DNA from: Qipengyuania sp.
GTDB taxonomy: Bacteria > Pseudomonadota > Alphaproteobacteria > Sphingomonadales > Sphingomonadaceae
Reading direction: 5' to 3'
Length of the DNA: 64,000 bases
NCBI GenBank assembly: GCA_019745075.1
Contig: JAIETR010000021.1
Location: 1-64,000, forward strand
Shown here: piece after piece, positions 1 through 64,000 of the stretch
How the letters are laid out: each line of letters starts with the position of its first letter
How positions within the stretch are numbered: the first letter of the stretch is position 1
Position numbers and translations under genes: made by a program
The notes under the pieces: generated by a model
The model's database searches: none
What the model was told of the DNA's origin: nothing
What the model saw: only the letters and a program-made list of their open reading frames with translations

Positions 1-331
1 CTGCGCGCGAGTGGTCGGGGTCCACATGTGTTCACTCCAGCTCGGTCTCGACAACCCGCTGGAATCACATCAAACCCGACCGCTCAACCCCTTTCGAAAC
101 GGCCTCTTAGCCGGGAGTTGGGATCGGGAGCAACCAAGGAGTGATTTGTCTGTTTGTCATAGTTATATCGTATCGACATTACGATTGTAATGGTTGAACC
201 ACAAGGCCCATAAGCATAGGGCTGATTGCTGCGAAGATAGAAAGCCACGTCGGAGCTTGTCGCGGTTCACCCGTGCTGCGCTCGCATATGTGAAGTCATT
301 CGGTGTTGTGTGCGCTGAGGAAGGATCAACT
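1..331. promoter_or_regulatory. Gene-free leader region upstream of a DUF1259 start
   Basis: No convincing gene lies here. The right part is AT-richer than the surroundings and precedes a well-formed start at 332. An inverted repeat ATCGTA-N7-TACGAT sits at 167-185 and could be an operator or promoter element. An AGGAAGGA Shine-Dalgarno stretch lies about 5 bases before the ATG. The promoter role is inferred. Confidence 0.35.
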
Positions 332-517
332 ATGCTGACGAAGACAATCGCTTTGGGATTCACCAGCCTCCTGCTTGCAAGCCCGGCCTGGGCAGCGCCG
401 GACTGGTCGGCGGTCGACCGGGCGATAGGACGAGCGGGGGCAGAACAGGCCGGGGGTGTCCACCGCTACAGCTTTCCGCGTTCGGACCTGAGCGTCACGC
501 TGGACGGGGTGACGATG
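332..517 (+). pseudogene. DUF1259 (LppY/LpqO family) N-terminal fragment
   Basis: About 62 codons encode a signal peptide (hydrophobic stretch to AWA near residue 21) followed by a segment typical of the start of DUF1259 proteins: DWSAVDRAIGRAG, then YSFPRSDLSVTLDGV. The family normally continues for more than 100 residues. Here the match stops after VTLDGV and the frame runs on antisense through a truncated peroxiredoxin gene. A strong ribosome binding site precedes the ATG, so the 5' end looks native. The gene is therefore broken at about 513-518, by rearrangement or by an assembly join. The family assignment rests on this short stretch. Confidence 0.6.
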
Positions 518-850
518 CTTCTCGGTCCAGATGCCGAGCGCGTCGGAGAGACCGCCCTCCGCCGCATCGCTGGCCAGATCGACCGCGAGGGCGTGCTTCT
601 CCATGAATGTGCGATGCCGGTCCGGGCTGTCCTTGCTGATCCCCAGCAGCACCACGCCGGCCTTGTCGAACCTCGGCTTGAGCGCGGAGAAATCGGTCGC
701 CTCGGTCGTGCAGCCAGGGGTCATGTCCTTGGAATAGAAGAACAGCACCGCGCGCCGGCCGGCGAAGTCGCCGGGGCGCAGGGTGCCGCCGGAAACTGTC
801 TCCAGGGCGATATCGGGCATGGTGTCGCCCACGCCGGGCCGTTCGGTCAT
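518..850 (-). pseudogene. bcp: Truncated thioredoxin-dependent peroxiredoxin (Bcp/PrxQ)
   Basis: Starts MTERPGVGDTMPDI and carries the peroxidatic cysteine motif DMTPGCTTEATDF, followed by the expected thioredoxin-fold stretches LLGISKDSPDRH and LGIWTEK. PrxQ/Bcp enzymes reduce hydroperoxides in the cytoplasm and are usually about 150 residues. Here recognisable sequence ends after about 111 residues at LGIWTEK, and the frame continues to 326 as unrelated sequence antisense to a DUF1259 fragment. The start codon overlaps the glnE stop (ATGA), so the 5' half is in its native operon. Loss of the C-terminal third probably inactivates it. Confidence 0.75.
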
Positions 851-3501
851 GAAGTCGTCTCCAGAGGATCGGAGAAGGCCTTGGCCCACTCGCGGGCGAC
901 GCCTTGCCTCGCTTCGCCGAGCGCGCGGAAGAGCGCGGTCATGTCCTCGGTCCCGGTCTGCTGCGCGAGCACCTCCGCCGCCGCACCGCGAGGCACGGCG
1001 AGGTCGGGGGCCAGCAGCCGCGCACCCACCAGCACGCGCGTCATCAGCTCGAGATGGCCGATCAGCGACGGCGACACCAGCCCGGAGCCGGCGAGCCGAT
1101 CGAGCGCCGCCGCCAGATCGGGCGTGAAGGCGGTGCGATCGCGTAGCTGGAGAAAGTGAATCAGGAACTCGAGATCGACGAGCCCGCCGCGCAGCAGCTT
1201 GGCGTCGAGCGGTCCCTTGGCCGGCTTGTGCGCGGCCATGTCGGCGCGCATTTTCAGCACATCGGTGCGCAATCGAGCGGTGTCGCGCGGCCCATCAAGC
1301 ACTTCATCGACGATTGTCTCGACCGCCGCGCGCGCCGCGGGCGAGCCGGTCAGCACCCGCGCGCGGGTCAGCGCCATATGCTCCCAGGTCCAGGCCTCCT
1401 CGCGCTGATAGCGGGCGAAGGCGGACAGTCCGACCGCGAGGGGGCCCTTGTCGCCCTGCGGCCGCAGGCGCGTGTCGATCTCGTAGAGCGCGCCTTGCGC
1501 AGTCGAAACGCTCAGCGCCGCGCCGAGCCGCTGGGCCAGTCTGTTGAAATACAGCGTCCTACCGAGCGGGCGCGGACCGTCGGATTCCTCGCTTCCCTCG
1601 GTGAAGAGATAGATCATGTCGAGATCGGAGGCGTGAGTGAGCGCTCCGCCGCCCAGGCGGCCGAGCCCCAGAACGACCAACTCGCTCCCCTCGGTCCGCC
1701 CATGCGCCTGCGCGAACTCCCCCGCCGCCCGCTCCTGCGCGACCAGGATCGCCGCCTCCGCCAGCCGCGACAGACCGGCGGCGATTTCGAGCGGGTCGTG
1801 CTCGGCTTCGATGAGCTGCATCCCGAGCGCAAAACGCCTCTCGCCGACCACCACGCGAATGCGATCGAGCGCCTGCTCATACCCGGCCTCGGCTCCATGG
1901 CGTCGCATTTCGGCCGCCACCCGATCAACCGGTCCGGGCAGGGCGAAAGCGCTGCGGTCGATCAGCGCATCGAGCCGCTCGGGACGACGCGCCAGCTCGT
2001 CGGCCAATGGCGGCGCGAGCGTCAGACAATCGAGCAGCAGATCGAGCAGGCCGGGCCGGGCCTCGAGCAGGCGGAAAATATTGATCGCCGAAGACATGCG
2101 CTCGAGCATGGTTTCCCATCGGGCGAGCACTGTCGCAGGGTCGGGCGCCGCTGCGAAGGCGGCGAGCAGGCGCGGTTTCACCGCCTCGAAGGCGCCGATT
2201 GCGGCTTCGCTCCGGAGCGCGCGATAGCGTCCATCGACCCAACCTGCGGCGCGCTCTGCCATAGCAGGTGGAATTGCATTCGCTATTGCGCCCGATGGAG
2301 CCTCGCCCGCGCCGAGCATCGCATCGTAGCGCGCAGCGACAGCGCCGCAGATCTCGCGCAGCTCGGCGATCAGCATCTCGCCGTCCGCCAGACCATCGAG
2401 CCGCGCGACTCCGTCGAGCGCTTCGCCTGCGGGAAGCGAATGCGTCTGCTGGTCGGCGACCATCTGGAGGCGATGCTCGACCACGCGCAGCCGGTCGTAG
2501 CCTTCGCCCATCTCCTGTGCGTCGCCGGCCCCGATCACTCCCGCCGCGGCCAGCGCGTCGAGCGCGGCGCGCGTGCCGCGAGGGCGCAGCGAAGGATCGC
2601 GTCCGCCGTGAATGAGCTGATGGGTCTGCGCGTAGAATTCGATCTCGCGGATGCCGCCGCGGCCCTGCTTGACGTTGAAGCCGGGGCCGGGCTCGCGCGG
2701 GCCCGCGTAACGGTCGCGGATACGCAGCGAGAGTCGGCGGACCTCCTCGATGGCGCCGAAATCGAGGCTCCGCCGCCACACGAAGGGCCGGATCGCATCG
2801 AGGAAGCTTTCGGCGGCCGGGATATCGCCGGCGCAGGCGCGCGCGCGGATGAAGGCGGCCCGCTCCCACGCCAGCGCCGAGCTTTCGTAATGCGTGGTCG
2901 CCGCATTGACCGAGATCGCGAGTGGACTGACCTCGGACGCAGGGCGCAGCCGCAGATCGACGCGAAAGACGTAGCCCTCGCTGGTTACTTCGCTCAGCAG
3001 CCGCACGATCTCGCGGGCATAACGCTGCGCCGATTGCGCGGGCTCGTCGCGTTCGCGGCGCGGCAGGCGCTCCGGATCGTAAAGCAGGATCGGGTCGATA
3101 TCCGAGCTGTAGTTGAGCTCGCCAGCCCCATGCTTGCCCAGCGCCACCGCGAAGAAACCGGCGGGCTCGGCATCCGGAATCCGCGTGCGGATCGCGGCGG
3201 TGACGGCGGCATCGAGCGCGCGGTCGGCGAAGGCGCTCAGTTCCTCCATTACGCGCGTCAGCGGGAAGGCGCCCGCCAGATCGCCGATCGCGAGCGCCAG
3301 CGCCAGCGCGCGCCGTTCGTGGCGCAGGGCCACGCCGGTGTCAGTCACGCCATCGCCCGCGCGCTTCGCAGCCGCAAGCGCCGTCTCGCCTTCGCCAGCC
3401 TCGATCAACTCGCGCAAGGCGGCGTCTCGCGCCAGCAGATTGGCAAGGAAGGGCGCGTTCGCCCGCGCCCGCTCGATCGCCCCCTGCCAGTCCGCTGTCA
3501 T
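847..3501 (-). CDS. glnE: Bifunctional glutamine synthetase adenylyltransferase/deadenylase
   Basis: About 884 residues. GlnE attaches and removes AMP on glutamine synthetase in response to nitrogen status signalled by PII. Two nucleotidyltransferase modules are visible: an N-terminal one with the acidic motif SSDIDPILLYDPE after a GKHGAGELNYS lead-in, and a C-terminal one with LGRLGGGALTHASDLDMIYLF. The chosen start, MTADWQGAIERAR, gives the usual family length; a longer in-frame extension upstream has no family resemblance. The stop overlaps the start of bcp (ATGA), an arrangement consistent with an operon. Confidence 0.93.
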   Translation of the reverse strand: MTADWQGAIERARANAPFLANLLARDAALRELIEAGEGETALAAAKRAGDGVTDTGVALRHERRALALALAIGDLAGAFPLTRVMEELSAFADRALDAAVTAAIRTRIPDAEPAGFFAVALGKHGAGELNYSSDIDPILLYDPERLPRRERDEPAQSAQRYAREIVRLLSEVTSEGYVFRVDLRLRPASEVSPLAISVNAATTHYESSALAWERAAFIRARACAGDIPAAESFLDAIRPFVWRRSLDFGAIEEVRRLSLRIRDRYAGPREPGPGFNVKQGRGGIREIEFYAQTHQLIHGGRDPSLRPRGTRAALDALAAAGVIGAGDAQEMGEGYDRLRVVEHRLQMVADQQTHSLPAGEALDGVARLDGLADGEMLIAELREICGAVAARYDAMLGAGEAPSGAIANAIPPAMAERAAGWVDGRYRALRSEAAIGAFEAVKPRLLAAFAAAPDPATVLARWETMLERMSSAINIFRLLEARPGLLDLLLDCLTLAPPLADELARRPERLDALIDRSAFALPGPVDRVAAEMRRHGAEAGYEQALDRIRVVVGERRFALGMQLIEAEHDPLEIAAGLSRLAEAAILVAQERAAGEFAQAHGRTEGSELVVLGLGRLGGGALTHASDLDMIYLFTEGSEESDGPRPLGRTLYFNRLAQRLGAALSVSTAQGALYEIDTRLRPQGDKGPLAVGLSAFARYQREEAWTWEHMALTRARVLTGSPAARAAVETIVDEVLDGPRDTARLRTDVLKMRADMAAHKPAKGPLDAKLLRGGLVDLEFLIHFLQLRDRTAFTPDLAAALDRLAGSGLVSPSLIGHLELMTRVLVGARLLAPDLAVPRGAAAEVLAQQTGTEDMTALFRALGEARQGVAREWAKAFSDPLETTS

Positions 3502-3608
3502 GGCCCGCGTCCTGCCCGCGGGCTCCATGGCTTGCAAGCCGCCTTGCCGGCTCGGGAACGGTCTGCAAGGGCGGGTGGAAATAGAGCAATAACAGGGAAC
3601 CGGATGCC

Positions 3609-5327
3609 ATGACCTTTTCGAACCGCCTTCGCCCCGCCGTACTCGCACTGACCAGCGTCCTGGCGCTGTCCGCCTGCGCCACCACCATGGAGGAGCGCAC
3701 CGCGCCGCCGGCAGCCGCGCTTTCGATTCCCGAGGTCGCGCCCGGTCAGCTCTCCGAGGCGAGCATGAAGGAGATGACGCGCGTCCTCGCCTCCGACGCC
3801 TTCGAAGGGCGCGCGCCGGGCACTCCGGGCGAAGAGAAGACCGTCGCCTACATCATCGATCGCTTCAAGGCGGCCGGTCTCAAGCCGGGTAACAACGGCA
3901 GCTGGGTGCAAAACGTGCCCCTGGTCGAGATCACCGGCAAGGGCCACGCGCCGCTGACCATCAAAAGCCGAAGCGGCGCCCCCATCGACCTTGCCTTCTC
4001 GAAGGATTGGGTCGGCGTCACTTATCGCGAGGATGCCGCCACCCGGTTGGCCGACAGCGAGTTGGTCTTCGTCGGCTACGGCGTGGTTGCGCCCGAAAAG
4101 GGCTGGAACGACTACGCGGGCGTGGACATGCGCGGGAAAACCGCGGTGATCCTGGTCAACGATCCCGATTTCGGTGCGGCAAACGAAACCGGGCTCTTCA
4201 ACGGCAAGGCGATGACCTATTACGGGCGCTGGACCTATAAATACGAGGAAGCCGCGCGCCAGGGCGCGGCGGCCGCGATCGTCATTCACGACACCGCGCC
4301 CGCGTCCTATGGCTGGAACGTGGTCGAATCGAGCTGGACCGGCCCGCAGGCCTATGCGCGGGCGGGCGCCAACCCGCCCCCGACCACGCAAGTCAACGGC
4401 TGGGTGCGGAAGCCCGTCGCGGCGAAAATCCTCGCCGCCGCGGGGCAGAATCTCGAAGCGCTGACCGCGCGGGCCCGCCAGCAGGGCTTCCGCGCGGTGC
4501 CGCTGGGGCTCACCGCTTCGACCAGCTTCAGGAACGACATTCGCGAATTCGCCTCGAAGAACGTGATCGGGATCCTGCCCGGCCGCTCCGCACCCGACGA
4601 ATATGTCCTCCACACGGCGCATTGGGACCATCTCGGCCGCTGCACTCCGGCGCCCGACGGCGACAACATCTGCAACGGCGCGGTCGACAACGCCACCGGC
4701 ACCGCCGCGCTGGCGGCGCTGGGCGAGGCGCATGCGAAGGCCGGGCCTGCTCGGCGCTCCCTCGTTTTTCTGGCCGTAACGGGCGAAGAATCGGGCCTGC
4801 TGGGCGCGAAATACTACGCCGAGAATCCCGTTTTCCCGCTCAACTACACCGTGGGCGGCATCAATATGGACGCCTTCCTGGTCGCGGGGCCGTCGAAGGA
4901 CGTCACCGTGGTGGGGCCGGGCAAGAGCGAGCTCGACGCCTTCCTCGCCGCCGCACTGCGCGCCGATGGCAGGTACATCGTCCCCGACCCGAGCAGCGAG
5001 GCGGGCTATTACTACCGCTCGGACCATTTCGCCTTCGCCAAGCTGGGCGTGCCGATGCTCTATGTCGACGGCGGCGAGGATCTGGTGAACGGCGGCCGCG
5101 CGGCAGGCGAGAAGCTGGCGGCGGAATACCGCGCCAACCGCTATCACGGTCCGCAGGACGAATACGATCCGAACTGGAACTGGGCCGGGGTGATGCAGGA
5201 CCTCCAGCTGTTCTACCGCATCGGCCGCAGCCTGGCGCAATCGACCGCCTGGCCCGGCTGGATGCCCGGCGACGAGTTCCGCGCCGTCCGCGAACAGGAC
5301 TGCGCGAAGGCCGGCGCGGGTTGCTGA
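3609..5327 (+). CDS. Exported M28-family zinc aminopeptidase with PA domain
   Basis: 572 residues. The N-terminus is a lipoprotein-type signal (LALSAC, Cys23), so the enzyme is probably anchored in the cell envelope. The order is an N-terminal region, a protease-associated insertion around residues 150-270 and an M28 catalytic domain. The di-zinc ligands are all visible: H338 in HWDHLG, D360 in VDNATGTAA, E393/E394 in TGEESG (base and ligand), D421 in NMDAF and H473 in SDHFAF. M28 enzymes remove N-terminal amino acids from peptides. An agmatine deiminase gene follows after 16 bases, suggesting co-transcription. Substrate is unknown. Confidence 0.9.
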   Translation: MTFSNRLRPAVLALTSVLALSACATTMEERTAPPAAALSIPEVAPGQLSEASMKEMTRVLASDAFEGRAPGTPGEEKTVAYIIDRFKAAGLKPGNNGSWVQNVPLVEITGKGHAPLTIKSRSGAPIDLAFSKDWVGVTYREDAATRLADSELVFVGYGVVAPEKGWNDYAGVDMRGKTAVILVNDPDFGAANETGLFNGKAMTYYGRWTYKYEEAARQGAAAAIVIHDTAPASYGWNVVESSWTGPQAYARAGANPPPTTQVNGWVRKPVAAKILAAAGQNLEALTARARQQGFRAVPLGLTASTSFRNDIREFASKNVIGILPGRSAPDEYVLHTAHWDHLGRCTPAPDGDNICNGAVDNATGTAALAALGEAHAKAGPARRSLVFLAVTGEESGLLGAKYYAENPVFPLNYTVGGINMDAFLVAGPSKDVTVVGPGKSELDAFLAAALRADGRYIVPDPSSEAGYYYRSDHFAFAKLGVPMLYVDGGEDLVNGGRAAGEKLAAEYRANRYHGPQDEYDPNWNWAGVMQDLQLFYRIGRSLAQSTAWPGWMPGDEFRAVREQDCAKAGAGC

Positions 5328-5343
5328 CGAACGCGCCGCTCGC

Positions 5344-6336
5344 ATGACGTGGCGCATGCCGCCCGAATGGGCGCCGCAGGACTGGCTGTGGATCGGCTTC
5401 CCGCACGATGCGCGGGAGTGGCCCGAGGTGCTGGGCCGTGCCCAGGAACAGATCGCGGCTTTCGCCAATGCCGTCGCCGAGAGCGGGCAGGCGGTGCGGC
5501 TGTTGGTGCGCGATGCCGCCAACGAGGATCGGGCGCGGGCGCTGGTCTCCGGCGCGGTGACGTTGGAGCGCCGCGAATACGGGGACGTCTGGCTGCGCGA
5601 CACCGGGCCGCTGGTGCTCGCGGATGGCGCGAATGGGCGCGCCGCGCGGCGCTTCGGCTTCAACGGCTGGGGCGGGAAATATCCGATGGAGGGCGACCGC
5701 ACCGTCGGAGCGGAGCTGGCGCGCGATGCCGGGCTGGATCTCGAAAGCCACGACTGGATTTTGGAAGGCGGGGCGATCGACGGCGACGGCGCGGGGCTCG
5801 TCGTCACCACCGAGCAGTGCCTGCTCAACCCCAACCGTAATCCCGCGCTCTCGCGCGAGGAGATCGAGGCTCGGCTCTTATCCGACCTGGGTTTTGAGCG
5901 TGTGCTGTGGCTCGGCGACGGGCTCGTGAACGACCACACCGACGGCCATGTCGACAACCTCGCCCGCTTCGTGGGCCCGAACCGGCTGGCGCTGCCGGGC
6001 GCCACCGGCGCGGACGATCCAAACGCCGCCGTCTACGAGGACGCCAGGCGTCGCGCCGAAGCTTTCGGGGTCGAGGTCGCCGAAATCCCCTCGCCCGGGC
6101 CGATCACGCGCGGAGAAACCGTCGAGCCCGCGAGCTACGCCAATTTCGCGATCACGACCCATCTGGTGGTCGTCCCGACCTTCGGCAGCCCGTACGACGC
6201 GGAAGGCGTCGCGGCCATCGCCGCGCTGTTCCCGGACCGCGCGACCATCGGTCTCCCGGCGGACGCGGTGCTGGCCGGCGGCGGCGGATTCCACTGCGCC
6301 AGCCAGCAGATGCCATCCGCAGGCTGGCGGACTTAA
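5344..6336 (+). CDS. aguA: Agmatine deiminase
   Basis: 330 residues. This family (PAD_porph fold) converts agmatine to N-carbamoylputrescine plus ammonia in polyamine metabolism. Diagnostic stretches are PPEWAPQDWLWIGFPH at the N-terminus, YGDVWLRDTGP, LEGGAID, VNDHTDGHVDN and the catalytic cysteine in GGGGFHCASQQMP (C318). Length is a little short of the usual 340-370 but the catalytic C-terminus is intact. It follows the M28 peptidase gene closely. The usual partner N-carbamoylputrescine amidohydrolase (aguB) is not in this window. Confidence 0.9.
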   Translation: MTWRMPPEWAPQDWLWIGFPHDAREWPEVLGRAQEQIAAFANAVAESGQAVRLLVRDAANEDRARALVSGAVTLERREYGDVWLRDTGPLVLADGANGRAARRFGFNGWGGKYPMEGDRTVGAELARDAGLDLESHDWILEGGAIDGDGAGLVVTTEQCLLNPNRNPALSREEIEARLLSDLGFERVLWLGDGLVNDHTDGHVDNLARFVGPNRLALPGATGADDPNAAVYEDARRRAEAFGVEVAEIPSPGPITRGETVEPASYANFAITTHLVVVPTFGSPYDAEGVAAIAALFPDRATIGLPADAVLAGGGGFHCASQQMPSAGWRT

Positions 6337-6371
6337 CGCTTCGTTAGGGTCCGGGCGCGCACATTCCCCGC

Positions 6372-6500
6372 ATGGCCCGCGCAATCGCTCTCGCCCGCAC
6401 CCGGCTTGCTCCGCTTCCCGCGCTCGAGATCGCGCGCGCGCTAATCGTGTCGGGCTGCGGCCTGGCGCTGGTGCTTGCCGGCCCACACCTTCCCTTCTAA
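6372..6500 (+). CDS. Possible small membrane peptide (42 aa)
   Basis: An ORF of 42 residues, starting MARAIALARTR, with one possible membrane segment (ARALIVSGCGLALVLAG). It lies 35 bases after the agmatine deiminase gene on the same strand. No clear ribosome binding site is visible and I recognise no family. It may be chance in this GC-rich DNA. Confidence 0.25.
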   Translation: MARAIALARTRLAPLPALEIARALIVSGCGLALVLAGPHLPF

Positions 6501-6510
6501 CCAATCAACT

Positions 6511-6574
6511 CCGTTCGCATCGAGCGAAGTCGAGATGCCACGCGTGGTGTCTCGACTTCGCTCGACACGAACGG
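6511..6574. repeat. Dispersed TCGAGCGAAGTCGA inverted repeat, copy 1
   Basis: Two arms of about 28-30 bases form an imperfect inverted repeat with core TCGAGCGAAGTCGAGA and outer CCGTTCG/CGAACGG ends. It lies 7 bases beyond the thrS stop, so as RNA it could act as a hairpin terminator for thrS. The same unit recurs at 21387-21452 (both arms) and 35906-35933 (one arm). Confidence 0.8.
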
Positions 6575-6581
6575 GACTTGG

Positions 6582-8585
6582 TTACATGCGACGCAAGTCG
6601 GGCGGGGTCGCTTCGGCCTTGAGGTGTGCGATAGCCGCTTCGAGCGAAATTACCCGTTGCGCCTGCTCGCCGAGCGTGCGCAGCGCGACCGTGCCCTCCT
6701 CCGCCTCGCGCATGCCGACCACCAGCAGCTGCGGAACCTTGGCGAGCGAGTGCTCGCGCACCTTGTAGTTGATCTTCTCGTTGCGCAGGTCGGTTTCGAC
6801 CCGGATGCCCGCCGCTTGCAGTCTCGATGCAACCTCGCGAGCATAGTCGTCGGCATCCGACACGATCGTCGCCACCACCGCCTGCGTCGGGGCGAGCCAG
6901 GCGGGCAGCCGGCCGGCGAAATGCTCGATCAATATGCCGATGAAGCGCTCGTATGAGCCGAAGATCGCGCGGTGGAGCATCACCGGACGGTGCTTCTCCC
7001 CGTCCTCGCCGACATAGCTGGCGTCGAGCCGCTCGGGCAGCACGCGGTCGGACTGGATCGTGCCCACCTGCCAGGTGCGCCCGATCGCGTCGGTCAGATG
7101 CCACTCGAGCTTGGGAGCATAGAACGCGCCCTCGCCCGGCAGTTCCTCCCAGCCGTATTCCGGCGTCGCCATGCCGGCGTCGATCACCGCCTGGCGCAGC
7201 TCGGACTCGGCCTTGTCCCAATCCTCGTCCGAGCCGTAGCGCTGCTCCGGCCGGAGCGCGAGCTTGACCGCATAGGTGAAGCCGAAGTCGCGGTAGATGC
7301 GGTCGGCGAGCTCGCAGAAGGCGCGCGTCTCGGCGACGATCTGGTCCTCGCGGCAGAAGATATGCGCGTCGTCCTGCGTGAACTGGCGCACGCGCATGAG
7401 GCCGTGCAGCGCGCCATGCGGCTCGTTGCGGTGGCAGCAGCCGTTCTCGTAGAGCCGCAGCGGCAGGTCGCGGTAGCTCTTGAGGCCCTGGCGGAAGATC
7501 AGCACATGCGCCGGGCAGTTCATCGGCTTCAGCGCCATCCAGTCGGCGTCCTTGGACACGAGGTCGCCCTCGTCCTCGGTATTCGGCGCCTCGTCGGGGA
7601 TCACGAACATGTTCGCGCGATATTTGCCCCAGTGGCCCGACTGCTCCCACTGGCGCGCGTCCATGACCTGCGGGGTCTTGACCTCGCGGTAGCCCGCGCC
7701 GTCGATGGCGCGCCGCATATAGGCCTCCAGCTCGCGCCAGATCTTGTAGCCCCGCGGGTGCCAGAACACGCTGCCATGCGCCTCTTCCTGCAAGTGGAAC
7801 AGATCCATCTCGCGCCCGAGTTTGCGATGGTCGCGCTTGGCGGCCTCCTCCAGCCGGTGGAGATGCGCGTCGAGCTGCTTCTTGTCGAGCCAGCCGGTAC
7901 CGTAGATGCGCGTGAGCTGGGCGTTCCTCTGGTCGCCGCGCCAATAGGCGCCCGCGACCCGCATCAGCTTGAAGGCGGCCGGATCGAGCTTGCCGGTGGA
8001 AGGCAGGTGCGGCCCGCGACACATATCGAGCCAATCCTCGCCACTCCGATAGACCGTCAGCTCCTCGCCTTCGGGCAGCTCGGCCGCCCATTCGGCCTTG
8101 AAGCTCTCGCCCTCGGCCCGCCACTTGTCGATCAGTTGCTGGCGGCTCCACACCTCGCGCGTCAGCGGCTTGTCGGCGCGGATGATGTCGCGCATCCGTT
8201 CCTCGATCGCGGGCAGGTCGTCGAGCGTAAACGGGCCGCGGCTCGCGGGCGCCATCACGTCGTAATAGAAGCCGTCCTCGGTGGCAGGGCCGAAGGTGAT
8301 CTGCGTGCCCGGCCACAGCGCCTGCACCGCTTCGGCCAGGACGTGGGCGTAGTCGTGCCGCGCCAGTTCCAGCGCGTCGGCCTCGTCGCGGCTGGTCACC
8401 AGCGCGAGGCTGGCGTCGCCTTCTAACGCCCGGTTGAGGTCGCGCAGTTCGCCGTCCACTCGCGCGGCCAATGCGGCCTTTGCGAGCCCAGGACCGATCG
8501 CCGCGGCGATATCGGCAGGGGTGCTGCCGGGCGGCACCTCGCGCACCGAACCGTCGGGCAGGCTGATCTTCAGAAGTTGCGTCAT
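6582..8585 (-). CDS. thrS: Threonyl-tRNA synthetase
   Basis: About 667 residues, the full bacterial length. It charges tRNA-Thr in the cytoplasm. The order is a TGS domain at the N-terminus ([21 protein letters not shown]), the editing domain with [16 protein letters not shown], the class II catalytic core (motif 2 around [20 protein letters not shown]) and a C-terminal anticodon-binding domain ([18 protein letters not shown]). The start [12 protein letters not shown] matches the TGS boundary. A threonine-rich leader peptide and mutually exclusive hairpins precede the gene, suggesting attenuation by charged tRNA-Thr. A repeat hairpin follows the stop. Confidence 0.95.
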
Positions 8586-8715
8586 CGTCTCGCGTCCAAA
8601 ATTCGTCGCGGCGCCATTGCACAGGAGCGCGGGCGGCGCAAAGCGCGGCGTCGGAGAAGCCGATGACGGGAGGAACGCCGCGCCGCCCGTCATGCCCGGG
8701 CGGCGGCGGCGGCGG
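8586..8715 (-). promoter_or_regulatory. Putative attenuator between threonine-rich leader and thrS
   Basis: This 130-base leader contains two competing hairpins. Hairpin A pairs 8686-8693 with 8663-8670 (ATGACGGG/CCCGTCAT). Hairpin B pairs 8680-8688 with 8631-8639 (GGGCGGCGC/GCGCCGCCC, 9 bp) and shares bases 8686-8688 with A, so both cannot form together. Hairpin B ends about 45 bases before the thrS start. No strong T-run follows, so the switch could act on termination or on translation. The mechanism is inferred from architecture. Confidence 0.5.
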
Positions 8716-8784
8716 CTAGCGCGCGACCGTCCGCCCCCGGGCGAAGCCGGTAGTGGTGGTAGTCAGGGTCGGCGTCTTGGCCAT
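8716..8784 (-). CDS. Threonine-rich leader peptide of thrS (22 aa)
   Basis: A 22-codon ORF beginning [14 protein letters not shown]. Seven of the first twelve codons are threonine, including five in a row, with ACC, ACT and ACG used. Such runs of the cognate amino acid are the hallmark of ribosome-mediated attenuation leaders such as E. coli thrL. The position, 130 bases upstream of the threonyl-tRNA synthetase gene on the same strand with alternative hairpins between, fits that role. No strong ribosome binding site is visible. Confidence 0.65.
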
Positions 8785-8815
8785 GCGCGCGAGATAGCGC
8801 CGCCGGCGCGCTTCA

Positions 8816-10474
8816 TCAACCCGTGAGCACGCGGCGGCCCGGCAGGGTGGTGACGCGGTGCGTGCCGGCGAGCGACGCATCCTTCTGCCGGACATTGCGG
8901 AGAAAGCGATATTCGCACGTCGCCGCGCCGGGCGTCAGCTCGACCGCCATATAGCCGCGCCGCGACGCATCGGAGAATCCGAGCGCCGGGTTCGTCTCGC
9001 GCAGCGCCTTGGCTATGCGCTCGGGCGCGATCCGGGGAAACGCGCTTTCGTAACCGGGCGAGGTGACCGATTGTCCGCCGAACTCCACGCCGGCGGGCTG
9101 GCCGCCCCGCGCAAGGTCGAAGGCCCACGCGTTGTGCGTATCGCCCGCCAGCGAGATCAGGTTCGCCTCCGCCGCCTGGGCCGCCGCGAACACCCGCTCG
9201 CGCGCCGCCGGGTAGCCGTCCCAGGCGTCCATGTTCATCGGCAGCCCGGCGCGGCTCGCGGCGGCGCCGTTCGCGATCCGCGCCCTGACGTAATCGGGCA
9301 AATCGTTCGTCGCCCACTCCAGCACTTCGGGCGGCGTGCGGGTGGCGCCCATCAGGACCTGCTGGACCAGCACCTGCCAGACCTTTCCGGCACGCCGCGA
9401 ACCCTTGAGGCCGTCCGCCAACCAGGCCTGCTGATCCGCGCCGATCATGGCGCGCGAAGGATCGCGCCAGGCGCCGTCGCGGAAGGCCGCGAGCGCCGCC
9501 TCCGCCTCGCCCGGCGCGGTCTTGCCCGCGAGGAGCCGGCCGATGTTGAATTGCTCGGCGCGCGCGGTCAGCCGCGTCTCGAGACGGAACAGCGTGGCGA
9601 GATCGCCGATCTCGTAGCACGCCCAATCCTGGTCCGAGACCGGCATCCATTCGCGGCGCGCGCGCTCCGCCGCCGCCTTGCGCGCGGACCACGGCCCCTC
9701 GGCGCCGGGTTGATGATTTTCGGCTCCGCCCTGCCACGCGTCGTTGGCGTATTCGTGATCGTCCCCCACCGCGATCATCGGGAACAGCTGGTGGAGGCGG
9801 CGCAAGTCCGGATCGCGGCGGTATTGCGCGAAGCGCGCGCGGTAATCGGCGAGCGCCACGATCTCGTGCGCGGGCTCGACACGCCGCCCCGCCAGCACCT
9901 GCTTCCCGCTCGGATAGGTGCCCGAACCGTATTCGTAGAAATAGTCGCCGAGATGGAGTACGCAGTCGAACTGGTCCGCCGCGGCGGCATGGGCATAGGC
10001 GTTGAACCAGCCGAAGCCGATGTTCGAGCAGCTGAACACCGCCATCCGGAAGCGGTCGGTTTGGCCCCGTGGCAGGGTCCTGGTGCGCCCGACATCGGAG
10101 ATCGTGCCGCCGGGGGCGATGAAACGATAGTAATACCATCGCCCCGGCGCGAGCCCGCGCGCGAGAGGCTTGGCGCAAAAATCGCGGTCGGGCGAGGCGG
10201 CGACCTCGCCCCCTGCCACCGGCCTGGCGAATTCGAGCGTCTCGGCCACCTCCCAGCGCAGCGTCGTTTCGGCCTCCGCGACAAAGCGTGTCCACAACAG
10301 CACGGAACTGGCCGCAGGCTCGCCGCTGGCGACGCCCGAGGTGAACCCCGGGCTCGCAAGCTGCGCCGAAAGCGGGGCCGCGGCGAACCCCGCGCCGAGA
10401 AGTCCGCCCCGTATCAGCGCGCGCCGGTCCAGCAGCGGCAGTGGCGCGGCGGCGGGCGGTTCGGTTTCGATCAT
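8816..10474 (-). CDS. phoD: PhoD-type alkaline phosphatase, Tat-exported
   Basis: About 552 residues. The start has a twin-arginine signal (DRRALIRGGLLGAGFAAAPL), predicting folded export to the periplasm, where PhoD enzymes hydrolyse phosphate mono- and diesters with Ca/Fe cofactors. The N-terminal PhoD domain (GVASGEPAASSVLLWTR) and the metallophosphatase core are visible: AVFSCSN, LGDYFYEYG, AVGDDHEYAND and SLAGDTHNAWAFDL. Length is usual. It lies upstream of the thrS leader on the same strand but has its own role. No Pho box was identified. Confidence 0.9.
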   Translation of the reverse strand: MIETEPPAAAPLPLLDRRALIRGGLLGAGFAAAPLSAQLASPGFTSGVASGEPAASSVLLWTRFVAEAETTLRWEVAETLEFARPVAGGEVAASPDRDFCAKPLARGLAPGRWYYYRFIAPGGTISDVGRTRTLPRGQTDRFRMAVFSCSNIGFGWFNAYAHAAAADQFDCVLHLGDYFYEYGSGTYPSGKQVLAGRRVEPAHEIVALADYRARFAQYRRDPDLRRLHQLFPMIAVGDDHEYANDAWQGGAENHQPGAEGPWSARKAAAERARREWMPVSDQDWACYEIGDLATLFRLETRLTARAEQFNIGRLLAGKTAPGEAEAALAAFRDGAWRDPSRAMIGADQQAWLADGLKGSRRAGKVWQVLVQQVLMGATRTPPEVLEWATNDLPDYVRARIANGAAASRAGLPMNMDAWDGYPAARERVFAAAQAAEANLISLAGDTHNAWAFDLARGGQPAGVEFGGQSVTSPGYESAFPRIAPERIAKALRETNPALGFSDASRRGYMAVELTPGAATCEYRFLRNVRQKDASLAGTHRVTTLPGRRVLTG

Positions 10475-10570
10475 GCAGGCGGTCTCCCCCGGAGTCCGAT
10501 CTAACCGCGATCGCGCTGCAATTCCATGACGGCGCTTGCGTTTTGCCGTCCACGTCCGACATGGCGGCGT

Positions 10571-11323
10571 ATGGACGCCCGGACGCAATTCCACACCATG
10601 CCCGACGGCCGCCGGATCGCCTTCCGGCACAATGCCGGCCGCGGCCCCGCGCTGGTGTTCCTGCCGGGTTACATGTCCGACATGGCGGGCGGCAAGGCGA
10701 GCGCGCTGTTCGCCTGGGCGGAGCGGGAAGGACGCGCCTGCCTGCTGCTCGACTATTCGGGCTGCGGCGAAAGCGGCGGCGACTTCGCGGAGGGCACGCT
10801 GACGCGCTGGCGCGACGAGGTGGCGGCGCTCGTCGAAGCCCGGACCGAGGGGCCTGTGCTCCTGATCGGCAGTTCGATGGGAGGGTGGCTGATGCTGCTC
10901 GTGGCCGAGGCCCTGAACGATGCCGGGCGCGCGCGGGTCGCGGGCCTGGTCGGCATCGCCGTCGCGCCCGATTTCACCGATTGGGGGCGCACCGCCGAGG
11001 AGAAGGCGCGCCTGGCGGCGGGCGAAACCGTCTTCGACCCCAATCCTTACGGTGCCGAGCCGACGCCGATGCACCCGGGCTTCTTCGCCGACGGACAGGC
11101 GCTGCTGCGGCTGGACAGCGAAGTCGCCATCGATTGCCCGGTTCGGCTGATCCACGGCCAGCGCGACGGGGATGTCCCGCCCGCCATCGGCCTGCGCCTC
11201 GCCGAGCGCTTGCGTTCGGACGACATACAGGTGACGCTGGTCAAGGACGGCGACCATCGCCTCTCGCGCCCGCAGGACATCGCCCTGCTGCTGCGCGCCG
11301 TCGCCGAACTGGCCGGAGATTGA
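10571..11323 (+). CDS. Alpha/beta hydrolase (ABHD10-like)
   Basis: 250 residues from MDARTQFHTMPDG; an ATG 15 codons upstream is less likely because the family starts near this point. The catalytic serine is in the nucleophile elbow GSSMGG, the acid lies in HGQRDGDVP and the histidine in DGDHRLS. The short compact form resembles ABHD10 acyl-protein thioesterase or acyl-glucuronide esterase. Substrate cannot be told from sequence. It is divergent from phoD and followed after 5 bases by a TPR gene, so probably the first gene of a three-gene unit. Confidence 0.8.
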   Translation: MDARTQFHTMPDGRRIAFRHNAGRGPALVFLPGYMSDMAGGKASALFAWAEREGRACLLLDYSGCGESGGDFAEGTLTRWRDEVAALVEARTEGPVLLIGSSMGGWLMLLVAEALNDAGRARVAGLVGIAVAPDFTDWGRTAEEKARLAAGETVFDPNPYGAEPTPMHPGFFADGQALLRLDSEVAIDCPVRLIHGQRDGDVPPAIGLRLAERLRSDDIQVTLVKDGDHRLSRPQDIALLLRAVAELAGD

Positions 11324-11328
11324 CCCGC

Positions 11329-12147
11329 ATGTCGCTGCTGCTTCCCCTCACGCTCATGTCGATGCAGGTCGGCGTCGATCCACGCGGCGGACAGGTGCCC
11401 GGCGTGCCCGAGGAGCTGCGCGACCGGCCGCCGCGCGGCGCGGCGCCCTCGGCTCGCTCCGTGACCCGCCCGGCGATCGAGGTGTGCCTCGCCACGGCGC
11501 GGAGCGAACCGGCCAAGGCGCGCGCGCTGGCCGAGGAATGGGTCGCGCGCACCACCGGGGCGCAGCGCGCCACCGGCCGCCACTGCCTGGGGGTCGCCGC
11601 CGGCAATGGCGGCGATTGGGCGACGGCCGGGGCAGCTTTCCTCGCCGCGCGCGAGGAGGCGAGCGAGCCCCGCTTCCGCGCGCGCATGGGCGCGCTCGCG
11701 GGCTCGGCGCTCCTTGCGCAGGACAAACCCGCCGAGGCGCTCGCCGTGCTCGATTCTGCCCGGGCCGAGGCTGCCGCCGAGGCCCAGCTCGGCGGCGAGA
11801 TCGCGCAGGAGCGCGCGGTGGCTCTGGTCGCGCTGAAACGCGAACCGGAAGCGGGGATGGCGCTTGCGGAGGCGCGACGGCTGGGTCCCGACGATGCCAA
11901 TGCCTGGCTGCTGTCCGCCACGCTGGCGCGGCGGCAAGGCGATCTCGCCACCGCCCAGCAGCAGATCGAGCGCGCCGCCGCCCTCGATCCGCGCGATCCC
12001 GCGGTTGGCCTGGAAGCGGGCGTAGTCGCGGCGCTGAGCGGGAACGACGCCGCGGCGCGCAAGAGTTTCGAATCGGTGATCGCGGCCGCTCCCGACAGCG
12101 AGCAGGCGGCCACCGCGCGGGCCTATCTGGCCCAGTTGAAGCCGTGA
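11329..12147 (+). CDS. Tetratricopeptide-repeat protein
   Basis: 272 residues. A short N-terminal hydrophobic stretch (MSLLLPLTLMSMQV) may be a signal or anchor. The rest is alanine-rich alpha-helical repeat of TPR type, for example DANAWLLSATLARRQGDLATAQQQ followed by ALDPRDPAVGLEAG and the last repeat with SGNDAAARKSF. TPRs mediate protein contacts; the partner is unknown. The stop overlaps the GTG of the next gene (GTGA), suggesting translational coupling to the flavin monooxygenase. Confidence 0.7.
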   Translation: MSLLLPLTLMSMQVGVDPRGGQVPGVPEELRDRPPRGAAPSARSVTRPAIEVCLATARSEPAKARALAEEWVARTTGAQRATGRHCLGVAAGNGGDWATAGAAFLAAREEASEPRFRARMGALAGSALLAQDKPAEALAVLDSARAEAAAEAQLGGEIAQERAVALVALKREPEAGMALAEARRLGPDDANAWLLSATLARRQGDLATAQQQIERAAALDPRDPAVGLEAGVVAALSGNDAAARKSFESVIAAAPDSEQAATARAYLAQLKP

Positions 12148-13142
12148 CCGCATTCTCCGTCCTCGACCTCGTCCCGGTGCGCGAGGGCGGCACGCTCGAG
12201 GACGCCTTCGCCGCCGCCACCAGCCTCGCCCGTGCCGCCGAGGCGGCGGACTGCAAGCGGTTCTGGGTCGCCGAGCACCACGCCATGGACGGCATCGCCG
12301 GCGGCGCGACCGCGGTGGTGCTGGCGCATCTCGGCAACGCCACCGCCACGATCCGCATCGGCTCGGGCGGGATCATGCTGCCCAACCATACCCCGTTCCA
12401 GATCGCCGAGCAGTTCGGCACGCTCGCCGCGCTGTTTCCGGGCCGCGTCGATCTCGGGCTCGGCCGCGCGCCGGGCGCCGGTCCCGAGCTCCAGCGGGCG
12501 CTGCGCAAGGACCGCCATCGCGCCGCGGAGATGTTCCCGCAGGATGTGGTCGAACTGCGCGCGCTGCTGACCGGCGAGCCCGAGCCGGCGATCCGCGCGA
12601 CACCCGGCTACGGCGCCGATGTCGAACTGTGGATGCTCGGCTCGAGCCTGTTCGGCGCCTCTCTGGCGGCGCGGCTCGGCCTGCCCTACGCCTTTGCGAG
12701 CCATTTCGCGCCCGACCATCTCGACGGCGCGCTGGCGCTCTACCGCCGCGATTTCCAGCCCTCCGCCGCCTGCCGTCGCCCACACGTCATGGTGGCAATG
12801 AACCTGTTCGCCGCCGACACAAGCGAGGAGGCCGAATACCTCGCCAGCTCGCAGCTCCAGGCCTTCGTGCGGCTGCGCACCGGCCAGCCGGGCAAGCTGC
12901 CGCCGCCCATCGCCAACTATCGCGACACGCTGCCGCCGCGGGCGGGCGCGATGCTGGAGCACATCGGTCAGGCGAGCGCCATCGGCACGCCTGCCGAAGC
13001 GGCCAGGCAGGTCCGCGCCTTCATCGCCCGCACCGGCGCCGACGAGGTGATTTTCGCCGGGCCCACCTTCGATCCCGCGCTGCGCGAACGCGCGCTTGCG
13101 CGGACGATGGCCGTGCTTGCGGACGAGGCCCCACTCTCCTAA
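12144..13142 (+). CDS. Luciferase-like flavin-dependent monooxygenase
   Basis: 332 residues from a GTG overlapping the previous stop. The bacterial luciferase-like TIM barrel is recognisable by FSVLDLVPVREG, RFWVAEHHAMDGIAGGA, RIGSGGIMLPNHTPFQIAEQ and FPGRVDLGLGRAPG, the pattern of the YhbW/MsnO8 subgroup of LLM enzymes. These use reduced FMN and oxygen; substrates of this subgroup are mostly unknown. The large glutamate dehydrogenase gene follows 83 bases later. Confidence 0.88.
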   Translation: MTAFSVLDLVPVREGGTLEDAFAAATSLARAAEAADCKRFWVAEHHAMDGIAGGATAVVLAHLGNATATIRIGSGGIMLPNHTPFQIAEQFGTLAALFPGRVDLGLGRAPGAGPELQRALRKDRHRAAEMFPQDVVELRALLTGEPEPAIRATPGYGADVELWMLGSSLFGASLAARLGLPYAFASHFAPDHLDGALALYRRDFQPSAACRRPHVMVAMNLFAADTSEEAEYLASSQLQAFVRLRTGQPGKLPPPIANYRDTLPPRAGAMLEHIGQASAIGTPAEAARQVRAFIARTGADEVIFAGPTFDPALRERALARTMAVLADEAPLS

Positions 13143-13225
13143 CGCGCCCCGCAGAGAGAGCTGGCGCTGGGCGCCGTTAGAGGAGCGCGCGGATCCCCCT
13201 CCGGCGGGCCGCCGAAAATGTTTTC

Positions 13226-16200
13226 ATGGCTGCACGAGACGACGCCGATTCCCGGGCCGACCTGCCCGCCAAGCTGGTCAAGGCATTGGCCGGGCACATG
13301 CGCGCATCGCTCCTTCCCGGGGAAACCGCGCTCGACAAGGCCGAACTCGATGCGGCGGCGCGCTTCGCTCTCGAAACGGCCATGCAACGGGGTCGCGAGG
13401 CGAGTCTGGCGGTCGAATCGGTGACCGCGCCGCGGCGCATGCTGCGCGTCGCCATCGTCAACCCGGATATGCCGTTCCTGGTCGATTCGGCCGCCGCCGC
13501 GATTGCCGGCCAAGGCCTGGCGATCGACACGCTGCTGCACCCCGTCGTGCCCGTCGAGCGCCGCGCGGATGGCATGCTGACAGCGATTCCCGCCGGCGAT
13601 CCGGCGAGCGCCAGCTATGATTCGCTGATCTACATCGAAACCGAGCGCGTCGATGCGGTGGGGCGCAAGCAGCTGCGCGAAACCCTGCGCGCGTCCATGG
13701 CCGACGTCCAGGCAGCGGTTGCCGACTGGGCCAGGCTGCGGACCGCGATGCAGGCCGATGCCGCCGCGATCGAAGCCGCCGACGCCGAAAGCGCCGCCCT
13801 GCTGCGCTGGCTCGACGAGGGGATGTTGACCCAGCTCGGCCATCTCGTCCGGCACCGCGACGGAACGCAGAGCGAGCAGCTTGGGATCTGCCGCAAGGGC
13901 CGCGACCCGGTTCTCGCCGATGCCTCGTTCGAACGCGCGTTCGAATGGTTCGAGCAGCGCGGCCACGCCCGCGAGCTGCTGATCGTCAAGTCCAACCACC
14001 TTTCGCGCGTACACCGCCGCGTGCCGCTCGACCTGCTGCTGGTGCCCAGGCGCGAAGTGGGGCGGGAGAACGGCAGGATCGTCGCGCTGTCGCTTCACGC
14101 CGGAGTCTGGACCAGCGCCGGCCTGGCAGCCGCGCCGCGCAACGTGCCGCGGCTGCGCGCCGAGCTCGACAGGGTCATGCGCCGGCTCGAGTTCGACGAA
14201 GGCGGTCACACCGGCAAGGCGCTGGTCCATGCGCTGACGGCGCTGCCGCACGATCTGCTGATCGGGTTCCAGGAGGAGGACGTCGAGCGGGTCGCCACCA
14301 CGATGATGAGCCTGGTCGACCGGCCACGACCGCGGCTGGTGCTGGTCGAGGCCCCGCTCAAACGCCATTTGTTCGCCTTCGTGTGGTTGCCGCGCGACCT
14401 GCTCTCGACGCAGGTGCGGCTCGAAATCCAGACTCTCCTCGAAGACGGCGCCGAGGCGGAGCTGCTCGACTGGAGCCTGGAGGTCGAAGGCGGCAATCTG
14501 GCGCTGCTGCGGTTCGTGCTCGACATTCGCGACGGCAGCGCCGCGCCCAGGGAAAGCGTGCTCGACGCGCAGCTTCAGAGACTGCTGCGCGGCTGGAACG
14601 AGGCGGTCGAGGGGGAGCTCTCCGCGCTGGTCGAGCCGGGGCGCGCGGCCGCGCTGGCGCTGCGCTGGGCGGAGGCTTTCCCGACCGCATTCCGCGGCCG
14701 CCACGGCCCACGCGAAGCCGCGCTCGACATCGCGCGGTTGCGCGCGCTGGGCAGCCATGACGACATCGACGGCGGGCGCGAGCGCGATGCGCGGCTCTAT
14801 TACTGCGAGGACGAACAGCCCGCCTGCCTGCGCCTCAAGCTCTACCAGGCCGAAGGCAGCCTGCCGCTGTCCGACGCGGTGCCGACGCTGGAGAATTTCG
14901 GCTTCCACGTGCTGACCGAGATGCCCACCGAGCTCGACGAAGGGCGGCTCGGGACGATCCACGATTTCCGGCTCGCGCTTGCCCCGGGGGTCGAGGCGGA
15001 GAACCTCGTGGCCCGCGCCGGGGCGATCGAGCAAGCCGTCGCGGCGGTGCTCAACGGCGAGGCCGAGAACGACAGCTTCAACCGGCTGGTGCCCGAGGTC
15101 GGGCTGACGGCGCGCGAGGCCAACTGGCTGCGCGCCTTCTATCGCTATCTGCGCCAGGCCGGGGTCGGCTTCACGATCTACACGGTGGTCGACGCGCTGG
15201 CGCGCGCGCCCGAAATCGCCCGCGCCCTGGTCTCCTTGTTTACCGCCAGCCACGATCCGGCCTTCGCCGGCGACCGCGCGGCCGCCCAGGACGAGGCGCG
15301 CACGGCGATCCGGCGCGGGCTGGCGCGCGTCGCCGCGATCAACGACGACCGTCTGCTGCGCCATTACCAGGCCCTGATCGAGGCCATCCTGCGCACCAAC
15401 GCCTTCGCGCCCGCGGGCGAGGAAGCGCTCGCCTTCAAGATCGAATCCCAGCTCGTTCCCGGCCTCCCCAAGCCGATTCCGTGGCGCGAGATCTGGGTCT
15501 ATTCGCGCCGGGTCGAGGGCATCCATCTGCGCGCCGGGCCGATCGCGCGCGGGGGCCTGCGCTGGTCCGACCGTCGCGACGACTTCCGCACCGAGGTCTT
15601 GGGGCTGATGAAGGCGCAGCGGGTCAAGAACGCGGTGATCGTGCCGACCGGCGCCAAGGGCGGCTTCTACCCCAAGCAATTGCCCGACCCCGCGCAGGAC
15701 CGCGACGGCTGGGCGGCCGAAGGCCAGGCCAGCTACCAGGTCTTCATCCGCACATTGCTGTCGGTGACCGACAATATCGCGGGCACGAAGGTCGTCCACC
15801 CCGACAAGGTGGTGATCCGCGACGGCGAGGATCCCTATTTCGTCGTCGCCGCCGACAAGGGCACCGCCAGGTTCTCCGACGTCGCCAACGCCATCGCCGA
15901 AGCCCGCGACTTCTGGCTCGACGACGCCTTCGCGAGCGGGGGCTCGAACGGTTACGACCACAAGGCGATGGGCATCACCGCCAAGGGCGCCTGGATTTCG
16001 GTGCAGCGCCACTTTCTCGAAATGGGCGTCGATGTGCAGACCGAGCCGGTGCGGGTGGCGGGCTGCGGCGACATGTCGGGCGACGTGTTCGGCAACGGCA
16101 TGCTGCTCAGCAAGGCCATCAAGCTGGTCGCGGCCTTCGATCACCGTCACATCTTCCTCGATCCCCATCCCGATCCCGCGGCGAGCTGGAAGGAACGGGC

Positions 16201-17941
16201 GCGGATGTTCGAGCTGCCGCGCTCGAGCTGGGACGACTACGACAAGACACTGATCTCGAAGGGCGGGGGGGTGTTCCCGCGCGACGCCAAGACGATCGGG
16301 CTGTCGAAGCCGGCGCAGGACGCGCTCGGTGTCGAGGCCAGCGAGCTCGAGCCCGAGGCGCTGATCGCCGCCATTCTCGCGGCGCCGGTCGATCTGTTGT
16401 GGTTCGGCGGCATCGGCACCTATGTGAAGGCGAGCGCGGAAAACAACGTCCAGGTCGGCGATCCGTCCAACGACGCGCTGCGCGTCGATGCCGCCGGCTT
16501 GCGCGCCAAGGTCGTCGGCGAGGGCGCCAACCTGGGCGTCACCCAGGCCGGGCGCATCGAATTCGCGCTGCATGGCGGGCGGATCAACACCGATTTCATC
16601 GACAATTCGGCGGGCGTCGATTGCTCGGACCACGAGGTCAACATCAAGATCGCCCTCGCCGCCGCCAAGCGCGCGGGCAAGCTGACCGAAGCCAGGCGGG
16701 TGAAGCTGCTGGCGCAAATGACCGACGAGGTCGCCGGCCTCGTGCTCGAGGACAACAGGCTGCAGGCGCTGGCGCTGTCGATCGGCGAACAGGGCGGCGC
16801 CGCGGCCGTCCCGCCGCAATTGCGCCTGATCGAGGCGCTGGAAGATCGCGGAATGCTCGATCGGCAAACCGAAGGTCTGGCGCCCCGCGATGTTCTGGAA
16901 CGCCGCGCCGCCGACGGCTTCGGACTGACCCGGCCCGAGCTGGCGGTGCTGCTGTCCTCGACCAAGCTGGTGCTGCAGGATGCGATCGAGGCAAGCGCGC
17001 TGCCCGACGATCCGAGCCTGTCGGATCTGCCGATCGCCTATTTTCCCTCGGCCATGCGGAAGGACTACAGGCGCCAGATCGAGGAGCACCGGCTGCGCCG
17101 CCAGATCGTCGCGACCGAGCTGGCCAATCGTTTGGTCAACCGGATGGGCATCGTCCACCCCTTCGAACTGGCGGAGGAGGAAGGGGTCGGACTGGACGAC
17201 GTCTGCGCGGCTTTCGTGGCGGCGGACAAGCTGTTCGGTGCGGGCGAGCTGTGGGCCGAGCTGGAAACCGCCAGCATGCCCGAGAACGCCCGGCTCTACC
17301 TGTTCCGCCATACCGCCGGGGCGTTGCGGAGCCAGATGGCCGATCTCATCCGCGTGGGCGCCGGCGCGATGCCTCCCGGCGAGCTGATCGCCAGCCTGCT
17401 CGAGCGCGTGACGCAGCTCTCGACCGACGAGAAGGAACTGCTGACCGAAGCGTCGATCGGCCAATCGGACAAGCTCAAGGCCGAGTTCGTCGGCATGGGG
17501 GCGCCCGAAAAGCTCGCCGCCAGAGTCACGCAGCTTTACGACCTCGACGGGGCGGTGGGCCTCGCCGCGCTCTCGCGAACCGCCGGGATCGATGCCCGGG
17601 CGCTGACCGCGGCCTTCACCGACCTGGGCGAACGGATCGGGCTGGACTGGGCGCAGAGCACCTCCGCGCTGATGAACCCGTCCGATGTGTGGGAGCGGCT
17701 GCTGGTCGCGGGCCTGTCGCGCGACTTCCAGCAGATGCGCCTCGACTTCCTGCGCCGCCTGTCGCGCCGCAAGGGCGCCAAGAGCGAGCCGGTCGGCGCC
17801 GTCGCCGATTGGGCCCAGGAACACGCGGAAGCGATTCGCCGGTTTCGCGCGATAATCGGCCGGGCGCGGGCCCAGGGCGATGTCGCGCCCGCCATGCTCG
17901 CCCAGATCGCGAGCATGGCGCGCAACCTGTTGGGGCGGTAG
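13226..17941 (+). CDS. gdhB: NAD-specific glutamate dehydrogenase, large (180 kDa) class
   Basis: 1571 residues, the length of the large NAD-GDH class. It deaminates glutamate to 2-oxoglutarate and ammonia with NAD, a catabolic reaction in the cytoplasm. The N-terminal half holds ACT-like regulatory regions. The catalytic domain around residues 750-1250 shows AGPIARGGLRWSDR, GAKGGFYPKQLP, DPYFVVAADKGTARFSD, SNGYDHKAMGIT, CGDMSGDVFGNGML and WFGGIGTYVKA. A helical C-terminal domain follows. An oxidoreductase gene follows after 9 bases. Confidence 0.95.
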   Translation: MAARDDADSRADLPAKLVKALAGHMRASLLPGETALDKAELDAAARFALETAMQRGREASLAVESVTAPRRMLRVAIVNPDMPFLVDSAAAAIAGQGLAIDTLLHPVVPVERRADGMLTAIPAGDPASASYDSLIYIETERVDAVGRKQLRETLRASMADVQAAVADWARLRTAMQADAAAIEAADAESAALLRWLDEGMLTQLGHLVRHRDGTQSEQLGICRKGRDPVLADASFERAFEWFEQRGHARELLIVKSNHLSRVHRRVPLDLLLVPRREVGRENGRIVALSLHAGVWTSAGLAAAPRNVPRLRAELDRVMRRLEFDEGGHTGKALVHALTALPHDLLIGFQEEDVERVATTMMSLVDRPRPRLVLVEAPLKRHLFAFVWLPRDLLSTQVRLEIQTLLEDGAEAELLDWSLEVEGGNLALLRFVLDIRDGSAAPRESVLDAQLQRLLRGWNEAVEGELSALVEPGRAAALALRWAEAFPTAFRGRHGPREAALDIARLRALGSHDDIDGGRERDARLYYCEDEQPACLRLKLYQAEGSLPLSDAVPTLENFGFHVLTEMPTELDEGRLGTIHDFRLALAPGVEAENLVARAGAIEQAVAAVLNGEAENDSFNRLVPEVGLTAREANWLRAFYRYLRQAGVGFTIYTVVDALARAPEIARALVSLFTASHDPAFAGDRAAAQDEARTAIRRGLARVAAINDDRLLRHYQALIEAILRTNAFAPAGEEALAFKIESQLVPGLPKPIPWREIWVYSRRVEGIHLRAGPIARGGLRWSDRRDDFRTEVLGLMKAQRVKNAVIVPTGAKGGFYPKQLPDPAQDRDGWAAEGQASYQVFIRTLLSVTDNIAGTKVVHPDKVVIRDGEDPYFVVAADKGTARFSDVANAIAEARDFWLDDAFASGGSNGYDHKAMGITAKGAWISVQRHFLEMGVDVQTEPVRVAGCGDMSGDVFGNGMLLSKAIKLVAAFDHRHIFLDPHPDPAASWKERARMFELPRSSWDDYDKTLISKGGGVFPRDAKTIGLSKPAQDALGVEASELEPEALIAAILAAPVDLLWFGGIGTYVKASAENNVQVGDPSNDALRVDAAGLRAKVVGEGANLGVTQAGRIEFALHGGRINTDFIDNSAGVDCSDHEVNIKIALAAAKRAGKLTEARRVKLLAQMTDEVAGLVLEDNRLQALALSIGEQGGAAAVPPQLRLIEALEDRGMLDRQTEGLAPRDVLERRAADGFGLTRPELAVLLSSTKLVLQDAIEASALPDDPSLSDLPIAYFPSAMRKDYRRQIEEHRLRRQIVATELANRLVNRMGIVHPFELAEEEGVGLDDVCAAFVAADKLFGAGELWAELETASMPENARLYLFRHTAGALRSQMADLIRVGAGAMPPGELIASLLERVTQLSTDEKELLTEASIGQSDKLKAEFVGMGAPEKLAARVTQLYDLDGAVGLAALSRTAGIDARALTAAFTDLGERIGLDWAQSTSALMNPSDVWERLLVAGLSRDFQQMRLDFLRRLSRRKGAKSEPVGAVADWAQEHAEAIRRFRAIIGRARAQGDVAPAMLAQIASMARNLLGR

Positions 17942-17950
17942 AACCAGCTC

Positions 17951-19177
17951 ATGGACAACGCAGAGGTGGTGATCGTGGGATCGGGGCACGGCGGCGCGCA
18001 GGCCGCGATCGCGCTGCGTCAGGCCGGGCACGAAGGCGCGATCCTCATGCTCAGCCGCGACCGCACCCCACCCTATGAGCGCCCGCCGCTGTCGAAGGAT
18101 TACCTCGCGGGCGAGAAACCGCTCGAGCGTATCCTGATCCGGCCCGAGCCCTTCTGGGCCGAGCGCGGCATTGGTCTGAGGCTCGGCACCAATGTTACCG
18201 AGATCGACTGGCAGGCGCACGAGGTCGTCACCGGCGACGGCGCGCGGATTGGCTACCGCAAGCTGATCTGGGCCGGTGGGGGCGACGCGCGGCGGCTGTC
18301 CTGCCCCGGCGGCGACCTCGCGGGCATCCACACCGTGCGCCACCGCACCGACGTCGATACGCTGCGCGCCGAGCTCGACGCGGGGGCGCGTCGGGTGGTG
18401 GTGGTCGGCGGCGGCTATATCGGGCTCGAGGCGGCGGCGGTGCTCAGGAAGCTCGGCTGCGGCGTCACCCTGCTCGAGCTCCAGCCGCGCCTGCTTGCGC
18501 GGGTAGCGGGCGAAACGCTCGGCGCGTTCTTCCTCGACGAACATCGCCGGCAGGGAATCGACGTCCGTCTAGAAACCGGGATCGAGCGGATCGAGGGCGC
18601 GGAAGGCCGCGTAACCGGGGTACTCACGAGCGCGGGAGACATCATTCCGGCCGAGATCGTGATCGTCGGCATCGGCATCGTCGCCGCCGTCGGCCCGCTG
18701 ATCGCGGCCGGGGCCTCGGGCTCGAACGGGGTGGATGTCGATGAATTCTGCCGCACCACGCTCGACGACATCTACGCCATCGGGGACTGCGCCGCGCACG
18801 CCAATCCCTATGCCGACAATGCCATCATCCGCCTCGAATCGGTTCAGAACGCGCACGATATGGCGGTCTGCGCGGCGCGGGGGATCATGGGCGAGGACCA
18901 GGCCTATGACGCATTGCCGTGGTTCTGGTCGAACCAGTACGATCTCAGGCTCCAGACCGTTGGCCTGTCGCTGGGCCACGATGCCGAGGTGATCCGCGGC
19001 TCGGTGGAGGGGCGCAGCTTCGCGGTCGTTTATCTGCGCGAGGGGCGCGCGATCGCGCTCGATTGCGTCAACCGCACCCGCGATTACGCGCAGGGGAGGA
19101 AGCTGGTGGAGGCCCGCGCGCAAGTGGCGCCCGAGCTGCTTGCGGACAGCGAGGTAGCGCTGAAGGACATGCTCTGA
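17951..19177 (+). CDS. FAD-dependent ferredoxin reductase (rhodocoxin/putidaredoxin reductase type)
   Basis: 408 residues. It contains an N-terminal FAD Rossmann motif ([14 protein letters not shown]), the [12 protein letters not shown] segment typical of rhodocoxin and putidaredoxin reductases, an NAD(P)H Rossmann motif ([14 protein letters not shown]), and the C-terminal FAD contact [10 protein letters not shown] with [15 protein letters not shown]. These enzymes pass electrons from NADH to a 2Fe-2S ferredoxin serving P450s or oxygenases. The CYP153 gene 3.7 kb away is a plausible client, but no ferredoxin gene is in the window. Confidence 0.9.
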
Positions 19178-19198
19178 CCTCTCGAGAGCCAGAGGGGG

Positions 19199-20311
19199 TC
19201 AGGGCGAAACGTCGCGAGCGGCCCCCTCCGGCCGTCGCCGCGCTCCGGCCACCTCCCCCGGAGGGGGGGATTCCTCGAGCTTTGCGAGCGCCCACCTTGC
19301 CGCATCCGCCACCACCGGGTGGGGATCTTCCGCCAGCCTGACGACCTGCGGCAGCAGCGCCGCCGAGCCGCTATTGCCGGCGGCGTAAAGGCAGTTGCGC
19401 ACGAAACGGTCGCGGCCGATGCGCTTGATCGGACTGCCGGAGAACAGCTGGCGGAAGGCCGCATCGTCGAGCCCAAGGAGCGCGGACAGGTCCGGCGCCA
19501 CCAGCTCCTCTCGCGGGAGGAATTTCGCATGCGCCTGCGCGGCGGAGGCGAACTTGTTCCACGGGCACACCGCCAGGCAATCGTCGCAGCCGTAGATGCG
19601 GTTGCCCATCGCAACCCGGAATTCCTCCGCCACCGGGCCCTTGTGCTCGATGGTGAGATAGGAAATGCAGCGCCGCGCATCGAGCTGATAGGGCGCGGGG
19701 AAGGCGGCCGTCGGACAGGCATCCTGGCAGGCGCGGCAGCTTCCGCAGCGGTCGGGGTGCGGCCCGTCGGGCGCGAACTCCAGGGTGGTGTAGATCGCGC
19801 CGAGGAACAGCCAGCTCCCGTGGCTGGTGCCGACCAGATTGGTGTGCTTGCCCTGCCAGCCGATCCCCGCCGCCTCGCCGAGCGGCTTTTCCATCACCGG
19901 CGCGGTATCGACGAAAACCTTGAGCTCGCTTTCCGGCGCGCGCGCCACCAGCCAGCGGGCCAGCGCTTTCAATGCCTTCTTGATCACCTCGTGGTAATCG
20001 CGTCCCTGGGCATAGACCGAGATGCGCGCCTTCTCGCTTGCTCGGGCGAGCGCGAAAGGATCGGTCCGCGGCGCGTAGCTCATCGCGAGCGCGATCACGC
20101 TGCGCGCCTCCGGCCACAGCCCCTGCGGCGTGGCGCGCTCGCCCTTGCGGGCCTCCATCCATTCCATGCTGCCGTGGCGTCCCTCGCCCAGCCACTCCTC
20201 AAGCCGCTCCCCCTGGCGTGCATAACCCGCGGCGCGGGCGAACCCCACGACCGCAAAGCCGAGCGCCAGCGCCTCCGCGCGCAAATCGGCCTGAAGTTCG
20301 CCGTTAACCAA
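19199..20311 (-). CDS. queG: Epoxyqueuosine reductase
   Basis: 370 residues from a TTG; no ATG or GTG in frame fits and a GAGG stretch lies upstream. QueG performs the last step of queuosine synthesis in tRNA, reducing epoxyqueuosine with cobalamin and two 4Fe-4S clusters. Cluster motifs [15 protein letters not shown] and [13 protein letters not shown] are visible, as are [21 protein letters not shown] and a C-terminal HEAT-like region ([17 protein letters not shown]). The last 20 residues are proline/arginine-rich and encoded by a hairpin-rich stretch (19215-19275), probably a terminator region read as coding. Divergent from the ABC gene with almost no spacer. Confidence 0.93.
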
Positions 20312-20355
20312 ACTTGCTGTCGCCCTCGTTCACGGCCAAGCCCTATCGCGCGCCG

Positions 20356-21363
20356 ATGCTTACCGAGCCGATGCCGACGATGCGAGACTCAAACCCGATA
20401 CCCCTCGCCTCCCGCCCGCTCGCGATCGAGGCGCGTGGGCTGGTCAAGCGCTTCGACAAAACGCTCGCGGTCGACGGCATCGACATATCGGTGCCCGAGG
20501 GCGCGATCTACGGCATTCTCGGCCCCAATGGCGCGGGCAAGACCACCACGCTCAGGATGCTGCTCGGCATCATCGACCCCGACGAGGGCGTGCGCCGCGT
20601 CTTCGGCCACGACCGCCCGCACGAGATCGCGCGGCTTATCGGCTATCTCCCCGAGGAACGCGGGCTCTACCCGTCGATGAAGTGCGACGAGGCCATCGCC
20701 TTCCTCGGCGCTCTGCGCGGCCGACCGCTCGCCGAGGGCCGCGCGCGCGGGCGCGAGCTGCTCGGGAAGCACGGCATGGGTCATGCCGGCGACCGCCAGA
20801 TCCGGCAGCTGTCCAAGGGCATGGCGCAGACCGTGCAACTGCTCGGGACGCTGGTCCACCGCCCGCGGCTGGTGGTGCTCGACGAGCCATTCTCCGGCCT
20901 CGACGCGATCAACCAGGGCAAGCTCGAGCTGCTGATCCGCGATCTCGCCGCCGAGGGCGCGACCGTGATCTTCTCGACCCATGTCATTCACCACGCCGAA
21001 CGATTGTGCGACGAGGTCGCGATCATCGCGGGCGGCAGGGTGCCCTATGCCGGATCGGTGGATGTCGCGCGCGACCGCATTCCGGCGCAGGTCCGGCTCG
21101 AAACCGCGCGCGCCGACGGGCGCTGGCGCGCCGCGCTACCCGGCGACGCCAGGCACGACGCCAGGGACAGCGGCAGCCACTTCTGGTATTTCCCGCTACC
21201 CGAGAGCGGAACCGAGGCGCTGCTGCGCGCGCTGATCGAGGGCGAGGCCGGCGTGCTCTCGCTCTCGATCGAACGCGCCGGCCTCCACGACGCCTTCGTC
21301 GCCATCGCCGGCGAGGCCGCCGCGCGCGCGCTCGAAGAAAACAAGGACGAGGCGCGGCGATGA
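20356..21363 (+). CDS. ABC exporter ATP-binding protein (NatA type)
   Basis: 335 residues from ATG 20356; a TTG at 20314 and ATGs at 20371 and 20380 are alternatives and no ribosome binding site settles it. All ATPase motifs are present: Walker A GPNGAGKTTT, Q-loop region YLPEERGLYPSMK, signature RQLSKGMAQ (SKGMAQ variant), Walker B RLVVLDEPFSGLD and the H-loop STHVIHHAE. The DUF4162-like C-terminal domain is typical of NatA-type exporters. It is paired with the permease gene downstream. Substrate unknown. Confidence 0.88.
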   Translation: MLTEPMPTMRDSNPIPLASRPLAIEARGLVKRFDKTLAVDGIDISVPEGAIYGILGPNGAGKTTTLRMLLGIIDPDEGVRRVFGHDRPHEIARLIGYLPEERGLYPSMKCDEAIAFLGALRGRPLAEGRARGRELLGKHGMGHAGDRQIRQLSKGMAQTVQLLGTLVHRPRLVVLDEPFSGLDAINQGKLELLIRDLAAEGATVIFSTHVIHHAERLCDEVAIIAGGRVPYAGSVDVARDRIPAQVRLETARADGRWRAALPGDARHDARDSGSHFWYFPLPESGTEALLRALIEGEAGVLSLSIERAGLHDAFVAIAGEAAARALEENKDEARR

Positions 21364-21386
21364 GCGACCCCCAATCCTCACCGTCT

Positions 21387-21452
21387 CCGTTCGTGTCGAG
21401 CGAAGTCGAGACACCCTGCGCCGCGCATCTCGACTTCGCTCGATGCGAACGG
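21387..21452. repeat. Dispersed TCGAGCGAAGTCGA inverted repeat, copy 2
   Basis: Arms 21387-21414 and 21425-21452 form a near-perfect inverted repeat with the same core as the copy at 6511-6574. It lies between the ATPase and permease genes of one ABC exporter, so the transcript of this operon must carry the hairpin. It might tune the ratio of the two subunits or block exonucleases; this is inference. Confidence 0.8.
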
Positions 21453-21475
21453 GCTTTGGCTTGGAGAGTAGGCAA

Positions 21476-22708
21476 TTGACGGAAGCTCTCCCCTCCGCCC
21501 GCCTTTCCGCGCTCCAGGCCGCGTGGGTGATCGCACGCCGCGATTTCCTCGCCATCCTGTTCAGCCGGGCCTTCTTCTTCTTCCTGCTCGGCCCGCTGTT
21601 CCCGCTCGCGGTCGGCGCGCTCGCGGGCAGCGTCGGCAGCAAGGTCGAGCGGACCGTGCAGACCAATGTCGTGGCGGTGGCGATGGCGCCGGGCGACAAT
21701 GACAGGATGGTCGAGGCCGCCAACGCCATCGGCCCGCGGCTCGCCGATGCGATCCCCAATTTCTCGCCCGTACCCGAAGGCGACCCGCGGGCGATCCTGG
21801 CCGAGCAGGGCAAGGGCTATGCCGCCGTCGTCACAGGTACGCCGGCCTCCCCCCAGCTGACCGGGCCTCGGGGCGAGCTCGACCGCTGGAGCGGCGCCGT
21901 GGGCCTGGTCGCGGCGCAGGCGGCGGGGAGCGCGGAGGTCGCCTTCGCACCGGTCGCCATTGCCGTTGTCCAGCAGAGCACCGCCGCGGCGCGCACCGAC
22001 CGCATCCGCACCGCGCAGGCGGGCCAATTGCTGCTGTTCCTCCTCACCATGCTGCTCGCCGGCATGGTGCTCTCCAATCTGGTCGAGGAGAAGGCCAACA
22101 AGATCATCGAGGTGCTGGCCGCCGCGATCCCGATGGACGCGGTGTTCATGGGCAAGCTCTTCGCCATGCTCGGCGTCAGCTTCGTCGGCATCGCGGTGTG
22201 GGGCGCGGGCGCGGGCCTGTTCGCGCTGGCGAACGGCGAGGTGCTGGCCAGCCTGCCCGCCCCGGCGGTCGGCTGGCCCGCCTTCATCGCGCTCGGCATC
22301 GCCTATTTCGCCATGGCCTATCTGCTGCTCGGCGCGCTGTTCCTGTCGATCGGCGCGCTCGCGACCACGGTGCGCGAGGTGCAGACGCTCTCGATGCCGG
22401 TCACCATGCTGCAACTGGTGGTGTTCTTCATCGCCGCCTATGCGCTTACGGCGCCCGGCTCGTGGTTTGAGATCGGCGCGCTCGCCTTCCCGCTCTCCGG
22501 TCCTTTCGCGATGCTGGCGCGCGCGGCGCTCGCCGAGCCGCTGTGGCCGCACGCGCTCGCACTGGCGTGGCAGGGCCTGTGGGTCGTGGTCTTCACCCGC
22601 GCGGGTGCCGCGCTCTTCAAGCGGCGGGTGATGAAATCGGGCAAGGCCGGCGCGCGCGCAGGCGCAAAGTGCTTTCGGTTTTTTCACACAAAGACACAAA
22701 GGGGGTGA
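21476..22708 (+). CDS. ABC exporter permease (NatB type)
   Basis: About 410 residues from TTG 21476, chosen because GGAGAG lies 9 bases upstream and the in-frame ATG at 21443 lies inside a repeat arm. ABC-2 type membrane protein: one N-terminal membrane segment (FFFFLLGPLFPLAVGALAG), a large extracytoplasmic domain, then about five segments after residue 180. The motif GMVLSNLVEEKANKIIEVL is typical of NatB. The last dozen residues (CFRFFHTKTQRG) are encoded by a CACAAAG-type repeat and are probably not original. Works with the ATPase encoded upstream. Confidence 0.85.
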   Translation: MTEALPSARLSALQAAWVIARRDFLAILFSRAFFFFLLGPLFPLAVGALAGSVGSKVERTVQTNVVAVAMAPGDNDRMVEAANAIGPRLADAIPNFSPVPEGDPRAILAEQGKGYAAVVTGTPASPQLTGPRGELDRWSGAVGLVAAQAAGSAEVAFAPVAIAVVQQSTAAARTDRIRTAQAGQLLLFLLTMLLAGMVLSNLVEEKANKIIEVLAAAIPMDAVFMGKLFAMLGVSFVGIAVWGAGAGLFALANGEVLASLPAPAVGWPAFIALGIAYFAMAYLLLGALFLSIGALATTVREVQTLSMPVTMLQLVVFFIAAYALTAPGSWFEIGALAFPLSGPFAMLARAALAEPLWPHALALAWQGLWVVVFTRAGAALFKRRVMKSGKAGARAGAKCFRFFHTKTQRG

Positions 22709-22800
22709 TTCCTGCGGCAACGCCGCCTTCTGGGCGCCCACGATGCGATTGACCGCGGAAAGCCGCGGCGCGCGCAGACCTCTTTGTGCCTTTGTGTGCA
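22683..22800. repeat. Inverted repeat of CACACAAAGACACAAAG type
   Basis: Arms at 22683-22703 and 22779-22800 are inverted copies (TTCACACAAAGACACAAAGG against the complement of CCTCTTTGTGCCTTTGTGTG) around 75 bases without a gene. The left arm overlaps the end of the permease gene. The stretch 22709-22923 holds this repeat and presumably the promoter of the P450 gene; nothing else was seen. Confidence 0.75.
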
Positions 22801-22923
22801 CCTACCGGTGCCAACCTCCGATGAGTTGCGACAAGCAACGCACTGTTGACTCGCCTGTAAGTTAGTGCAGCATTCTTCCGGACGAGGCGGCCCGCCGATG
22901 GAGTCGCCCGACGGGAGAAAGAC

Positions 22924-24258
22924 ATGGCCACGCTTGCCGCCGACAAGCCCAAATTCCGCACCGAGCCGCGCGCCTATGATGCGCTGGTCAAGCATCTGGC
23001 CGAGCATCCCGAGATCCACTGGGATCACCCCGATCCCAACGACGTCAGCGATTCGGCTATCTATGTCGAGGACCGTTGGCAGCCGATCTTCGCCGCCATG
23101 CGGGCAAAGGGGCCGCTTCACTATGTCGAGCAGAGCCCGTTCGGCGCGCATTGGAACGTGGTCGGGCACAAGGCGGTGGCGCATATCGAGGCGCTGCCCG
23201 AGCTGTTCTCCTCGAGCTGGGAATACGGCGGGATCACCATCATCCCGCGCCCCACCGACGAGCAGCTCGCCGAGAGCGGGCGCACCCGCTTCGAGCTGCC
23301 GATGTTCATCGCCATGGACCGGCCCAAGCACACCGGCCAGCGCCGCACCGTGGCGCCCAAGTTCACCCCGAGCGCGATGGCCGACATGGAAGGCGCAATT
23401 CGTGCCCGCACCGGCGAGCTGCTCGACAGCCTGCCGCGCGGGCAAACCTTCGACTGGGTCGAGAAGGTCTCGATCGAGCTCACCACCGGCATGCTCGCGA
23501 TCCTGTTCGGCTTCCCCTGGCAGGATCGGCAACTCCTGACCTTCTGGTCCGACTGGGCCGGCGACACAGAGATCGCGCTGGTCCCCGGCCTCGACGAGGA
23601 GCGGCGGGCGGTGCTGCAGGAGATGGCGGCCTATTTCCAGATGCTGTGGATGGAGCGCGCCAACAATCCGGGGGGCGACGACCTCATCTCGATGATGCTC
23701 CACTCCGAGGCCATGAACCAGATGGAGCCGCAGGAGTTCATGGGCAATCTGGTGCTGCTGATCGTCGGCGGCAACGACACCACCCGCAACACCATGAGCG
23801 GCATCGTCCACGCGCTCGACAGGTTCCCCGACCAGCGCAAGGCGTTCGAGGAGGATCCTTCGCTGATCCCCAATGCTGTGCAGGAGTGCATCCGCTATCA
23901 GACCCCGCTCGCCCACATGCGCCGCACCGCCACCGAGGACACCGAGCTGTTCGGCGAGCGGATCGGGAAGGGCGACCGGCTGGTCCTGTGGTACCTCTCC
24001 GCCAACCGCGACGAGGAGGTGTTCGCGGACCCCGACACGCTCGACCTCCGGCGCGAGAACGCCCGGCGGCACCTCAGCTTCGGCTACGGCATCCACCGCT
24101 GCGTCGGCGCCCGCCTTGCCGAAATGCAGCTCCGCGTGCTGCTGGAGGAGATGCACGCCCGGCGGATGCGGGTGCATGTCGCGGGCGATGTCGAGCGGGT
24201 GCGGGCGAATTTCGTACACGGGTTCCGCAAGCTGGAGGTGGAGGTCACGACGTTCTGA
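22924..24258 (+). CDS. Cytochrome P450, CYP153-like alkane/fatty-acid omega-hydroxylase
   Basis: 444 residues with a GGGAGAAAG ribosome binding site. P450 signatures: I-helix LLIVGGNDTTRNTMSG, K-helix ECIRYQ, and heme loop HLSFGYGIHRCVGARLAEMQ with axial C393. The stretches RYQTPLAHMRRTATED, WYLSANRDEEVF and GIHRCVGxRLAEMQLR are hallmarks of the CYP153 family, soluble bacterial hydroxylases of the terminal methyl group of alkanes and related chains. CYP153 needs a ferredoxin and reductase; a reductase gene lies at 17951-19177 but no ferredoxin is adjacent. Actual substrate is unproven. Confidence 0.9.
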   Translation: MATLAADKPKFRTEPRAYDALVKHLAEHPEIHWDHPDPNDVSDSAIYVEDRWQPIFAAMRAKGPLHYVEQSPFGAHWNVVGHKAVAHIEALPELFSSSWEYGGITIIPRPTDEQLAESGRTRFELPMFIAMDRPKHTGQRRTVAPKFTPSAMADMEGAIRARTGELLDSLPRGQTFDWVEKVSIELTTGMLAILFGFPWQDRQLLTFWSDWAGDTEIALVPGLDEERRAVLQEMAAYFQMLWMERANNPGGDDLISMMLHSEAMNQMEPQEFMGNLVLLIVGGNDTTRNTMSGIVHALDRFPDQRKAFEEDPSLIPNAVQECIRYQTPLAHMRRTATEDTELFGERIGKGDRLVLWYLSANRDEEVFADPDTLDLRRENARRHLSFGYGIHRCVGARLAEMQLRVLLEEMHARRMRVHVAGDVERVRANFVHGFRKLEVEVTTF

Positions 24259-24317
24259 TCGTCGGCAGTTACTTCGTGCTTGTCGGGTGCTGTTCGGTGG
24301 GTGTTCAGGATGTCTGG

Positions 24318-24827
24318 ATGACACCGAGAATCATGGTGTTCTCGGCTTCATCGCGCCGCTCGTTTATGGCCTTTCTCGGGCTTGGTAGCGCGCTCGGCGC
24401 GCTCGGCGCTTGCGGCGTCACGCCCGCGGAGGCCAAGAGTTTCCCCGTCGCCCGCAGCGAGGCCGACTGGCGCAAGCGCCTGACTCCGCAACAGTTCGCC
24501 GTGCTGCGGCAGGAGGCGACCGACCGCCCTTTCTCGAGCCCGCTCAACCGGGAGAAGCGCAAGGGGCTGTTCGCCTGCGCCGGCTGCGGCAACGCGCTCT
24601 ATGCCTCGCGCACCAAGTTCGACAGCGGCACCGGCTGGCCCAGCTTTTGGGAAGCGATCCCGGGCGCGGTGGGGACCAGGACCGACCGCAAGCTGGTGTA
24701 TCCGCGCACCGAAGTCCATTGCGCCGACTGCGGCGGGCATCTCGGACATATCTTCGACGACGGCCCCAGGCCAACCGGCAAGCGCCACTGCATCAACGGC
24801 GTCGCGCTGACCTTCAAGCCCGCCTGA
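24318..24827 (+). CDS. msrB: Exported peptide-methionine (R)-S-oxide reductase
   Basis: 169 residues from ATG 24318, with AGGA 7 bases before; ATG 24333 is an alternative. The N-terminus SSRRSFMAFLGLGSALGALGAC combines a twin-arginine motif with a lipobox, predicting a Tat-exported lipoprotein. The MsrB domain has two zinc CxxC pairs (CAGCG, CADCG), SGTGWPSFWEAI, and the catalytic cysteine in GKRHCINGVAL. It repairs oxidised methionine (R form) in envelope proteins. The MsrA in this window is also exported. Confidence 0.9.
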   Translation: MTPRIMVFSASSRRSFMAFLGLGSALGALGACGVTPAEAKSFPVARSEADWRKRLTPQQFAVLRQEATDRPFSSPLNREKRKGLFACAGCGNALYASRTKFDSGTGWPSFWEAIPGAVGTRTDRKLVYPRTEVHCADCGGHLGHIFDDGPRPTGKRHCINGVALTFKPA

Positions 24828-24836
24828 CGCCGGAGC

Positions 24837-26660
24837 CTACTCCACGAGTTCCCACATCCTGAGGCCGGAGGCCTTCGGCAGCGGGACCGGCCGCAGCCAC
24901 GCGGGGGCATTTCCCGCGAGCAGCTGCACCGCAAAGCCGTTGGGCGCGCGCTCCCGGTAAAGCGCCATTTCCTGCACTTTGGGGCAGATGACGACATAGC
25001 GCAGCCCATGCCTCGCCGCGATCGACCGGGCTCGGTCGGGGGAACCGCTGAAGGCATCGATGACCTCGCGCATCGCCTTCGCGCCGCGATGATGGCCGGT
25101 GGCAAGAACGCTCATGCGCGAATTGGCCAGAATATTCGGTCCGAAGTCGAGCGGGGCCAGAATTCCGCCCGGAGGCAGCGCGTCGAAAGCCTGGCGGGCA
25201 TGGCGCGCTGTGCAGGCGACCGTCGTACCCGGTTCCGGCGTATGGTCGGTAGGCGGAGTCGTCAGTCGCTCGATCGCGGCCACCGGGACCGCTGGAACCA
25301 GCACGCAGAAGATGAGCGCGGCGGTGGCGACCAGCTCGCCCGCGCGAAGGACGGGATTGCTCGGCCGCTTCAGCGCCCCCAGCCGGTTCGCGACCAGCCA
25401 TCCCAGCGGCAGCGCGGCGAGAATGCCGGCGATCGAGGCTGCGCGCGTGACGGCAATCCCGATCGCAAGCGCGCCACCGAGAAACAGGGCATAGGCGATC
25501 CACCAGCGTTTCAATGGACCCTCCGCGCGCATCGCAAGCCTGACGGCCACGGCAAGCGCGATCAGCGGGGGCAGCGCATATTGCGCGATCAACGGCCATA
25601 CCGCCCCCGTCAGCGGCTTTCCTTCGGCGACATTGTCATACCAGAAGCCGCGCACCACCGGGTCTAGCATATCGAAGGTGCCGGTCGCACACCGCGGCGC
25701 GAGCACGCCGACAAGCGCCAGCGCACCCGCACCCGCGATGGCGAAGCCGCCAAGAAGGGCGAGGCGGGATTTCGGCCAGAGATAGCCGGGAAGGCCGATC
25801 GCCAGGGCGCCCCAGACGAAAATGGCGAGGTGCACCGGCGCGATCGCATCGCAGTGCTGCGCGAGATCGCCGATCCCGCGCGTCGCGAGGAAGAGAACGG
25901 TCGAGCTGGCCGCCAGCGATTGCATCGTGGCGACCAGCCGCGGGCGGGCGGACAGATCGACCAGCGCCAGCAATCCCAGCACCGCGACGAACCATGCGGA
26001 GAAGGGCAAGCCTTCGAACGAGATCGCCATCCACGCCGCCAGCGCCGCGCCCGACAGGAAGCCGCCGCGCCGCTGGTCGGGATCGAGGCACGCCGCCACC
26101 GCTCCCAGCGCCAGCGCGATCTGCCAGCCGTGATGGTCGATCCGCATCGGCAGCAACTGCATCATCGCTGGCGCGGCAAAGGCCACGCAGGCCATCGCCA
26201 GCACGCGCGCGTTCGACGGGATCGTGCGCGACGCCATCCACCCGACGAGCAGGACGATCGCGAGCAGGGTGAGGGCGGGAATGGCGACCAGCGCCACCTG
26301 TTCCGCGGCGCCTTGCCCGATCATCGGGCGCAGCAGCGCGATCAGCCCGGCGATAGGAGCATCGACGAGGCGCGACCAGTGCATGAGCACGCCGCCACCC
26401 GCCGCATCGACGCGGTATTGATGAAGGTCGAACCAGCCCTGTCCGGCGATGAGGTCGCGGACCTGCACCAGCCGCAGCTCATCGTCGGGATCGCGAAACT
26501 CCATGCGCGCCACCAGCTTGCTGTTGGCGATGAAAAAGGCCGCCCAGATCGCGCCCCAGACGACAATGGCGGGAAACCACCACCGGGCAGCGGGCCTTTC
26601 GGCTGGCCGGTCGCGCGAAATAGCTGCCCCGGCGGGATCGGCGGCCATCGCGGTAACCAC
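24837..26660 (-). CDS. Polytopic membrane protein, GT-C/STT3-like
   Basis: About 607 residues from a GTG, or 603 from ATG 26648. At least ten hydrophobic segments precede a soluble C-terminal domain of about 130 residues. The first external loop carries acidic DPDDELRLVQVRDL, and RIDHHGWQ follows; these recall GT-C glycosyltransferases and STT3/PglB-like enzymes that use polyprenyl-linked sugars. The exact family and substrate were not recognised. It is 4 bases from a GtrA-like gene and near a UDP-sugar-mutase-like FAD gene, supporting a role in envelope glycosylation. Confidence 0.6.
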   Translation of the reverse strand: MVTAMAADPAGAAISRDRPAERPAARWWFPAIVVWGAIWAAFFIANSKLVARMEFRDPDDELRLVQVRDLIAGQGWFDLHQYRVDAAGGGVLMHWSRLVDAPIAGLIALLRPMIGQGAAEQVALVAIPALTLLAIVLLVGWMASRTIPSNARVLAMACVAFAAPAMMQLLPMRIDHHGWQIALALGAVAACLDPDQRRGGFLSGAALAAWMAISFEGLPFSAWFVAVLGLLALVDLSARPRLVATMQSLAASSTVLFLATRGIGDLAQHCDAIAPVHLAIFVWGALAIGLPGYLWPKSRLALLGGFAIAGAGALALVGVLAPRCATGTFDMLDPVVRGFWYDNVAEGKPLTGAVWPLIAQYALPPLIALAVAVRLAMRAEGPLKRWWIAYALFLGGALAIGIAVTRAASIAGILAALPLGWLVANRLGALKRPSNPVLRAGELVATAALIFCVLVPAVPVAAIERLTTPPTDHTPEPGTTVACTARHARQAFDALPPGGILAPLDFGPNILANSRMSVLATGHHRGAKAMREVIDAFSGSPDRARSIAARHGLRYVVICPKVQEMALYRERAPNGFAVQLLAGNAPAWLRPVPLPKASGLRMWELVE

Positions 26661-26664
26661 CGGA

Positions 26665-27081
26665 TCAGACCGCGAACACGATGCGCGCGCGCAGCAGCCA
26701 GGTGGCGACGAAGCTCACCCCGACCGCCGCCAGCTTGGCGAGCCGCGGATCGACGCCGATCGCGGAGCCGAGTCCGACGATGCCGGCGGTGAGCGCGAGA
26801 CCGATCAGCGCCGAGGCGACGAACAAGGCTTTCTGCCGCGTGCGCGCCGGACCGCGCTCGGCCACGCCGGCGACGAACACCGCGCGGCTGGAGATGAACC
26901 AGTGCACAACGATGCCGAGCGAATAGGACAGGGCCGAGGCCGATGCGGCGTGCATCCCCACCGCGAGCAGCACGAGGAAGCTGCCCATGTCGAAGCCCAG
27001 CGCCACCGCGCTCGCCGCGATATAGCGCCCAGGAACCAAGCGGTCGGCGGCTTGGCGCAGGAGCTGCGTCAGCTGATCCAC
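26665..27081 (-). CDS. GtrA-family membrane protein
   Basis: 138 residues from a GTG at 27081 preceded by a G-rich binding site; the longer reading into the upstream gene lacks family resemblance. Four membrane segments are visible (YIAASAVALGFDMGSFLVLL, SYSLGIVVHWFISSRAVF, ALFVASALIGLALTAGIVGL, KLAAVGVSFVATWLLRARIVF), the GtrA pattern. GtrA proteins are thought to move lipid-linked sugars across the inner membrane. It lies between the FAD protein and the GT-C-like protein in one strand-consistent cluster. Confidence 0.8.
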   Translation of the reverse strand: MDQLTQLLRQAADRLVPGRYIAASAVALGFDMGSFLVLLAVGMHAASASALSYSLGIVVHWFISSRAVFVAGVAERGPARTRQKALFVASALIGLALTAGIVGLGSAIGVDPRLAKLAAVGVSFVATWLLRARIVFAV

Positions 27082-27103
27082 GATGTCTGCCCCCCGGCCC
27101 GGC

Positions 27104-28681
27104 TCAAGCCGCTTCGCGGGCGGCGGCGATGCGCGTCGGCACCTCGCGGACCGAGGCGAGCGCGGCGGCCTGATCCTCGCTAACCGTCTTGGTTCCGCGG
27201 GCGGCGATACGCTTCTCCGCGCCCTCGTCGCCGGCCTCGTGATATTCGGCGTCCTCGTTGACGCACCAGGTGTCGTAGATGCGCGCACCGGCGAGGATGT
27301 TCTCGACCGTCAGCATCGCGGTCATCATCGCGTGATCCTGGTTGTTGTAGCGGTGCATGCCGTTGCGACCCACCAGGTGCAGCGTCGGGTGCCGTTCTTC
27401 GAGCTCGCGGCGCAGCGCCTCGACATTGGCGGCGTAGTCCTCGTCGTAGACGGGATAGGCCTTCTCCTGCCGGACCACCGCGCCCCCCTTGACCTTGCTC
27501 GGGTCGAGCAGTCCGAGCGTCTTCATCTCGGCGGTCGCGAGTTCGACGAGGCCGTGGTCCGACATCGACCACAAGCCGTCGCCCTCGAAGCAAAAATATT
27601 CGAGGCCGACGCAGGCCATCGTCTCGTCGGGGACCATTTCGGGCGACCAGCTGCGGAAGTTCTGCACGCGGCCGACCTTCACCTTGCTGTCGTGAATGTA
27701 GATCCAGTTGTCGGGAAACAGATCCTCACCCTCGACCATCAGCGCCACGGTCAGGAAGTCGCGGTATTTGAGGTTGTTGGCCTGGAGCGTGGTCGCGGGA
27801 AGCGGATGGAGGCGCGCGGCAAGCTCGCGCATCGGCGCCGAGCTGATCGCGTGCGCGGCGCGGATCACCACCTCGCCCACGGGCCCTTCGGCCGACAGGC
27901 GCCAGCCGGCTGCCCCGTCGCTGGCGAGCTGCTTGAGGGCGTGGCCCATCAGCACCTGGCCCTTGCCGGTGGCGACGATCCTGTCGCGCGCGGCGTCCCA
28001 CATCATGCCGGGGCCAAGCCGCGGGTAGCGGAAGCTCTCGAGCAGGGTCTTGACCGCCCGTCCGTCGTTGGGCCGCTTGTTGAGGCCGAGCGAGCGCTTG
28101 AGCCCGTCGGTCACCGCGCCCCACAGGCTGAGGCCCTTGATGCGCTGCGCGGCCCAGTCGGCGCTCATCTCGTTGCAGGGCATGCCCCACACCTTCTCGG
28201 TGTAGGTCTTGAAGAAGATCGAATAGAGGCGTCTGCCGAACTGGTTGCTGGTCCAGTCCTCGAAGCTCTTCACGTCGCGGATCGGAAACAGCCTGGAAAG
28301 GCCATAGCTGATCATGCACGCGGTCGAGCGCAGCACCCCAAGGTTCGACAGCGCCTCGAACGCGCGCAGCGGGTAGCTGTAGAACTTGCCCTCGTAATAG
28401 ATGCGGCTCATCCGCGGGCGCTGGATGAAGTCGTCGGGCAGGATCTCGTTCCACAGATCGACGACCTGCTGGCTCTTCGAGAAGAAGCGGTGCCCGCCGA
28501 TGTCGAAGCGGTAGCCCTCGTGCTCGACGGTGCGGCTGATGCCGCCGACATAGGTCGCATCCTTTTCGACGATCGCGACGCTCTTGCCCTGCCTGGTCAG
28601 CAGATAGCCCGCCGTCAGCCCCGCCGGCCCTGCCCCGACGATCGCCACATCGACGGCAAGTTCTTGTCGCTTTCCAGCCAT
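27104..28681 (-). CDS. FAD-dependent oxidoreductase, UDP-galactopyranose-mutase-like
   Basis: 525 residues. The N-terminal FAD motif (VDVAIVGAGPAGLTAGYLL) is followed by YVGGISRTVEHEGYRFDIGGHRFF, typical of the amine-oxidase/protoporphyrinogen-oxidase and UDP-galactopyranose-mutase-like superfamily. The RNGMHRYNNQDHAMMTA stretch near the C-terminus matches the FAD-contact region of sugar-mutase-like proteins in glycosylation clusters. The precise reaction is not known. The GtrA and GT-C-like genes follow on the same strand within 25 bases. Confidence 0.75.
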   Translation of the reverse strand: MAGKRQELAVDVAIVGAGPAGLTAGYLLTRQGKSVAIVEKDATYVGGISRTVEHEGYRFDIGGHRFFSKSQQVVDLWNEILPDDFIQRPRMSRIYYEGKFYSYPLRAFEALSNLGVLRSTACMISYGLSRLFPIRDVKSFEDWTSNQFGRRLYSIFFKTYTEKVWGMPCNEMSADWAAQRIKGLSLWGAVTDGLKRSLGLNKRPNDGRAVKTLLESFRYPRLGPGMMWDAARDRIVATGKGQVLMGHALKQLASDGAAGWRLSAEGPVGEVVIRAAHAISSAPMRELAARLHPLPATTLQANNLKYRDFLTVALMVEGEDLFPDNWIYIHDSKVKVGRVQNFRSWSPEMVPDETMACVGLEYFCFEGDGLWSMSDHGLVELATAEMKTLGLLDPSKVKGGAVVRQEKAYPVYDEDYAANVEALRRELEERHPTLHLVGRNGMHRYNNQDHAMMTAMLTVENILAGARIYDTWCVNEDAEYHEAGDEGAEKRIAARGTKTVSEDQAAALASVREVPTRIAAAREAA

Positions 28682-28773
28682 GTCGTAAACGCCCCCACTT
28701 GGTGTCGAGGGCCGGAATGAAGGAAACTGGTTAGCGATGGGTTAAGACGGTCCGGTAATTCTCCGCGCCGCGA

Positions 28774-29406
28774 TCAAGCCGCCGCCAGTTGCGGGCATTG
28801 CAGCCGCGCGGCAAGGATCGCGAAGTCGCGTAATGCGAAAGTGTCGTCGAAAACCAGGCCGCTCTCGCCGTCGCGGCGCCAGCGCACCCTGGCGCGAATG
28901 TCGGGGAGGTGCGGAGTTTCGACGATTACCTTCTGGTCGATCGCCAGGGGGCGCTCGATATCGACACGGCAGCCTTGCTGGGAGAGGTTTTGCGTCACGG
29001 CGGCGACCCGCCCGCCCTGCGCGCGCAGCGAGAGCGGCATGGCGATATTGAGCCGCAGCGGGCGGCGCGGGTAGAGCGAGGATTCCTGCACCAGCCGCTC
29101 GACGGGCACTTCGGAGGCGAAGCGAAAGCTCGCCTCCTCACCGTCCTGACGAACGCGCTCGATCTCGAAGAGGTCGCCGTTCTGCAGCTCGAGAGCCATC
29201 GCCGGCTCGCGCGGGACCGTATGAAAGCATCGCAAGCGCACGCCGGCCGAGGATACGTCGCGCACCACGCAGATGAACTCGCCCTGGGCCGAAACGAGCT
29301 TCGCCGCGCGGATGAGCGAAAAGAACCGCGGCGCGGCGCGCTGTTCGCCATCCGCGGCGTTCAGCTGTTGCGCTTCCGCTCCCATGTCGGTTGCCGCGAC
29401 GTCCAT
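28774..29406 (-). CDS. Tandem PilZ-domain protein
   Basis: 210 residues from ATG 29406, preceded by AGGGGAAC. Two PilZ-like halves are visible: RAAPRFFSLIRAAKL with VVRDVSSAGVRLRCF, and YPRRPLRLNIAMPLSL with TQNLSQQGCRVDIE. PilZ domains bind cyclic di-GMP through an R-rich motif and a D/NxSxxG motif; both elements appear in the second half, and the first half keeps DVSSAG. Likely a cyclic di-GMP responsive regulator of surface or motility functions. No membrane segment. Confidence 0.75.
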   Translation of the reverse strand: MDVAATDMGAEAQQLNAADGEQRAAPRFFSLIRAAKLVSAQGEFICVVRDVSSAGVRLRCFHTVPREPAMALELQNGDLFEIERVRQDGEEASFRFASEVPVERLVQESSLYPRRPLRLNIAMPLSLRAQGGRVAAVTQNLSQQGCRVDIERPLAIDQKVIVETPHLPDIRARVRWRRDGESGLVFDDTFALRDFAILAARLQCPQLAAA

Positions 29407-29560
29407 CGCCCGTTCCCCTGCGCTGCCAGCCGCCGCTGGGCTTCGCCGCCTCATGCGGCGCGATTTGCTGTCATCGCCCTGCCGTCGAACTAGGGGAAAA
29501 GGCGTAACGCGGCGCTGGCCGCGATGACTGCGTTGCGCTGTCGCTAGGGAGTTTCGAGCC

Positions 29561-29581
29561 AAACCATCCCCCGGATGGTTT
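29561..29581. repeat. Short palindrome AAACCATCC-CCC-GGATGGTTT
   Basis: A 9-bp stem with a 3-base loop. It is a diverged sibling of the larger hairpin at 29616-29661 and shares the CATCC-CCC-GGATG core and a preceding GAGTTTCGA. It lies in the 255-base stretch between the PilZ gene and tRNA-Leu, which holds no gene. Confidence 0.6.
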
Positions 29582-29615
29582 TGTGTTCTCGCGCACCCCT
29601 TCGCTTCGCTCGGGA

Positions 29616-29661
29616 GTTTCGACGGAAAATCATCCCCCGGATGATTTTCTCTAGTCGAAAC
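29616..29661 (-). terminator. Hairpin immediately downstream of tRNA-Leu
   Basis: Two nested stems: GTTTCGAC/GTCGAAAC outside and an 11-bp GAAAATCATCC/GGATGATTTTC inside, loop CCC. It abuts the encoded CCA end of tRNA-Leu, so it is likely the tRNA terminator or processing signal. Confidence 0.65.
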
Positions 29662-29746
29662 TGGTGCGGGCGGTGGGACTCGAACCCACACGAGCAAAGC
29701 TCAGGGGATTTTAAGTCCCCGGCGTCTACCATTCCGCCACACCCGC
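29662..29746 (-). tRNA. tRNA-Leu(UAA), CCA encoded
   Basis: 85 bases including CCA. The acceptor stem pairs GCGGGTG with CGCCCGC (one T-G pair), discriminator A. The anticodon loop CTTAAAA gives anticodon TAA. A long variable arm (TGAGC...GCTCG) marks a class II leucine tRNA, and the T-loop is GGTTCGAGTCC. Read on the minus strand. Confidence 0.95.
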
Positions 29747-29818
29747 GCCGCACTGGCTGCGGATGTGGCTAGGGCGCGCGCCGGGTTCGCGCAATGGCGC
29801 AGCGGCGAGGGGCGGGCG

Positions 29819-30100
29819 CTATCGCTCGTTCAGAACCCGGCGCATTTCCTTGCCGGGACGAAAATAGGGCACCCGCTTGGCCTCGACGTGCACGGCCTCG
29901 CCGGTGCGGGGATTGCGGCCCTGGCGGGCATCGCGCGCGCGAGTCGAGAAGGCGCCGAAACCGCGCAGCTCCACCCGGCCGCCTTCGGCCAGCCGCCCGG
30001 AAATCTCGTCGAAGAAGATGTCGACCACCTGCTCGACATCCTCGGCGCGCAGATCCGGGTTGTCCTTGCCCAGAACGCTCAGCAATTCGGACCGTATCAT
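29819..30100 (-). CDS. ihfB: Integration host factor beta subunit
   Basis: About 93 residues. Starts [11 protein letters not shown], the canonical IhfB start, with GAGGAGAG six bases before; a GTG two codons upstream overlaps that site and is less likely. HU/IHF fold with the DNA-bending arm [12 protein letters not shown] and [16 protein letters not shown] at the end. IHF bends DNA for recombination, replication and transcription, and is also used by tyrosine integrases such as those found later in this window. Confidence 0.93.
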
Positions 30101-30261
30101 CGCCACTCTCCTCGCCCCCGTTCATGAGGCCAAGTTCACCACGAGGCGCGACCCTCACCCTGCGACCAAACCCAAGTCCGCTCCAGTTCGGAGTTATCTG
30201 CCAGAGCCCGCGACTCGCCGCAAGGCGCGTTTCGTCCGCTTTCGTCCCGTTTCGGAACCGC

Positions 30262-30606
30262 TCAGGCCCGCTCCAGCAGCGCCGCCGCGTCGATTCCCAG
30301 ACGCGCGATGCGGTCGCGGATCGCTGGCCATTCCTCGGCCAGAAACAATTCGCGTTCGCTGGAGCGCAAGCGCGAAGCCGCGCCCTCGACCACATACATC
30401 CCCACCCCGCGCTGCACCGCGACCAGCCCGTCGGCCTGGAACTGCTGATAGGCCTTGGCCACGGTCAGGGGATTGGCGCCCTCCTGCGCCGCCAGCGTTC
30501 GCACCGAGGGCAGCATGGCGCCTTCGGGATAGCGGCCATCGATGATCGCGGCGGCGATCATGTCGCGCAGCTTGAGATAGACGGGCCTGGCGGTGTTGCT
30601 CATCAT
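30262..30606 (-). CDS. GntR-family repressor, YtrA type
   Basis: 114 residues starting at one of two adjacent ATGs. The N-terminal winged helix is typical GntR: PVYLKLRDMIAAAIIDGRYPEGAMLPSVRTLA, then ANPLTVAKAYQQFQADGLV. The C-terminal part is only about 40 residues, the short YtrA-type form without an FCD or UTRA ligand domain. Divergent from the POT transporter gene; a CACTG-N3-CAGTG palindrome lies just upstream and may be its operator. Confidence 0.85.
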   Translation of the reverse strand: MMSNTARPVYLKLRDMIAAAIIDGRYPEGAMLPSVRTLAAQEGANPLTVAKAYQQFQADGLVAVQRGVGMYVVEGAASRLRSSERELFLAEEWPAIRDRIARLGIDAAALLERA

Positions 30607-30616
30607 AATGTCCGGT

Positions 30617-30629
30617 CACTGCGTCAGTG
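30617..30629. promoter_or_regulatory. Palindrome CACTG-CGT-CAGTG, candidate GntR operator
   Basis: A perfect 5-3-5 palindrome 11 bases upstream of the GntR start, next to a TATTAT-like -10 element on the minus strand. The position suggests autoregulation; the link to the POT gene on the other side is speculative. Confidence 0.4.
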
Positions 30630-30798
30630 CCATAATACAGCGGTGCGCGTCAAGCTGGGCGCCGACATCGAGGCGGGCCGCGAAGCGGTCGCGCTTGTAA
30701 CTAAGGCTTCACAGACGCGTCGGAGCCGCTAGGGTGCGCGCCATTCCGGCCTCCTCCCGCAAGAGCGAGGGGCCGCAGGCAGTAGGGAAAGGGTACGC

Positions 30799-32646
30799 AT
30801 GAAGGACATGGCCTTGTGGCAGGAGGGCGACTGGATCGCCGCGATCGCGGTCGTGATCCTCTCGGCGTTTCTGGTTATCGGCGCCTTCGCCGTTACGCGT
30901 CCCAAGGAAGAGGTGCTCGGCCACCCGAAGGGTCTTTATGTCCTGTTCTTCGCGGAGATGTGGGAGCGGTTCTCCTATTATGGGATGCGCGCGCTGCTGG
31001 TGCTGTATCTCGTCAAGCACTGGCTCTATTCCGATGGCAGCGCCAGTCTGATCTACGGCGCATACACGAGCCTCGTCTACATCACCCCGGTGCTCGGCGG
31101 ATGGCTGGCGGATCGCTACCTGGGCCAGCGCAAGGCGGTGGCGTTCGGCGCGGTGCTGCTCACCTTCGGTCACTTCTTCATGGCTTTCGAGGGTGACGGA
31201 TCGGGCTATGCCAACGACCCCATGCTCAACATATTCTGGCTGGCGCTGGCGCTGATCATCGTCGGCTCGGGCTTTCTGAAGGCCAATATATCGGTCATCG
31301 TCGGGCAACTTTATCCGCGCACCGACGTGCGACGCGATTCAGCCTACACCATCTTCTACATCGGCATTAACCTGGGCGCGGCGGCGGGCACGATCATCGC
31401 CGGTTATCTCGGCGAGACGCTGGGCTGGGCCTACGGTTTCGGCGCGGCTGGCATAGGGATGCTGCTGGGACTCGTCGTCTTCGTGCTCGGCAAGCCGCTC
31501 CTGCGCGGCCAGGGCGAACCGCCGGCTCCGGCGCGTCTCAAGAGCGCGGTCGCCGGCGTCAAATTCGAGTGGCTTCTCTACCTCGTGGGGATCGCGGGGG
31601 TGGCGGTGATCTGGGCGCTGATCCAGTTCCAGGCGGCGGTCGGCTGGTTGCTGCTGGTCTCCGGGATCCTGCTCCTCGGCTATGTCCTGCAGCAGGCGCT
31701 CTACAACCTCAAGGACGAGCGCGGCGCGTTAAGCGACGGATCGACCCGCCCCGTGTTCTTCGGCGGTGTGGCGGTGCTTCTGGCGAGCGCCGCCTACACG
31801 ATCGTGCGCCAGGGCGCGGACACGGTGGCTGCCATCGGCGGGGTGCTCGGTCTGGTGCTGGTGATCGCGGCCTGTGTCATGGAAGCAGGCAAGACCCGCA
31901 ACGATGCGCGCGACCGGGTATTCGCGATGATCTTCATCATCCTGCTCATGCCGCTGTTCTGGGGCCTGTTCGAGCAGGCGGGCGGCTCGGTGAACCTGTT
32001 CACCGATCGCTACGTAGACCGGCAGGGCGTGCCGACTTCCCTGTTCCAGTCGATCAATCCCATCTACATCATTTTGCTCGGGCCGATTTTCGCCGCGCTC
32101 TGGCAATTCCTTGGCAAGCGCGGATGGGAGCCGAATACCTACGCCAAGATGGGCCTCGGCATCGTCCAAATGGGGCTGGCCTTCGTGGTGCTTGTGCTGG
32201 GCGCCAATGCGGGGGCCGACGCGCTGGTCCCGGTGCTCTTCATCTTCCTCTTCTACCTGCTCTCGACGACCGGCGAACTATGCCTGTCGCCGGTCGGTCT
32301 GTCCGCCATCAACCGTCTCTCGGTGCGGCACATGGCCAGTCTGATGATGGCGGCGTTCTTTTTCGGCACCGCCGGCGGAAATTACGTCGCGGGATTCATG
32401 GGCACCTTGATGGGCGAAGGCGGCGAAGGCGGCGAGATCACCCGCGAAGGCGCCCTGAGCATTTACTGGACCATGGGCCTTGTGGCGACCGGTATTGGCG
32501 TGCTCATCGTCCTCTTGTCTCCGCTGGTGAAGCGCTTGATGCATCTCGACACGCTGCGCGACGACGACGTCCCCGCCGATCTCGCCGGACAACGGGAGGT
32601 GGGCGAGCCCCAGGCGCCGGGCATCCACCCCGCCGCCAAGTCCTGA
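30799..32646 (+). CDS. Proton-dependent oligopeptide transporter (POT/PTR2)
   Basis: 615 residues, with AGGGAAAGGG upstream. Inner-membrane MFS protein importing di- and tripeptides with protons. The POT signature EMWERFSYYGMRALLVLYL (ExxERFxYY) is present, as are GGWLADRYLGQRKAV and the second signature region FYIGINLGAAAGTIIAGYLGE. About 14 membrane segments; the extra length sits in the central insertion and a hydrophilic C-tail. Amidohydrolase genes follow in the same direction. An exported peptidase elsewhere in the window fits peptide use. Confidence 0.92.
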   Translation: MKDMALWQEGDWIAAIAVVILSAFLVIGAFAVTRPKEEVLGHPKGLYVLFFAEMWERFSYYGMRALLVLYLVKHWLYSDGSASLIYGAYTSLVYITPVLGGWLADRYLGQRKAVAFGAVLLTFGHFFMAFEGDGSGYANDPMLNIFWLALALIIVGSGFLKANISVIVGQLYPRTDVRRDSAYTIFYIGINLGAAAGTIIAGYLGETLGWAYGFGAAGIGMLLGLVVFVLGKPLLRGQGEPPAPARLKSAVAGVKFEWLLYLVGIAGVAVIWALIQFQAAVGWLLLVSGILLLGYVLQQALYNLKDERGALSDGSTRPVFFGGVAVLLASAAYTIVRQGADTVAAIGGVLGLVLVIAACVMEAGKTRNDARDRVFAMIFIILLMPLFWGLFEQAGGSVNLFTDRYVDRQGVPTSLFQSINPIYIILLGPIFAALWQFLGKRGWEPNTYAKMGLGIVQMGLAFVVLVLGANAGADALVPVLFIFLFYLLSTTGELCLSPVGLSAINRLSVRHMASLMMAAFFFGTAGGNYVAGFMGTLMGEGGEGGEITREGALSIYWTMGLVATGIGVLIVLLSPLVKRLMHLDTLRDDDVPADLAGQREVGEPQAPGIHPAAKS

Positions 32647-32680
32647 CATCCGCCAATTCATAGCTCTCTGGGGGTCAGCC

Positions 32681-34032
<1,352 letters not shown>

Positions 34033-34036
<4 letters not shown>

Positions 34037-35409
34037 ACGCGCGGTTCCTGATCGGAGCGGCGCTGTTCGCGATTTCCGCGCCCGTGTTCGCGCAGGATGT
34101 GGCGATCACCAACGCCACCGTCGCGATCGGCGACGGCTCCGAGCCAGTGACCGGCGCCACCGTCGTCATCCGCGCCGGACGGGTGGTGGCCGCCGGACCG
34201 GGCGTGGCCGTGCCCGCGGGAATCGAGGCGATCGACGGGACCGGCAAATGGGTCACCCCCGGGCTGTTCGCGGCGATGACCGCGCTCGGCCTCTCCGACG
34301 CCGACGGGGTCGAGGAATCGAACGACCGGAGTGCGCGAACCTCGCCCTTCTCGGCCGCGCTCGATGTCGCGCCCGCGCTCAATCCGGCCTCGCAGCACGT
34401 CCAGGTGGCGCGCGGCGGCGGGATCACCCGCGCCAGCGTGTTCTCGCAGCCGCAAAGCTCGATCTTCGGCGGGCAGGGCGCGGTCGTCGATCTGGGCGCC
34501 GATCCGCGGATGCTGATCCGCCCGCGCGCCTTCCAGCTCGTCTCGCTGGGCGAGAACGGCGCGCGCATCGCGGGGGGCAGCCGCACCAGCGCGCACGCCC
34601 TGCTCCGCAACGCGCTGCGCGAAGCGCGGCAATACGGCAGCGATGCGCGCATCACCGGCGGCGGCGATCACTCCGAGATCGAGACTGGTGACGACATTCC
34701 GGTCGACACCCGGCTGCTCGACACCGCCACGCGTCGGGGCGAGGACGTGCTGCTGACCCGCTTCGACGCCGCCGCCCTGGTGCCCGTGGTGAACGGCGCG
34801 CAGGCGCTTTACGTCGATGTCGAACGCGCGTCCGACATTCGCTCGGTACTGGCGCTCAAGGGTGAGTTCCCGCGCCTCCGGCTGGTGCTCGTGGGCGCGA
34901 GCGAGGGCTGGATGGTGGCGCGCGAGCTTGCCGCCGCCGGCGTGCCGGTGATCGCCAACGCCATGAACGATTTGCCCAGCAGCTTCGAGCAGATGGCCGC
35001 CACGCAGAGCAATGTGGGACGCATGGTGCGCGCCGGCGTCAAGGTGGCGATCGGCGGCCTTGCCGGGACCACCGGAGACCAGCCCAGGAACCTGCCGCAA
35101 TATGCCGGCAACATGGTCGCGCTGACCAAGGTGCCGGGCGCGACCGGGCTGAGCTGGGGCGAGGCCTTCGCCGCGATCAGCTCGGTCCCGGCCGAGATTT
35201 CGGGCCAGGGCGGGCGCGCCGGGGTGCTCGGGGCCGGCGCGGCGGGCGACCTCGTGGTCTGGGACGGCGATCCGCTCGAGGTGACCAGCGCGCCCGAGCG
35301 CGTGTTCATCGATGGCGTCGAACAACCCAGGGATAACCACCAGACCGGGCTGCGCGACCGTTACCGCGACCTCGACACCAGCGATCTGCCGAAGGCCTAC
35401 GGCCGGTGA
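34033..35409 (+). CDS. Degenerate amidohydrolase paralogue (probable pseudoenzyme)
   Basis: 458 residues with a signal peptide ending VFAQ. The overall amidohydrolase layout is kept: VAITNATVAIGDGSEPV, GTGKWVTPGLF and the C-terminal GAGAAGDLVVWDGDPLEV. Every metal-site motif of its upstream neighbour is lost: HSH is replaced in VTPGLFAAMTAL, and the segments corresponding to HNH, HHA and HSDD read VDVERAS, NAMNDL and IGGLAG. It overlaps both neighbours (ATGA before, GTGA after), implying tight co-translation. Likely a non-catalytic partner of the intact enzyme. Confidence 0.8.
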
Positions 35410-35897
35410 GACGCCTCCTCCTCGCGCTCGCCCTGCTTGCCGCGCCAGCCGCTGCGCAGGACGAGACGCCCGCGCCCGAGCGTTCGCAGGACATTGCCTG
35501 GCACAACGCGCAGCAGGCCTATCTCGCCGCGCTCAAGCCCGCGGACGGCTGGCGCTATCTGTCCGGCGGGCTCAAATGGCGGCGCATCGCGGGCGATGGC
35601 GGCGGGGCGCGGCCGACGGTCGAGGACACCGTCACAGTCCATTACGCGGGCACCTTTACCGACGGCGCGACCTTCGACTCGAGCTTCGACCGCGGCGAGC
35701 CCGCGACCTTCCCGCTCGGGCGCCTCATCAAGGCCTGGCAGCTCGCGATCCCGCAGATGGGCGTGGGCGACACGATCGAGCTCGCCGCCCCGGCGATGCT
35801 CGCCTACGGCCCCACCGGCAAAGGCCCGATCCCCGGCGGCGCGACGCTGCTGTTCGAGGTGCAATTGATCGGGATTGGCCCGCAAGCCCCCAACTGA
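35406..35897 (+). CDS. Exported FKBP-type peptidyl-prolyl isomerase
   Basis: 163 residues from a GTG overlapping the previous stop. A signal peptide (LLLALALLAAPAAAQ) leads to the periplasm. The FKBP domain is clear: DTVTVHYAGTFTDGATFDSSF, PLGRLIKAWQLAIPQMGVGD, and AYGPTGKGPIPGGATLLFEVQLI. It catalyses proline cis-trans isomerisation during folding. It ends the amidohydrolase operon. A single arm of the dispersed repeat follows its stop. Confidence 0.9.
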   Translation: MRRLLLALALLAAPAAAQDETPAPERSQDIAWHNAQQAYLAALKPADGWRYLSGGLKWRRIAGDGGGARPTVEDTVTVHYAGTFTDGATFDSSFDRGEPATFPLGRLIKAWQLAIPQMGVGDTIELAAPAMLAYGPTGKGPIPGGATLLFEVQLIGIGPQAPN

Positions 35898-35905
35898 TCC
35901 GGAAC

Positions 35906-35933
35906 CCGTTCGTGTCGAGCGAAGTCGAGACAC
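35906..35933. repeat. Dispersed TCGAGCGAAGTCGA repeat, single arm (copy 3)
   Basis: One 28-base arm matching the left arm at 21387-21414, without its inverted partner. It lies in the 177-base gap between the FKBP gene and the toxin-antitoxin pair, which otherwise holds nothing recognisable. Confidence 0.75.
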
Positions 35934-36074
35934 AGGCGCGCGGGTAAGCGACGATCGGCCTGTGGCTGCTCGTCACCTGGCTCCACATCCCCGCCGGAGT
36001 CGCGCCCGCGGCCTGTGGAGTTGGCTTGGCTAATCGGGTCGCGCGAATTATACTGACGGCGAAAGGCCCGTGTG

Positions 36075-36293
36075 ATGCTACATGTGAAACTCGATCCCGA
36101 GATCGAAAAGCAAGCAATGGAGCTGGCAGAAAGTAAGGGCATTTCGCTCGAGGTGCTGGTTCGAGACGTCTTGATCGACCTGATTGAGGAGGCGGAGGAT
36201 AGCGCGCGGCTCGACGAAGTCTACGAGGATCCCGACTCCGGCAGAACGCGTCCGTTCGAAGAGGTAGTCCGCGAACTTGACCTGGAGCCTTGA
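36075..36293 (+). CDS. Small antitoxin-like protein of a RelBE/ParDE-type pair
   Basis: 72 residues. An N-terminal ribbon-helix-helix-like stretch (MLHVKLDPEIEKQAMELAESKGISLEVLVRDVLIDLI) is followed by an acidic tail that would wrap the toxin. A GTG one codon upstream is an alternative start. It overlaps the toxin gene by 17 bases, the usual antitoxin-first order. It would neutralise the toxin and repress its own promoter. Confidence 0.75.
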   Translation: MLHVKLDPEIEKQAMELAESKGISLEVLVRDVLIDLIEEAEDSARLDEVYEDPDSGRTRPFEEVVRELDLEP

Positions 36294-36540
36294 GATTGGC
36301 CGCAAAGCCGAGAAGCAGCTCGCCAAACTTCCCAAGCCAATCGGCAGACGCATTGTCGCCTTCCTCCGCGAAGTCGCTGCGTCGGATAATCCTCGCCTAA
36401 AGGGCCTCGCAATGGCTGGACGATATGGCGGACACTGGCGCTATCGCATCGGCGATTACCGGGTCATCGCCAAGATCATCGACGAGAGGGTGATCATCCT
36501 GGTCGTCGAGATCGGTCACCGCCGCGAGATTTATCGCTAG
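36277..36540 (+). CDS. RelE/ParE-family toxin
   Basis: 87 residues from a TTG. The RelE fold is recognisable: WSLEIGRKAEKQLAKLPKPIGRRI, DNPRLKGLAMAGRYGGHWRYRIGDYRVIAKI and VEIGHRREIYR. RelE toxins cut mRNA on ribosomes, ParE toxins poison gyrase; the GxWRYRIGDYR pattern is nearer RelE. Start and stop overlap with the antitoxin gene indicate coupling. An IS200/IS605 element follows immediately. Confidence 0.85.
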   Translation: MTWSLEIGRKAEKQLAKLPKPIGRRIVAFLREVAASDNPRLKGLAMAGRYGGHWRYRIGDYRVIAKIIDERVIILVVEIGHRREIYR

Positions 36541-36549
36541 ATTTAGAGT

Positions 36550-37139
36550 CCCACTTGGGGAGGAACCCCTCCGACTTCAGTCGGATACTGGCTTCAGCCT
36601 TCGACTCGCGCGATAGCCTGTAACCTCGGAAAAAATGAGACAGCCCGTAGGGCGTCGAGTCTCATTTTTTCCGAGGTTACAGGCTATGGGCTACAGCAAG
36701 GGTTGTCACACGACTTTTCACCATCGCTACCATATCGTCTGGGCGCCCAAATATCGGTTCAAGGTGCTGCACGGTGAGGTGCGGATGCGAGTGCGCGAGA
36801 TCATCAAGCAGGTCTGCGACGAAATGGGCGTGATCATCGTCAACGGCGTGCTGTCGCGCGATCACGTCCATATGTTCGTCGAAATCCCACCGCACATCTC
36901 GGTCAGCGACTTCGTCCGCAGGGCAAAGGGGCGCTCGTCGCGCAAGATCCAGCAAGAGTTCGAGCACATCCGCAAGCGCTACTGGGGCCAGCGCTTCTGG
37001 GGCAGGGGATATTTCTCAACCACATCCGGCAACATTACGGACGACATCATCGACCGCTATCTCGACCGGCATACCCACAAAAACGGCTTCAGCCCCTCCT
37101 CTCGATCCTACCGGCGTCAGCCGGTCAGTCATTCAGCCG
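36550..37139 (+). mobile_element. IS200/IS605-family insertion sequence (tnpA only)
   Basis: Approximate ends. A subterminal hairpin CCGACT-TC-AGTCGG lies at 36571-36584 on the left and ACCGGC-GTCA-GCCGGT at 37110-37125 on the right; both ends share CCCCTCC and TTCAGCC stretches. Such hairpins are recognised as single strands by HUH transposases, and no target duplication is expected. Exact cleavage sites were not determined. It sits between the RelBE-like pair and a small gene behind dxs. Confidence 0.7.
36614..36686. repeat. Perfect 28-bp palindrome over the tnpA start
   Basis: Arms 36614-36641 and 36659-36686 are perfectly complementary, with a 17-base loop that itself contains GCCC-GTA-GGGC. 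The right arm ends on the A of the tnpA ATG. In RNA this would bury the ribosome binding site, limiting transposase made from outside transcripts; a T6 run in the right arm could also aid termination. Confidence 0.85.
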
Positions 37140-37240
37140 CTGTTGGCGTGGACTTTTTCGTTCCGAGCATCGACCCATCGCCAGGCCGACAAGCAGCCGG
37201 CTGGAATCGACCAGCCTTGGCTACCAACAACGCAAAGTGA
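36686..37240 (+). CDS. tnpA: IS200/IS605-family transposase TnpA, with read-through tail
   Basis: 184 residues from the ATG at the end of the palindrome. Y1-HUH transposase: RYHIVWAPKYRFKVL at the start, HUH motif DHVHMFVEIP (H60, H62) and the catalytic tyrosine in DRYLDRH (Y125), after WGRGYFSTTSGNITDD. Relatives end near 140-150 residues. Here the frame has no stop at the element end and runs through the right-end hairpin into flanking DNA, adding about 35 foreign residues. The core looks intact, so activity is possible. Confidence 0.9.
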   Translation: MGYSKGCHTTFHHRYHIVWAPKYRFKVLHGEVRMRVREIIKQVCDEMGVIIVNGVLSRDHVHMFVEIPPHISVSDFVRRAKGRSSRKIQQEFEHIRKRYWGQRFWGRGYFSTTSGNITDDIIDRYLDRHTHKNGFSPSSRSYRRQPVSHSAAVGVDFFVPSIDPSPGRQAAGWNRPALATNNAK

Positions 37241-37393
37241 AATCACCGCGTAAGTCCAGCTAAACTCGTCCGAACCGATAGCACTTCCATTGCCGAGCGT
37301 CGAAACCAGCAGCAGCGCGATCACCCCCAGCATCGCCATAGCCGCTGCCATCAGGATAGCCGCCTTGGCGACAACCACCTTCCACCGAGCCAT
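37133..37393 (-). CDS. Small two-segment membrane protein coupled to dxs
   Basis: 86 residues. Two hydrophobic segments: VVVAKAAILMAAAMAMLGVIALLLV and SWTYAVISLCVVGSQGWSI. Its ATG shares a base with the dxs stop (TGATG), so it is translated with dxs. The stop codon lies in the IS200-like right end, so the original C-terminus has probably been cut by the insertion. No family recognised. Confidence 0.55.
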   Translation of the reverse strand: MARWKVVVAKAAILMAAAMAMLGVIALLLVSTLGNGSAIGSDEFSWTYAVISLCVVGSQGWSIPAGCLSAWRWVDARNEKVHANSG

Positions 37394-39315
37394 CAAGCCC
37401 GCGCTTCCTCCACCCCCGCGCTGTTGTGGCGGAGGGCGGCTAGGACGGTGTCGACGATGTGCGGGGCGTTGAGGCGGGCCTCGTCGTATTGCTTCGCCGG
37501 ATCGTCGTGGTCCTGGAACACGTCGGGCAGGCGCATGGTGCGAATCTTGAGGCCGTTGTCCAGAAGCCCTGCGTCGCTGGCGTGGGTGAGGACGTGGGCG
37601 CCGAGGCCGCCGATGGCGCCTTCCTCGACGGTGACCACCACCTCGTGGCCGCGCATCAGGCGGTCGATCAGCGCGGTGTCGAGCGGCTTGGCGAAGCGCA
37701 GGTCCGCGACGGTGGTGGACAGGCCTTTTGCCTCGAGCTGGTCGGCAGCCTTGAGCGCCTCGGCGAGGCGGGTGCCGAGCGAGAGGATCGCGACCTTGCT
37801 CCCCTCGCGGACCACGCGGCCCTTGCCGATCTCGAGCAATTGCGGAACTTCGGGGAGCGCCACGCCTGTGCCGTTGCCGCGCGGATAGCGCAGCGCGATG
37901 GGGCCGCTGTCGTGTTCGGCGGCGGTGTAGGTCATGTGCACCAGCTCGGCCTCGTCCGCCGCCGCCATCACCACGAGATTGGGCAGCGTCGCCAGGTAGG
38001 TGACGTCGAAGCTGCCCGCATGGGTGCAACCGTCCGCGCCGACCAGCCCGGCGCGGTCGATGGCGAAACGCACGGGCAGGTTCTGGATCGCGACGTCGTG
38101 GACCACCTGGTCGTAAGCGCGCTGGAGAAAGGTCGAATAGATCGCGCAGAATGGCCGCATACCCTGCGCGGCGAGGCCGGCGGCGAAGGTCACCGCGTGC
38201 TGCTCGGCGATCCCGACGTCGAAGGCGCGCTCCGGATGCGCCTTGGCGAATTTGTCGACCCCGGTGCCGCTCGGCATCGCCGCGGTGATGGCGCAGATGC
38301 GGTCGTCGGTTTCGGCCAGCTTCGCCAAGGTTTCGCCGAAGACGTTCTGGTAGGCCGGCGGGCCGCCGGCGCTCTTCTTCTGCTCGCCGGTGATGACGTC
38401 GAACTTCTGCACGCCGTGATATTTGTCGGCGCTGTCCTCGGCCGGGGCATAGCCCTTGCCCTTCTTGGTCACGACATGGACCAGGATCGGGCCCTGCTCG
38501 CTGTCGCGCACGTTCTCGAGCACCGGGATCAGGTGGTCGAGATTGTGTCCGTCGATGGGGCCGACGTAGTAGAAGCCGAGCTCCTCGAACAGCGTCCCCC
38601 CCGTGACCATGCCGCGGGTGAACTCCTCGGCTTTTTCGAGCCCGTGGTTCAACCGCCGGCTGATCTTGGCCGTCAGCCGCTTGGCGAGGCTGCGCAGGCC
38701 GAGATATTCGCTGCTCGAGACCATCCGCGCGAGATAGGCCGAGAGCCCGCCCACCGGCGGCGCGATCGACATGTCGTTGTCGTTGAGGATCACGACGAGG
38801 CGGTTCCCGGCCTGCTCGGCGTTGTTCATCGCCTCGTAGGCCATGCCCGCGCTCATCGCGCCGTCGCCGATCACCGCGATGCCTCTTCCGCGTGCGCCCT
38901 TGAGCTTGTTGGCGACCGCGAAGCCGAGCGCGGCGCTGATCGAGGTGGAGGAATGCGCGGCACCGAAGGGATCGTAATCGCTCTCGCTGCGCTTGGTGAA
39001 ACCGGAAAGCCCGCCGCCCTGGCGCAGCGTGCGGATGCGGTCGCGCCGCCCGGTCAGGATCTTGTGCGGATAGGCCTGGTGGCCGACATCCCACACCAGC
39101 TTGTCATTGGGCGTGTCGAACACATAGTGGATCGCGGTGGTCAGCTCGACCACCCCAAGGCCCGAGCCGAGATGTCCGCCGGTCGAGCCGACCGCGTCGA
39201 TCATTTCGGCGCGGAGCTCGTCGGCGAGCTGGCGGAGCTGGCCGCGCTCGAGTTTGCGGAGGTCGTCGGGCGTATCGACGGTGTCGAGCAGCGGGGTCGC
39301 CGGGCGTTGACTCAT
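37393..39315 (-). CDS. dxs: 1-deoxy-D-xylulose-5-phosphate synthase
   Basis: 640 residues, the standard length. It condenses pyruvate and glyceraldehyde 3-phosphate with thiamine diphosphate, the first step of the MEP isoprenoid pathway. Visible motifs: [14 protein letters not shown], the ThDP-binding [44 protein letters not shown] and [18 protein letters not shown]. The start [19 protein letters not shown] fits the family. The stop overlaps the start of a small membrane protein gene. Confidence 0.96.
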
Positions 39316-39448
39316 GCGCGAAGCCTTACACCGCCTTTTCTGGCGTGTCGATGAACCGTTCGTCGATGACTGAGAACGCTTCGTCGCAGAGGTTGGCGGG
39401 CCGAAGCCCGCGCGCTAAGCACTCGGCACGCCGTCAAGGAACTCGCAT

Positions 39449-39829
39449 ATGTCGCTTCCCGCCGCAGCCGTCCCGGTCTCCTTCATCCTTACCACCGACC
39501 GCGCGGTGACCCGGCCGTTCTACGCCGATGTGCTGGGTCTGCCCCTCATCGCGGAAGAGGACTTCGGCGTGGTCTTCGATCTCGGCGGCGGAGCGACGCT
39601 GCGGCTGACCGACATCAAGGACCACACCCCCGGCCCGCACACGGTGCTCGGATGGGAGGTGCCCGATATTCGCGCCGCCATGGCGGATCTGCGCGCGAAA
39701 GGCGTGCGGTTCGAGATTTACGAGGGCTTCGGCCAGGACCAAGACGGAGTGTGGAGCTTCCAGGACACCAAACTCGCCTGGTTCAACGATCCCGAGGGCA
39801 ACAACCTCAGCCTCGCGCAGCACGGGTAG
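39449..39829 (+). CDS. VOC-superfamily (glyoxalase-like) protein
   Basis: 126 residues with AAGGA upstream. A single glyoxalase/bleomycin-resistance domain: VSFILTTDRAVTRPFYADVLGLPLI, then GWEVPDIRAAMADLRAKGVRFEIYE and WFNDPEGNNLSLAQ. The fold binds metal in enzymes; whether this one is catalytic is unclear. The stop abuts that of the convergent Fur-family gene. Confidence 0.85.
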   Translation: MSLPAAAVPVSFILTTDRAVTRPFYADVLGLPLIAEEDFGVVFDLGGGATLRLTDIKDHTPGPHTVLGWEVPDIRAAMADLRAKGVRFEIYEGFGQDQDGVWSFQDTKLAWFNDPEGNNLSLAQHG

Positions 39830-40300
39830 CTAGGCCGCGCAATCCTCGCACAGGCCGCGCAGCTCGACCACCGGTCGCACATCTGCGAACCCCGCGTCGC
39901 GCCCGGCGGCGCGCAAGGCGCCCGTGACGCGGTCGTCGTCGAGGTGGGTGGCCTTGCCGCAATCGTCGCAGATCAGGAAAATGCAGTCGTGCCGGCAGCC
40001 GGGGTGGGTGTTGACGAGATAGGCGTTGGCGCTCTCGATCCGGTTGGCGAGATTGGAGCGCACGAACAGGTCGAGGATGCGGTAGACGCTGTTGGGCGCC
40101 ACCCGCTTGCCGCGGCTTTTCGAAAGGTTGTCGGCGATGTCGTAGGCGCTCGCCGGGATGTCGTGGCGGGCGAGTTCGGCGAAGACCGCCTCGCGCATGC
40201 CGGTCCACTGCTCTTCGGCGGCAGTCAGCGTCGCGCGCGCGGCGGCGACGAGGTCGTTGCCCGAATATTCCCGGTGCCCCTTGTTCGCGTGCGCTGCCAT
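39830..40300 (-). CDS. zur: Fur-family metalloregulator, Zur-like
   Basis: 156 residues. Winged-helix DNA-binding half: HDIPASAYDIADNLSKSRGKRVAPNSVYRILDLFV. The dimerisation half has HPGCRHDCIFLICDDCGKATH and ends LRGLCEDCAA, giving the two CxxC pairs of the structural zinc site typical of Zur. It would repress zinc-uptake genes when zinc is plentiful. Zur versus Fur was decided by overall pattern only. msrA lies upstream on the same strand. Confidence 0.78.
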   Translation of the reverse strand: MAAHANKGHREYSGNDLVAAARATLTAAEEQWTGMREAVFAELARHDIPASAYDIADNLSKSRGKRVAPNSVYRILDLFVRSNLANRIESANAYLVNTHPGCRHDCIFLICDDCGKATHLDDDRVTGALRAAGRDAGFADVRPVVELRGLCEDCAA

Positions 40301-40336
40301 CGCCGCGAGCTAGGCCGCCGGGGCGCGCTCTTCAAG

Positions 40337-41014
40337 TCAGTTGCCGCGGAAGCTCGCGGAGTAGAGCGCCGGATACATCCGCTCGAGCGCGGCGACCTTG
40401 GGGTTGTCCCAGCGCTTGATATAGCCGTGATCCGGGTTCTTGAGCGCGAAGTCCTGGTGGTAAGTCTCCGCCGGATAGAGGGTTTGCGCGCGCTCGATGC
40501 CGGTGACGATCGGCCGTTTCCACAGCCCCGAGGCCTTCATCTGCGCCAGATAGGCTTTTGCGACCGCGTTCTGCTCGGCCGAGACTGGCGCCAGCGCGGC
40601 GCGGTACTGCGCGCCAACATCGGGACCCTGGCGGTTCTTGAGCGTGGGATCGGCAATGACCGAGAAGAACACCCGCAGCAGTTCGTCGTAGCGCACGATC
40701 TTCGGATCATAAGTGACCTTCACCGCCTCGGCGTGATCGGTCACGCCCGAAGAGACGAGCCCGTAATTCGCCGAGCGCGCGGTGCCCCCGTGGTAGCCCG
40801 AGACCGCGCTGGTCACGCCCTTCACGTGGCTGAACACCGCTTCGACGCCCCAGAAACAGCCGCCGGCGAAGATCGCGGTCTCGAGGCCGCCCCTCTCGGC
40901 GGACTGGCGCTTCGCGGCGGGGGCGGCAACGATGTTCTCGGCGGCCGCGGGAGCAGTGCAGGAGGCGCTGGCGAGGCCAAGCGCGACAGCGAGGATCGGC
41001 CCCCGAAAGGTCAT
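40337..41014 (-). CDS. msrA: Exported peptide-methionine (S)-S-oxide reductase
   Basis: 225 residues. The N-terminus is a lipoprotein-type signal (LAVALGLASASC). The MsrA active-site motif AIFAGGCFWGVEAVF is intact, followed by SGYHGGTARSANYGLVSSGVTDHAEAVKVTYDP and AETYHQDFALKNPDHGYI. It repairs the S form of oxidised methionine, here apparently in the envelope. Its start shares a base with the stop of a 35-residue membrane peptide (TGATG). A matching exported MsrB lies at 24318. Confidence 0.93.
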   Translation of the reverse strand: MTFRGPILAVALGLASASCTAPAAAENIVAAPAAKRQSAERGGLETAIFAGGCFWGVEAVFSHVKGVTSAVSGYHGGTARSANYGLVSSGVTDHAEAVKVTYDPKIVRYDELLRVFFSVIADPTLKNRQGPDVGAQYRAALAPVSAEQNAVAKAYLAQMKASGLWKRPIVTGIERAQTLYPAETYHQDFALKNPDHGYIKRWDNPKVAALERMYPALYSASFRGN

Positions 41015-41121
41015 CAAACCAGGGTAGACACCAGCGCCGGGTTCGCAAGCACCACGCCGAACGCCCCAAGCAGGAAGCCGAAGCCGAGGTTGCGATAGAG
41101 GTCGTTCTTGAACAGCATCAT
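41014..41121 (-). CDS. 35-residue membrane peptide coupled to msrA
   Basis: Starts MMLFKNDLYRNLGF and has one membrane segment (GFLLGAFGVVLANPALV). Stop and msrA start overlap as TGATG, so the two are co-translated. No family recognised; possibly an anchor or partner of the exported reductase. Confidence 0.55.
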   Translation of the reverse strand: MMLFKNDLYRNLGFGFLLGAFGVVLANPALVSTLV

Positions 41122-41229
41122 TGTCCGCACTTTCACTCAAGGTGCGGACGTGGGTAGCGGCGAAGGTTTGGCGAGTGCCTGAACACCGAGTTGGCTGTCG
41201 TTCAGCGTAGGAAATCTGCGGCTGGGCGA

Positions 41230-42819
41230 TCAATGCCGGAAATGGCGCATTCCGGTGAAGACCATGGCCAGCCCCGCTTCGTCGGCGGCGGCGATCACCT
41301 CGTCGTCGCGGATCGAGCCACCGGGTTGGATGACCGCGGTAGCGCCCGCCTCTGCGGCGGCGAGCAGGCCGTCGGCGAAGGGGAAGAAGGCATCGGAAGC
41401 CACCGCGCTTCCCCTGGTGCGCGGCTCGGCCCACCCGTAGGTTTCGGCGGCCTCGGCAGCCTTCATTGCGGCGATGCGCGAGGAATCGCGCCGGTTCATC
41501 TGGCCCGCGCCGATCCCGGCGGTGGCGCCGTCCTTGGCATAGACGATGGCGTTCGACTTGACGTGACGCGCCACGGTCCAGGCGAAGAGGCAGTCCCTGA
41601 GCTCCTGCGCGGTGGGCGCGCGCTTGGTCACGACCTTCAGGTCCGCTTCCGAGATCGCGCCATTGTCGCGGCTCTGTACGAGCAGTCCGCCGGTGATCGG
41701 CTTGACCCCGAGCCCGCCCCGGCGTGGATCGGGAAGGTCCCCGGTGACGAGCAGGCGCAGGTTCTTCTTCTTCGCGAAGACCGCCTTGGCCTCCTCGCTG
41801 ACCGAGGGCGCGATCACCACCTCGGTGAAGATCGCGCAGATCGCCTCGGCGGTCGGCCCGTCGAGCTCGCTGTTGACGCAGACGATCCCGCCGAAGGCCG
41901 AGACGCTGTCGCATTCGAGCGCGCGCTGCCAGGCTTCGCGCAAAGTGCCCGCCTGCGCCACGCCGCAGGGGTTGGCGTGCTTGACGATGACGACCGCCGG
42001 TTCGCCACCCTTGAACTCGGCGCACAGCTCCAGCGCGGCGTCGGCGTCGTTGTAATTGTTGTAGCTCAGCTCCTTGCCTTGAAGCTGCTCGGCCTGCGCG
42101 ATCCCGCGCCCGTGCGGTCCGGCCGGGGTGTAGAGCGCCGCCCGCTGGTGCGGGTTCTCGCCATAGCGCAATTCGGCCCGGCGATAGCCGTTGACGGCAA
42201 GCATGTCCGGAAACAGCTGCCGCTGATCCGCGAAAGCGAACCACTGGCTGATCATGCTGTCGTAGGCGGCGGTGGCGGCGAAGGCCTTGGCGGCCATCTT
42301 CTTGCGGAATTCGAGTGTCGTCGCGCCATCGTTGGCGGCCAGCTCCGCATAGAGCGCATCGTAGTCCGCCGGATCGGTGACGATGGTCACGAAGGCGTGG
42401 TTCTTGGCCGCCGAGCGCACCATGCTCGGCCCGCCGATGTCGATGTTCTCGATGATCGTATCGCGGTCGGCGCCGCGCATCACCGTCTCCTCGAAGGGAT
42501 AGAGGTTGACCACCACCAGGTCGGTCGCCCCGATCTCATGCGTTTCCATCGCGGCGGCATGCTCGGGATTGTCCCGCACCGCCAGCAGGCCGCCGTGGAT
42601 CAGCGGATGGAGCGTCTTGACCCGCCCGTCCATCATCTCGGGAAAACCGGTGACATCGGACACATCGCGAACCAGCAGGCCCGACTCGCGCAGCGCCCGC
42701 GCGGTGCCGCCGGTCGAGACCAGCTCGACTCCGGCCTTGGCGAGCTTGCCGCCGAGATCCGCCAGCCCGGTCTTGTCGGACACCGACAGCAGTGCCCGTC
42801 CGATTGGAACATTCGTCAT
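41230..42819 (-). CDS. purH: Bifunctional AICAR formyltransferase/IMP cyclohydrolase
   Basis: 529 residues. It performs the last two steps of purine synthesis. The N-terminal cyclohydrolase domain shows [41 protein letters not shown] and NLYPFEETV; the C-terminal transformylase shows [26 protein letters not shown] and AFGGIVCVN, ending [11 protein letters not shown] and FTGMRHFRH. It is the last gene of an rpe-heparinase-purH unit, 8 bases behind the previous stop. Confidence 0.96.
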
Positions 42820-42827
42820 TGCAGATG

Positions 42828-44693
42828 CTATCCCATGCGCTTGAGCAGCCAGGGGAAACGCCCCCCGCCGCGCGATGCCAGCCCTTCGATCACCAGCTGC
42901 GGAGTGCCGTGCGGGCGGCCATCGCCATCGACCCACAGGCTTTCCTCGATCGCCAGCTCGGCATCGGCGATATCGCCCCCGAGCCGCATTTGCCAGTAGG
43001 AGCCGTCGGGGAGTGCCAGCCCAGCGCCGCGCTTGTCGGCCGAGAGTCCGGCCTGGATCCCGACGCCGAGGTGGAAGCGGATCGCGAAACCGACCTTGCC
43101 GCGCTTGCCGCGCTTGCCCGAAGGCTCGAGCACATCCTCCCCGCGCAGCTCGAGCCCGTCGGCGGAGAGCATCAGGATACGGCGGTGGATGAGGGCGTAA
43201 CGCGTGGCATAGCCGTCTTGGCTGGCCTCGAGCCGCGTTGTCTTCCGTGCCCCCGGGCCGCTGGCCGAGCGAGCGACATCGACCGCCTCGACCCCCTTCC
43301 CGATCTGTCCGCCCAGAAGCACGGCGGTCGAATTGGCGTCGTCGAGCGTCAGAGTCGAATGCGCCGATGTGCCGCGCAGGCCCTGCTCGATCCGCGCCGG
43401 GGTGGCGCCGCCCGCGAGTTCCGCGCCGCCGCAATTGACCACGACCCGGCTTACCCCGTGGCTGAGCTCGAACGCGAGCGTGGAAGCGCAGCCGAAGCGG
43501 GCGTCGCGCGAGCGCGGCGGCGGGGCCGCATCGAACTGGAGTATGCTCTTGCCCGCGGCGACCACCTGATAGCCCCAGTGCCGCGTGTCGCGCGCCGGGC
43601 GGGTGCGGACGCCGCTAGCGGCAATCAGCCGCGCGAGCGTGTGCGCCGAGGTCGCACCCGCGCCTTGCCACGAGCCGAGTCCGCCATCGCCGTGGCGCAA
43701 TGCGAGCAGCGGCGGCACGAGCAGCGCGAGCATCGCCTTGAGCGCCGGGGGCGAAGTGCGCTCCGCCGCTGTGTAACAGGCTTCGAGGTCTACGAGCGCC
43801 GCGATCGCCTGCATCTGACCAAGGGGGCTGCGCGACAGCACTCCGCCATCCTCGCTCACCAACTCGCCCAGTGCCTTGAGCAAACCGGTTTCACCGAAGA
43901 TCCGCCGTGGGCGACCGTCGGGCAGCAACAGGCCCGCGGCGACAATCGCGATCCAGCCGCTCACCGCGGCGAGCCGATCCTGCTCGCTGCCGACGTGGCG
44001 GTCGAGCCAGCGCGCGGTTTGTTCGATCGCGCGCAGCATGCGCGGCCGCATCGCCGGGTTCTCGCCCGACAGCACCAGCGGCGCGTGGACCAGCCACGCG
44101 CGCAGCCGCTCGCTTGCCCGCTCGACGCTCCAGGCGGGGCCCTTGGCAATTTCACCGTGAACATCGAGCCAGCGCGCGGTGAGCATCTCGGCATTGAGCG
44201 CGGCGGTTTCGCGCGGCGCGGCGGCGGCCAGATCGCGGAGCCAGGAAAAGCCGTGCAGCAACTTCTGCTGCGGCATCGGCAGGCGCGCACTGGCGGCGAA
44301 ATCGGCCTCGGCAAGCGGCAGCTTGAGGCCCTCGACGAGGAAATAGCCGGCGCGGATCGCCTTGCCGCGCGTGCGGTCGCCATCCAGCGGAGTGGCGACG
44401 GTGGCCAGCATCCGGAGCTTGGCGGGTTTCCGCAGCGGCGCGGCGAGCAGCGCGCCGGGCACCCCGAGCCGGTAGGCCCAGCCCAGCGCGGCGTCGAAGA
44501 GGCCGCCCCGGCGCGCGAAATCGTCCGGAACCAGCGCCCGCGCCGCTTCGATCGGCTCGACCTCGTCGTCGTGGCGGGCCTCCGCCACCGCGCGGATCAG
44601 CGGCTCCTTGCGACTCCTGGGCAGGGGCAGCGCGGGCTGCGCCGGGGCCGGCTCGGCTGTGACCTTGTCGAGGATCAGCGGGTCCGGCTTCAT
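42828..44693 (-). CDS. Heparinase II/III-family protein
   Basis: 621 residues from the ATG overlapping the rpe stop (ATGA). An alpha-helical N-terminal part ([23 protein letters not shown], GNxAMRPRML-like [10 protein letters not shown]) is followed by a beta-rich C-terminal domain with [35 protein letters not shown] and [13 protein letters not shown]. This is the heparinase II/III-like family conserved beside purH in alphaproteobacteria. Polysaccharide lyase activity is assumed from the family; the substrate is unknown. Confidence 0.88.
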
Positions 44694-45367
44694 GCGGCGG
44701 CACCCCCCGAGCCGGCCTTGAGCGCGGCGATATTGGCGGCGTAGCGGCTCGGTCCGCCCTTGAAGCTTGCCGAGCCGGCCACCAGCACATCGGCGCCCGC
44801 AGCAACGCATTGCGGCGCGGTCCCGGCATCGACCCCGCCGTCGATCTCGAGTCGGATGTCGCGGCCCGATTTGTCGATCATCGTCCTGATCGCCGCGATC
44901 TTGCGGAGCTGGCTGGCGATGAAGCTCTGCCCGCCGAAGCCGGGGTTGACGCTCATGACGAGGACCAGGTCGACCTCGTCGATGAGATAGTCGAGCATCT
45001 TGGCCGGCGTACCCGGGTTGAGCACCACGCCCGCCTGCTTGCCCAGCGCCTTGATCGCCTGGAGCGTGCGATGGATGTGGGGTCCGGCCTCGGGATGGAC
45101 GGTGATGATGTCCGCCCCCGCCTCGGCGAAGGCCGCGAGAAACGGATCGACCGGCGCGATCATCAGATGAACGTCGAAGGGCTTGGCGCTGTGCGGCCGC
45201 AGCGCCTTCACCACCGCCGGGCCGATGGTGATGTTGGGCACGTAATGCCCGTCCATCACGTCGATGTGGATCCAGTCCGCCCCGGCGGCGTCGATCGCGC
45301 GCACCTCCTCGCCCAGCCGGGCGAAGTCGGCCGAGAGGATCGAGGGGGCGATGAGCGGCGTCGGCAT
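44690..45367 (-). CDS. rpe: Ribulose-phosphate 3-epimerase
   Basis: 225 residues. It interconverts ribulose 5-phosphate and xylulose 5-phosphate in the pentose phosphate pathway. TIM-barrel motifs are clear: [62 protein letters not shown] and [11 protein letters not shown], including the metal-binding His/Asp residues. Stop and heparinase start overlap, making it the first gene of the unit ending in purH. Confidence 0.95.
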
Positions 45368-45374
45368 CGTCGGG

Positions 45375-45395
45375 GCCCTGCGCTGGCGGCAGGGC
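45375..45395 (-). promoter_or_regulatory. Hairpin just upstream of the rpe start
   Basis: GCCCTGC-N7-GCAGGGC, a perfect 7-bp stem ending 7 bases before the rpe ATG, where the ribosome binding site should be. It could limit initiation. No purine-type Shine-Dalgarno sequence is evident here. Confidence 0.4.
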
Positions 45396-45499
45396 GAGCG
45401 TTAGGAGACAGCGCGGCCGCCGCCAATCGCCCCGGCCGACTTTTCCCCCTTTCGCGGGCCAGACGGTGGCCGCACCGGGCCCGTGCGATCCCGCCGGGA

Positions 45500-46864
45500 C
45501 TATTCCGCCGCTGGAGCCAAGCCGATATCGAGGGCCGGGCTTTCCGCCGAATCGAGCCGGAAGCCGAGCACCCGCGCGAGCGTCGGCGCGATCGCACGCA
45601 TGTCGATCTCGCCCAGATCGCGCCCCGCCGCTATCCCCGGCCCGGCCACGATGAAGGTCGAGCGCATCGCGGGCATGTCGGGAAAATAGCCGTGCATGCC
45701 CTTGTATCTGGCAGGGCGGGTGACCGGGGTCGCCGCGCCTTCGAAATTGCCGGCCAGGAAGCCCGGCTTGAGATCGACATAGAACTGCGCATCGGGATTG
45801 CCGCCCATGCGGTCGATCCCGGCCCGGTCGATGACGCGCGCGACGAAGCCGCCGGGGCGCCGGCGCTGGTCGTCGAGCAGCGCCCGCACCTTCGCCGTCA
45901 GCGCCGCATCGCCCGGACGCGCGAGCACCACGGCGATCGAACCTCCAGAATTCCACGGCATCGCCTCCCAGCCGGAAATCTTGCCGGCGGGATCGAGGGT
46001 GATGAGCCCGGCGTCGATGAACGGCCGGAACAGATTCGCCTCGGTGGTCGTGGGCGCGAAACCGTGATCGGAAACGACCGCGACGGTGACGCCCGGAATC
46101 GCCGCGCGCGCCGCCTCGACCAGACGTCCGACGACCGTGTCGATCCGTTCGATCACCGCGTGCGCCTCGGGCGCGCCGGGACCGTAGAGATGCTGATAAT
46201 GGTCGCAAGCGGTGAGATAGACGGTGGTGAGACCCGGCTTGCGAGTGCGGATCATGTCGACCGCGAACCGGCCGCGAGTCTCGTCTCCGGCGATGTCTTC
46301 GTCGATGCCGCGGGCATAGGGGCCGAGCCGGGTCTGCATGTCGGCGAGCAGCCCTGGGGTGGCCAGCGCACGCAGCAGTTTCTCGTCGTCGGCGTGGCCC
46401 GTCCGCCAGATCTGCGGCAGGTTCCAGGTGATGCTGTTCGCGCCGACGCTCACCGGCCAGTGGACATTGCCCACCGACAGACCCTGGGCGCGCGCGCCGT
46501 CCCACAAGGTCGGAACCCCGATATCCTCGGCATACCAGTCCCAGCCGCCCTGGTTGATCGCCAGGGGATCGAATGTGGTGTTGCCGACGATTCCCGAGCG
46601 CGCCGGGCTGGCCCCTGTCAGCAGCGTCGCATGGCTGGGATAGGTGACCGAAGGCAGCACCCCGACTACCCCGCTGGCATGGGCGCCCTCGCTGGCCAGC
46701 CGCCGCAGATTGGGCAGGCGCAGCCCCCGCCGGTCGGCCTCGATCACATCGCCGGGCCGCAGCCCGTCGATGGAGATCAGCAGCACCGGCCCGGCGCTGG
46801 CGGGCGCGGTCGTGAGCGTCAGGATCGCGAGCGCCAGGGCGGCGAGCCGGGGCCGCATGCGCAT
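45500..46864 (-). CDS. Exported nucleotide pyrophosphatase/phosphodiesterase (alkaline phosphatase superfamily)
   Basis: 454 residues with a signal peptide (LAALALAILTLTTAPASA). The NPP-type core is visible: VLLISIDGLRPGDV (metal), the nucleophile threonine in LPSVTYPSHATLLTGASP, CDHYQHLYGPGAPEAH, VVSDHGFAP and KGMHGYFPDMPAMRSTFIVAGPGI. These enzymes hydrolyse phosphodiester or pyrophosphate bonds in the periplasm. The start shares a base with the TonB receptor stop (TGATG), so the two are translated together, suggesting processing of a phosphate-containing nutrient. Confidence 0.9.
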   Translation of the reverse strand: MRMRPRLAALALAILTLTTAPASAGPVLLISIDGLRPGDVIEADRRGLRLPNLRRLASEGAHASGVVGVLPSVTYPSHATLLTGASPARSGIVGNTTFDPLAINQGGWDWYAEDIGVPTLWDGARAQGLSVGNVHWPVSVGANSITWNLPQIWRTGHADDEKLLRALATPGLLADMQTRLGPYARGIDEDIAGDETRGRFAVDMIRTRKPGLTTVYLTACDHYQHLYGPGAPEAHAVIERIDTVVGRLVEAARAAIPGVTVAVVSDHGFAPTTTEANLFRPFIDAGLITLDPAGKISGWEAMPWNSGGSIAVVLARPGDAALTAKVRALLDDQRRRPGGFVARVIDRAGIDRMGGNPDAQFYVDLKPGFLAGNFEGAATPVTRPARYKGMHGYFPDMPAMRSTFIVAGPGIAAGRDLGEIDMRAIAPTLARVLGFRLDSAESPALDIGLAPAAE

Positions 46865-49152
46865 CAGATACCGACCTTCAACGTGGCGAATATCTGCCGC
46901 GGGGCACCCGCGAGCAGTGTCTGGTTGTCGCCGATATTGCCGAACCCGTTCGAACCGATCGTCGAAACATAGCCCTTGTCGAACAGATTGGTGACGTTGA
47001 GCTGGAGCTCGGCGCGCTGCGCCAGGCCCAGGTCGAAGCGATAGCCGATCGCCGCATCGACGATGGCCCGCCCCCCGACATAGCCCAGGCGGTCCCCCGG
47101 CGCGCGCAGGTCGTTTGTATAGGTGAAGTAGCGCTTGCTCATGTAGTTGACGCCCACCCGGCCGAAGAAGGCGCCCGCGTCATAATTGGCGTCGAACTTC
47201 AACAGATGGCGCGGGGTGTCGACAGTCGTCCTGCCCTTGATCGCCGCGATCGCCGCCCCTGAGGGGTTGAGGACATCGTTGCGGTAGGTCGCATCGTTGA
47301 AGCTGTAAGAACCGAACAGGTTGAAGCCGCCGCCGAGGCGGTAGCTGCCCGCCAACTCGATCCCCGCCGACCGAACGCCGCCGACGTTCTGCAACACCAC
47401 CGGCGAGCCGACAATGCCCGGGCCCGAGGTCACGCCGAGCTGGCGGTTGCGGAAGTTCACCAGATAGGCGCCAGCCGAGCCGTTGAAGCCCCCCGAGCGG
47501 AAGCGGACGCCGAGCTCGTAGGTGTCCGATGCCTCGGGCTTGAGCGTGGTGCGGATGGCGTCGAAGCCGGCCTGGGTGGTCGAGAACGGCCCGGCGGTAA
47601 AAGCCGAAACGAACGCCGCTTTCGACTGCGAGAAACTGGCATAGAGCTCGGTCGCGGTGTCGAGCTGGTAGTTGAGGCCGATGCTCGGCATGAACCAGTC
47701 TTCTGCCTTGATCGAGCCCGCCGCCCTCCCGGCCTGCACGATCGGGCTGGCGCTGTTGCGGACGCTGAAGCCCTTCCAGCCGAGATCGAGCGTCAGCGCG
47801 CCCAGCTCCAGCCGGTCTTCGACGAAATACTGGAAGATGTCGGTGGTGTAGTTGAAATCCCACTGGGTGAAGAACGGGTTGCTCTGGAACCGCAGCGCCG
47901 AGCGGCCGGGGTCGGTGCGGCTCGTCATGGCATAGAAGCGGCGCGCCTGACGGAAGTCGTTCCGCTCGTACCAGCCGCCGACGGTCACCCGCCCGAACCC
48001 GAAATCGTTGGCATAGCTGCCGAAGACACCCTTGCGCCGGATGGTGTATTCGGTCGTCCGGACCGAAATCGGCACGCCCGTGGGCGAGGGGACATAGGGG
48101 GTGAACCACAGTCCCTGTCCATCGTTGTTGTGGAAATACCCCTTCAGGCTGATCTCGCCGTTGTCGCCCTGTGGCACATCGACACCGATGTAGCCCAGAT
48201 AATCCTTCCTGAGCCCGGCCGCGTTGTAATAGACATCGTCGACCGTGCTGTAGGGCGCGGGATAGCTGGTGCCGGCCGCCGGGTTGAGCGGCGTGGCCCC
48301 GGTATCGCCGCGGTTGGCGCCGACATCCGCGATCCGCAGCGCGAGCGGGTAATTGTTGCTGATGTTGTCGTTGTCGAGCCCCAGCCGGCGGATGATGTCG
48401 AAGCTGAGATCCTGATAATCCTGCTCGCGCCGGTCGGAATAGCTCAGGAAGCCGCTGATCTTGGCAGCGCCCACGTCCACCGTGCCCTTGGCATTGACGG
48501 CATTCTGATACTGGCGGCCGAAGCCTTTCCACTTGTCGGTGGTGAGATAGCCGTAGGAAACCCACAGGCGCGCCACGTCGCCGCCGGTGTCGACGCGGGC
48601 GAACCCGCGGATCGTTTGGTCGCTGCCGTAGGTGACATTGGTCTCGACGCCGAAGTCGCGCCGCGGATCGCTTGACATCAGTTCGATCGTGCCGCCCAGA
48701 TTGTTCGTCGCCTGCGTGCCGAGCGAGCCCGCGCCCTGCGTCAGCCGGGTGACGCCGATATTCTCGGGGCTGATCGCACGATTGGTATGGAGCCCGTTGA
48801 CGTTGCCGTAGTTCTGGTTGCCGAGGGGGACGCCATCCAGCGTGAATCCCAGCCGGCTCTGGTCGAAACCGCGCACGGTGATCCGCTGCGACCATTCGTA
48901 GGCTCCGAACGGATCGGCGGACTGGAAGTTGACGCTCGGCAGCTTTTCCAGCGCCTTGAGCGCGGTGGTTCCAGGAGCGAGGGTCTCGAGATCGGCCTGG
49001 CGGATTTCCTGCACCTGCCGCGTTTCCCCGCGACCGGTCACGACAATCATGTTCGCGGCATCGTCCGGCGCCGGCGGTTCCTGCGCGAGGGCGGGCGAAA
49101 ACGAGCCGAGAGCGGCGGTGCCGGCAAGCAGCCTGCCGATGGTGATGCGCAT
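46864..49152 (-). CDS. TonB-dependent outer-membrane receptor
   Basis: 762 residues with a signal peptide ending ALAQ and an AGAGGGA ribosome binding site. A plug domain (VTGRGETRQVQEIRQADLETLAP, RITVRGFDQSRLGFTLDGVPLGNQ, GSLGTQATNNLGGTIELMSSDP) is followed by a 22-strand-type barrel with TonB-receptor repeats (ELGVRFRSGGFNGSAGAYLVNFRN, ELQLNVTNLFDKGYVSTIGSNG). It imports a large or scarce nutrient. The ligand is unknown; coupling to a phosphodiesterase gene hints at a phosphorus compound. Confidence 0.93.
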   Translation of the reverse strand: MRITIGRLLAGTAALGSFSPALAQEPPAPDDAANMIVVTGRGETRQVQEIRQADLETLAPGTTALKALEKLPSVNFQSADPFGAYEWSQRITVRGFDQSRLGFTLDGVPLGNQNYGNVNGLHTNRAISPENIGVTRLTQGAGSLGTQATNNLGGTIELMSSDPRRDFGVETNVTYGSDQTIRGFARVDTGGDVARLWVSYGYLTTDKWKGFGRQYQNAVNAKGTVDVGAAKISGFLSYSDRREQDYQDLSFDIIRRLGLDNDNISNNYPLALRIADVGANRGDTGATPLNPAAGTSYPAPYSTVDDVYYNAAGLRKDYLGYIGVDVPQGDNGEISLKGYFHNNDGQGLWFTPYVPSPTGVPISVRTTEYTIRRKGVFGSYANDFGFGRVTVGGWYERNDFRQARRFYAMTSRTDPGRSALRFQSNPFFTQWDFNYTTDIFQYFVEDRLELGALTLDLGWKGFSVRNSASPIVQAGRAAGSIKAEDWFMPSIGLNYQLDTATELYASFSQSKAAFVSAFTAGPFSTTQAGFDAIRTTLKPEASDTYELGVRFRSGGFNGSAGAYLVNFRNRQLGVTSGPGIVGSPVVLQNVGGVRSAGIELAGSYRLGGGFNLFGSYSFNDATYRNDVLNPSGAAIAAIKGRTTVDTPRHLLKFDANYDAGAFFGRVGVNYMSKRYFTYTNDLRAPGDRLGYVGGRAIVDAAIGYRFDLGLAQRAELQLNVTNLFDKGYVSTIGSNGFGNIGDNQTLLAGAPRQIFATLKVGI

Positions 49153-49400
49153 GGTGGATGATCCCTCTGAGTGAACGCGCGGCGATGCCGCGTCGGCGCC
49201 CGTATGGGGATCGTGTGAATCTATCGCGTCCGATTCATTGCCGTTGGATGACGAGAGACGAATTGGATCGGGCCGTGAGCTCCGCAAGCCCGCGCGCCCG
49301 ACAGGATTGTGCTGCGCCCCGCAACGTCTCCGCGCTGCGCGGCTCCGACTCCCAGCGAGGCTGTCTTGAAAGCGGTAGGCCCGCGAACGCTCCGCCCCCT

Positions 49401-49445
49401 TGGCGCCCCGTGCAGGATTCGAACCTGTGACCTCTGCCTTCGGAG
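49401..49445 (-). repeat. Attachment site 1: tRNA-Arg(CCG) 3' half
   Basis: Reads on the minus strand as a tRNA from the anticodon loop (CTCCGAA) through the T-arm (GGTTCGAATCC) to an encoded CCA. No 5' half is present, so it is not a functional tRNA. The 33-base core 49413-49445 is identical to 54213-54245. The T-stem has an A-C mismatch, as expected for an unselected remnant. It marks the chromosome-proximal end of the integrated island. Confidence 0.85.
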
Positions 49446-49544
49446 TGCGGGGCTAGCGCCCAAACGGGGGACACATAGGGACGCACGAAAGCGCGGAAAT
49501 CTACTGCTTTCTGTCCGCACTTGTCCTAGCCTGTCCCCTACTGT

Positions 49545-49575
49545 ATTCCATACGTGTTCCACATCGTTCCATACG
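49545..49575 (+). promoter_or_regulatory. TTCCATACG repeats, candidate integrase arm sites (left)
   Basis: ATTCCATACG at 49545-49554 and TTCCATACG at 49567-49575 lie between the att core and the integrase start. The same unit occurs twice near the other end of the element (54147-54154 and 54157-54166), so they are likely arm-type binding sites of this integrase. Confidence 0.55.
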
Positions 49576-49589
49576 GGGAGGGCGGCGGC

Positions 49590-50750
49590 ATGGCTTCGGA
49601 CCTGAGCAAAGTTGGCAAGCGGGATGAACTGAAGGCGCGGCGCGAGCCGTATTGGCAGCGGCTACGCGCGGGCTGCTACTTGGGCTTCCGCCCGTCGCAG
49701 CGCGGCGGCGCCGGGACGTGGATCGCCCGCGCCTATGATGCCGATGCCGGCAAGTATCGAGTCAAATCGCTTGGGGACTTCGGAACGCTGGTCCCGAACG
49801 AAAGGTTTGCCGCTGCGAAAAAGGAAGCCGAGAGGCTTGCAGAGCTAGTTGAGGCGGGCGGGGAGGTTCGCCGCAAGATTGAATCCGTCGCCGATGCCTG
49901 CCGCGAATATGGCAAGACCCGCAACGATGGCGAGGGGCGCTTCAAGCGGCACGTCTATGACGATGCCATTGCCAAGGTGAAGCTCGATAAGCTGCGCCGC
50001 CACCATGTGCGAGACTGGCGCAAGCGGCTTGAGGAAAAACCTTCGCTGGTGAGCCGGAACAAGGAAGGCGACAAGCGGACCCGCGACCGCGCCGCTGCCA
50101 CCGTCAATCGCGATATGGCGGCGCTTCGGGCCGCGCTGAATACCGTGCTGGCCCCCGGCACTCCGAACACCGAGGCGGCATGGCAGGAAGCCCTTGTCGC
50201 CGTCCCCAATGCCAGCAAGCGGCGGACGCTCTATCTTGACAAGGGCGAGCGCCGGAAGCTGCTGGAGCATATCGAAGCCGAGGCCGCGCCGTTCGTGCGA
50301 GCGCTGTGCCTTTTGCCGCTCCGTCCCGGCGCACTTGCGGCGCTGACCGCTGGCGACTTCGACAAGCGCACCTCCGAATTGACCATCGGGGAGGACAAGG
50401 CGGGCCGCGAGCGGCGGATCGTCATTCCAGCCGACGCGGCAACGCTGCTGACCGCGCAATCCGCTAACAAGCTGCCGGGCGCGCCCCTGTTCATGCGGGG
50501 CAACGGCAAGGCATGGGACAAGAACAATTGGAAGCTGCCCATTGCGGCGGCGGTGACGGCGGCTGGCCTACCTAGTGCCGCCACGGCCTACACCTTGCGG
50601 CACAGCACGATTACCGATCTTGTGGCCGCGGGGCTTCCGCTGCTGACCATCGCGCAAATCTCGGGGACCAGCGCGGAGATGATCGAGCGCCATTATGGGC
50701 ACCTCGCCAGCGATGCAGCGGTCAAGGCACTTGGGGAGTTGGCCTTGTGA
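49590..50750 (+). CDS. int: Tyrosine recombinase/integrase of element 1
   Basis: 386 residues from ATG 49590, preceded by GGGGAGGG. An N-terminal arm-binding region precedes a core-binding SAM-like domain and the catalytic domain. Catalytic residues: R245 in LLPLRPGAL, R337-H338 in YTLRHSTITDL and Y369 in ERHYGHL. The first histidine of the HxxR box is tyrosine here, a tolerated variant. It would act at the tRNA-Arg core next to it. The stop overlaps the next gene (GTGA). Confidence 0.92.
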   Translation: MASDLSKVGKRDELKARREPYWQRLRAGCYLGFRPSQRGGAGTWIARAYDADAGKYRVKSLGDFGTLVPNERFAAAKKEAERLAELVEAGGEVRRKIESVADACREYGKTRNDGEGRFKRHVYDDAIAKVKLDKLRRHHVRDWRKRLEEKPSLVSRNKEGDKRTRDRAAATVNRDMAALRAALNTVLAPGTPNTEAAWQEALVAVPNASKRRTLYLDKGERRKLLEHIEAEAAPFVRALCLLPLRPGALAALTAGDFDKRTSELTIGEDKAGRERRIVIPADAATLLTAQSANKLPGAPLFMRGNGKAWDKNNWKLPIAAAVTAAGLPSAATAYTLRHSTITDLVAAGLPLLTIAQISGTSAEMIERHYGHLASDAAVKALGELAL

Positions 50751-51463
50751 TTCCGATAGCCCCCTACCGTGAAAATGATCCTACCGGGGGAACGGAAGGC
50801 GAGGTTGACGAAAGCGAAGACCTCAGGGCCATTCGGCGCGACGTCGAGATGCACCGTCGATCGGAAGAGATGTGGCAGCACCTCTATCCAGATGCCGACA
50901 GGTTCCGCCGCGAATTCGAGCAGGTGGCGAGGGCCGCGCAAGATTGGGGCGCAGCAACATTCGGGCAGAGGTTTGGGGCGCTGAGAATCCTCGTGAATCG
51001 CTTTGGCCGGGAAGATGCCCGCCTATTGACGTTGATGGCAGCGCCCAAGTCCAAGCAATCTTGGATGCTGAGCGTTCGGCAGCGAAAGGACTCCGAAAAG
51101 TCGGATGGCGGAAAGCGTGACCGGGGGCGTGAGCGAGAGGATCTTGCTCAGAGAATAGGCGAGGAAATCTATCAGCGGATCGCGGCTGGTCAGTCCAAGG
51201 ACGATGCAATCAAAGCGGTGAAGGAAGACTACCGGGCCGGCGCGCCGCATCCTCAGATTGGGGACCTCCCGGCCATCAATCGGCCAAAGCTTAATCTTCC
51301 CGACGCTGATGGGATCGAGAAGCTGCTAGGCATCTTTCGCCGGAACGCTCGAAAGCGCGGCTACGTAGACCCCTATGCTTCGCATCGTGGATTTCCGGTT
51401 GTTCGAGAACCTGACCTGAAAGTCAGCGATATTCCGAAGCGAGGGCGGCCCCGAAAAAAATAG
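50747..51463 (+). CDS. Uncharacterised basic protein coupled to the integrase
   Basis: 238 residues from a GTG overlapping the integrase stop. Highly charged, mostly helical; no signal or membrane segment. The middle (KSDGGKRDRGREREDLAQRI) and the end (KVSDIPKRGRPRKK, AT-hook-like GRPRK) are strongly basic, suggesting nucleic-acid binding. The segment IYQRIAAGQSKDDAIKAVKEDYRAG looks like a small helical domain. Family not recognised. Confidence 0.6.
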   Translation: MIPIAPYRENDPTGGTEGEVDESEDLRAIRRDVEMHRRSEEMWQHLYPDADRFRREFEQVARAAQDWGAATFGQRFGALRILVNRFGREDARLLTLMAAPKSKQSWMLSVRQRKDSEKSDGGKRDRGREREDLAQRIGEEIYQRIAAGQSKDDAIKAVKEDYRAGAPHPQIGDLPAINRPKLNLPDADGIEKLLGIFRRNARKRGYVDPYASHRGFPVVREPDLKVSDIPKRGRPRKK

Positions 51464-51561
51464 GCCGCCAGCAGCTTCGATGCTTTCCATTTTTTGGCCG
51501 CTGGCTTCGCGGCATCCCCGGCCGTGCCCTGAAGCACGGCGGCATTTCGTTCCGTTCCTGC

Positions 51562-51771
51562 ATGGGCATGGACACTACCATGACCGAACTCTTGACCGTG
51601 GCGGAATTCAAGAACCGCCACAAAATCAGCCATTCCGCCTTCTATCGCGAAGTGGCAGCCCGCCGCATCCCTATCAGGAAAATCGGCCGAGCAACGCGCA
51701 TCGCACTTGCCGATGCAGAAGAATGGGCTGCAAGCTTGCCGACCCGCGGCAGGGAGGCGTCCCATGGCTGA
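51562..51771 (+). CDS. AlpA/excisionase-like MerR-type regulator
   Basis: 69 residues, with ATGs at 51562, 51568 and 51580 possible. A single winged-helix domain of the AlpA/excisionase type: ELLTVAEFKNRHKISHSAFYREVAARRIPIRKIGRATRIALADAEEWAASL. In integrative elements such proteins switch on excision. It overlaps the next gene by a few bases. Confidence 0.8.
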   Translation: MGMDTTMTELLTVAEFKNRHKISHSAFYREVAARRIPIRKIGRATRIALADAEEWAASLPTRGREASHG

Positions 51772-52159
51772 CCTGTTTGAAGATGCCCCCAGCGCCGCTG
51801 CAACGGCCCTGGGGGCGGGTGGCAATGGCTCGGGAGCCAACGGGCCAGGTTCGCCCTATCATCTTCCCCAGCCGCCCCGCAAGCGGCCTGTCGTGAAGGC
51901 CATCGGGCCGGACGGCCAGCCGTTCACCGTGGCGGGCCAGACCGCCCGAACGCTGCTCGCTCTGGTCAAGACCGGGACGGCTGGTGTGACGGCGTTGGAA
52001 ATCGCCTCTTGGGCCTTCCGCCTGTCCCATTACGTCATGGTCCTTCGCCACAAGCACAAGCTGGCAATCCCGATGCTCTGGGAAGCGCACGAGGGCGGCA
52101 AGCATGGGCGCTACGTCCTGCGCTCAACTGTGACCATCCTCGAAATCATTTCGGACTGA
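51764..52159 (+). CDS. Winged-helix-like small protein
   Basis: 131 residues from the ATG inside the AlpA-like gene. The first third is proline/glycine-rich and probably disordered. The rest (TARTLLALVKTGTAGVTALEIASWAFRLSHYVMVLRHK, then GKHGRYVLRSTVTIL) reads as a small winged helix of the kind found in phage and satellite genomes. It may bind DNA in replication or control. Confidence 0.6.
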   Translation: MADLFEDAPSAAATALGAGGNGSGANGPGSPYHLPQPPRKRPVVKAIGPDGQPFTVAGQTARTLLALVKTGTAGVTALEIASWAFRLSHYVMVLRHKHKLAIPMLWEAHEGGKHGRYVLRSTVTILEIISD

Positions 52160-52243
52160 CAGGCTGGATCGAGGCGGGGCGGCTGGCATCGGTCGCCCTG
52201 TTTCCGTTCGCCGGATCAATCCCGCCGCCGGGAGTGACTTGCC

Positions 52244-52756
52244 GTGCGCAAGCGAAACAGGAACAAGCCAAATCAGACGGGCCGAAACCCCACCTCGCGC
52301 TTTGCTCGGCTGGACCATCGCCTCTTGAACTCGCCAGCCTATCGCGCGCTCAGCGTTGCCGGCCGCGCCCTGCTGGTCGAGCTGACGATGCTGGACAATG
52401 GCGAGAACAATGGGAGCCTCTATCTCAGCATTCGCGATGCAGCGGGCCGCCTTGGCATGGCCGACCTGACCGCCGTTCGAGGCGCCTTCGATGAATTACA
52501 GGAACTCGGCTTTGTCGAGATAACCGAGGATGCCTCTTTCCACGTCAAGGCCGCCGAGAAATCCCGCGCCCGATGCTGGCGATTGACCTGGCTGGCCGGT
52601 CCCGGTCGCAAAGGTCCGTCGATGGCCTTCATGGAACGCCAGCCGCAACCTGGCACCAAAGCGCACAGGCGAATGGAACGTGGATTGCGCGCACTGAAGG
52701 CATATCGGAAGGACCGAGATTCAGGCCGATTGCCGGTATTGGATTCCGATACGTAG
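52244..52756 (+). CDS. Helix-turn-helix protein, replication-type
   Basis: 170 residues from a GTG with GGGAG upstream. After a basic N-terminus (RKRNRNKPNQTGRN) comes a winged-helix region: RLDHRLLNSPAYRALSVAGRALLVELTMLDNGENNGSLYLS, RDAAGRLGM and AFDELQELGFVEI. This arrangement is common in replication-associated proteins of small plasmids and satellites. Function is not proven; it lacks catalytic motifs. Confidence 0.6.
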   Translation: MRKRNRNKPNQTGRNPTSRFARLDHRLLNSPAYRALSVAGRALLVELTMLDNGENNGSLYLSIRDAAGRLGMADLTAVRGAFDELQELGFVEITEDASFHVKAAEKSRARCWRLTWLAGPGRKGPSMAFMERQPQPGTKAHRRMERGLRALKAYRKDRDSGRLPVLDSDT

Positions 52757-52901
52757 CGTCCAAACTGTGCCGAACTGAAAGTGGTCGCGGTGCTGGTTTC
52801 CAATACGCCGAGAGGGAGAAATGGTGGAATTCAGCCAATCGGCATTGCATTGGATTCCAGCGCACACATAGCTGCTACCATGGGTAGGGTCTTTGCAATG
52901 A

Positions 52902-53618
52902 TCACTCGGCGCCTTGCGGATCGGGAATGCGCCGCTCCACCTTGTCTGATTCCTCGAACGACACGGACAAGGCGCAGTCAGGTTCGCCGTCTAGCAACAG
53001 AAAGTGGGCAAACAATCCGACGCTTCGCCCATTCTCCATTGGCGCTTCGCCTGTCGCCACGAATCCCGACCCGTCTGTGCTGCTCTGAAGCCAATATGCA
53101 TTCCCCTTCGGTGTTTTGGCGGCTTGCGTCTTAGGGTCTTTGGGACGGTTCACCCCGAGGCTACCGTATTCCGCAGTCACCCAATCTATCGTACGCTCCA
53201 AGATGTCCGAACATTCCGATTTCTTGATTGTTGCCGGAACCGGATTCAGGTCATCATCATATGTCCGCCGTCGGGTGAATTTCAGCGTAATGTCGGTGAG
53301 TGCTCCCAGCCTATTGAATTCGAGCTGCAGGCCGTAGGGGATTCCCTCAATTCGCCTGAAGGTCGTCAGCTCGTTCTCAGGAGACAGGAAGCAGCCCCGG
53401 ATGGGCATGTCTTCAAGGCATTCTTTCAGACCATAGGGATTGAAGTCGCTCGGCGAGGCAACCAGCATTGCTTCTTCGAAAGACGAACCGAGGAGTAGGC
53501 CCGCGTATCCGTCAAGCTCTCGCTGGCTTTGGTCGGCTTCAGTCCCGCCAGGGCTACATGAGCCAATCAGCGCGGCTGCTAGGCCAAATGTTCCGACTGC
53601 CCCCCACTCTCGCCACAT
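52902..53618 (-). CDS. Lipoprotein of unknown function (element 1 cargo)
   Basis: 238 residues. The N-terminus VGTFGLAAALIGSCSPGG is a clear lipoprotein signal. The mature part is acidic with conserved-looking SSFEEAMLVAS, two cysteines in ECLEDMPIRGCFLSPE and a beta-rich centre (LQLEFNRLGALTDITLKF). Codon use is less GC-rich than the backbone. It is the only gene of the element on the minus strand. No family recognised; an envelope function such as superinfection exclusion is possible but unsupported. Confidence 0.65.
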   Translation of the reverse strand: MWREWGAVGTFGLAAALIGSCSPGGTEADQSQRELDGYAGLLLGSSFEEAMLVASPSDFNPYGLKECLEDMPIRGCFLSPENELTTFRRIEGIPYGLQLEFNRLGALTDITLKFTRRRTYDDDLNPVPATIKKSECSDILERTIDWVTAEYGSLGVNRPKDPKTQAAKTPKGNAYWLQSSTDGSGFVATGEAPMENGRSVGLFAHFLLLDGEPDCALSVSFEESDKVERRIPDPQGAE

Positions 53619-54200
53619 CTCATTCCCCCGTCTGCATCAGAACTTAGCGACAAGCAGACACAGGGCCAAGGGCAAGGCCTGCAGCCAGACTGCAACTTCT
53701 GACTGTGAGCAATGCATGGATGGACCGCAGCGGACAAAAATGCGGTCTCAATGCGCTTAGCGACGAAGGATTCGCTCGGTAGGACCCGCGATTGCTGCCT
53801 GCCGTCCTGCGTCGGAGTCAGTCAAATCCGGGTCACTGACACTGTAGCGCTGTGCCGCCTGAGAGTGGCGCTTTTCTGGGAATCCCGACAACGGTTGACT
53901 TGAAAATGACTGAAGGTTCGGCGGCAAGTCAAATTTGATTGTGAAGCTGCCACCGCTGGAAAGGCTCGGAATTCCGCCATTTTCAGCCGCGATTTGTCGC
54001 GTTCGGTGTGTATCGAACTGCACCAGCCGCGACCGGGCACTTTGCCTGAAATGGCAAGCCAACTCCGAGGTGCGTTCCGGCCCGGATCGGCGCTGCCGCA
54101 ACCGGGAAGCTGCGCCGCCCCCGCAGGGGAATCGTGCCCCCTCGTTTTCCATACTCATTCCATACGGAACGATTGGCGCTTTCCTAACTCATTGAAGTAA
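53619..54200. other. Gene-poor right end of element 1
   Basis: No convincing gene. A 133-codon minus-strand frame (53757-54158) has no recognisable domain and unnatural composition. TTCCATAC repeats at 54147-54154 and 54157-54166 match those beside integrase 1 and are probable right arm sites. Confidence 0.5.
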
Positions 54201-54245
54201 TGGCGCACCCGACAGGATTCGAACCTGTGACCTCTGCCTTCGGAG
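54201..54245 (-). repeat. Attachment site 2: tRNA-Arg(CCG) 3' half
   Basis: Minus-strand tRNA remnant from the anticodon loop (CTCCGAA) to CCA; the T-stem is fully paired (ACAGG/CCTGT). The 33-base core equals 49413-49445. It forms the junction between the two tandem elements. The full tRNA gene, with its 5' half, should lie beyond the right edge of the window. Confidence 0.85.
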
Positions 54246-54425
54246 GGAATATGGCTAGCTCCGCCAATAAGCGCAAGGAGCCGCCGATGTCCGCCTATCT
54301 CCCTGTAAACGCTAAACAATTTGCACTTCTTCTCCGCCAAAGCTACTCTTCTCCCCGCCACTGTTTTCGCCCGCGTGCTTACGTGGTGCTTACGCGAGAG
54401 GAAACGCTAGGGTCGGAGGAAGCCC

Positions 54426-55787
54426 ATGCCTAAGCTCACGAAACGGGTCGTCGACGCCGCGGACAGTCGCGCGAAAGATTACGTCATTTGGGACGACGAA
54501 CTGCCCGGCTTTGGCCTCCGAGTATTCGCATCCGGCAAGCGCAGCTATGTCATCCAGTACAGGCTCGGCAAGCGGTCGCGTCGCTTCACAATCGGATTGC
54601 ACGGCGTCTGGACACCAGAGCGCGCTCGCCAAGAGGCGAAGGTCCAGTTGGGCAGGATCGCTCAAGGCGACGACCCGGCCGAAGAGAAGCAGCTCGACAG
54701 CAAGGCGATTACCGTTAAGGAACTGTGTGACCTTTACGTCGCCGATCTTAAAGCCGGCCTCATTCTTGGAAAGGGCGGGCGCCCCAAGAAAGCCAGCACC
54801 ATTCTCTCCGACACGGGGCGCATCGAGCGCCACATCATTCCTCTGCTTGGTACGCACAGGGTCAAGGATCTGGTGAAAGCGGACATCACGAAGGCCCTGA
54901 AGGACATCATGGCCGGCAAGACCCGCTGCAGCGTCAAGACGAGAAAGCTTCGCGGTCGCGCTATCGTGCGAGGTGGAGCGGGCACAGCAACGCGCACCAT
55001 CGGACTTTTTGGTGGAATACTGACCTATGCAGTCGAGGCTGGCATCATCGATACCAATCCAGCGCACGGTGTGAGGCGGCCGAAGGACAACGTGCGCGCA
55101 CGACGGCTGAGCGAGGCCGAATATCGGTTGCTCGGCGAAATTCTCACGCAGGCTGCTGAGAATGAGAAGTATGAGCTATCGGTCGACATCATCCGCCAGC
55201 TTGCGCTGACAGGATGCCGCCGCACGGAGATGGTCACGCTTGCTTGGTCTGAAGCCGACACGAGCGCGAGCTGCCTCCGCCTCGTTGACAGCAAGGAAGG
55301 AAGCTCAATCCGTCCGATCGGCCTACCGGTCGTTGAATACCTGGAAGCTAGCCGGAGAACTCGCTCAGGAACCTACGTGTTTCCTGGACACGGCGACGAC
55401 AACGCGTTCGGAAGCCTTCCTAACCACTGGGACCAGATCTTCAAAGCAACGCCGCTAGCCGACATCACACCACACGTCTTGCGGCACAGCTTTGCCAGCA
55501 TTGCAAACGATCTCGGCTTTACCGAGGTCACTATCGCTGCTCTGGTCGGCCATTCGAAGGGCTCCGTCACCAGCAACTACATACACACGCTCGACACGGC
55601 GCTGATCATGGCCGCTGATACCATCTCCGGCTACATCCAAGGCCTCCTAGACGGCATTGAATTCAAACAAACTGCCTATGCCGTGGATCGGGATTCTCGG
55701 CGCGCAGCACTCGCTCGCTTCTTGCAGCAGGCTGCGGCAACGGACGCTGCCGGCGCGGCGAATGACGAGCAACGCGCCGCGGCGTAA
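54426..55787 (+). CDS. int: Tyrosine integrase of element 2 (DUF4102 type)
   Basis: 453 residues. An N-terminal arm-binding DUF4102 domain (DDELPGFGLRVFASGKRSYVIQYRLGKRSRRFTIG) precedes the core-binding and catalytic domains. Catalytic residues: R265/R266 in LTGCRRTEM, the HVLRHSFA box with R353, and Y385 in TSNYIHTLD. The C-terminal 60 residues form an alanine-rich tail. It differs from integrase 1 in family yet uses the same tRNA site. A stem-loop follows its stop. Confidence 0.93.
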   Translation: MPKLTKRVVDAADSRAKDYVIWDDELPGFGLRVFASGKRSYVIQYRLGKRSRRFTIGLHGVWTPERARQEAKVQLGRIAQGDDPAEEKQLDSKAITVKELCDLYVADLKAGLILGKGGRPKKASTILSDTGRIERHIIPLLGTHRVKDLVKADITKALKDIMAGKTRCSVKTRKLRGRAIVRGGAGTATRTIGLFGGILTYAVEAGIIDTNPAHGVRRPKDNVRARRLSEAEYRLLGEILTQAAENEKYELSVDIIRQLALTGCRRTEMVTLAWSEADTSASCLRLVDSKEGSSIRPIGLPVVEYLEASRRTRSGTYVFPGHGDDNAFGSLPNHWDQIFKATPLADITPHVLRHSFASIANDLGFTEVTIAALVGHSKGSVTSNYIHTLDTALIMAADTISGYIQGLLDGIEFKQTAYAVDRDSRRAALARFLQQAAATDAAGAANDEQRAAA

Positions 55788-55793
55788 TGCTTA

Positions 55794-55836
55794 GCAAGTG
55801 GCGGTCGCACTCTAGACGAGGAATGCCGCCACTTGC
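55794..55836 (+). terminator. Stem-loop after integrase 2
   Basis: GCAAGTGGCGG at 55794-55804 pairs perfectly with CCGCCACTTGC at 55826-55836 (11 bp, 21-base loop), starting 6 bases after the integrase stop. No T-run follows, so termination is likely but unproven. It separates the integrase from the defence transcription unit. Confidence 0.5.
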
Positions 55837-55868
55837 ATGTCAGAAAAACTTGCCTTATTTTCTGACAT
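55837..55868 (+). promoter_or_regulatory. Palindromic operator over the defence-operon promoter
   Basis: ATGTCAGAAAA-N10-TTTTCTGACAT, a perfect 11-bp inverted repeat whose right arm ends on the base before the ATG of the DUF6088 gene. A TTGCAT/TATTTT promoter fit would start transcription at or near the ATG, giving a leaderless mRNA. AbiE-type antitoxins repress their own promoters through such repeats; binding here is inferred. Confidence 0.6.
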
Positions 55869-56498
55869 ATGAAGACGCTAAACGCCTCAGTCCCCGACCG
55901 GCTCATGAAACGCGTCCGCGCCAGCGGACGTGGCAGCGTCTTCACGCCTAGCGACTTCCTCACAGTTGCCGCCCGCTCTTCTGTCGATCAGGCACTCTCC
56001 CGATTAGTGAAGGGCGGACAGCTCCGGCGGCTTGCGCGTGGGCTTTACGACTTTCCCAAGCTGCACCCGAAACTTGGGGCGTTGTCACCCGCGCCGGACG
56101 ATGTCGCCCACGCTCTTGCGCGGGAGACCGGCTCGCAGGTGCAGATCTCCGGAGCGCGCGCAGCGAACGCGCTCGGCCTTTCGACCCAGGTCCCGGCACA
56201 AAGCACTTATCTGACCGACGGCCCGTCGCGGCGCGTCGTGCTGGGAAAGCGCGTCGTCGACCTTCGTCACGCCTCGCCCAAGCATCTGATCGCACCGGGC
56301 AGCCCCGCCGGGACGGTGGTTCAGGCGCTTCGTCATGTCGGCCCCGTTCGGGCGGCTGACGTCGCGCAGGTCGCGGCGCGCCGGCTTTCGGCCAACGACA
56401 AGAAGACGTTGGCCTCAACCGCCGTTCAAGCGCCCGCCTGGATGCGACCCACGCTCGTCTCGATTGCCCACGCAGCGGTGGCCGATATCGATGGATGA
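55869..56498 (+). CDS. DUF6088/AbiEi-like antitoxin
   Basis: 209 residues. An N-terminal winged-helix region (MKTLNASVPDRLMKRVRASGRGSVFTPSDFL, RSSVDQALSRLVKGGQLRRLARGLYDFPK) is followed by QVQISGARAANALGLSTQVPAQSTYLTDGPSR, the pattern of DUF6088 and AbiEi transcriptional antitoxins. It should neutralise the AbiEii-like toxin encoded next and repress the promoter. It overlaps the toxin gene by 8 bases. A palindrome directly precedes its start. Confidence 0.82.
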   Translation: MKTLNASVPDRLMKRVRASGRGSVFTPSDFLTVAARSSVDQALSRLVKGGQLRRLARGLYDFPKLHPKLGALSPAPDDVAHALARETGSQVQISGARAANALGLSTQVPAQSTYLTDGPSRRVVLGKRVVDLRHASPKHLIAPGSPAGTVVQALRHVGPVRAADVAQVAARRLSANDKKTLASTAVQAPAWMRPTLVSIAHAAVADIDG

Positions 56499-57528
56499 TG
56501 TCGCCCGCCTTCCCACCGACGATCGTGCAGCTCTTTTCGGGGAGACCGGCGCCGGGCGGGGCGTCGCCAATACGATCATCGAAAAGGACTTCTGGGTATG
56601 TTGGAGCCTGAAGCGCCTGTTCGGTCTACCGAAGGGCACCACGGCAACCCTCGTTTTTAAGGGCGGCACGTCGCTCTCCAAAGCGTTCAACGCTATTCGC
56701 CGATTCTCCGAGGACATCGACTTGTCGTTCGACCGTTCCGAACTCGGATACACCGGCGAGCGCGACCCCGATAAGGAGGGGATCAGCAAGAAGCAGGCGG
56801 CTCGGCTGATCGACGACCTAGTCAGCGATGTCGAGCAGCACATCGCCGAGCGACTTCTGCCAGCGCTTCGCGCCGCGATCGTCGAACAACTCGGTGAGCC
56901 GACCGAAAGCGAGTGGTCGCTAGAGATAGACGCCGGTGACGCGCAGACCGTCAACTTCCACTATCCGACCGCGCTGCCTACCGCCGAATACGAAGGCATG
57001 GCCTACATCACGCCGCGCGTGAAATTCGAGCTCGGCGCGCGCGGCGATCCCTGGCCGACAGAGGAGAAAGTCATCCGCCCCTACGCGGCCGACGACTATC
57101 CAGACTTCTTCACCGATCCCGACACCAGCGTGACCGTGCTGTCAGCGAGGCGGACCTTCTGGGAGAAGGCGACCGCGCTCCATGCGGAGGCGCATCGCCC
57201 CGCCGGGTCACCCACGCCGCTGTATTTCTCGCGGCACTTTTATGACCTCGCCATGCTTCTCGAGACGGACGACGGCCAAGCCGCCGCTGCCGATCTCGGT
57301 TTGCTGGTGCAGGTAGCGCGCCACAAAGCCACGTTCTTTCGTTCGGGTTGGGCCAATTACGAAACGGCACGGCCAGGCACGCTCCAGCTCATGCCGGACG
57401 GCGCTCGGGCCAAAGATCTGCGAGCCGATTATCGGGCGATGATGCCGATGATGTTTGACCAGACACCGCTTTCATTCGACGACGTACTCGCGAGAATTGC
57501 CGCGCTTGAAAAAACGATCAACAGCTAA
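56491..57528 (+). CDS. AbiEii-family nucleotidyltransferase toxin
   Basis: 345 residues from the ATG overlapping the antitoxin. The nucleotidyltransferase signature is intact: [30 protein letters not shown], with GG-TSLSK and the acidic SEDID pair. [15 protein letters not shown] at the N-terminus and the [19 protein letters not shown] segment are typical AbiEii. Known relatives stop growth by adding nucleotides to tRNA or other targets and give abortive infection (type IV toxin-antitoxin). The nuclease gene begins within 38 bases. Confidence 0.9.
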
Positions 57529-57566
57529 CTCAAAGCTGTCCGCTGGGGAGAAAGGACATCAGTTCG

Positions 57567-58436
57567 ATTAGATCAATAGACCTGCGCCTCATTGACGACC
57601 TCGTCGACTTCGTCCGGGGTCCCGGCTTCGTGCTGGATTTCTCCGATCCCAGCTTCTCGGACTTCTTTGCCTCAGAGCTCAAGGTCAACATAGACGATCC
57701 GAAATACTCGGCCAATGGAGGGTCAAAGGGCAAGCGCCTGCGCTATTTCTTGCAGACCTGCGACGATTCGACAGCCGTCCGCGCCTTGACCGCGCTCTGG
57801 GAGCATCGCTCCGAATATCTTGCCCGGTCGGGCGGAGCTGACCCCGTCGCGAATGCGGAGGCGCGGTATCAGGGACTGATAAACCGCCTTTCTGGCGGCG
57901 CCTCACCCCAACGTCCTGCGGCGAGCCCTTCGCCTCCCCCTGTCGATCGGCAAGCGGTCGCGAAGATTAAGTCCGACCTCCTTCGCGTCACCACGCTCGC
58001 ACCTCATGCGCGCGGCTATGCCTTCGAAGGATTCCTGAAAGGCCTGTTCGACGCCTTTGGCCTCGCGGCCCAAGAGCCTTTTCGGCTGCGGGGAGAGCAG
58101 ATCGACGGGAGCTTCCAACTCGGAAGCGAGACCTACCTTGTCGAGGCAAAGTGGCACGGCCAGCCGATGGGCGTCGCCGAGCTGCACACCTTCCATGGCA
58201 AGATCGAGCAAAAGGCCGCCTGGACCCGCGGCCTGTTCGTCAGCAACAGCGGCTTCACTGAAGAGGGCCTTTCGGCCTTCGGGCGCGGCAAGCGCGTCAT
58301 CTGCATGGACGGGCTCGATCTCTACGAGATGCTCGACCGTGAACTCCCACTCACCCAAGTTCTCGAACGCAAGGTGCGCCGTGCCGCTGAAACCGGCTCG
58401 CCGTTCATGCGCGTCCGCGACCTCTTTCCTCAATGA
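57567..58436 (+). CDS. Mrr-like PD-(D/E)XK restriction endonuclease
   Basis: About 289 residues if it starts at ATT 57567, which follows an AAAGGA site by 10 bases; the first standard start is GTG 57630. The N-terminal domain ([19 protein letters not shown], then [25 protein letters not shown]) looks conserved and begins before the GTG. A proline-rich linker leads to a nuclease domain: [15 protein letters not shown], then D180 in EQIDGSF and E193-x-K195 in YLVEAKW. It probably cuts foreign or modified DNA. HamA-like starts 15 bases after its stop. Confidence 0.78.
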
Positions 58437-58451
58437 CCGGGAGGGACGAGG

Positions 58452-59231
58452 ATGGCGCAGTTCAATGACTGGTGCGTCTCTGTCGATGGGCCGGTAGGGA
58501 CACACCATCGCCGGGTGATGACCGGACAGGCGGCGAGCCTCGCCACCGGCATTCAAGCGACTGCCGCCATCGTACCCGCGCACTACGCCTCGGAAGAACA
58601 ATTGGCGCGCGCGCTCGCCAGGCTCGGCAAGCCCGCGGCTGCGGCGCTGATCGAAGGCAAACTGCCGACGACCAAGCAAATCCGGTCTGGCGACCTTGGC
58701 GAGATCTACGCGACCGAATGGATCGACGCGCATAGCGGCGGCTACCGAGCTCCGATCAAGCGCCTGCGTTGGAAGGACCATCGCAACATGGCGATGCGCG
58801 GCGACGACGTGATCGGAATCCTGCAGGACGCCCAGTCGCAGCGCCTGCATTTCCTAAAGACCGAAGCGAAGAGCCGTGCCACGCTCACCGGCCAGGTCCT
58901 GACCGACGCGCGTGCTGGCCTAGACAAGGACGGCGGACTGCCTTCGGCGCACGCCCTGTCCTTTATCTCGGCCCGCTTGCTTGAACTCGATAATCTGCCG
59001 CTGGCGGATGCGATCGACGACGCGCTACTCAAGCACGGTATTCCGCCGCAGAGCGTCAAGCATTTGCTATTCACATTTTCCGGCAACGCGCCCGAGGCGC
59101 TGCTGACCGCTTCCCTTCAAGCCTATCCCGGCGCCATCAACCAATGGGGCATTGGGCTATACATCGACGGGCACGCCGCCTTCATCGGCGCGGTTTATGA
59201 TCGAGTGATCGCCGATGCCAACAACCCCTGA
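58452..59231 (+). CDS. hamA: HamA/DUF1837-like effector nuclease
   Basis: 259 residues with GAGG upstream. The central part carries a PD-(D/E)XK core: SGDLGEIYATEWI (E84), MRGDDVIGIL (D118/D119) and LKTEAKSRA (E138-x-K140). DUF1837 proteins with this core are the HamA nuclease of Hachiman defence, held in check by a helicase until phage DNA is sensed. The next gene encodes a Ski2-like helicase and overlaps by 17 bases, the Hachiman order. Assignment rests on motif and neighbour, not on a profile search. Confidence 0.68.
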   Translation: MAQFNDWCVSVDGPVGTHHRRVMTGQAASLATGIQATAAIVPAHYASEEQLARALARLGKPAAAALIEGKLPTTKQIRSGDLGEIYATEWIDAHSGGYRAPIKRLRWKDHRNMAMRGDDVIGILQDAQSQRLHFLKTEAKSRATLTGQVLTDARAGLDKDGGLPSAHALSFISARLLELDNLPLADAIDDALLKHGIPPQSVKHLLFTFSGNAPEALLTASLQAYPGAINQWGIGLYIDGHAAFIGAVYDRVIADANNP

Positions 59232-62200
59232 AGCGATCGCGGCCGACATCGCCGAAGCGGCGACCGCCGGCTTCCGGGGGCGGCAGATCGCACGCGGCCA
59301 GGCCCGCGCGATCATCTGGCGCGATGGCACTCTTCCGGCCGACGCACCGGCCTTCGCGCCCCAACTGAGCTACGATCTTCATTCTTACGCTTATGCCTTG
59401 CTGGGCCTTGGCTTGCGCCTTCGCGACTTTGGCGGCGACGCTGCCCAGGCGCGCACCGCCTTCGAGCAGGCGGCCACGGCGCTTGAAGCCGTGATGGCCA
59501 AGGGCGACCGCCAGGAGGTCGATCGCGACTTCCATTTCGTCATGGCCGCTGGGGCCTATCACCTCGCCCATCTGTCGGCACGCGCATATTCGCTGCTCGC
59601 CATCGTCGAGACCGACGAGAACTTTTCGCCGGTCGAGCGGGCCCTCGCGCAGTTGATGCGCCGCAATTTCGGCGCCCTGCGCTCCAGCGTCCTCGACTAT
59701 CGCGCCTCCGGCCAAGGCAGCGACGCACGCATCGCCGCAGACATCCAAGCTCAGCTCGATCAGGCCGAAGCCGTTGCCGCCCCGCCCGAGGACGGCAACG
59801 ACTTCCTTTTCGACGGTCTCGATATCGCGCTCACCGATGCCTTCATGGCCGCCATGTCGCTCTTCCTGCTCGCTCTCGAACGGGGCGAGCGGCCGCTGAT
59901 CGACCAAGCGCTCGAACGGCTTCGCACCAGCCTCGCGATCTGCAGCGAGATGAACATGCTGCCGCAATGGTGGGCGCATCGCGTCGCGATCCACCTCCTC
60001 TCGGATCTCTGGTCAAGCACCTTTCACGAGAGGGTTCCGCTTCAGCCGGCCGGTGGTGCCGCAGCCGACTGGCAGCCGCTGCGCGAGCTGTTCATCGCAT
60101 TACTGCAGCGTCGCCCGAAAGCGGAAATCGACCTCTGGCCGTCGCAGACGGAGGCGGCCGCTCGGGCGGCCGACCAGTCCGACGACCTGGTCGTGTCGCT
60201 GCCGACAAGCGCCGGCAAGACCCGCATCGCCGAACTCTGCATTCTAAGGTGCCTAGCGGGCGGCAAGCGGGTGGTCTTCGTCACCCCGCTGCGCGCGCTG
60301 TCGGCACAGACCGAGACCACGTTGCAGCGGACCTTCGGCCCGCTCGGCAAGACCATCTCGGCCCTATATGGCAGCATCGGCGTCAGCGGCTTCGACGAGG
60401 ACGCCATCCGCGAGCGCAACATCGTGGTCGCGACGCCGGAGAAGCTCGACTTCGCCCTGCGCAACGACCCCTCGCTCCTTGACGATGTCGGTCTGCTGGT
60501 CTTCGACGAAGGGCATATGATCGGCCCCAACGAGCGTGAGGTCCGTTACGAGGTACAGATCCAGCGGCTTCTTCGTCGCCCGGACGCGCAGGAGCGACGG
60601 ATCGTCTGCCTTTCGGCGATCCTGCCAGATGGCGACCAGCTCGACGACTTTGCCGCCTGGTTGCGGCGCGATCACCCGGGCGGGCTGATCAAGAACGATT
60701 GGCGGCCGACCCGGCTGCGGTTCGGTGAAGTGGTTTGGACGTCTCCAACGGCGCGGCTCAACCTGCGGGTTGGCGACGAGCGGCCCTGGGTCCAGCGGTT
60801 TCTCACCGGTGCGGCCCCACCCAACTGGATTCCGCCGAAGCGCCGGCGCACCCGTCTCTTTCCCGACGACCAGCGCGAACTCTGCCTTGCGACGGCCTGG
60901 CGGCTAGTCGATGATGGTCAGACGGTCCTGATCTTCTGCCCCGAGCGGCGCAGCGTCGAGCCGTTTGCGGACGTCATCGTCGATTTGCATGAGCGCGGCG
61001 CCCTGCGCTCTTTGCTCGAGGCCGACCCGAACCTTCTGAACACGGCGATTGCGCTTGGTGAGGAATGGCTGGGCGCCGATAGCGCAATCCTGAAATGCCT
61101 TCGCCTCGGTGTCGCCCTTCACCATGGCGCACTCCCCACCGCCTATCGAAAGGAGGTCGAGCGCCTGCTACGCGAGAATGTTCTCAAGGTCACGATCTCA
61201 TCTCCGACCTTGGCGCAGGGCCTCAACCTCTCCGCCACCGCCGTCGTCATGTATTCCCTTCACCGGGCTGGCGAGCGCATTGAGATCAGCGAGTTCAAGA
61301 ACGTCATCGGCCGCGCGGGCCGCGCTTATGTCGATGTCGAGGGCATCGTTCTCTTCCCCATGTTCGACGAGATCGCCAAGAAGCGGCGCAACTGGGAAGC
61401 CCTCATCACCGACCTCGGCGCGCGCGAGATGGAAAGCGGCCTCGTGCGGCTTGTCGCGATGCTGTTGACGCGAATGCGCTCGCGCATCGGCGGCGACCTC
61501 AATCAGCTGGTCGAGTACGTCGTCAACAACGCGGCCGCCTGGACTTTCCCGGAAGTCGCAAACGAGAAGCCCGAAGAACGCGAACGCGCGCTCGCCGATT
61601 GGGAACGACATGTCGCAACGCTCGATACGGCGATCTTGAGCCTCATCGGGGAAAACGACATTCCCGATGAGGGCATCGAGACGGCCCTCGACGACATCCT
61701 CCAATCCTCACTGTGGCACCGCCGTCTGCAGCGCCAGGACCTGCAGGTTCGACAGGTGCTGAAGGCCGGCCTCGTGTCCCGCAGCCGACTCATTTGGAGT
61801 CAGTCGACGGCCGCCGGACGACGCGGCTACTTCCTCGCGGGGGTTGGGCTGACGACAGGCCATGCGCTCGATGTCATCGCCGCCGACGCCAATCTTCTCC
61901 TGATCCAAGCTAATGGCGCGATCCTCGAAGGAGACACCGAGGGGGCGATCACTGCGATCGCCGGCCTCGCCGAACGGGTTTTCGCCTTCTATCCCTTCAC
62001 CCCCGATCCCCTGCCGGCGAACTGGCGCGACATCCTGCGCGCATGGCTGCTTGGCCAACCGCTCGCGGCGCTGGGCGCAGCGCAGGCCTCTGAGACCCTG
62101 CAATTTGTAGAGGGCGGCCTCGTCTATCGCCTGCCTTGGGCGATGGAGGCGATCCGCGTTCGGGCGGCCGCCAACGGTGACACGGTCGGCGTTTTCGATC

Positions 62201-62733
62201 TTCTACTGGAGGATCACGAACTTGGCGCAGCAGTTCCTGCGGTGGAGACCGGCACGCTCAATCGGTCAGCCTCGATCCTGATCCAAGCCGGCTTCAACTC
62301 GCGGCTTGCCGCGATCAAGGCAGTCACCGACACCGCAGCGACCTTCACGACGGGACAGGAGCTGCGGGAATGGCTCAATTCGGACGCCGTCGCCGCCTGG
62401 AGCGCTCTGCCCGACTGGCCTACCGCAGAGACGAAGGCGATCTGGACGGAGTTCACAAACAGCTTCATGCCCGCTGACAACCGCACCTGGGCTGATCGGC
62501 GTTATTGGGCGTCGGTTAACTGGCTTGGAGCGCCGCCGCCTCCGGGCACACCGGTCCAAGTTCATTACTGGGGCGGGCAACCCCGCGTACTTTCTGCCGA
62601 CGCCGCGCCGCTTGGCACCCTCCAGGCTGCGCTTAATCCAGACCGGATCGGTTTGCTCCGGGCTGTGGTAGCCACGGATGTCAGCAAGATCGACATCGCC
62701 TATCTAGGACCGGCGGATATCTCGCCGCCGTAG
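59215..62733 (+). CDS. hamB: Ski2-like helicase, HamB-like
   Basis: 1172 residues. An N-terminal helical region of about 300 residues, TPR-like, precedes an SF2 helicase core: motif I SLPTSAGKTRIAE (329-336), Ib VVATPEKLD, II LVFDEGHMIG (DEGH 431-434), III VCLSAIL, then HHGALPTAYRKEVERL, SSPTLAQGLNLSATAVV and VI NVIGRAGRAYVDVEG. A long C-terminal region of about 450 residues is unassigned. HamB senses or unwinds DNA and controls HamA. It is larger than typical HamB, so may be a variant. A weak hairpin follows the stop. Confidence 0.75.
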   Translation: MPTTPEAIAADIAEAATAGFRGRQIARGQARAIIWRDGTLPADAPAFAPQLSYDLHSYAYALLGLGLRLRDFGGDAAQARTAFEQAATALEAVMAKGDRQEVDRDFHFVMAAGAYHLAHLSARAYSLLAIVETDENFSPVERALAQLMRRNFGALRSSVLDYRASGQGSDARIAADIQAQLDQAEAVAAPPEDGNDFLFDGLDIALTDAFMAAMSLFLLALERGERPLIDQALERLRTSLAICSEMNMLPQWWAHRVAIHLLSDLWSSTFHERVPLQPAGGAAADWQPLRELFIALLQRRPKAEIDLWPSQTEAAARAADQSDDLVVSLPTSAGKTRIAELCILRCLAGGKRVVFVTPLRALSAQTETTLQRTFGPLGKTISALYGSIGVSGFDEDAIRERNIVVATPEKLDFALRNDPSLLDDVGLLVFDEGHMIGPNEREVRYEVQIQRLLRRPDAQERRIVCLSAILPDGDQLDDFAAWLRRDHPGGLIKNDWRPTRLRFGEVVWTSPTARLNLRVGDERPWVQRFLTGAAPPNWIPPKRRRTRLFPDDQRELCLATAWRLVDDGQTVLIFCPERRSVEPFADVIVDLHERGALRSLLEADPNLLNTAIALGEEWLGADSAILKCLRLGVALHHGALPTAYRKEVERLLRENVLKVTISSPTLAQGLNLSATAVVMYSLHRAGERIEISEFKNVIGRAGRAYVDVEGIVLFPMFDEIAKKRRNWEALITDLGAREMESGLVRLVAMLLTRMRSRIGGDLNQLVEYVVNNAAAWTFPEVANEKPEERERALADWERHVATLDTAILSLIGENDIPDEGIETALDDILQSSLWHRRLQRQDLQVRQVLKAGLVSRSRLIWSQSTAAGRRGYFLAGVGLTTGHALDVIAADANLLLIQANGAILEGDTEGAITAIAGLAERVFAFYPFTPDPLPANWRDILRAWLLGQPLAALGAAQASETLQFVEGGLVYRLPWAMEAIRVRAAANGDTVGVFDLLLEDHELGAAVPAVETGTLNRSASILIQAGFNSRLAAIKAVTDTAATFTTGQELREWLNSDAVAAWSALPDWPTAETKAIWTEFTNSFMPADNRTWADRRYWASVNWLGAPPPPGTPVQVHYWGGQPRVLSADAAPLGTLQAALNPDRIGLLRAVVATDVSKIDIAYLGPADISPP

Positions 62734-62759
62734 CGGTCCACGTCTTTTTCACCGGACCG
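62734..62759 (+). terminator. Weak hairpin after the helicase gene
   Basis: CGGTCC at 62734-62739 pairs with GGACCG at 62754-62759; the loop contains a T5 run. It starts at the base after the stop codon and may end the defence transcript. Confidence 0.35.
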
Positions 62760-62838
62760 GCTACGCGCGTCCTCTTTCAAGATTGGCTAAAACTCTTCCT
62801 GTCCAGAAAACCGGCTTGACTCTCACACGCGCAAGATA

Positions 62839-62853
62839 GAACAAATAGAGAAC
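62839..62853 (+). promoter_or_regulatory. LexA (SOS) box GAAC-N7-GAAC
   Basis: GAAC-AAATAGA-GAAC exactly matches the alphaproteobacterial LexA operator (GTTC-N7-GTTC on the other strand). It lies 37 bases before the imuA start, as expected for a DNA-damage-induced mutagenesis cassette. Confidence 0.85.
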
Positions 62854-62890
62854 ATGATGACGAACCCTTATCCGGAGGTCAACTGGAAGC

Positions 62891-63643
62891 GTGCGGCCCG
62901 AACCCGCCATAGAGTCTTTGCGCGCGCAGATCGAGAAGATCGAAGGCCGGAGTCGGCGCGCCAAATCGGTTCTCCCGTTTGGGATTGCCGACGTCGACTC
63001 ACGACTCCCCGGTGGCGGGTTGGCGCTTGGCGCGCTGCATGAGATTGCAGGCGGTGGGAATGGCGCGGTCGATGGTGCTGCAGCAGCCTTGTTCAGCGCG
63101 GGCGTCGCGGCTCGAACCAAGGGCAAGATCCTCTGGTGTATCACCCGTCCGGACCTGTTCGCGCCGGCGATCGCCCAGGCAGGTCTTGCGTCCGATCGCG
63201 TAATCTATCTCGAAGCCGGCGATGACAAGACCGTGCTGGCCTGCATGGAGGAAGGGTTGCGCCATGGTGGTCTAGGGGCGGTTCTCGGTGAGGTGGCCCG
63301 GCTTTCCATGACAGCCTCGCGCCGCCTGCAGTTGGCAGCCGAGGGCAGCGGATCGATCGGTATCGCGCTGCGGCGTTGGCGACGACAGACCGAAGCCACT
63401 GATTTCGGCCAACCCACCGCCGCGATGACACGCTGGCGCGTGTCTATGGTGCCATCGACACCTCTGCCTGTTCCGGGCGTAGGGCGTGCCCGCTGGCTGG
63501 TCGAACTGATCCGCGCACGCGCGGGCGAGAGTGCAGATTTCGAGTTGGAGGCGTGCGATGACACGGGTCGTCTCGCTCTTCCTGCCGAGCTGGTCCACCG
63601 ACCGGCTTCGGCGGAAGGCTGGCGACGCGGCGCCTCCGGCTGA
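62891..63643 (+). CDS. imuA: ImuA, RecA-like translesion synthesis protein
   Basis: 250 residues from a GTG with GGAGG 12 bases upstream. ImuA recruits and supports the ImuB/DnaE2 error-prone polymerase. Family marks: SLRAQIEKIEG, RAKSVLPFGIADVDSRLPGGGLALGALHEIAG, GKILWCITRPDLFAPAIAQAGL and RLSMTASRRLQLAAEGSGSIGIALRRWRR. A LexA box precedes it. The reading frame ends inside imuB, overlapping by 86 bases. Confidence 0.88.
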   Translation: MRPEPAIESLRAQIEKIEGRSRRAKSVLPFGIADVDSRLPGGGLALGALHEIAGGGNGAVDGAAAALFSAGVAARTKGKILWCITRPDLFAPAIAQAGLASDRVIYLEAGDDKTVLACMEEGLRHGGLGAVLGEVARLSMTASRRLQLAAEGSGSIGIALRRWRRQTEATDFGQPTAAMTRWRVSMVPSTPLPVPGVGRARWLVELIRARAGESADFELEACDDTGRLALPAELVHRPASAEGWRRGASG

Positions 63644-64000
63644 GGCGCCGCTCGTCCTGATTGGCCGGGAAGGAAACAGGCGGGTGGTGCTGGCGGCGAA
63701 TGCTGCTGCCGTGGCCGCCGGCCTTCGCCCCGGCATGCCTGTGACCAAGGCTCAGGTCCTGGTGCCAGACCTCATCGTGCAAGATGCCGAGCCGGCAGCC
63801 GATGTGGAGGCACTTGATCGGCTCGCCACCTGGCTCCTGCGCTACGCGCCTGTCGTGGCCCCTGATCCTCCAGACGGGATCATCATCGACTCGACCGGAG
63901 CCGATCACCTTCACGGCGGCGAAGCTGTCATGCTGGAGGGCCTGATCGGTAGGCTGGCCATGTCCGGTATCGCCGCTCGCGGTGCGATCGCCGACAGCTG
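63558..64000 (+). CDS. imuB: ImuB, Y-family polymerase-like subunit (partial)
   Basis: First 147 residues; the gene runs off the window. GGAGG lies 7 bases before the ATG. MTRVVSLFLPSWSTDRLRRK, RRVVLAANAAAVAAGLRPGMPVTKAQVLVPDL and RYAPVVAPDPPDGIIIDSTGADHLHGGE match ImuB, a catalytically degenerate Y-family protein that links the beta clamp to DnaE2. dnaE2 is expected just beyond the edge. Confidence 0.88.
   Translation, partial: MTRVVSLFLPSWSTDRLRRKAGDAAPPAEAPLVLIGREGNRRVVLAANAAAVAAGLRPGMPVTKAQVLVPDLIVQDAEPAADVEALDRLATWLLRYAPVVAPDPPDGIIIDSTGADHLHGGEAVMLEGLIGRLAMSGIAARGAIADS

Follow-up and report, generated by a model that had tools for sequence, protein, structure and literature searches.

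A threonine-rich, leaderless-looking leader ORF and competing RNA helices upstream of thrS in sphingomonads point to a probable ribosome-mediated attenuator

The window, by which we mean the whole stretch of 64,000 nucleotides analysed here, carries a thrS gene whose product matches the Pfam domains TGS, tRNA_SAD, tRNA-synt_2b and HGTP_anticodon, all above their cut-offs. This protein was the sole match to itself within its own genome. A 22-codon ORF with seven threonine codons among its first twelve had been predicted upstream of thrS and is indeed present at 8784-8716 (minus strand), with threonine at codons 4, 6 and 8-12, plus codon 19. Its stop codon lies 130 nt from the ATG of thrS (8585), and the ORF upstream of it occupies 8816..11257 (minus strand). 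The run of five ACN codons (Table 1) occurs once in the 64-kb window, against a chance expectation of 0.02. We also counted threonine codons in 150 leaders and observed 593 ACC, 217 ACT, 199 ACG and 53 ACA; the thrS gene of the window has neither ACT nor ACA codons.

The Rfam leader families, which include the Thr leader, gave no match at gathering score across the window and nothing at E ≤ 1 in 8560-8860. Similarly, the curated T-box model had no match in the window, nor at E ≤ 1 in 8560-8860. The window's only Rfam match at gathering score is a tRNA gene at 29665-29746 (minus strand).

Table 1. Features of the thrS leader region (positions in the window).
Feature	Position	Strand	Remarks
-35-like hexamer TTGATG	8814..8819	-	shares bases with the stop codon of the ORF upstream (8816..11257, minus strand)
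-10-like hexamer CTATCT	8792..8797	-	16 nt past the -35-like hexamer, 7 nt before the leader AUG
Leader ORF	8716..8784	-	22 codons; predicted transcription start at or adjoining its AUG
Region 1	8749..8763	-	five Thr codons ACT ACC ACC ACT ACC; run conserved; putative stall site
Region 2	8731..8742	-	GCCCGGGGGCGG; within the leader ORF; can pair with region 1 or A; covariation weak or absent
Region A	8697..8705	-	CGCCGCCCG; A:B covaries
Region B and part of the A:B loop	8683..8693	-	AUGACGGGCGG; pairs with A (as 8689-8681) or C
Region D	8674..8684	-	GGCGCGGCGUU; 5' strand of the terminator-like helix; mostly in the B:C loop, its two leading bases shared with B
Region C	8663..8673	-	CCUCCCGUCAU; in the D:E loop
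Region E	8642..8652	-	GACGCCGCGCU; 3' strand of the terminator-like helix; short U-tract 8642-8640
CUUU, 18 nt, TGCAATGG	8614..8643	-	form of the family motif CTTY-N17-TGCCATGG
thrS, threonyl-tRNA synthetase, 667 aa	6582..8585	-	

A strict consensus scan for promoters and terminators over window positions 8400-9000 called neither. When the leaders of the family were aligned on their AUG, the resulting logo displayed T/G/A at -35 to -33 (T 62% and G 53% at -35/-34), T/A at -13 to -11 and C at -1 in 77%, a spacing that has the appearance of a promoter measured from its start site. For a count of this spacing, ORFs were picked by Thr content alone and the start was taken as the most upstream ATG, or else GTG, giving 12-26 residues. 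We observed that a CTA stands 7-9 nt ahead of the start in 111 of 142 distinct leaders, picked regardless of CTA, whereas shuffled 16-mers gave a mean of 5.9 and a maximum of 15. With a relaxed [CTG]TA at 6-9 nt the count was 127 of 142 (shuffled mean 17.2, maximum 32). At the thrS starts of the same loci, used as a control, CTA was found in 1/142 and relaxed [CTG]TA in 9/142. An earlier version, in which the start was picked without CTA but the choice of ORF favoured CTA, had yielded 116/148 (strict) and 133/148 (relaxed). Judged by this promoter-like spacing, the leader ORF looks leaderless. The original prediction had missed this character of the ORF.

A scan of named genomes provided 80 thrS loci of relatives. 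In 23 of them a Thr-rich ORF is found at the same place before thrS: by record title, 12 belong to Erythrobacteraceae, 4 to Novosphingobium, 3 to Sphingomonas, 1 to Blastomonas and 1 to Sphingopyxis, and 2 are unplaced. In the other 57 thrS loci no leader was found; for one of them (L021) the upstream DNA amounted to just 101 nt. When mapped on a tree of 81 ThrS proteins, the leader label requires 8 changes (7 forced by well-supported branches) versus 20.9 when shuffled, and carriers stand on either side of the midpoint root. The leader is clustered yet patchy, through loss, regain or transfer.

We built a covariance model, R1, from 16 leaders. It recovers the window and 22 of the 23 carriers at E below 1e-5 (16 by construction), and L066 at 0.034; six further matches up to E 1 are weak. 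In 396 Sphingomonadales genomes R1 gave 147 matches in 142 genomes, all of the window's family. The thrS gene is just downstream of 140 of these 147 matches, six with one gene between; without the window's own match, thrS is in the fetched stretch for 139/146. The seven matches without thrS scored 25.1-30.5 bits and were set aside; L118, L120 and L126, which have thrS, are about as weak. One of these seven, a further match in the genome of the window, falls within another ORF. In the 109 loci that were measured, the match and thrS are always on the same strand; thrS begins at a median of 54 nt past the end of the match, with 103 loci within 163 nt and six at 550-586 nt owing to an inserted gene. 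A Thr-rich ORF conserved in relatives had been anticipated, and these counts (23/80 loci; 140/147 matches with thrS just downstream) bear it out. We also searched 385 genomes of the class and found seven with R1 matches. Four of these are of the window's own family; the other three matches (29.6-31.1 bits, no thrS in the fetched stretch) were rejected, so that this class-wide sample of 385 genomes holds no convincing match beyond the window's family.

Five alternative helices were recognised in the leader RNA: 1:2, A:B and the terminator-like D:E on one side, 2:A and B:C on the other. Two mutually exclusive hairpins had been predicted before thrS; the mutual exclusion stands, with comparative support, but the helices number five and not two. 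The A:B pairing falls after the leader stop codon. Because C is in the D:E loop and D is mostly in the B:C loop, B:C and D:E are mutually exclusive except as a pseudoknot. In the window B:C reads AUGACGGGcGG/CCuCCCGUCAU, and many relatives have UUUCGGG/CCCGAAA or a close variant. When stems were sought sequence by sequence, A:B, B:C and D:E were found in most of the 24 first sequences; L020 has none of the three, and the top stems of L047 and L080 do not include D:E. The single-sequence fold of the window is no more stable than shuffles (z -0.81). RNAalifold on a first MAFFT alignment proposed a nesting of 1:B with 2:A, in which just 2 of 17 pairs covary; MAFFT had misaligned C to E, and this structure was discarded.

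The helices were then examined by a swap test, in which the pairing of cognate strands is compared with that of strands from other genomes. From 121 sequences we took 63 representatives sharing less than 75% identity. The 121 comprise the 100 loci L128-L227, which include the six where a gene is inserted, together with 21 of the 24 first sequences (L020, L066 and L067 were dropped); loci L082-L127 entered neither this test nor the pair counts. Cognate strands were better for A:B (51/63, p=2.3e-5), B:C (56/63, p=3.7e-8) and D:E (54/63, p=3.3e-8). The result was weak for 2:A (p=0.028), and for 1:2 cognate strands were not better (p=0.16); the little covariation in these two helices is partly due to the fact that they hardly vary. 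The non-partner controls A:E (p=0.10) and 2:C (p=0.40) were negative. A cruder version, whose A:B finder often took B:C, had given 1.6e-11 for A:B, 2.9e-6 for B:C, 2.3e-3 for D:E, 0.83 for 2:A and 0.022 for 1:2, and the first crude version, with unusable D:E energies, 7.1e-13 for A:B, 7.3e-5 for B:C, 0.45 for 2:A and 0.041 for 1:2. Base pairs were also counted in 99 distinct rows of an alignment, A4, drawn from L128-L227; A4 had been adjusted to the helices A:B and D:E, and it takes in the six inserted-gene loci. In these counts 91.0% of cells are paired versus 81.2% when shuffled, 14 of 16 pairs have changes on both sides, and covariation is 0.326 versus 0.161, with 0/500 shuffles as high. 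The covarying hairpins that had been expected downstream of the leader ORF in relatives are therefore found, as A:B, B:C and D:E.

To relate ribosome position to helix choice, equilibrium folds were computed with an assumed ribosome footprint kept unpaired, for the 114 of 121 sequences that could be mapped to a leader. When the transcript was cut before E, B:C reached at least 3 expected pairs in 97/114 sequences with the ribosome stalled mid-run, in 23/114 with the ribosome at the stop codon and in 39/114 without ribosome. A stalled ribosome gave a higher B:C value than one at the stop codon in 105/114 sequences, or 56/61 when representatives alone were counted. With the transcript extended through E, D:E beats B:C in 51/114 (stalled mid-run), 97/114 (at the stop codon) and 88/114 (without ribosome); a ribosome stalled on the last Thr codon was much less favourable, D:E beating B:C in 64/114. 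In the window cut before E, B:C has 9.7 pairs when the ribosome is stalled, 5.3 at the stop codon and 9.5 without ribosome. At full length, D:E wins there at equilibrium under all four ribosome states, and switching in the window would therefore need kinetic control. In these model folds, the predicted shift of B:C with ribosome position matches the expectation for attenuation across the family, less clearly in the window.

The tract that follows E is short or weak: its consensus is CUUC, with UUU in the window and CUUUU in L079 and L067. Further downstream, a TGCCATGG-type motif is present in 128/145 carriers, its columns being inflated by the search pattern used, and its spacing to CTTY is 17 nt in 110 of these 128. 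The element CTTY-N17-TGCCATGG could be a second promoter whose -35 would overlap the terminator tail. With such a promoter active, only a share of thrS expression would be subject to attenuation. Written as a UGUGCCAU-type motif, the same element lies 31-76 nt before thrS in the 128 carriers; a hairpin at this motif is weakly supported (cognate better in 41/64, p=5e-3). At a similar position, a promoter-like element, either TTGCCT...GGCATAAG or TTGACA, can be seen by eye in many of the thrS loci devoid of the leader.

In six loci (L149, L150, L154, L175, L180 and L182) the switch is followed by an ORF of 163-168 residues and then by thrS, 550-586 nt past the switch. The product of the inserted ORF is weakly related to the Rv2179c/RNase AS exoribonucleases (Pfam E 0.0044, under its cut-off; NCBIfam 1.3e-5, with 25.6 bits versus a cut-off of 200; PDB match 5.2e-5). 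No such exonuclease-like ORF was found in 41 relatives, in a search without a positive control. In the six loci E is GGCGCG and adjoins a purine-rich stretch before the ATG of the inserted ORF, with GAGG in 3 of 6 and no U-tract. D:E is part of the minimum-energy fold of L175, L154, L149 and L150 and absent from that of L180 and L182. These loci perhaps keep the same sensor with a translational output on the new gene, the switch having been remade to hide its ribosome site. By eye, a promoter-like TTGCCTAG...CATAG precedes thrS in 5 of the 6.

Taken together, we consider it quite probable that the leader is a ribosome-mediated attenuator which tunes thrS to the supply of charged tRNA-Thr. The computed basis consists of the ORF itself, the fact that it is conserved ahead of thrS, a spacing that resembles a promoter, the covarying helices A:B, B:C and D:E, and the folding shift predicted across the family. 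The original proposal of leader-peptide attenuation is supported by the conserved Thr-rich ORF before thrS and by the covariation of the downstream hairpins. RNA polymerase would start at or adjoining the leader AUG; a transcript beginning at this AUG would allow a ribosome to load on the extreme 5' end. When charged tRNA-Thr is plentiful, the ribosome would reach the leader stop codon and cover region 2, in which case A would pair with B, C would be free and D would pair with E, so that transcription would stop before thrS. Under a shortage of charged tRNA-Thr, the ribosome would stall on the Thr codons, region 2 would pair with A, and B would be released. The released B would pair with C before E is made, D would be held in the B:C loop, and transcription would continue into thrS. 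We infer the transcription start, the stalling, the response to threonine, and termination as the output rather than RNA decay or a translational effect. For an essential gene of a large group of environmental bacteria, such a leader offers a regulatory circuit that can be tested; borrelidin is an inhibitor of ThrRS.

The same leader could sense charged tRNA-Thr with an output at the level of translation or RNA decay, D:E shaping access to the thrS ribosome site or the stability of the RNA. The weak U-tract after E agrees with this possibility, as do the six relatives in which E adjoins the likely ribosome site of the inserted ORF without a U-tract. However, E ends about 54 nt before thrS in most measured loci, which is too far to cover the thrS ribosome site directly; CUUC follows E, with CUUUU in L079 and L067, and a different family, f72 (see below), has a U6 terminator between leader and thrS. 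We regard an output of this kind as unlikely.

Autoregulation by ThrRS, in which, as in E. coli, the enzyme would bind an operator resembling tRNA within the 5' UTR and the presence of the leader ORF would be incidental, leaves the Thr run, the leaderless-looking start and the covariation of B:C and D:E unexplained. Control of this type is named for E. coli in a passage of PMC2965389, and the UGUGCCAU-type motif with its weak hairpin would fit it, but the fixed 17-nt spacing to CTTY (110/128) suits a promoter equally; we hold this explanation to be very improbable. Finally, GC-rich low-complexity DNA might just happen to encode threonine and to fold, as the ordinary single-sequence fold would allow. 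Conservation, linkage to thrS and covariation all argue against it, as does the frequency of Thr-rich upstream ORFs, 0.008 per shuffled upstream, and we attribute a negligible probability to chance. Ribosome-mediated attenuation of thrS is thus the reading that we retain.

Leader-peptide attenuation is of a classic kind, and leaderless versions as well as versions on synthetase genes are already known. Lopatovskaya et al. 2010 reportedly deal with attenuation of amino-acid and aminoacyl-tRNA operons. In the open literature searched, no thrS leader peptide was described in this group; the work of Lopatovskaya et al. is the likeliest exception. The hisL and thrL leaders of enterics are multi-hairpin attenuators of amino-acid operons, and the present leader resembles them by a peptide rich in the sensed amino acid, alternating helices and a terminator-like last hairpin. 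Unlike them, it precedes a tRNA synthetase gene, its ORF is leaderless-looking, its B:C loop holds the 5' strand of the terminator, and it has no Rfam leader match. In pheM-pheST of E. coli, a tRNA synthetase gene is attenuated via a leader rich in its amino acid, which is Phe there and Thr here, in a separate lineage.

The trpL attenuator of Sinorhizobium meliloti, where the RNA begins with the AUG of the leader ORF and a 14-aa Trp leader precedes trpE(G), as stated in a part of PMC7298713, is likewise an alphaproteobacterial attenuator with an RNA starting at the leader AUG (here predicted), whereas our leader has 22 aa, is rich in Thr and precedes thrS. In mycobacteria, leaderless Cys short ORFs control downstream genes by attenuation (Canestrari et al. 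2020, as cited in a passage of PMC9031893); they share with our case a leaderless short ORF with a single-amino-acid run, but differ in phylum, amino acid and target. For trpS2 of Streptomyces avermitilis a candidate leader-peptide attenuator was predicted, according to a passage of PMC1262725; this is again predicted leader-peptide control of a tRNA synthetase gene, in Actinobacteria and with Trp. With the leader described here, thrS would join the synthetase genes likely to be under ribosome-mediated attenuation, and attenuation would be tied to leaderless translation.

We also looked at other families of Alphaproteobacteria. From 124 genomes across the class, 60 upstreams were fetched, mainly for the better-scoring matches, one of them (G005) being of the window's own family. 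With a cut-off of at least four Thr in eight residues, 3 of these 60 outgroup upstreams have a Thr-rich ORF, versus 0.008 per shuffled upstream. In family f72, 8 of 10 loci (L296-L301, L303 and L304) have a Thr-rich, leaderless-looking ORF before thrS, such as MTYPTTATMTTTTTRCGGP, and in 7 of 10 the leader is followed by CCCTCC...GGAGGGTTTTTT, a U6 terminator. In family f73 (L335-L364), 13 of 30 loci pass the Thr cut-off and all 30 have a short, leaderless-looking ORF after a promoter-like element. When the candidate richest in terminal Thr was taken, 30/30 end with CGA ACT TGA (RT*) and 27/30 have at least 3 Thr in the last seven residues. In 25/30 of the f73 loci, the leader end would pair with the ribosome site of thrS at -6 kcal/mol or better; shuffled ends pair comparably (averages of -4.7 to -9.2), so this pairing is a lead only. 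Family f58 was rejected as a carrier: 2 of 27 loci pass the Thr cut-off, one being G445 itself, and nothing convincing was found there beyond G445. The pattern of a promoter plus a leaderless short ORF had 2 matches in the 60 outgroup upstreams versus 2.0 when shuffled and finds 3 of 24 carriers, so that the pattern alone proves little.

Since the peptides and hairpins of f72 and f73 differ from those of sphingomonads, common descent is unsupported. We give even chances to the view that leaderless Thr leaders of thrS arose, or were retained, in several alphaproteobacterial families whose RNA designs are unrelated: nested B:C/D:E helices in sphingomonads, the U6 terminator of f72, and the RT* end of f73, where the final codons of the leader may cover the ribosome site of thrS. 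According to the same view, the terminator would have turned into a ribosome-site lock before the exonuclease-like gene in six sphingomonads. If this were true, leaderless ribosome loading would be a general solution for attenuating thrS in the class. For the question of how the output of an attenuator may change while the sensor is kept, natural comparisons are at hand in these two families and in the six loci where a gene is inserted.

Two single loci of relatives deserve mention. At about 120 nt before thrS, L020 has kept the leader ORF and lost regions A-E, its stop codon being 50 nt from thrS. At about 130 nt before thrS, L065 displays, by eye, a -10-like site, a short ORF without the Thr run and a CCGCCGCCCGG hairpin; this element is perhaps a decayed leader.
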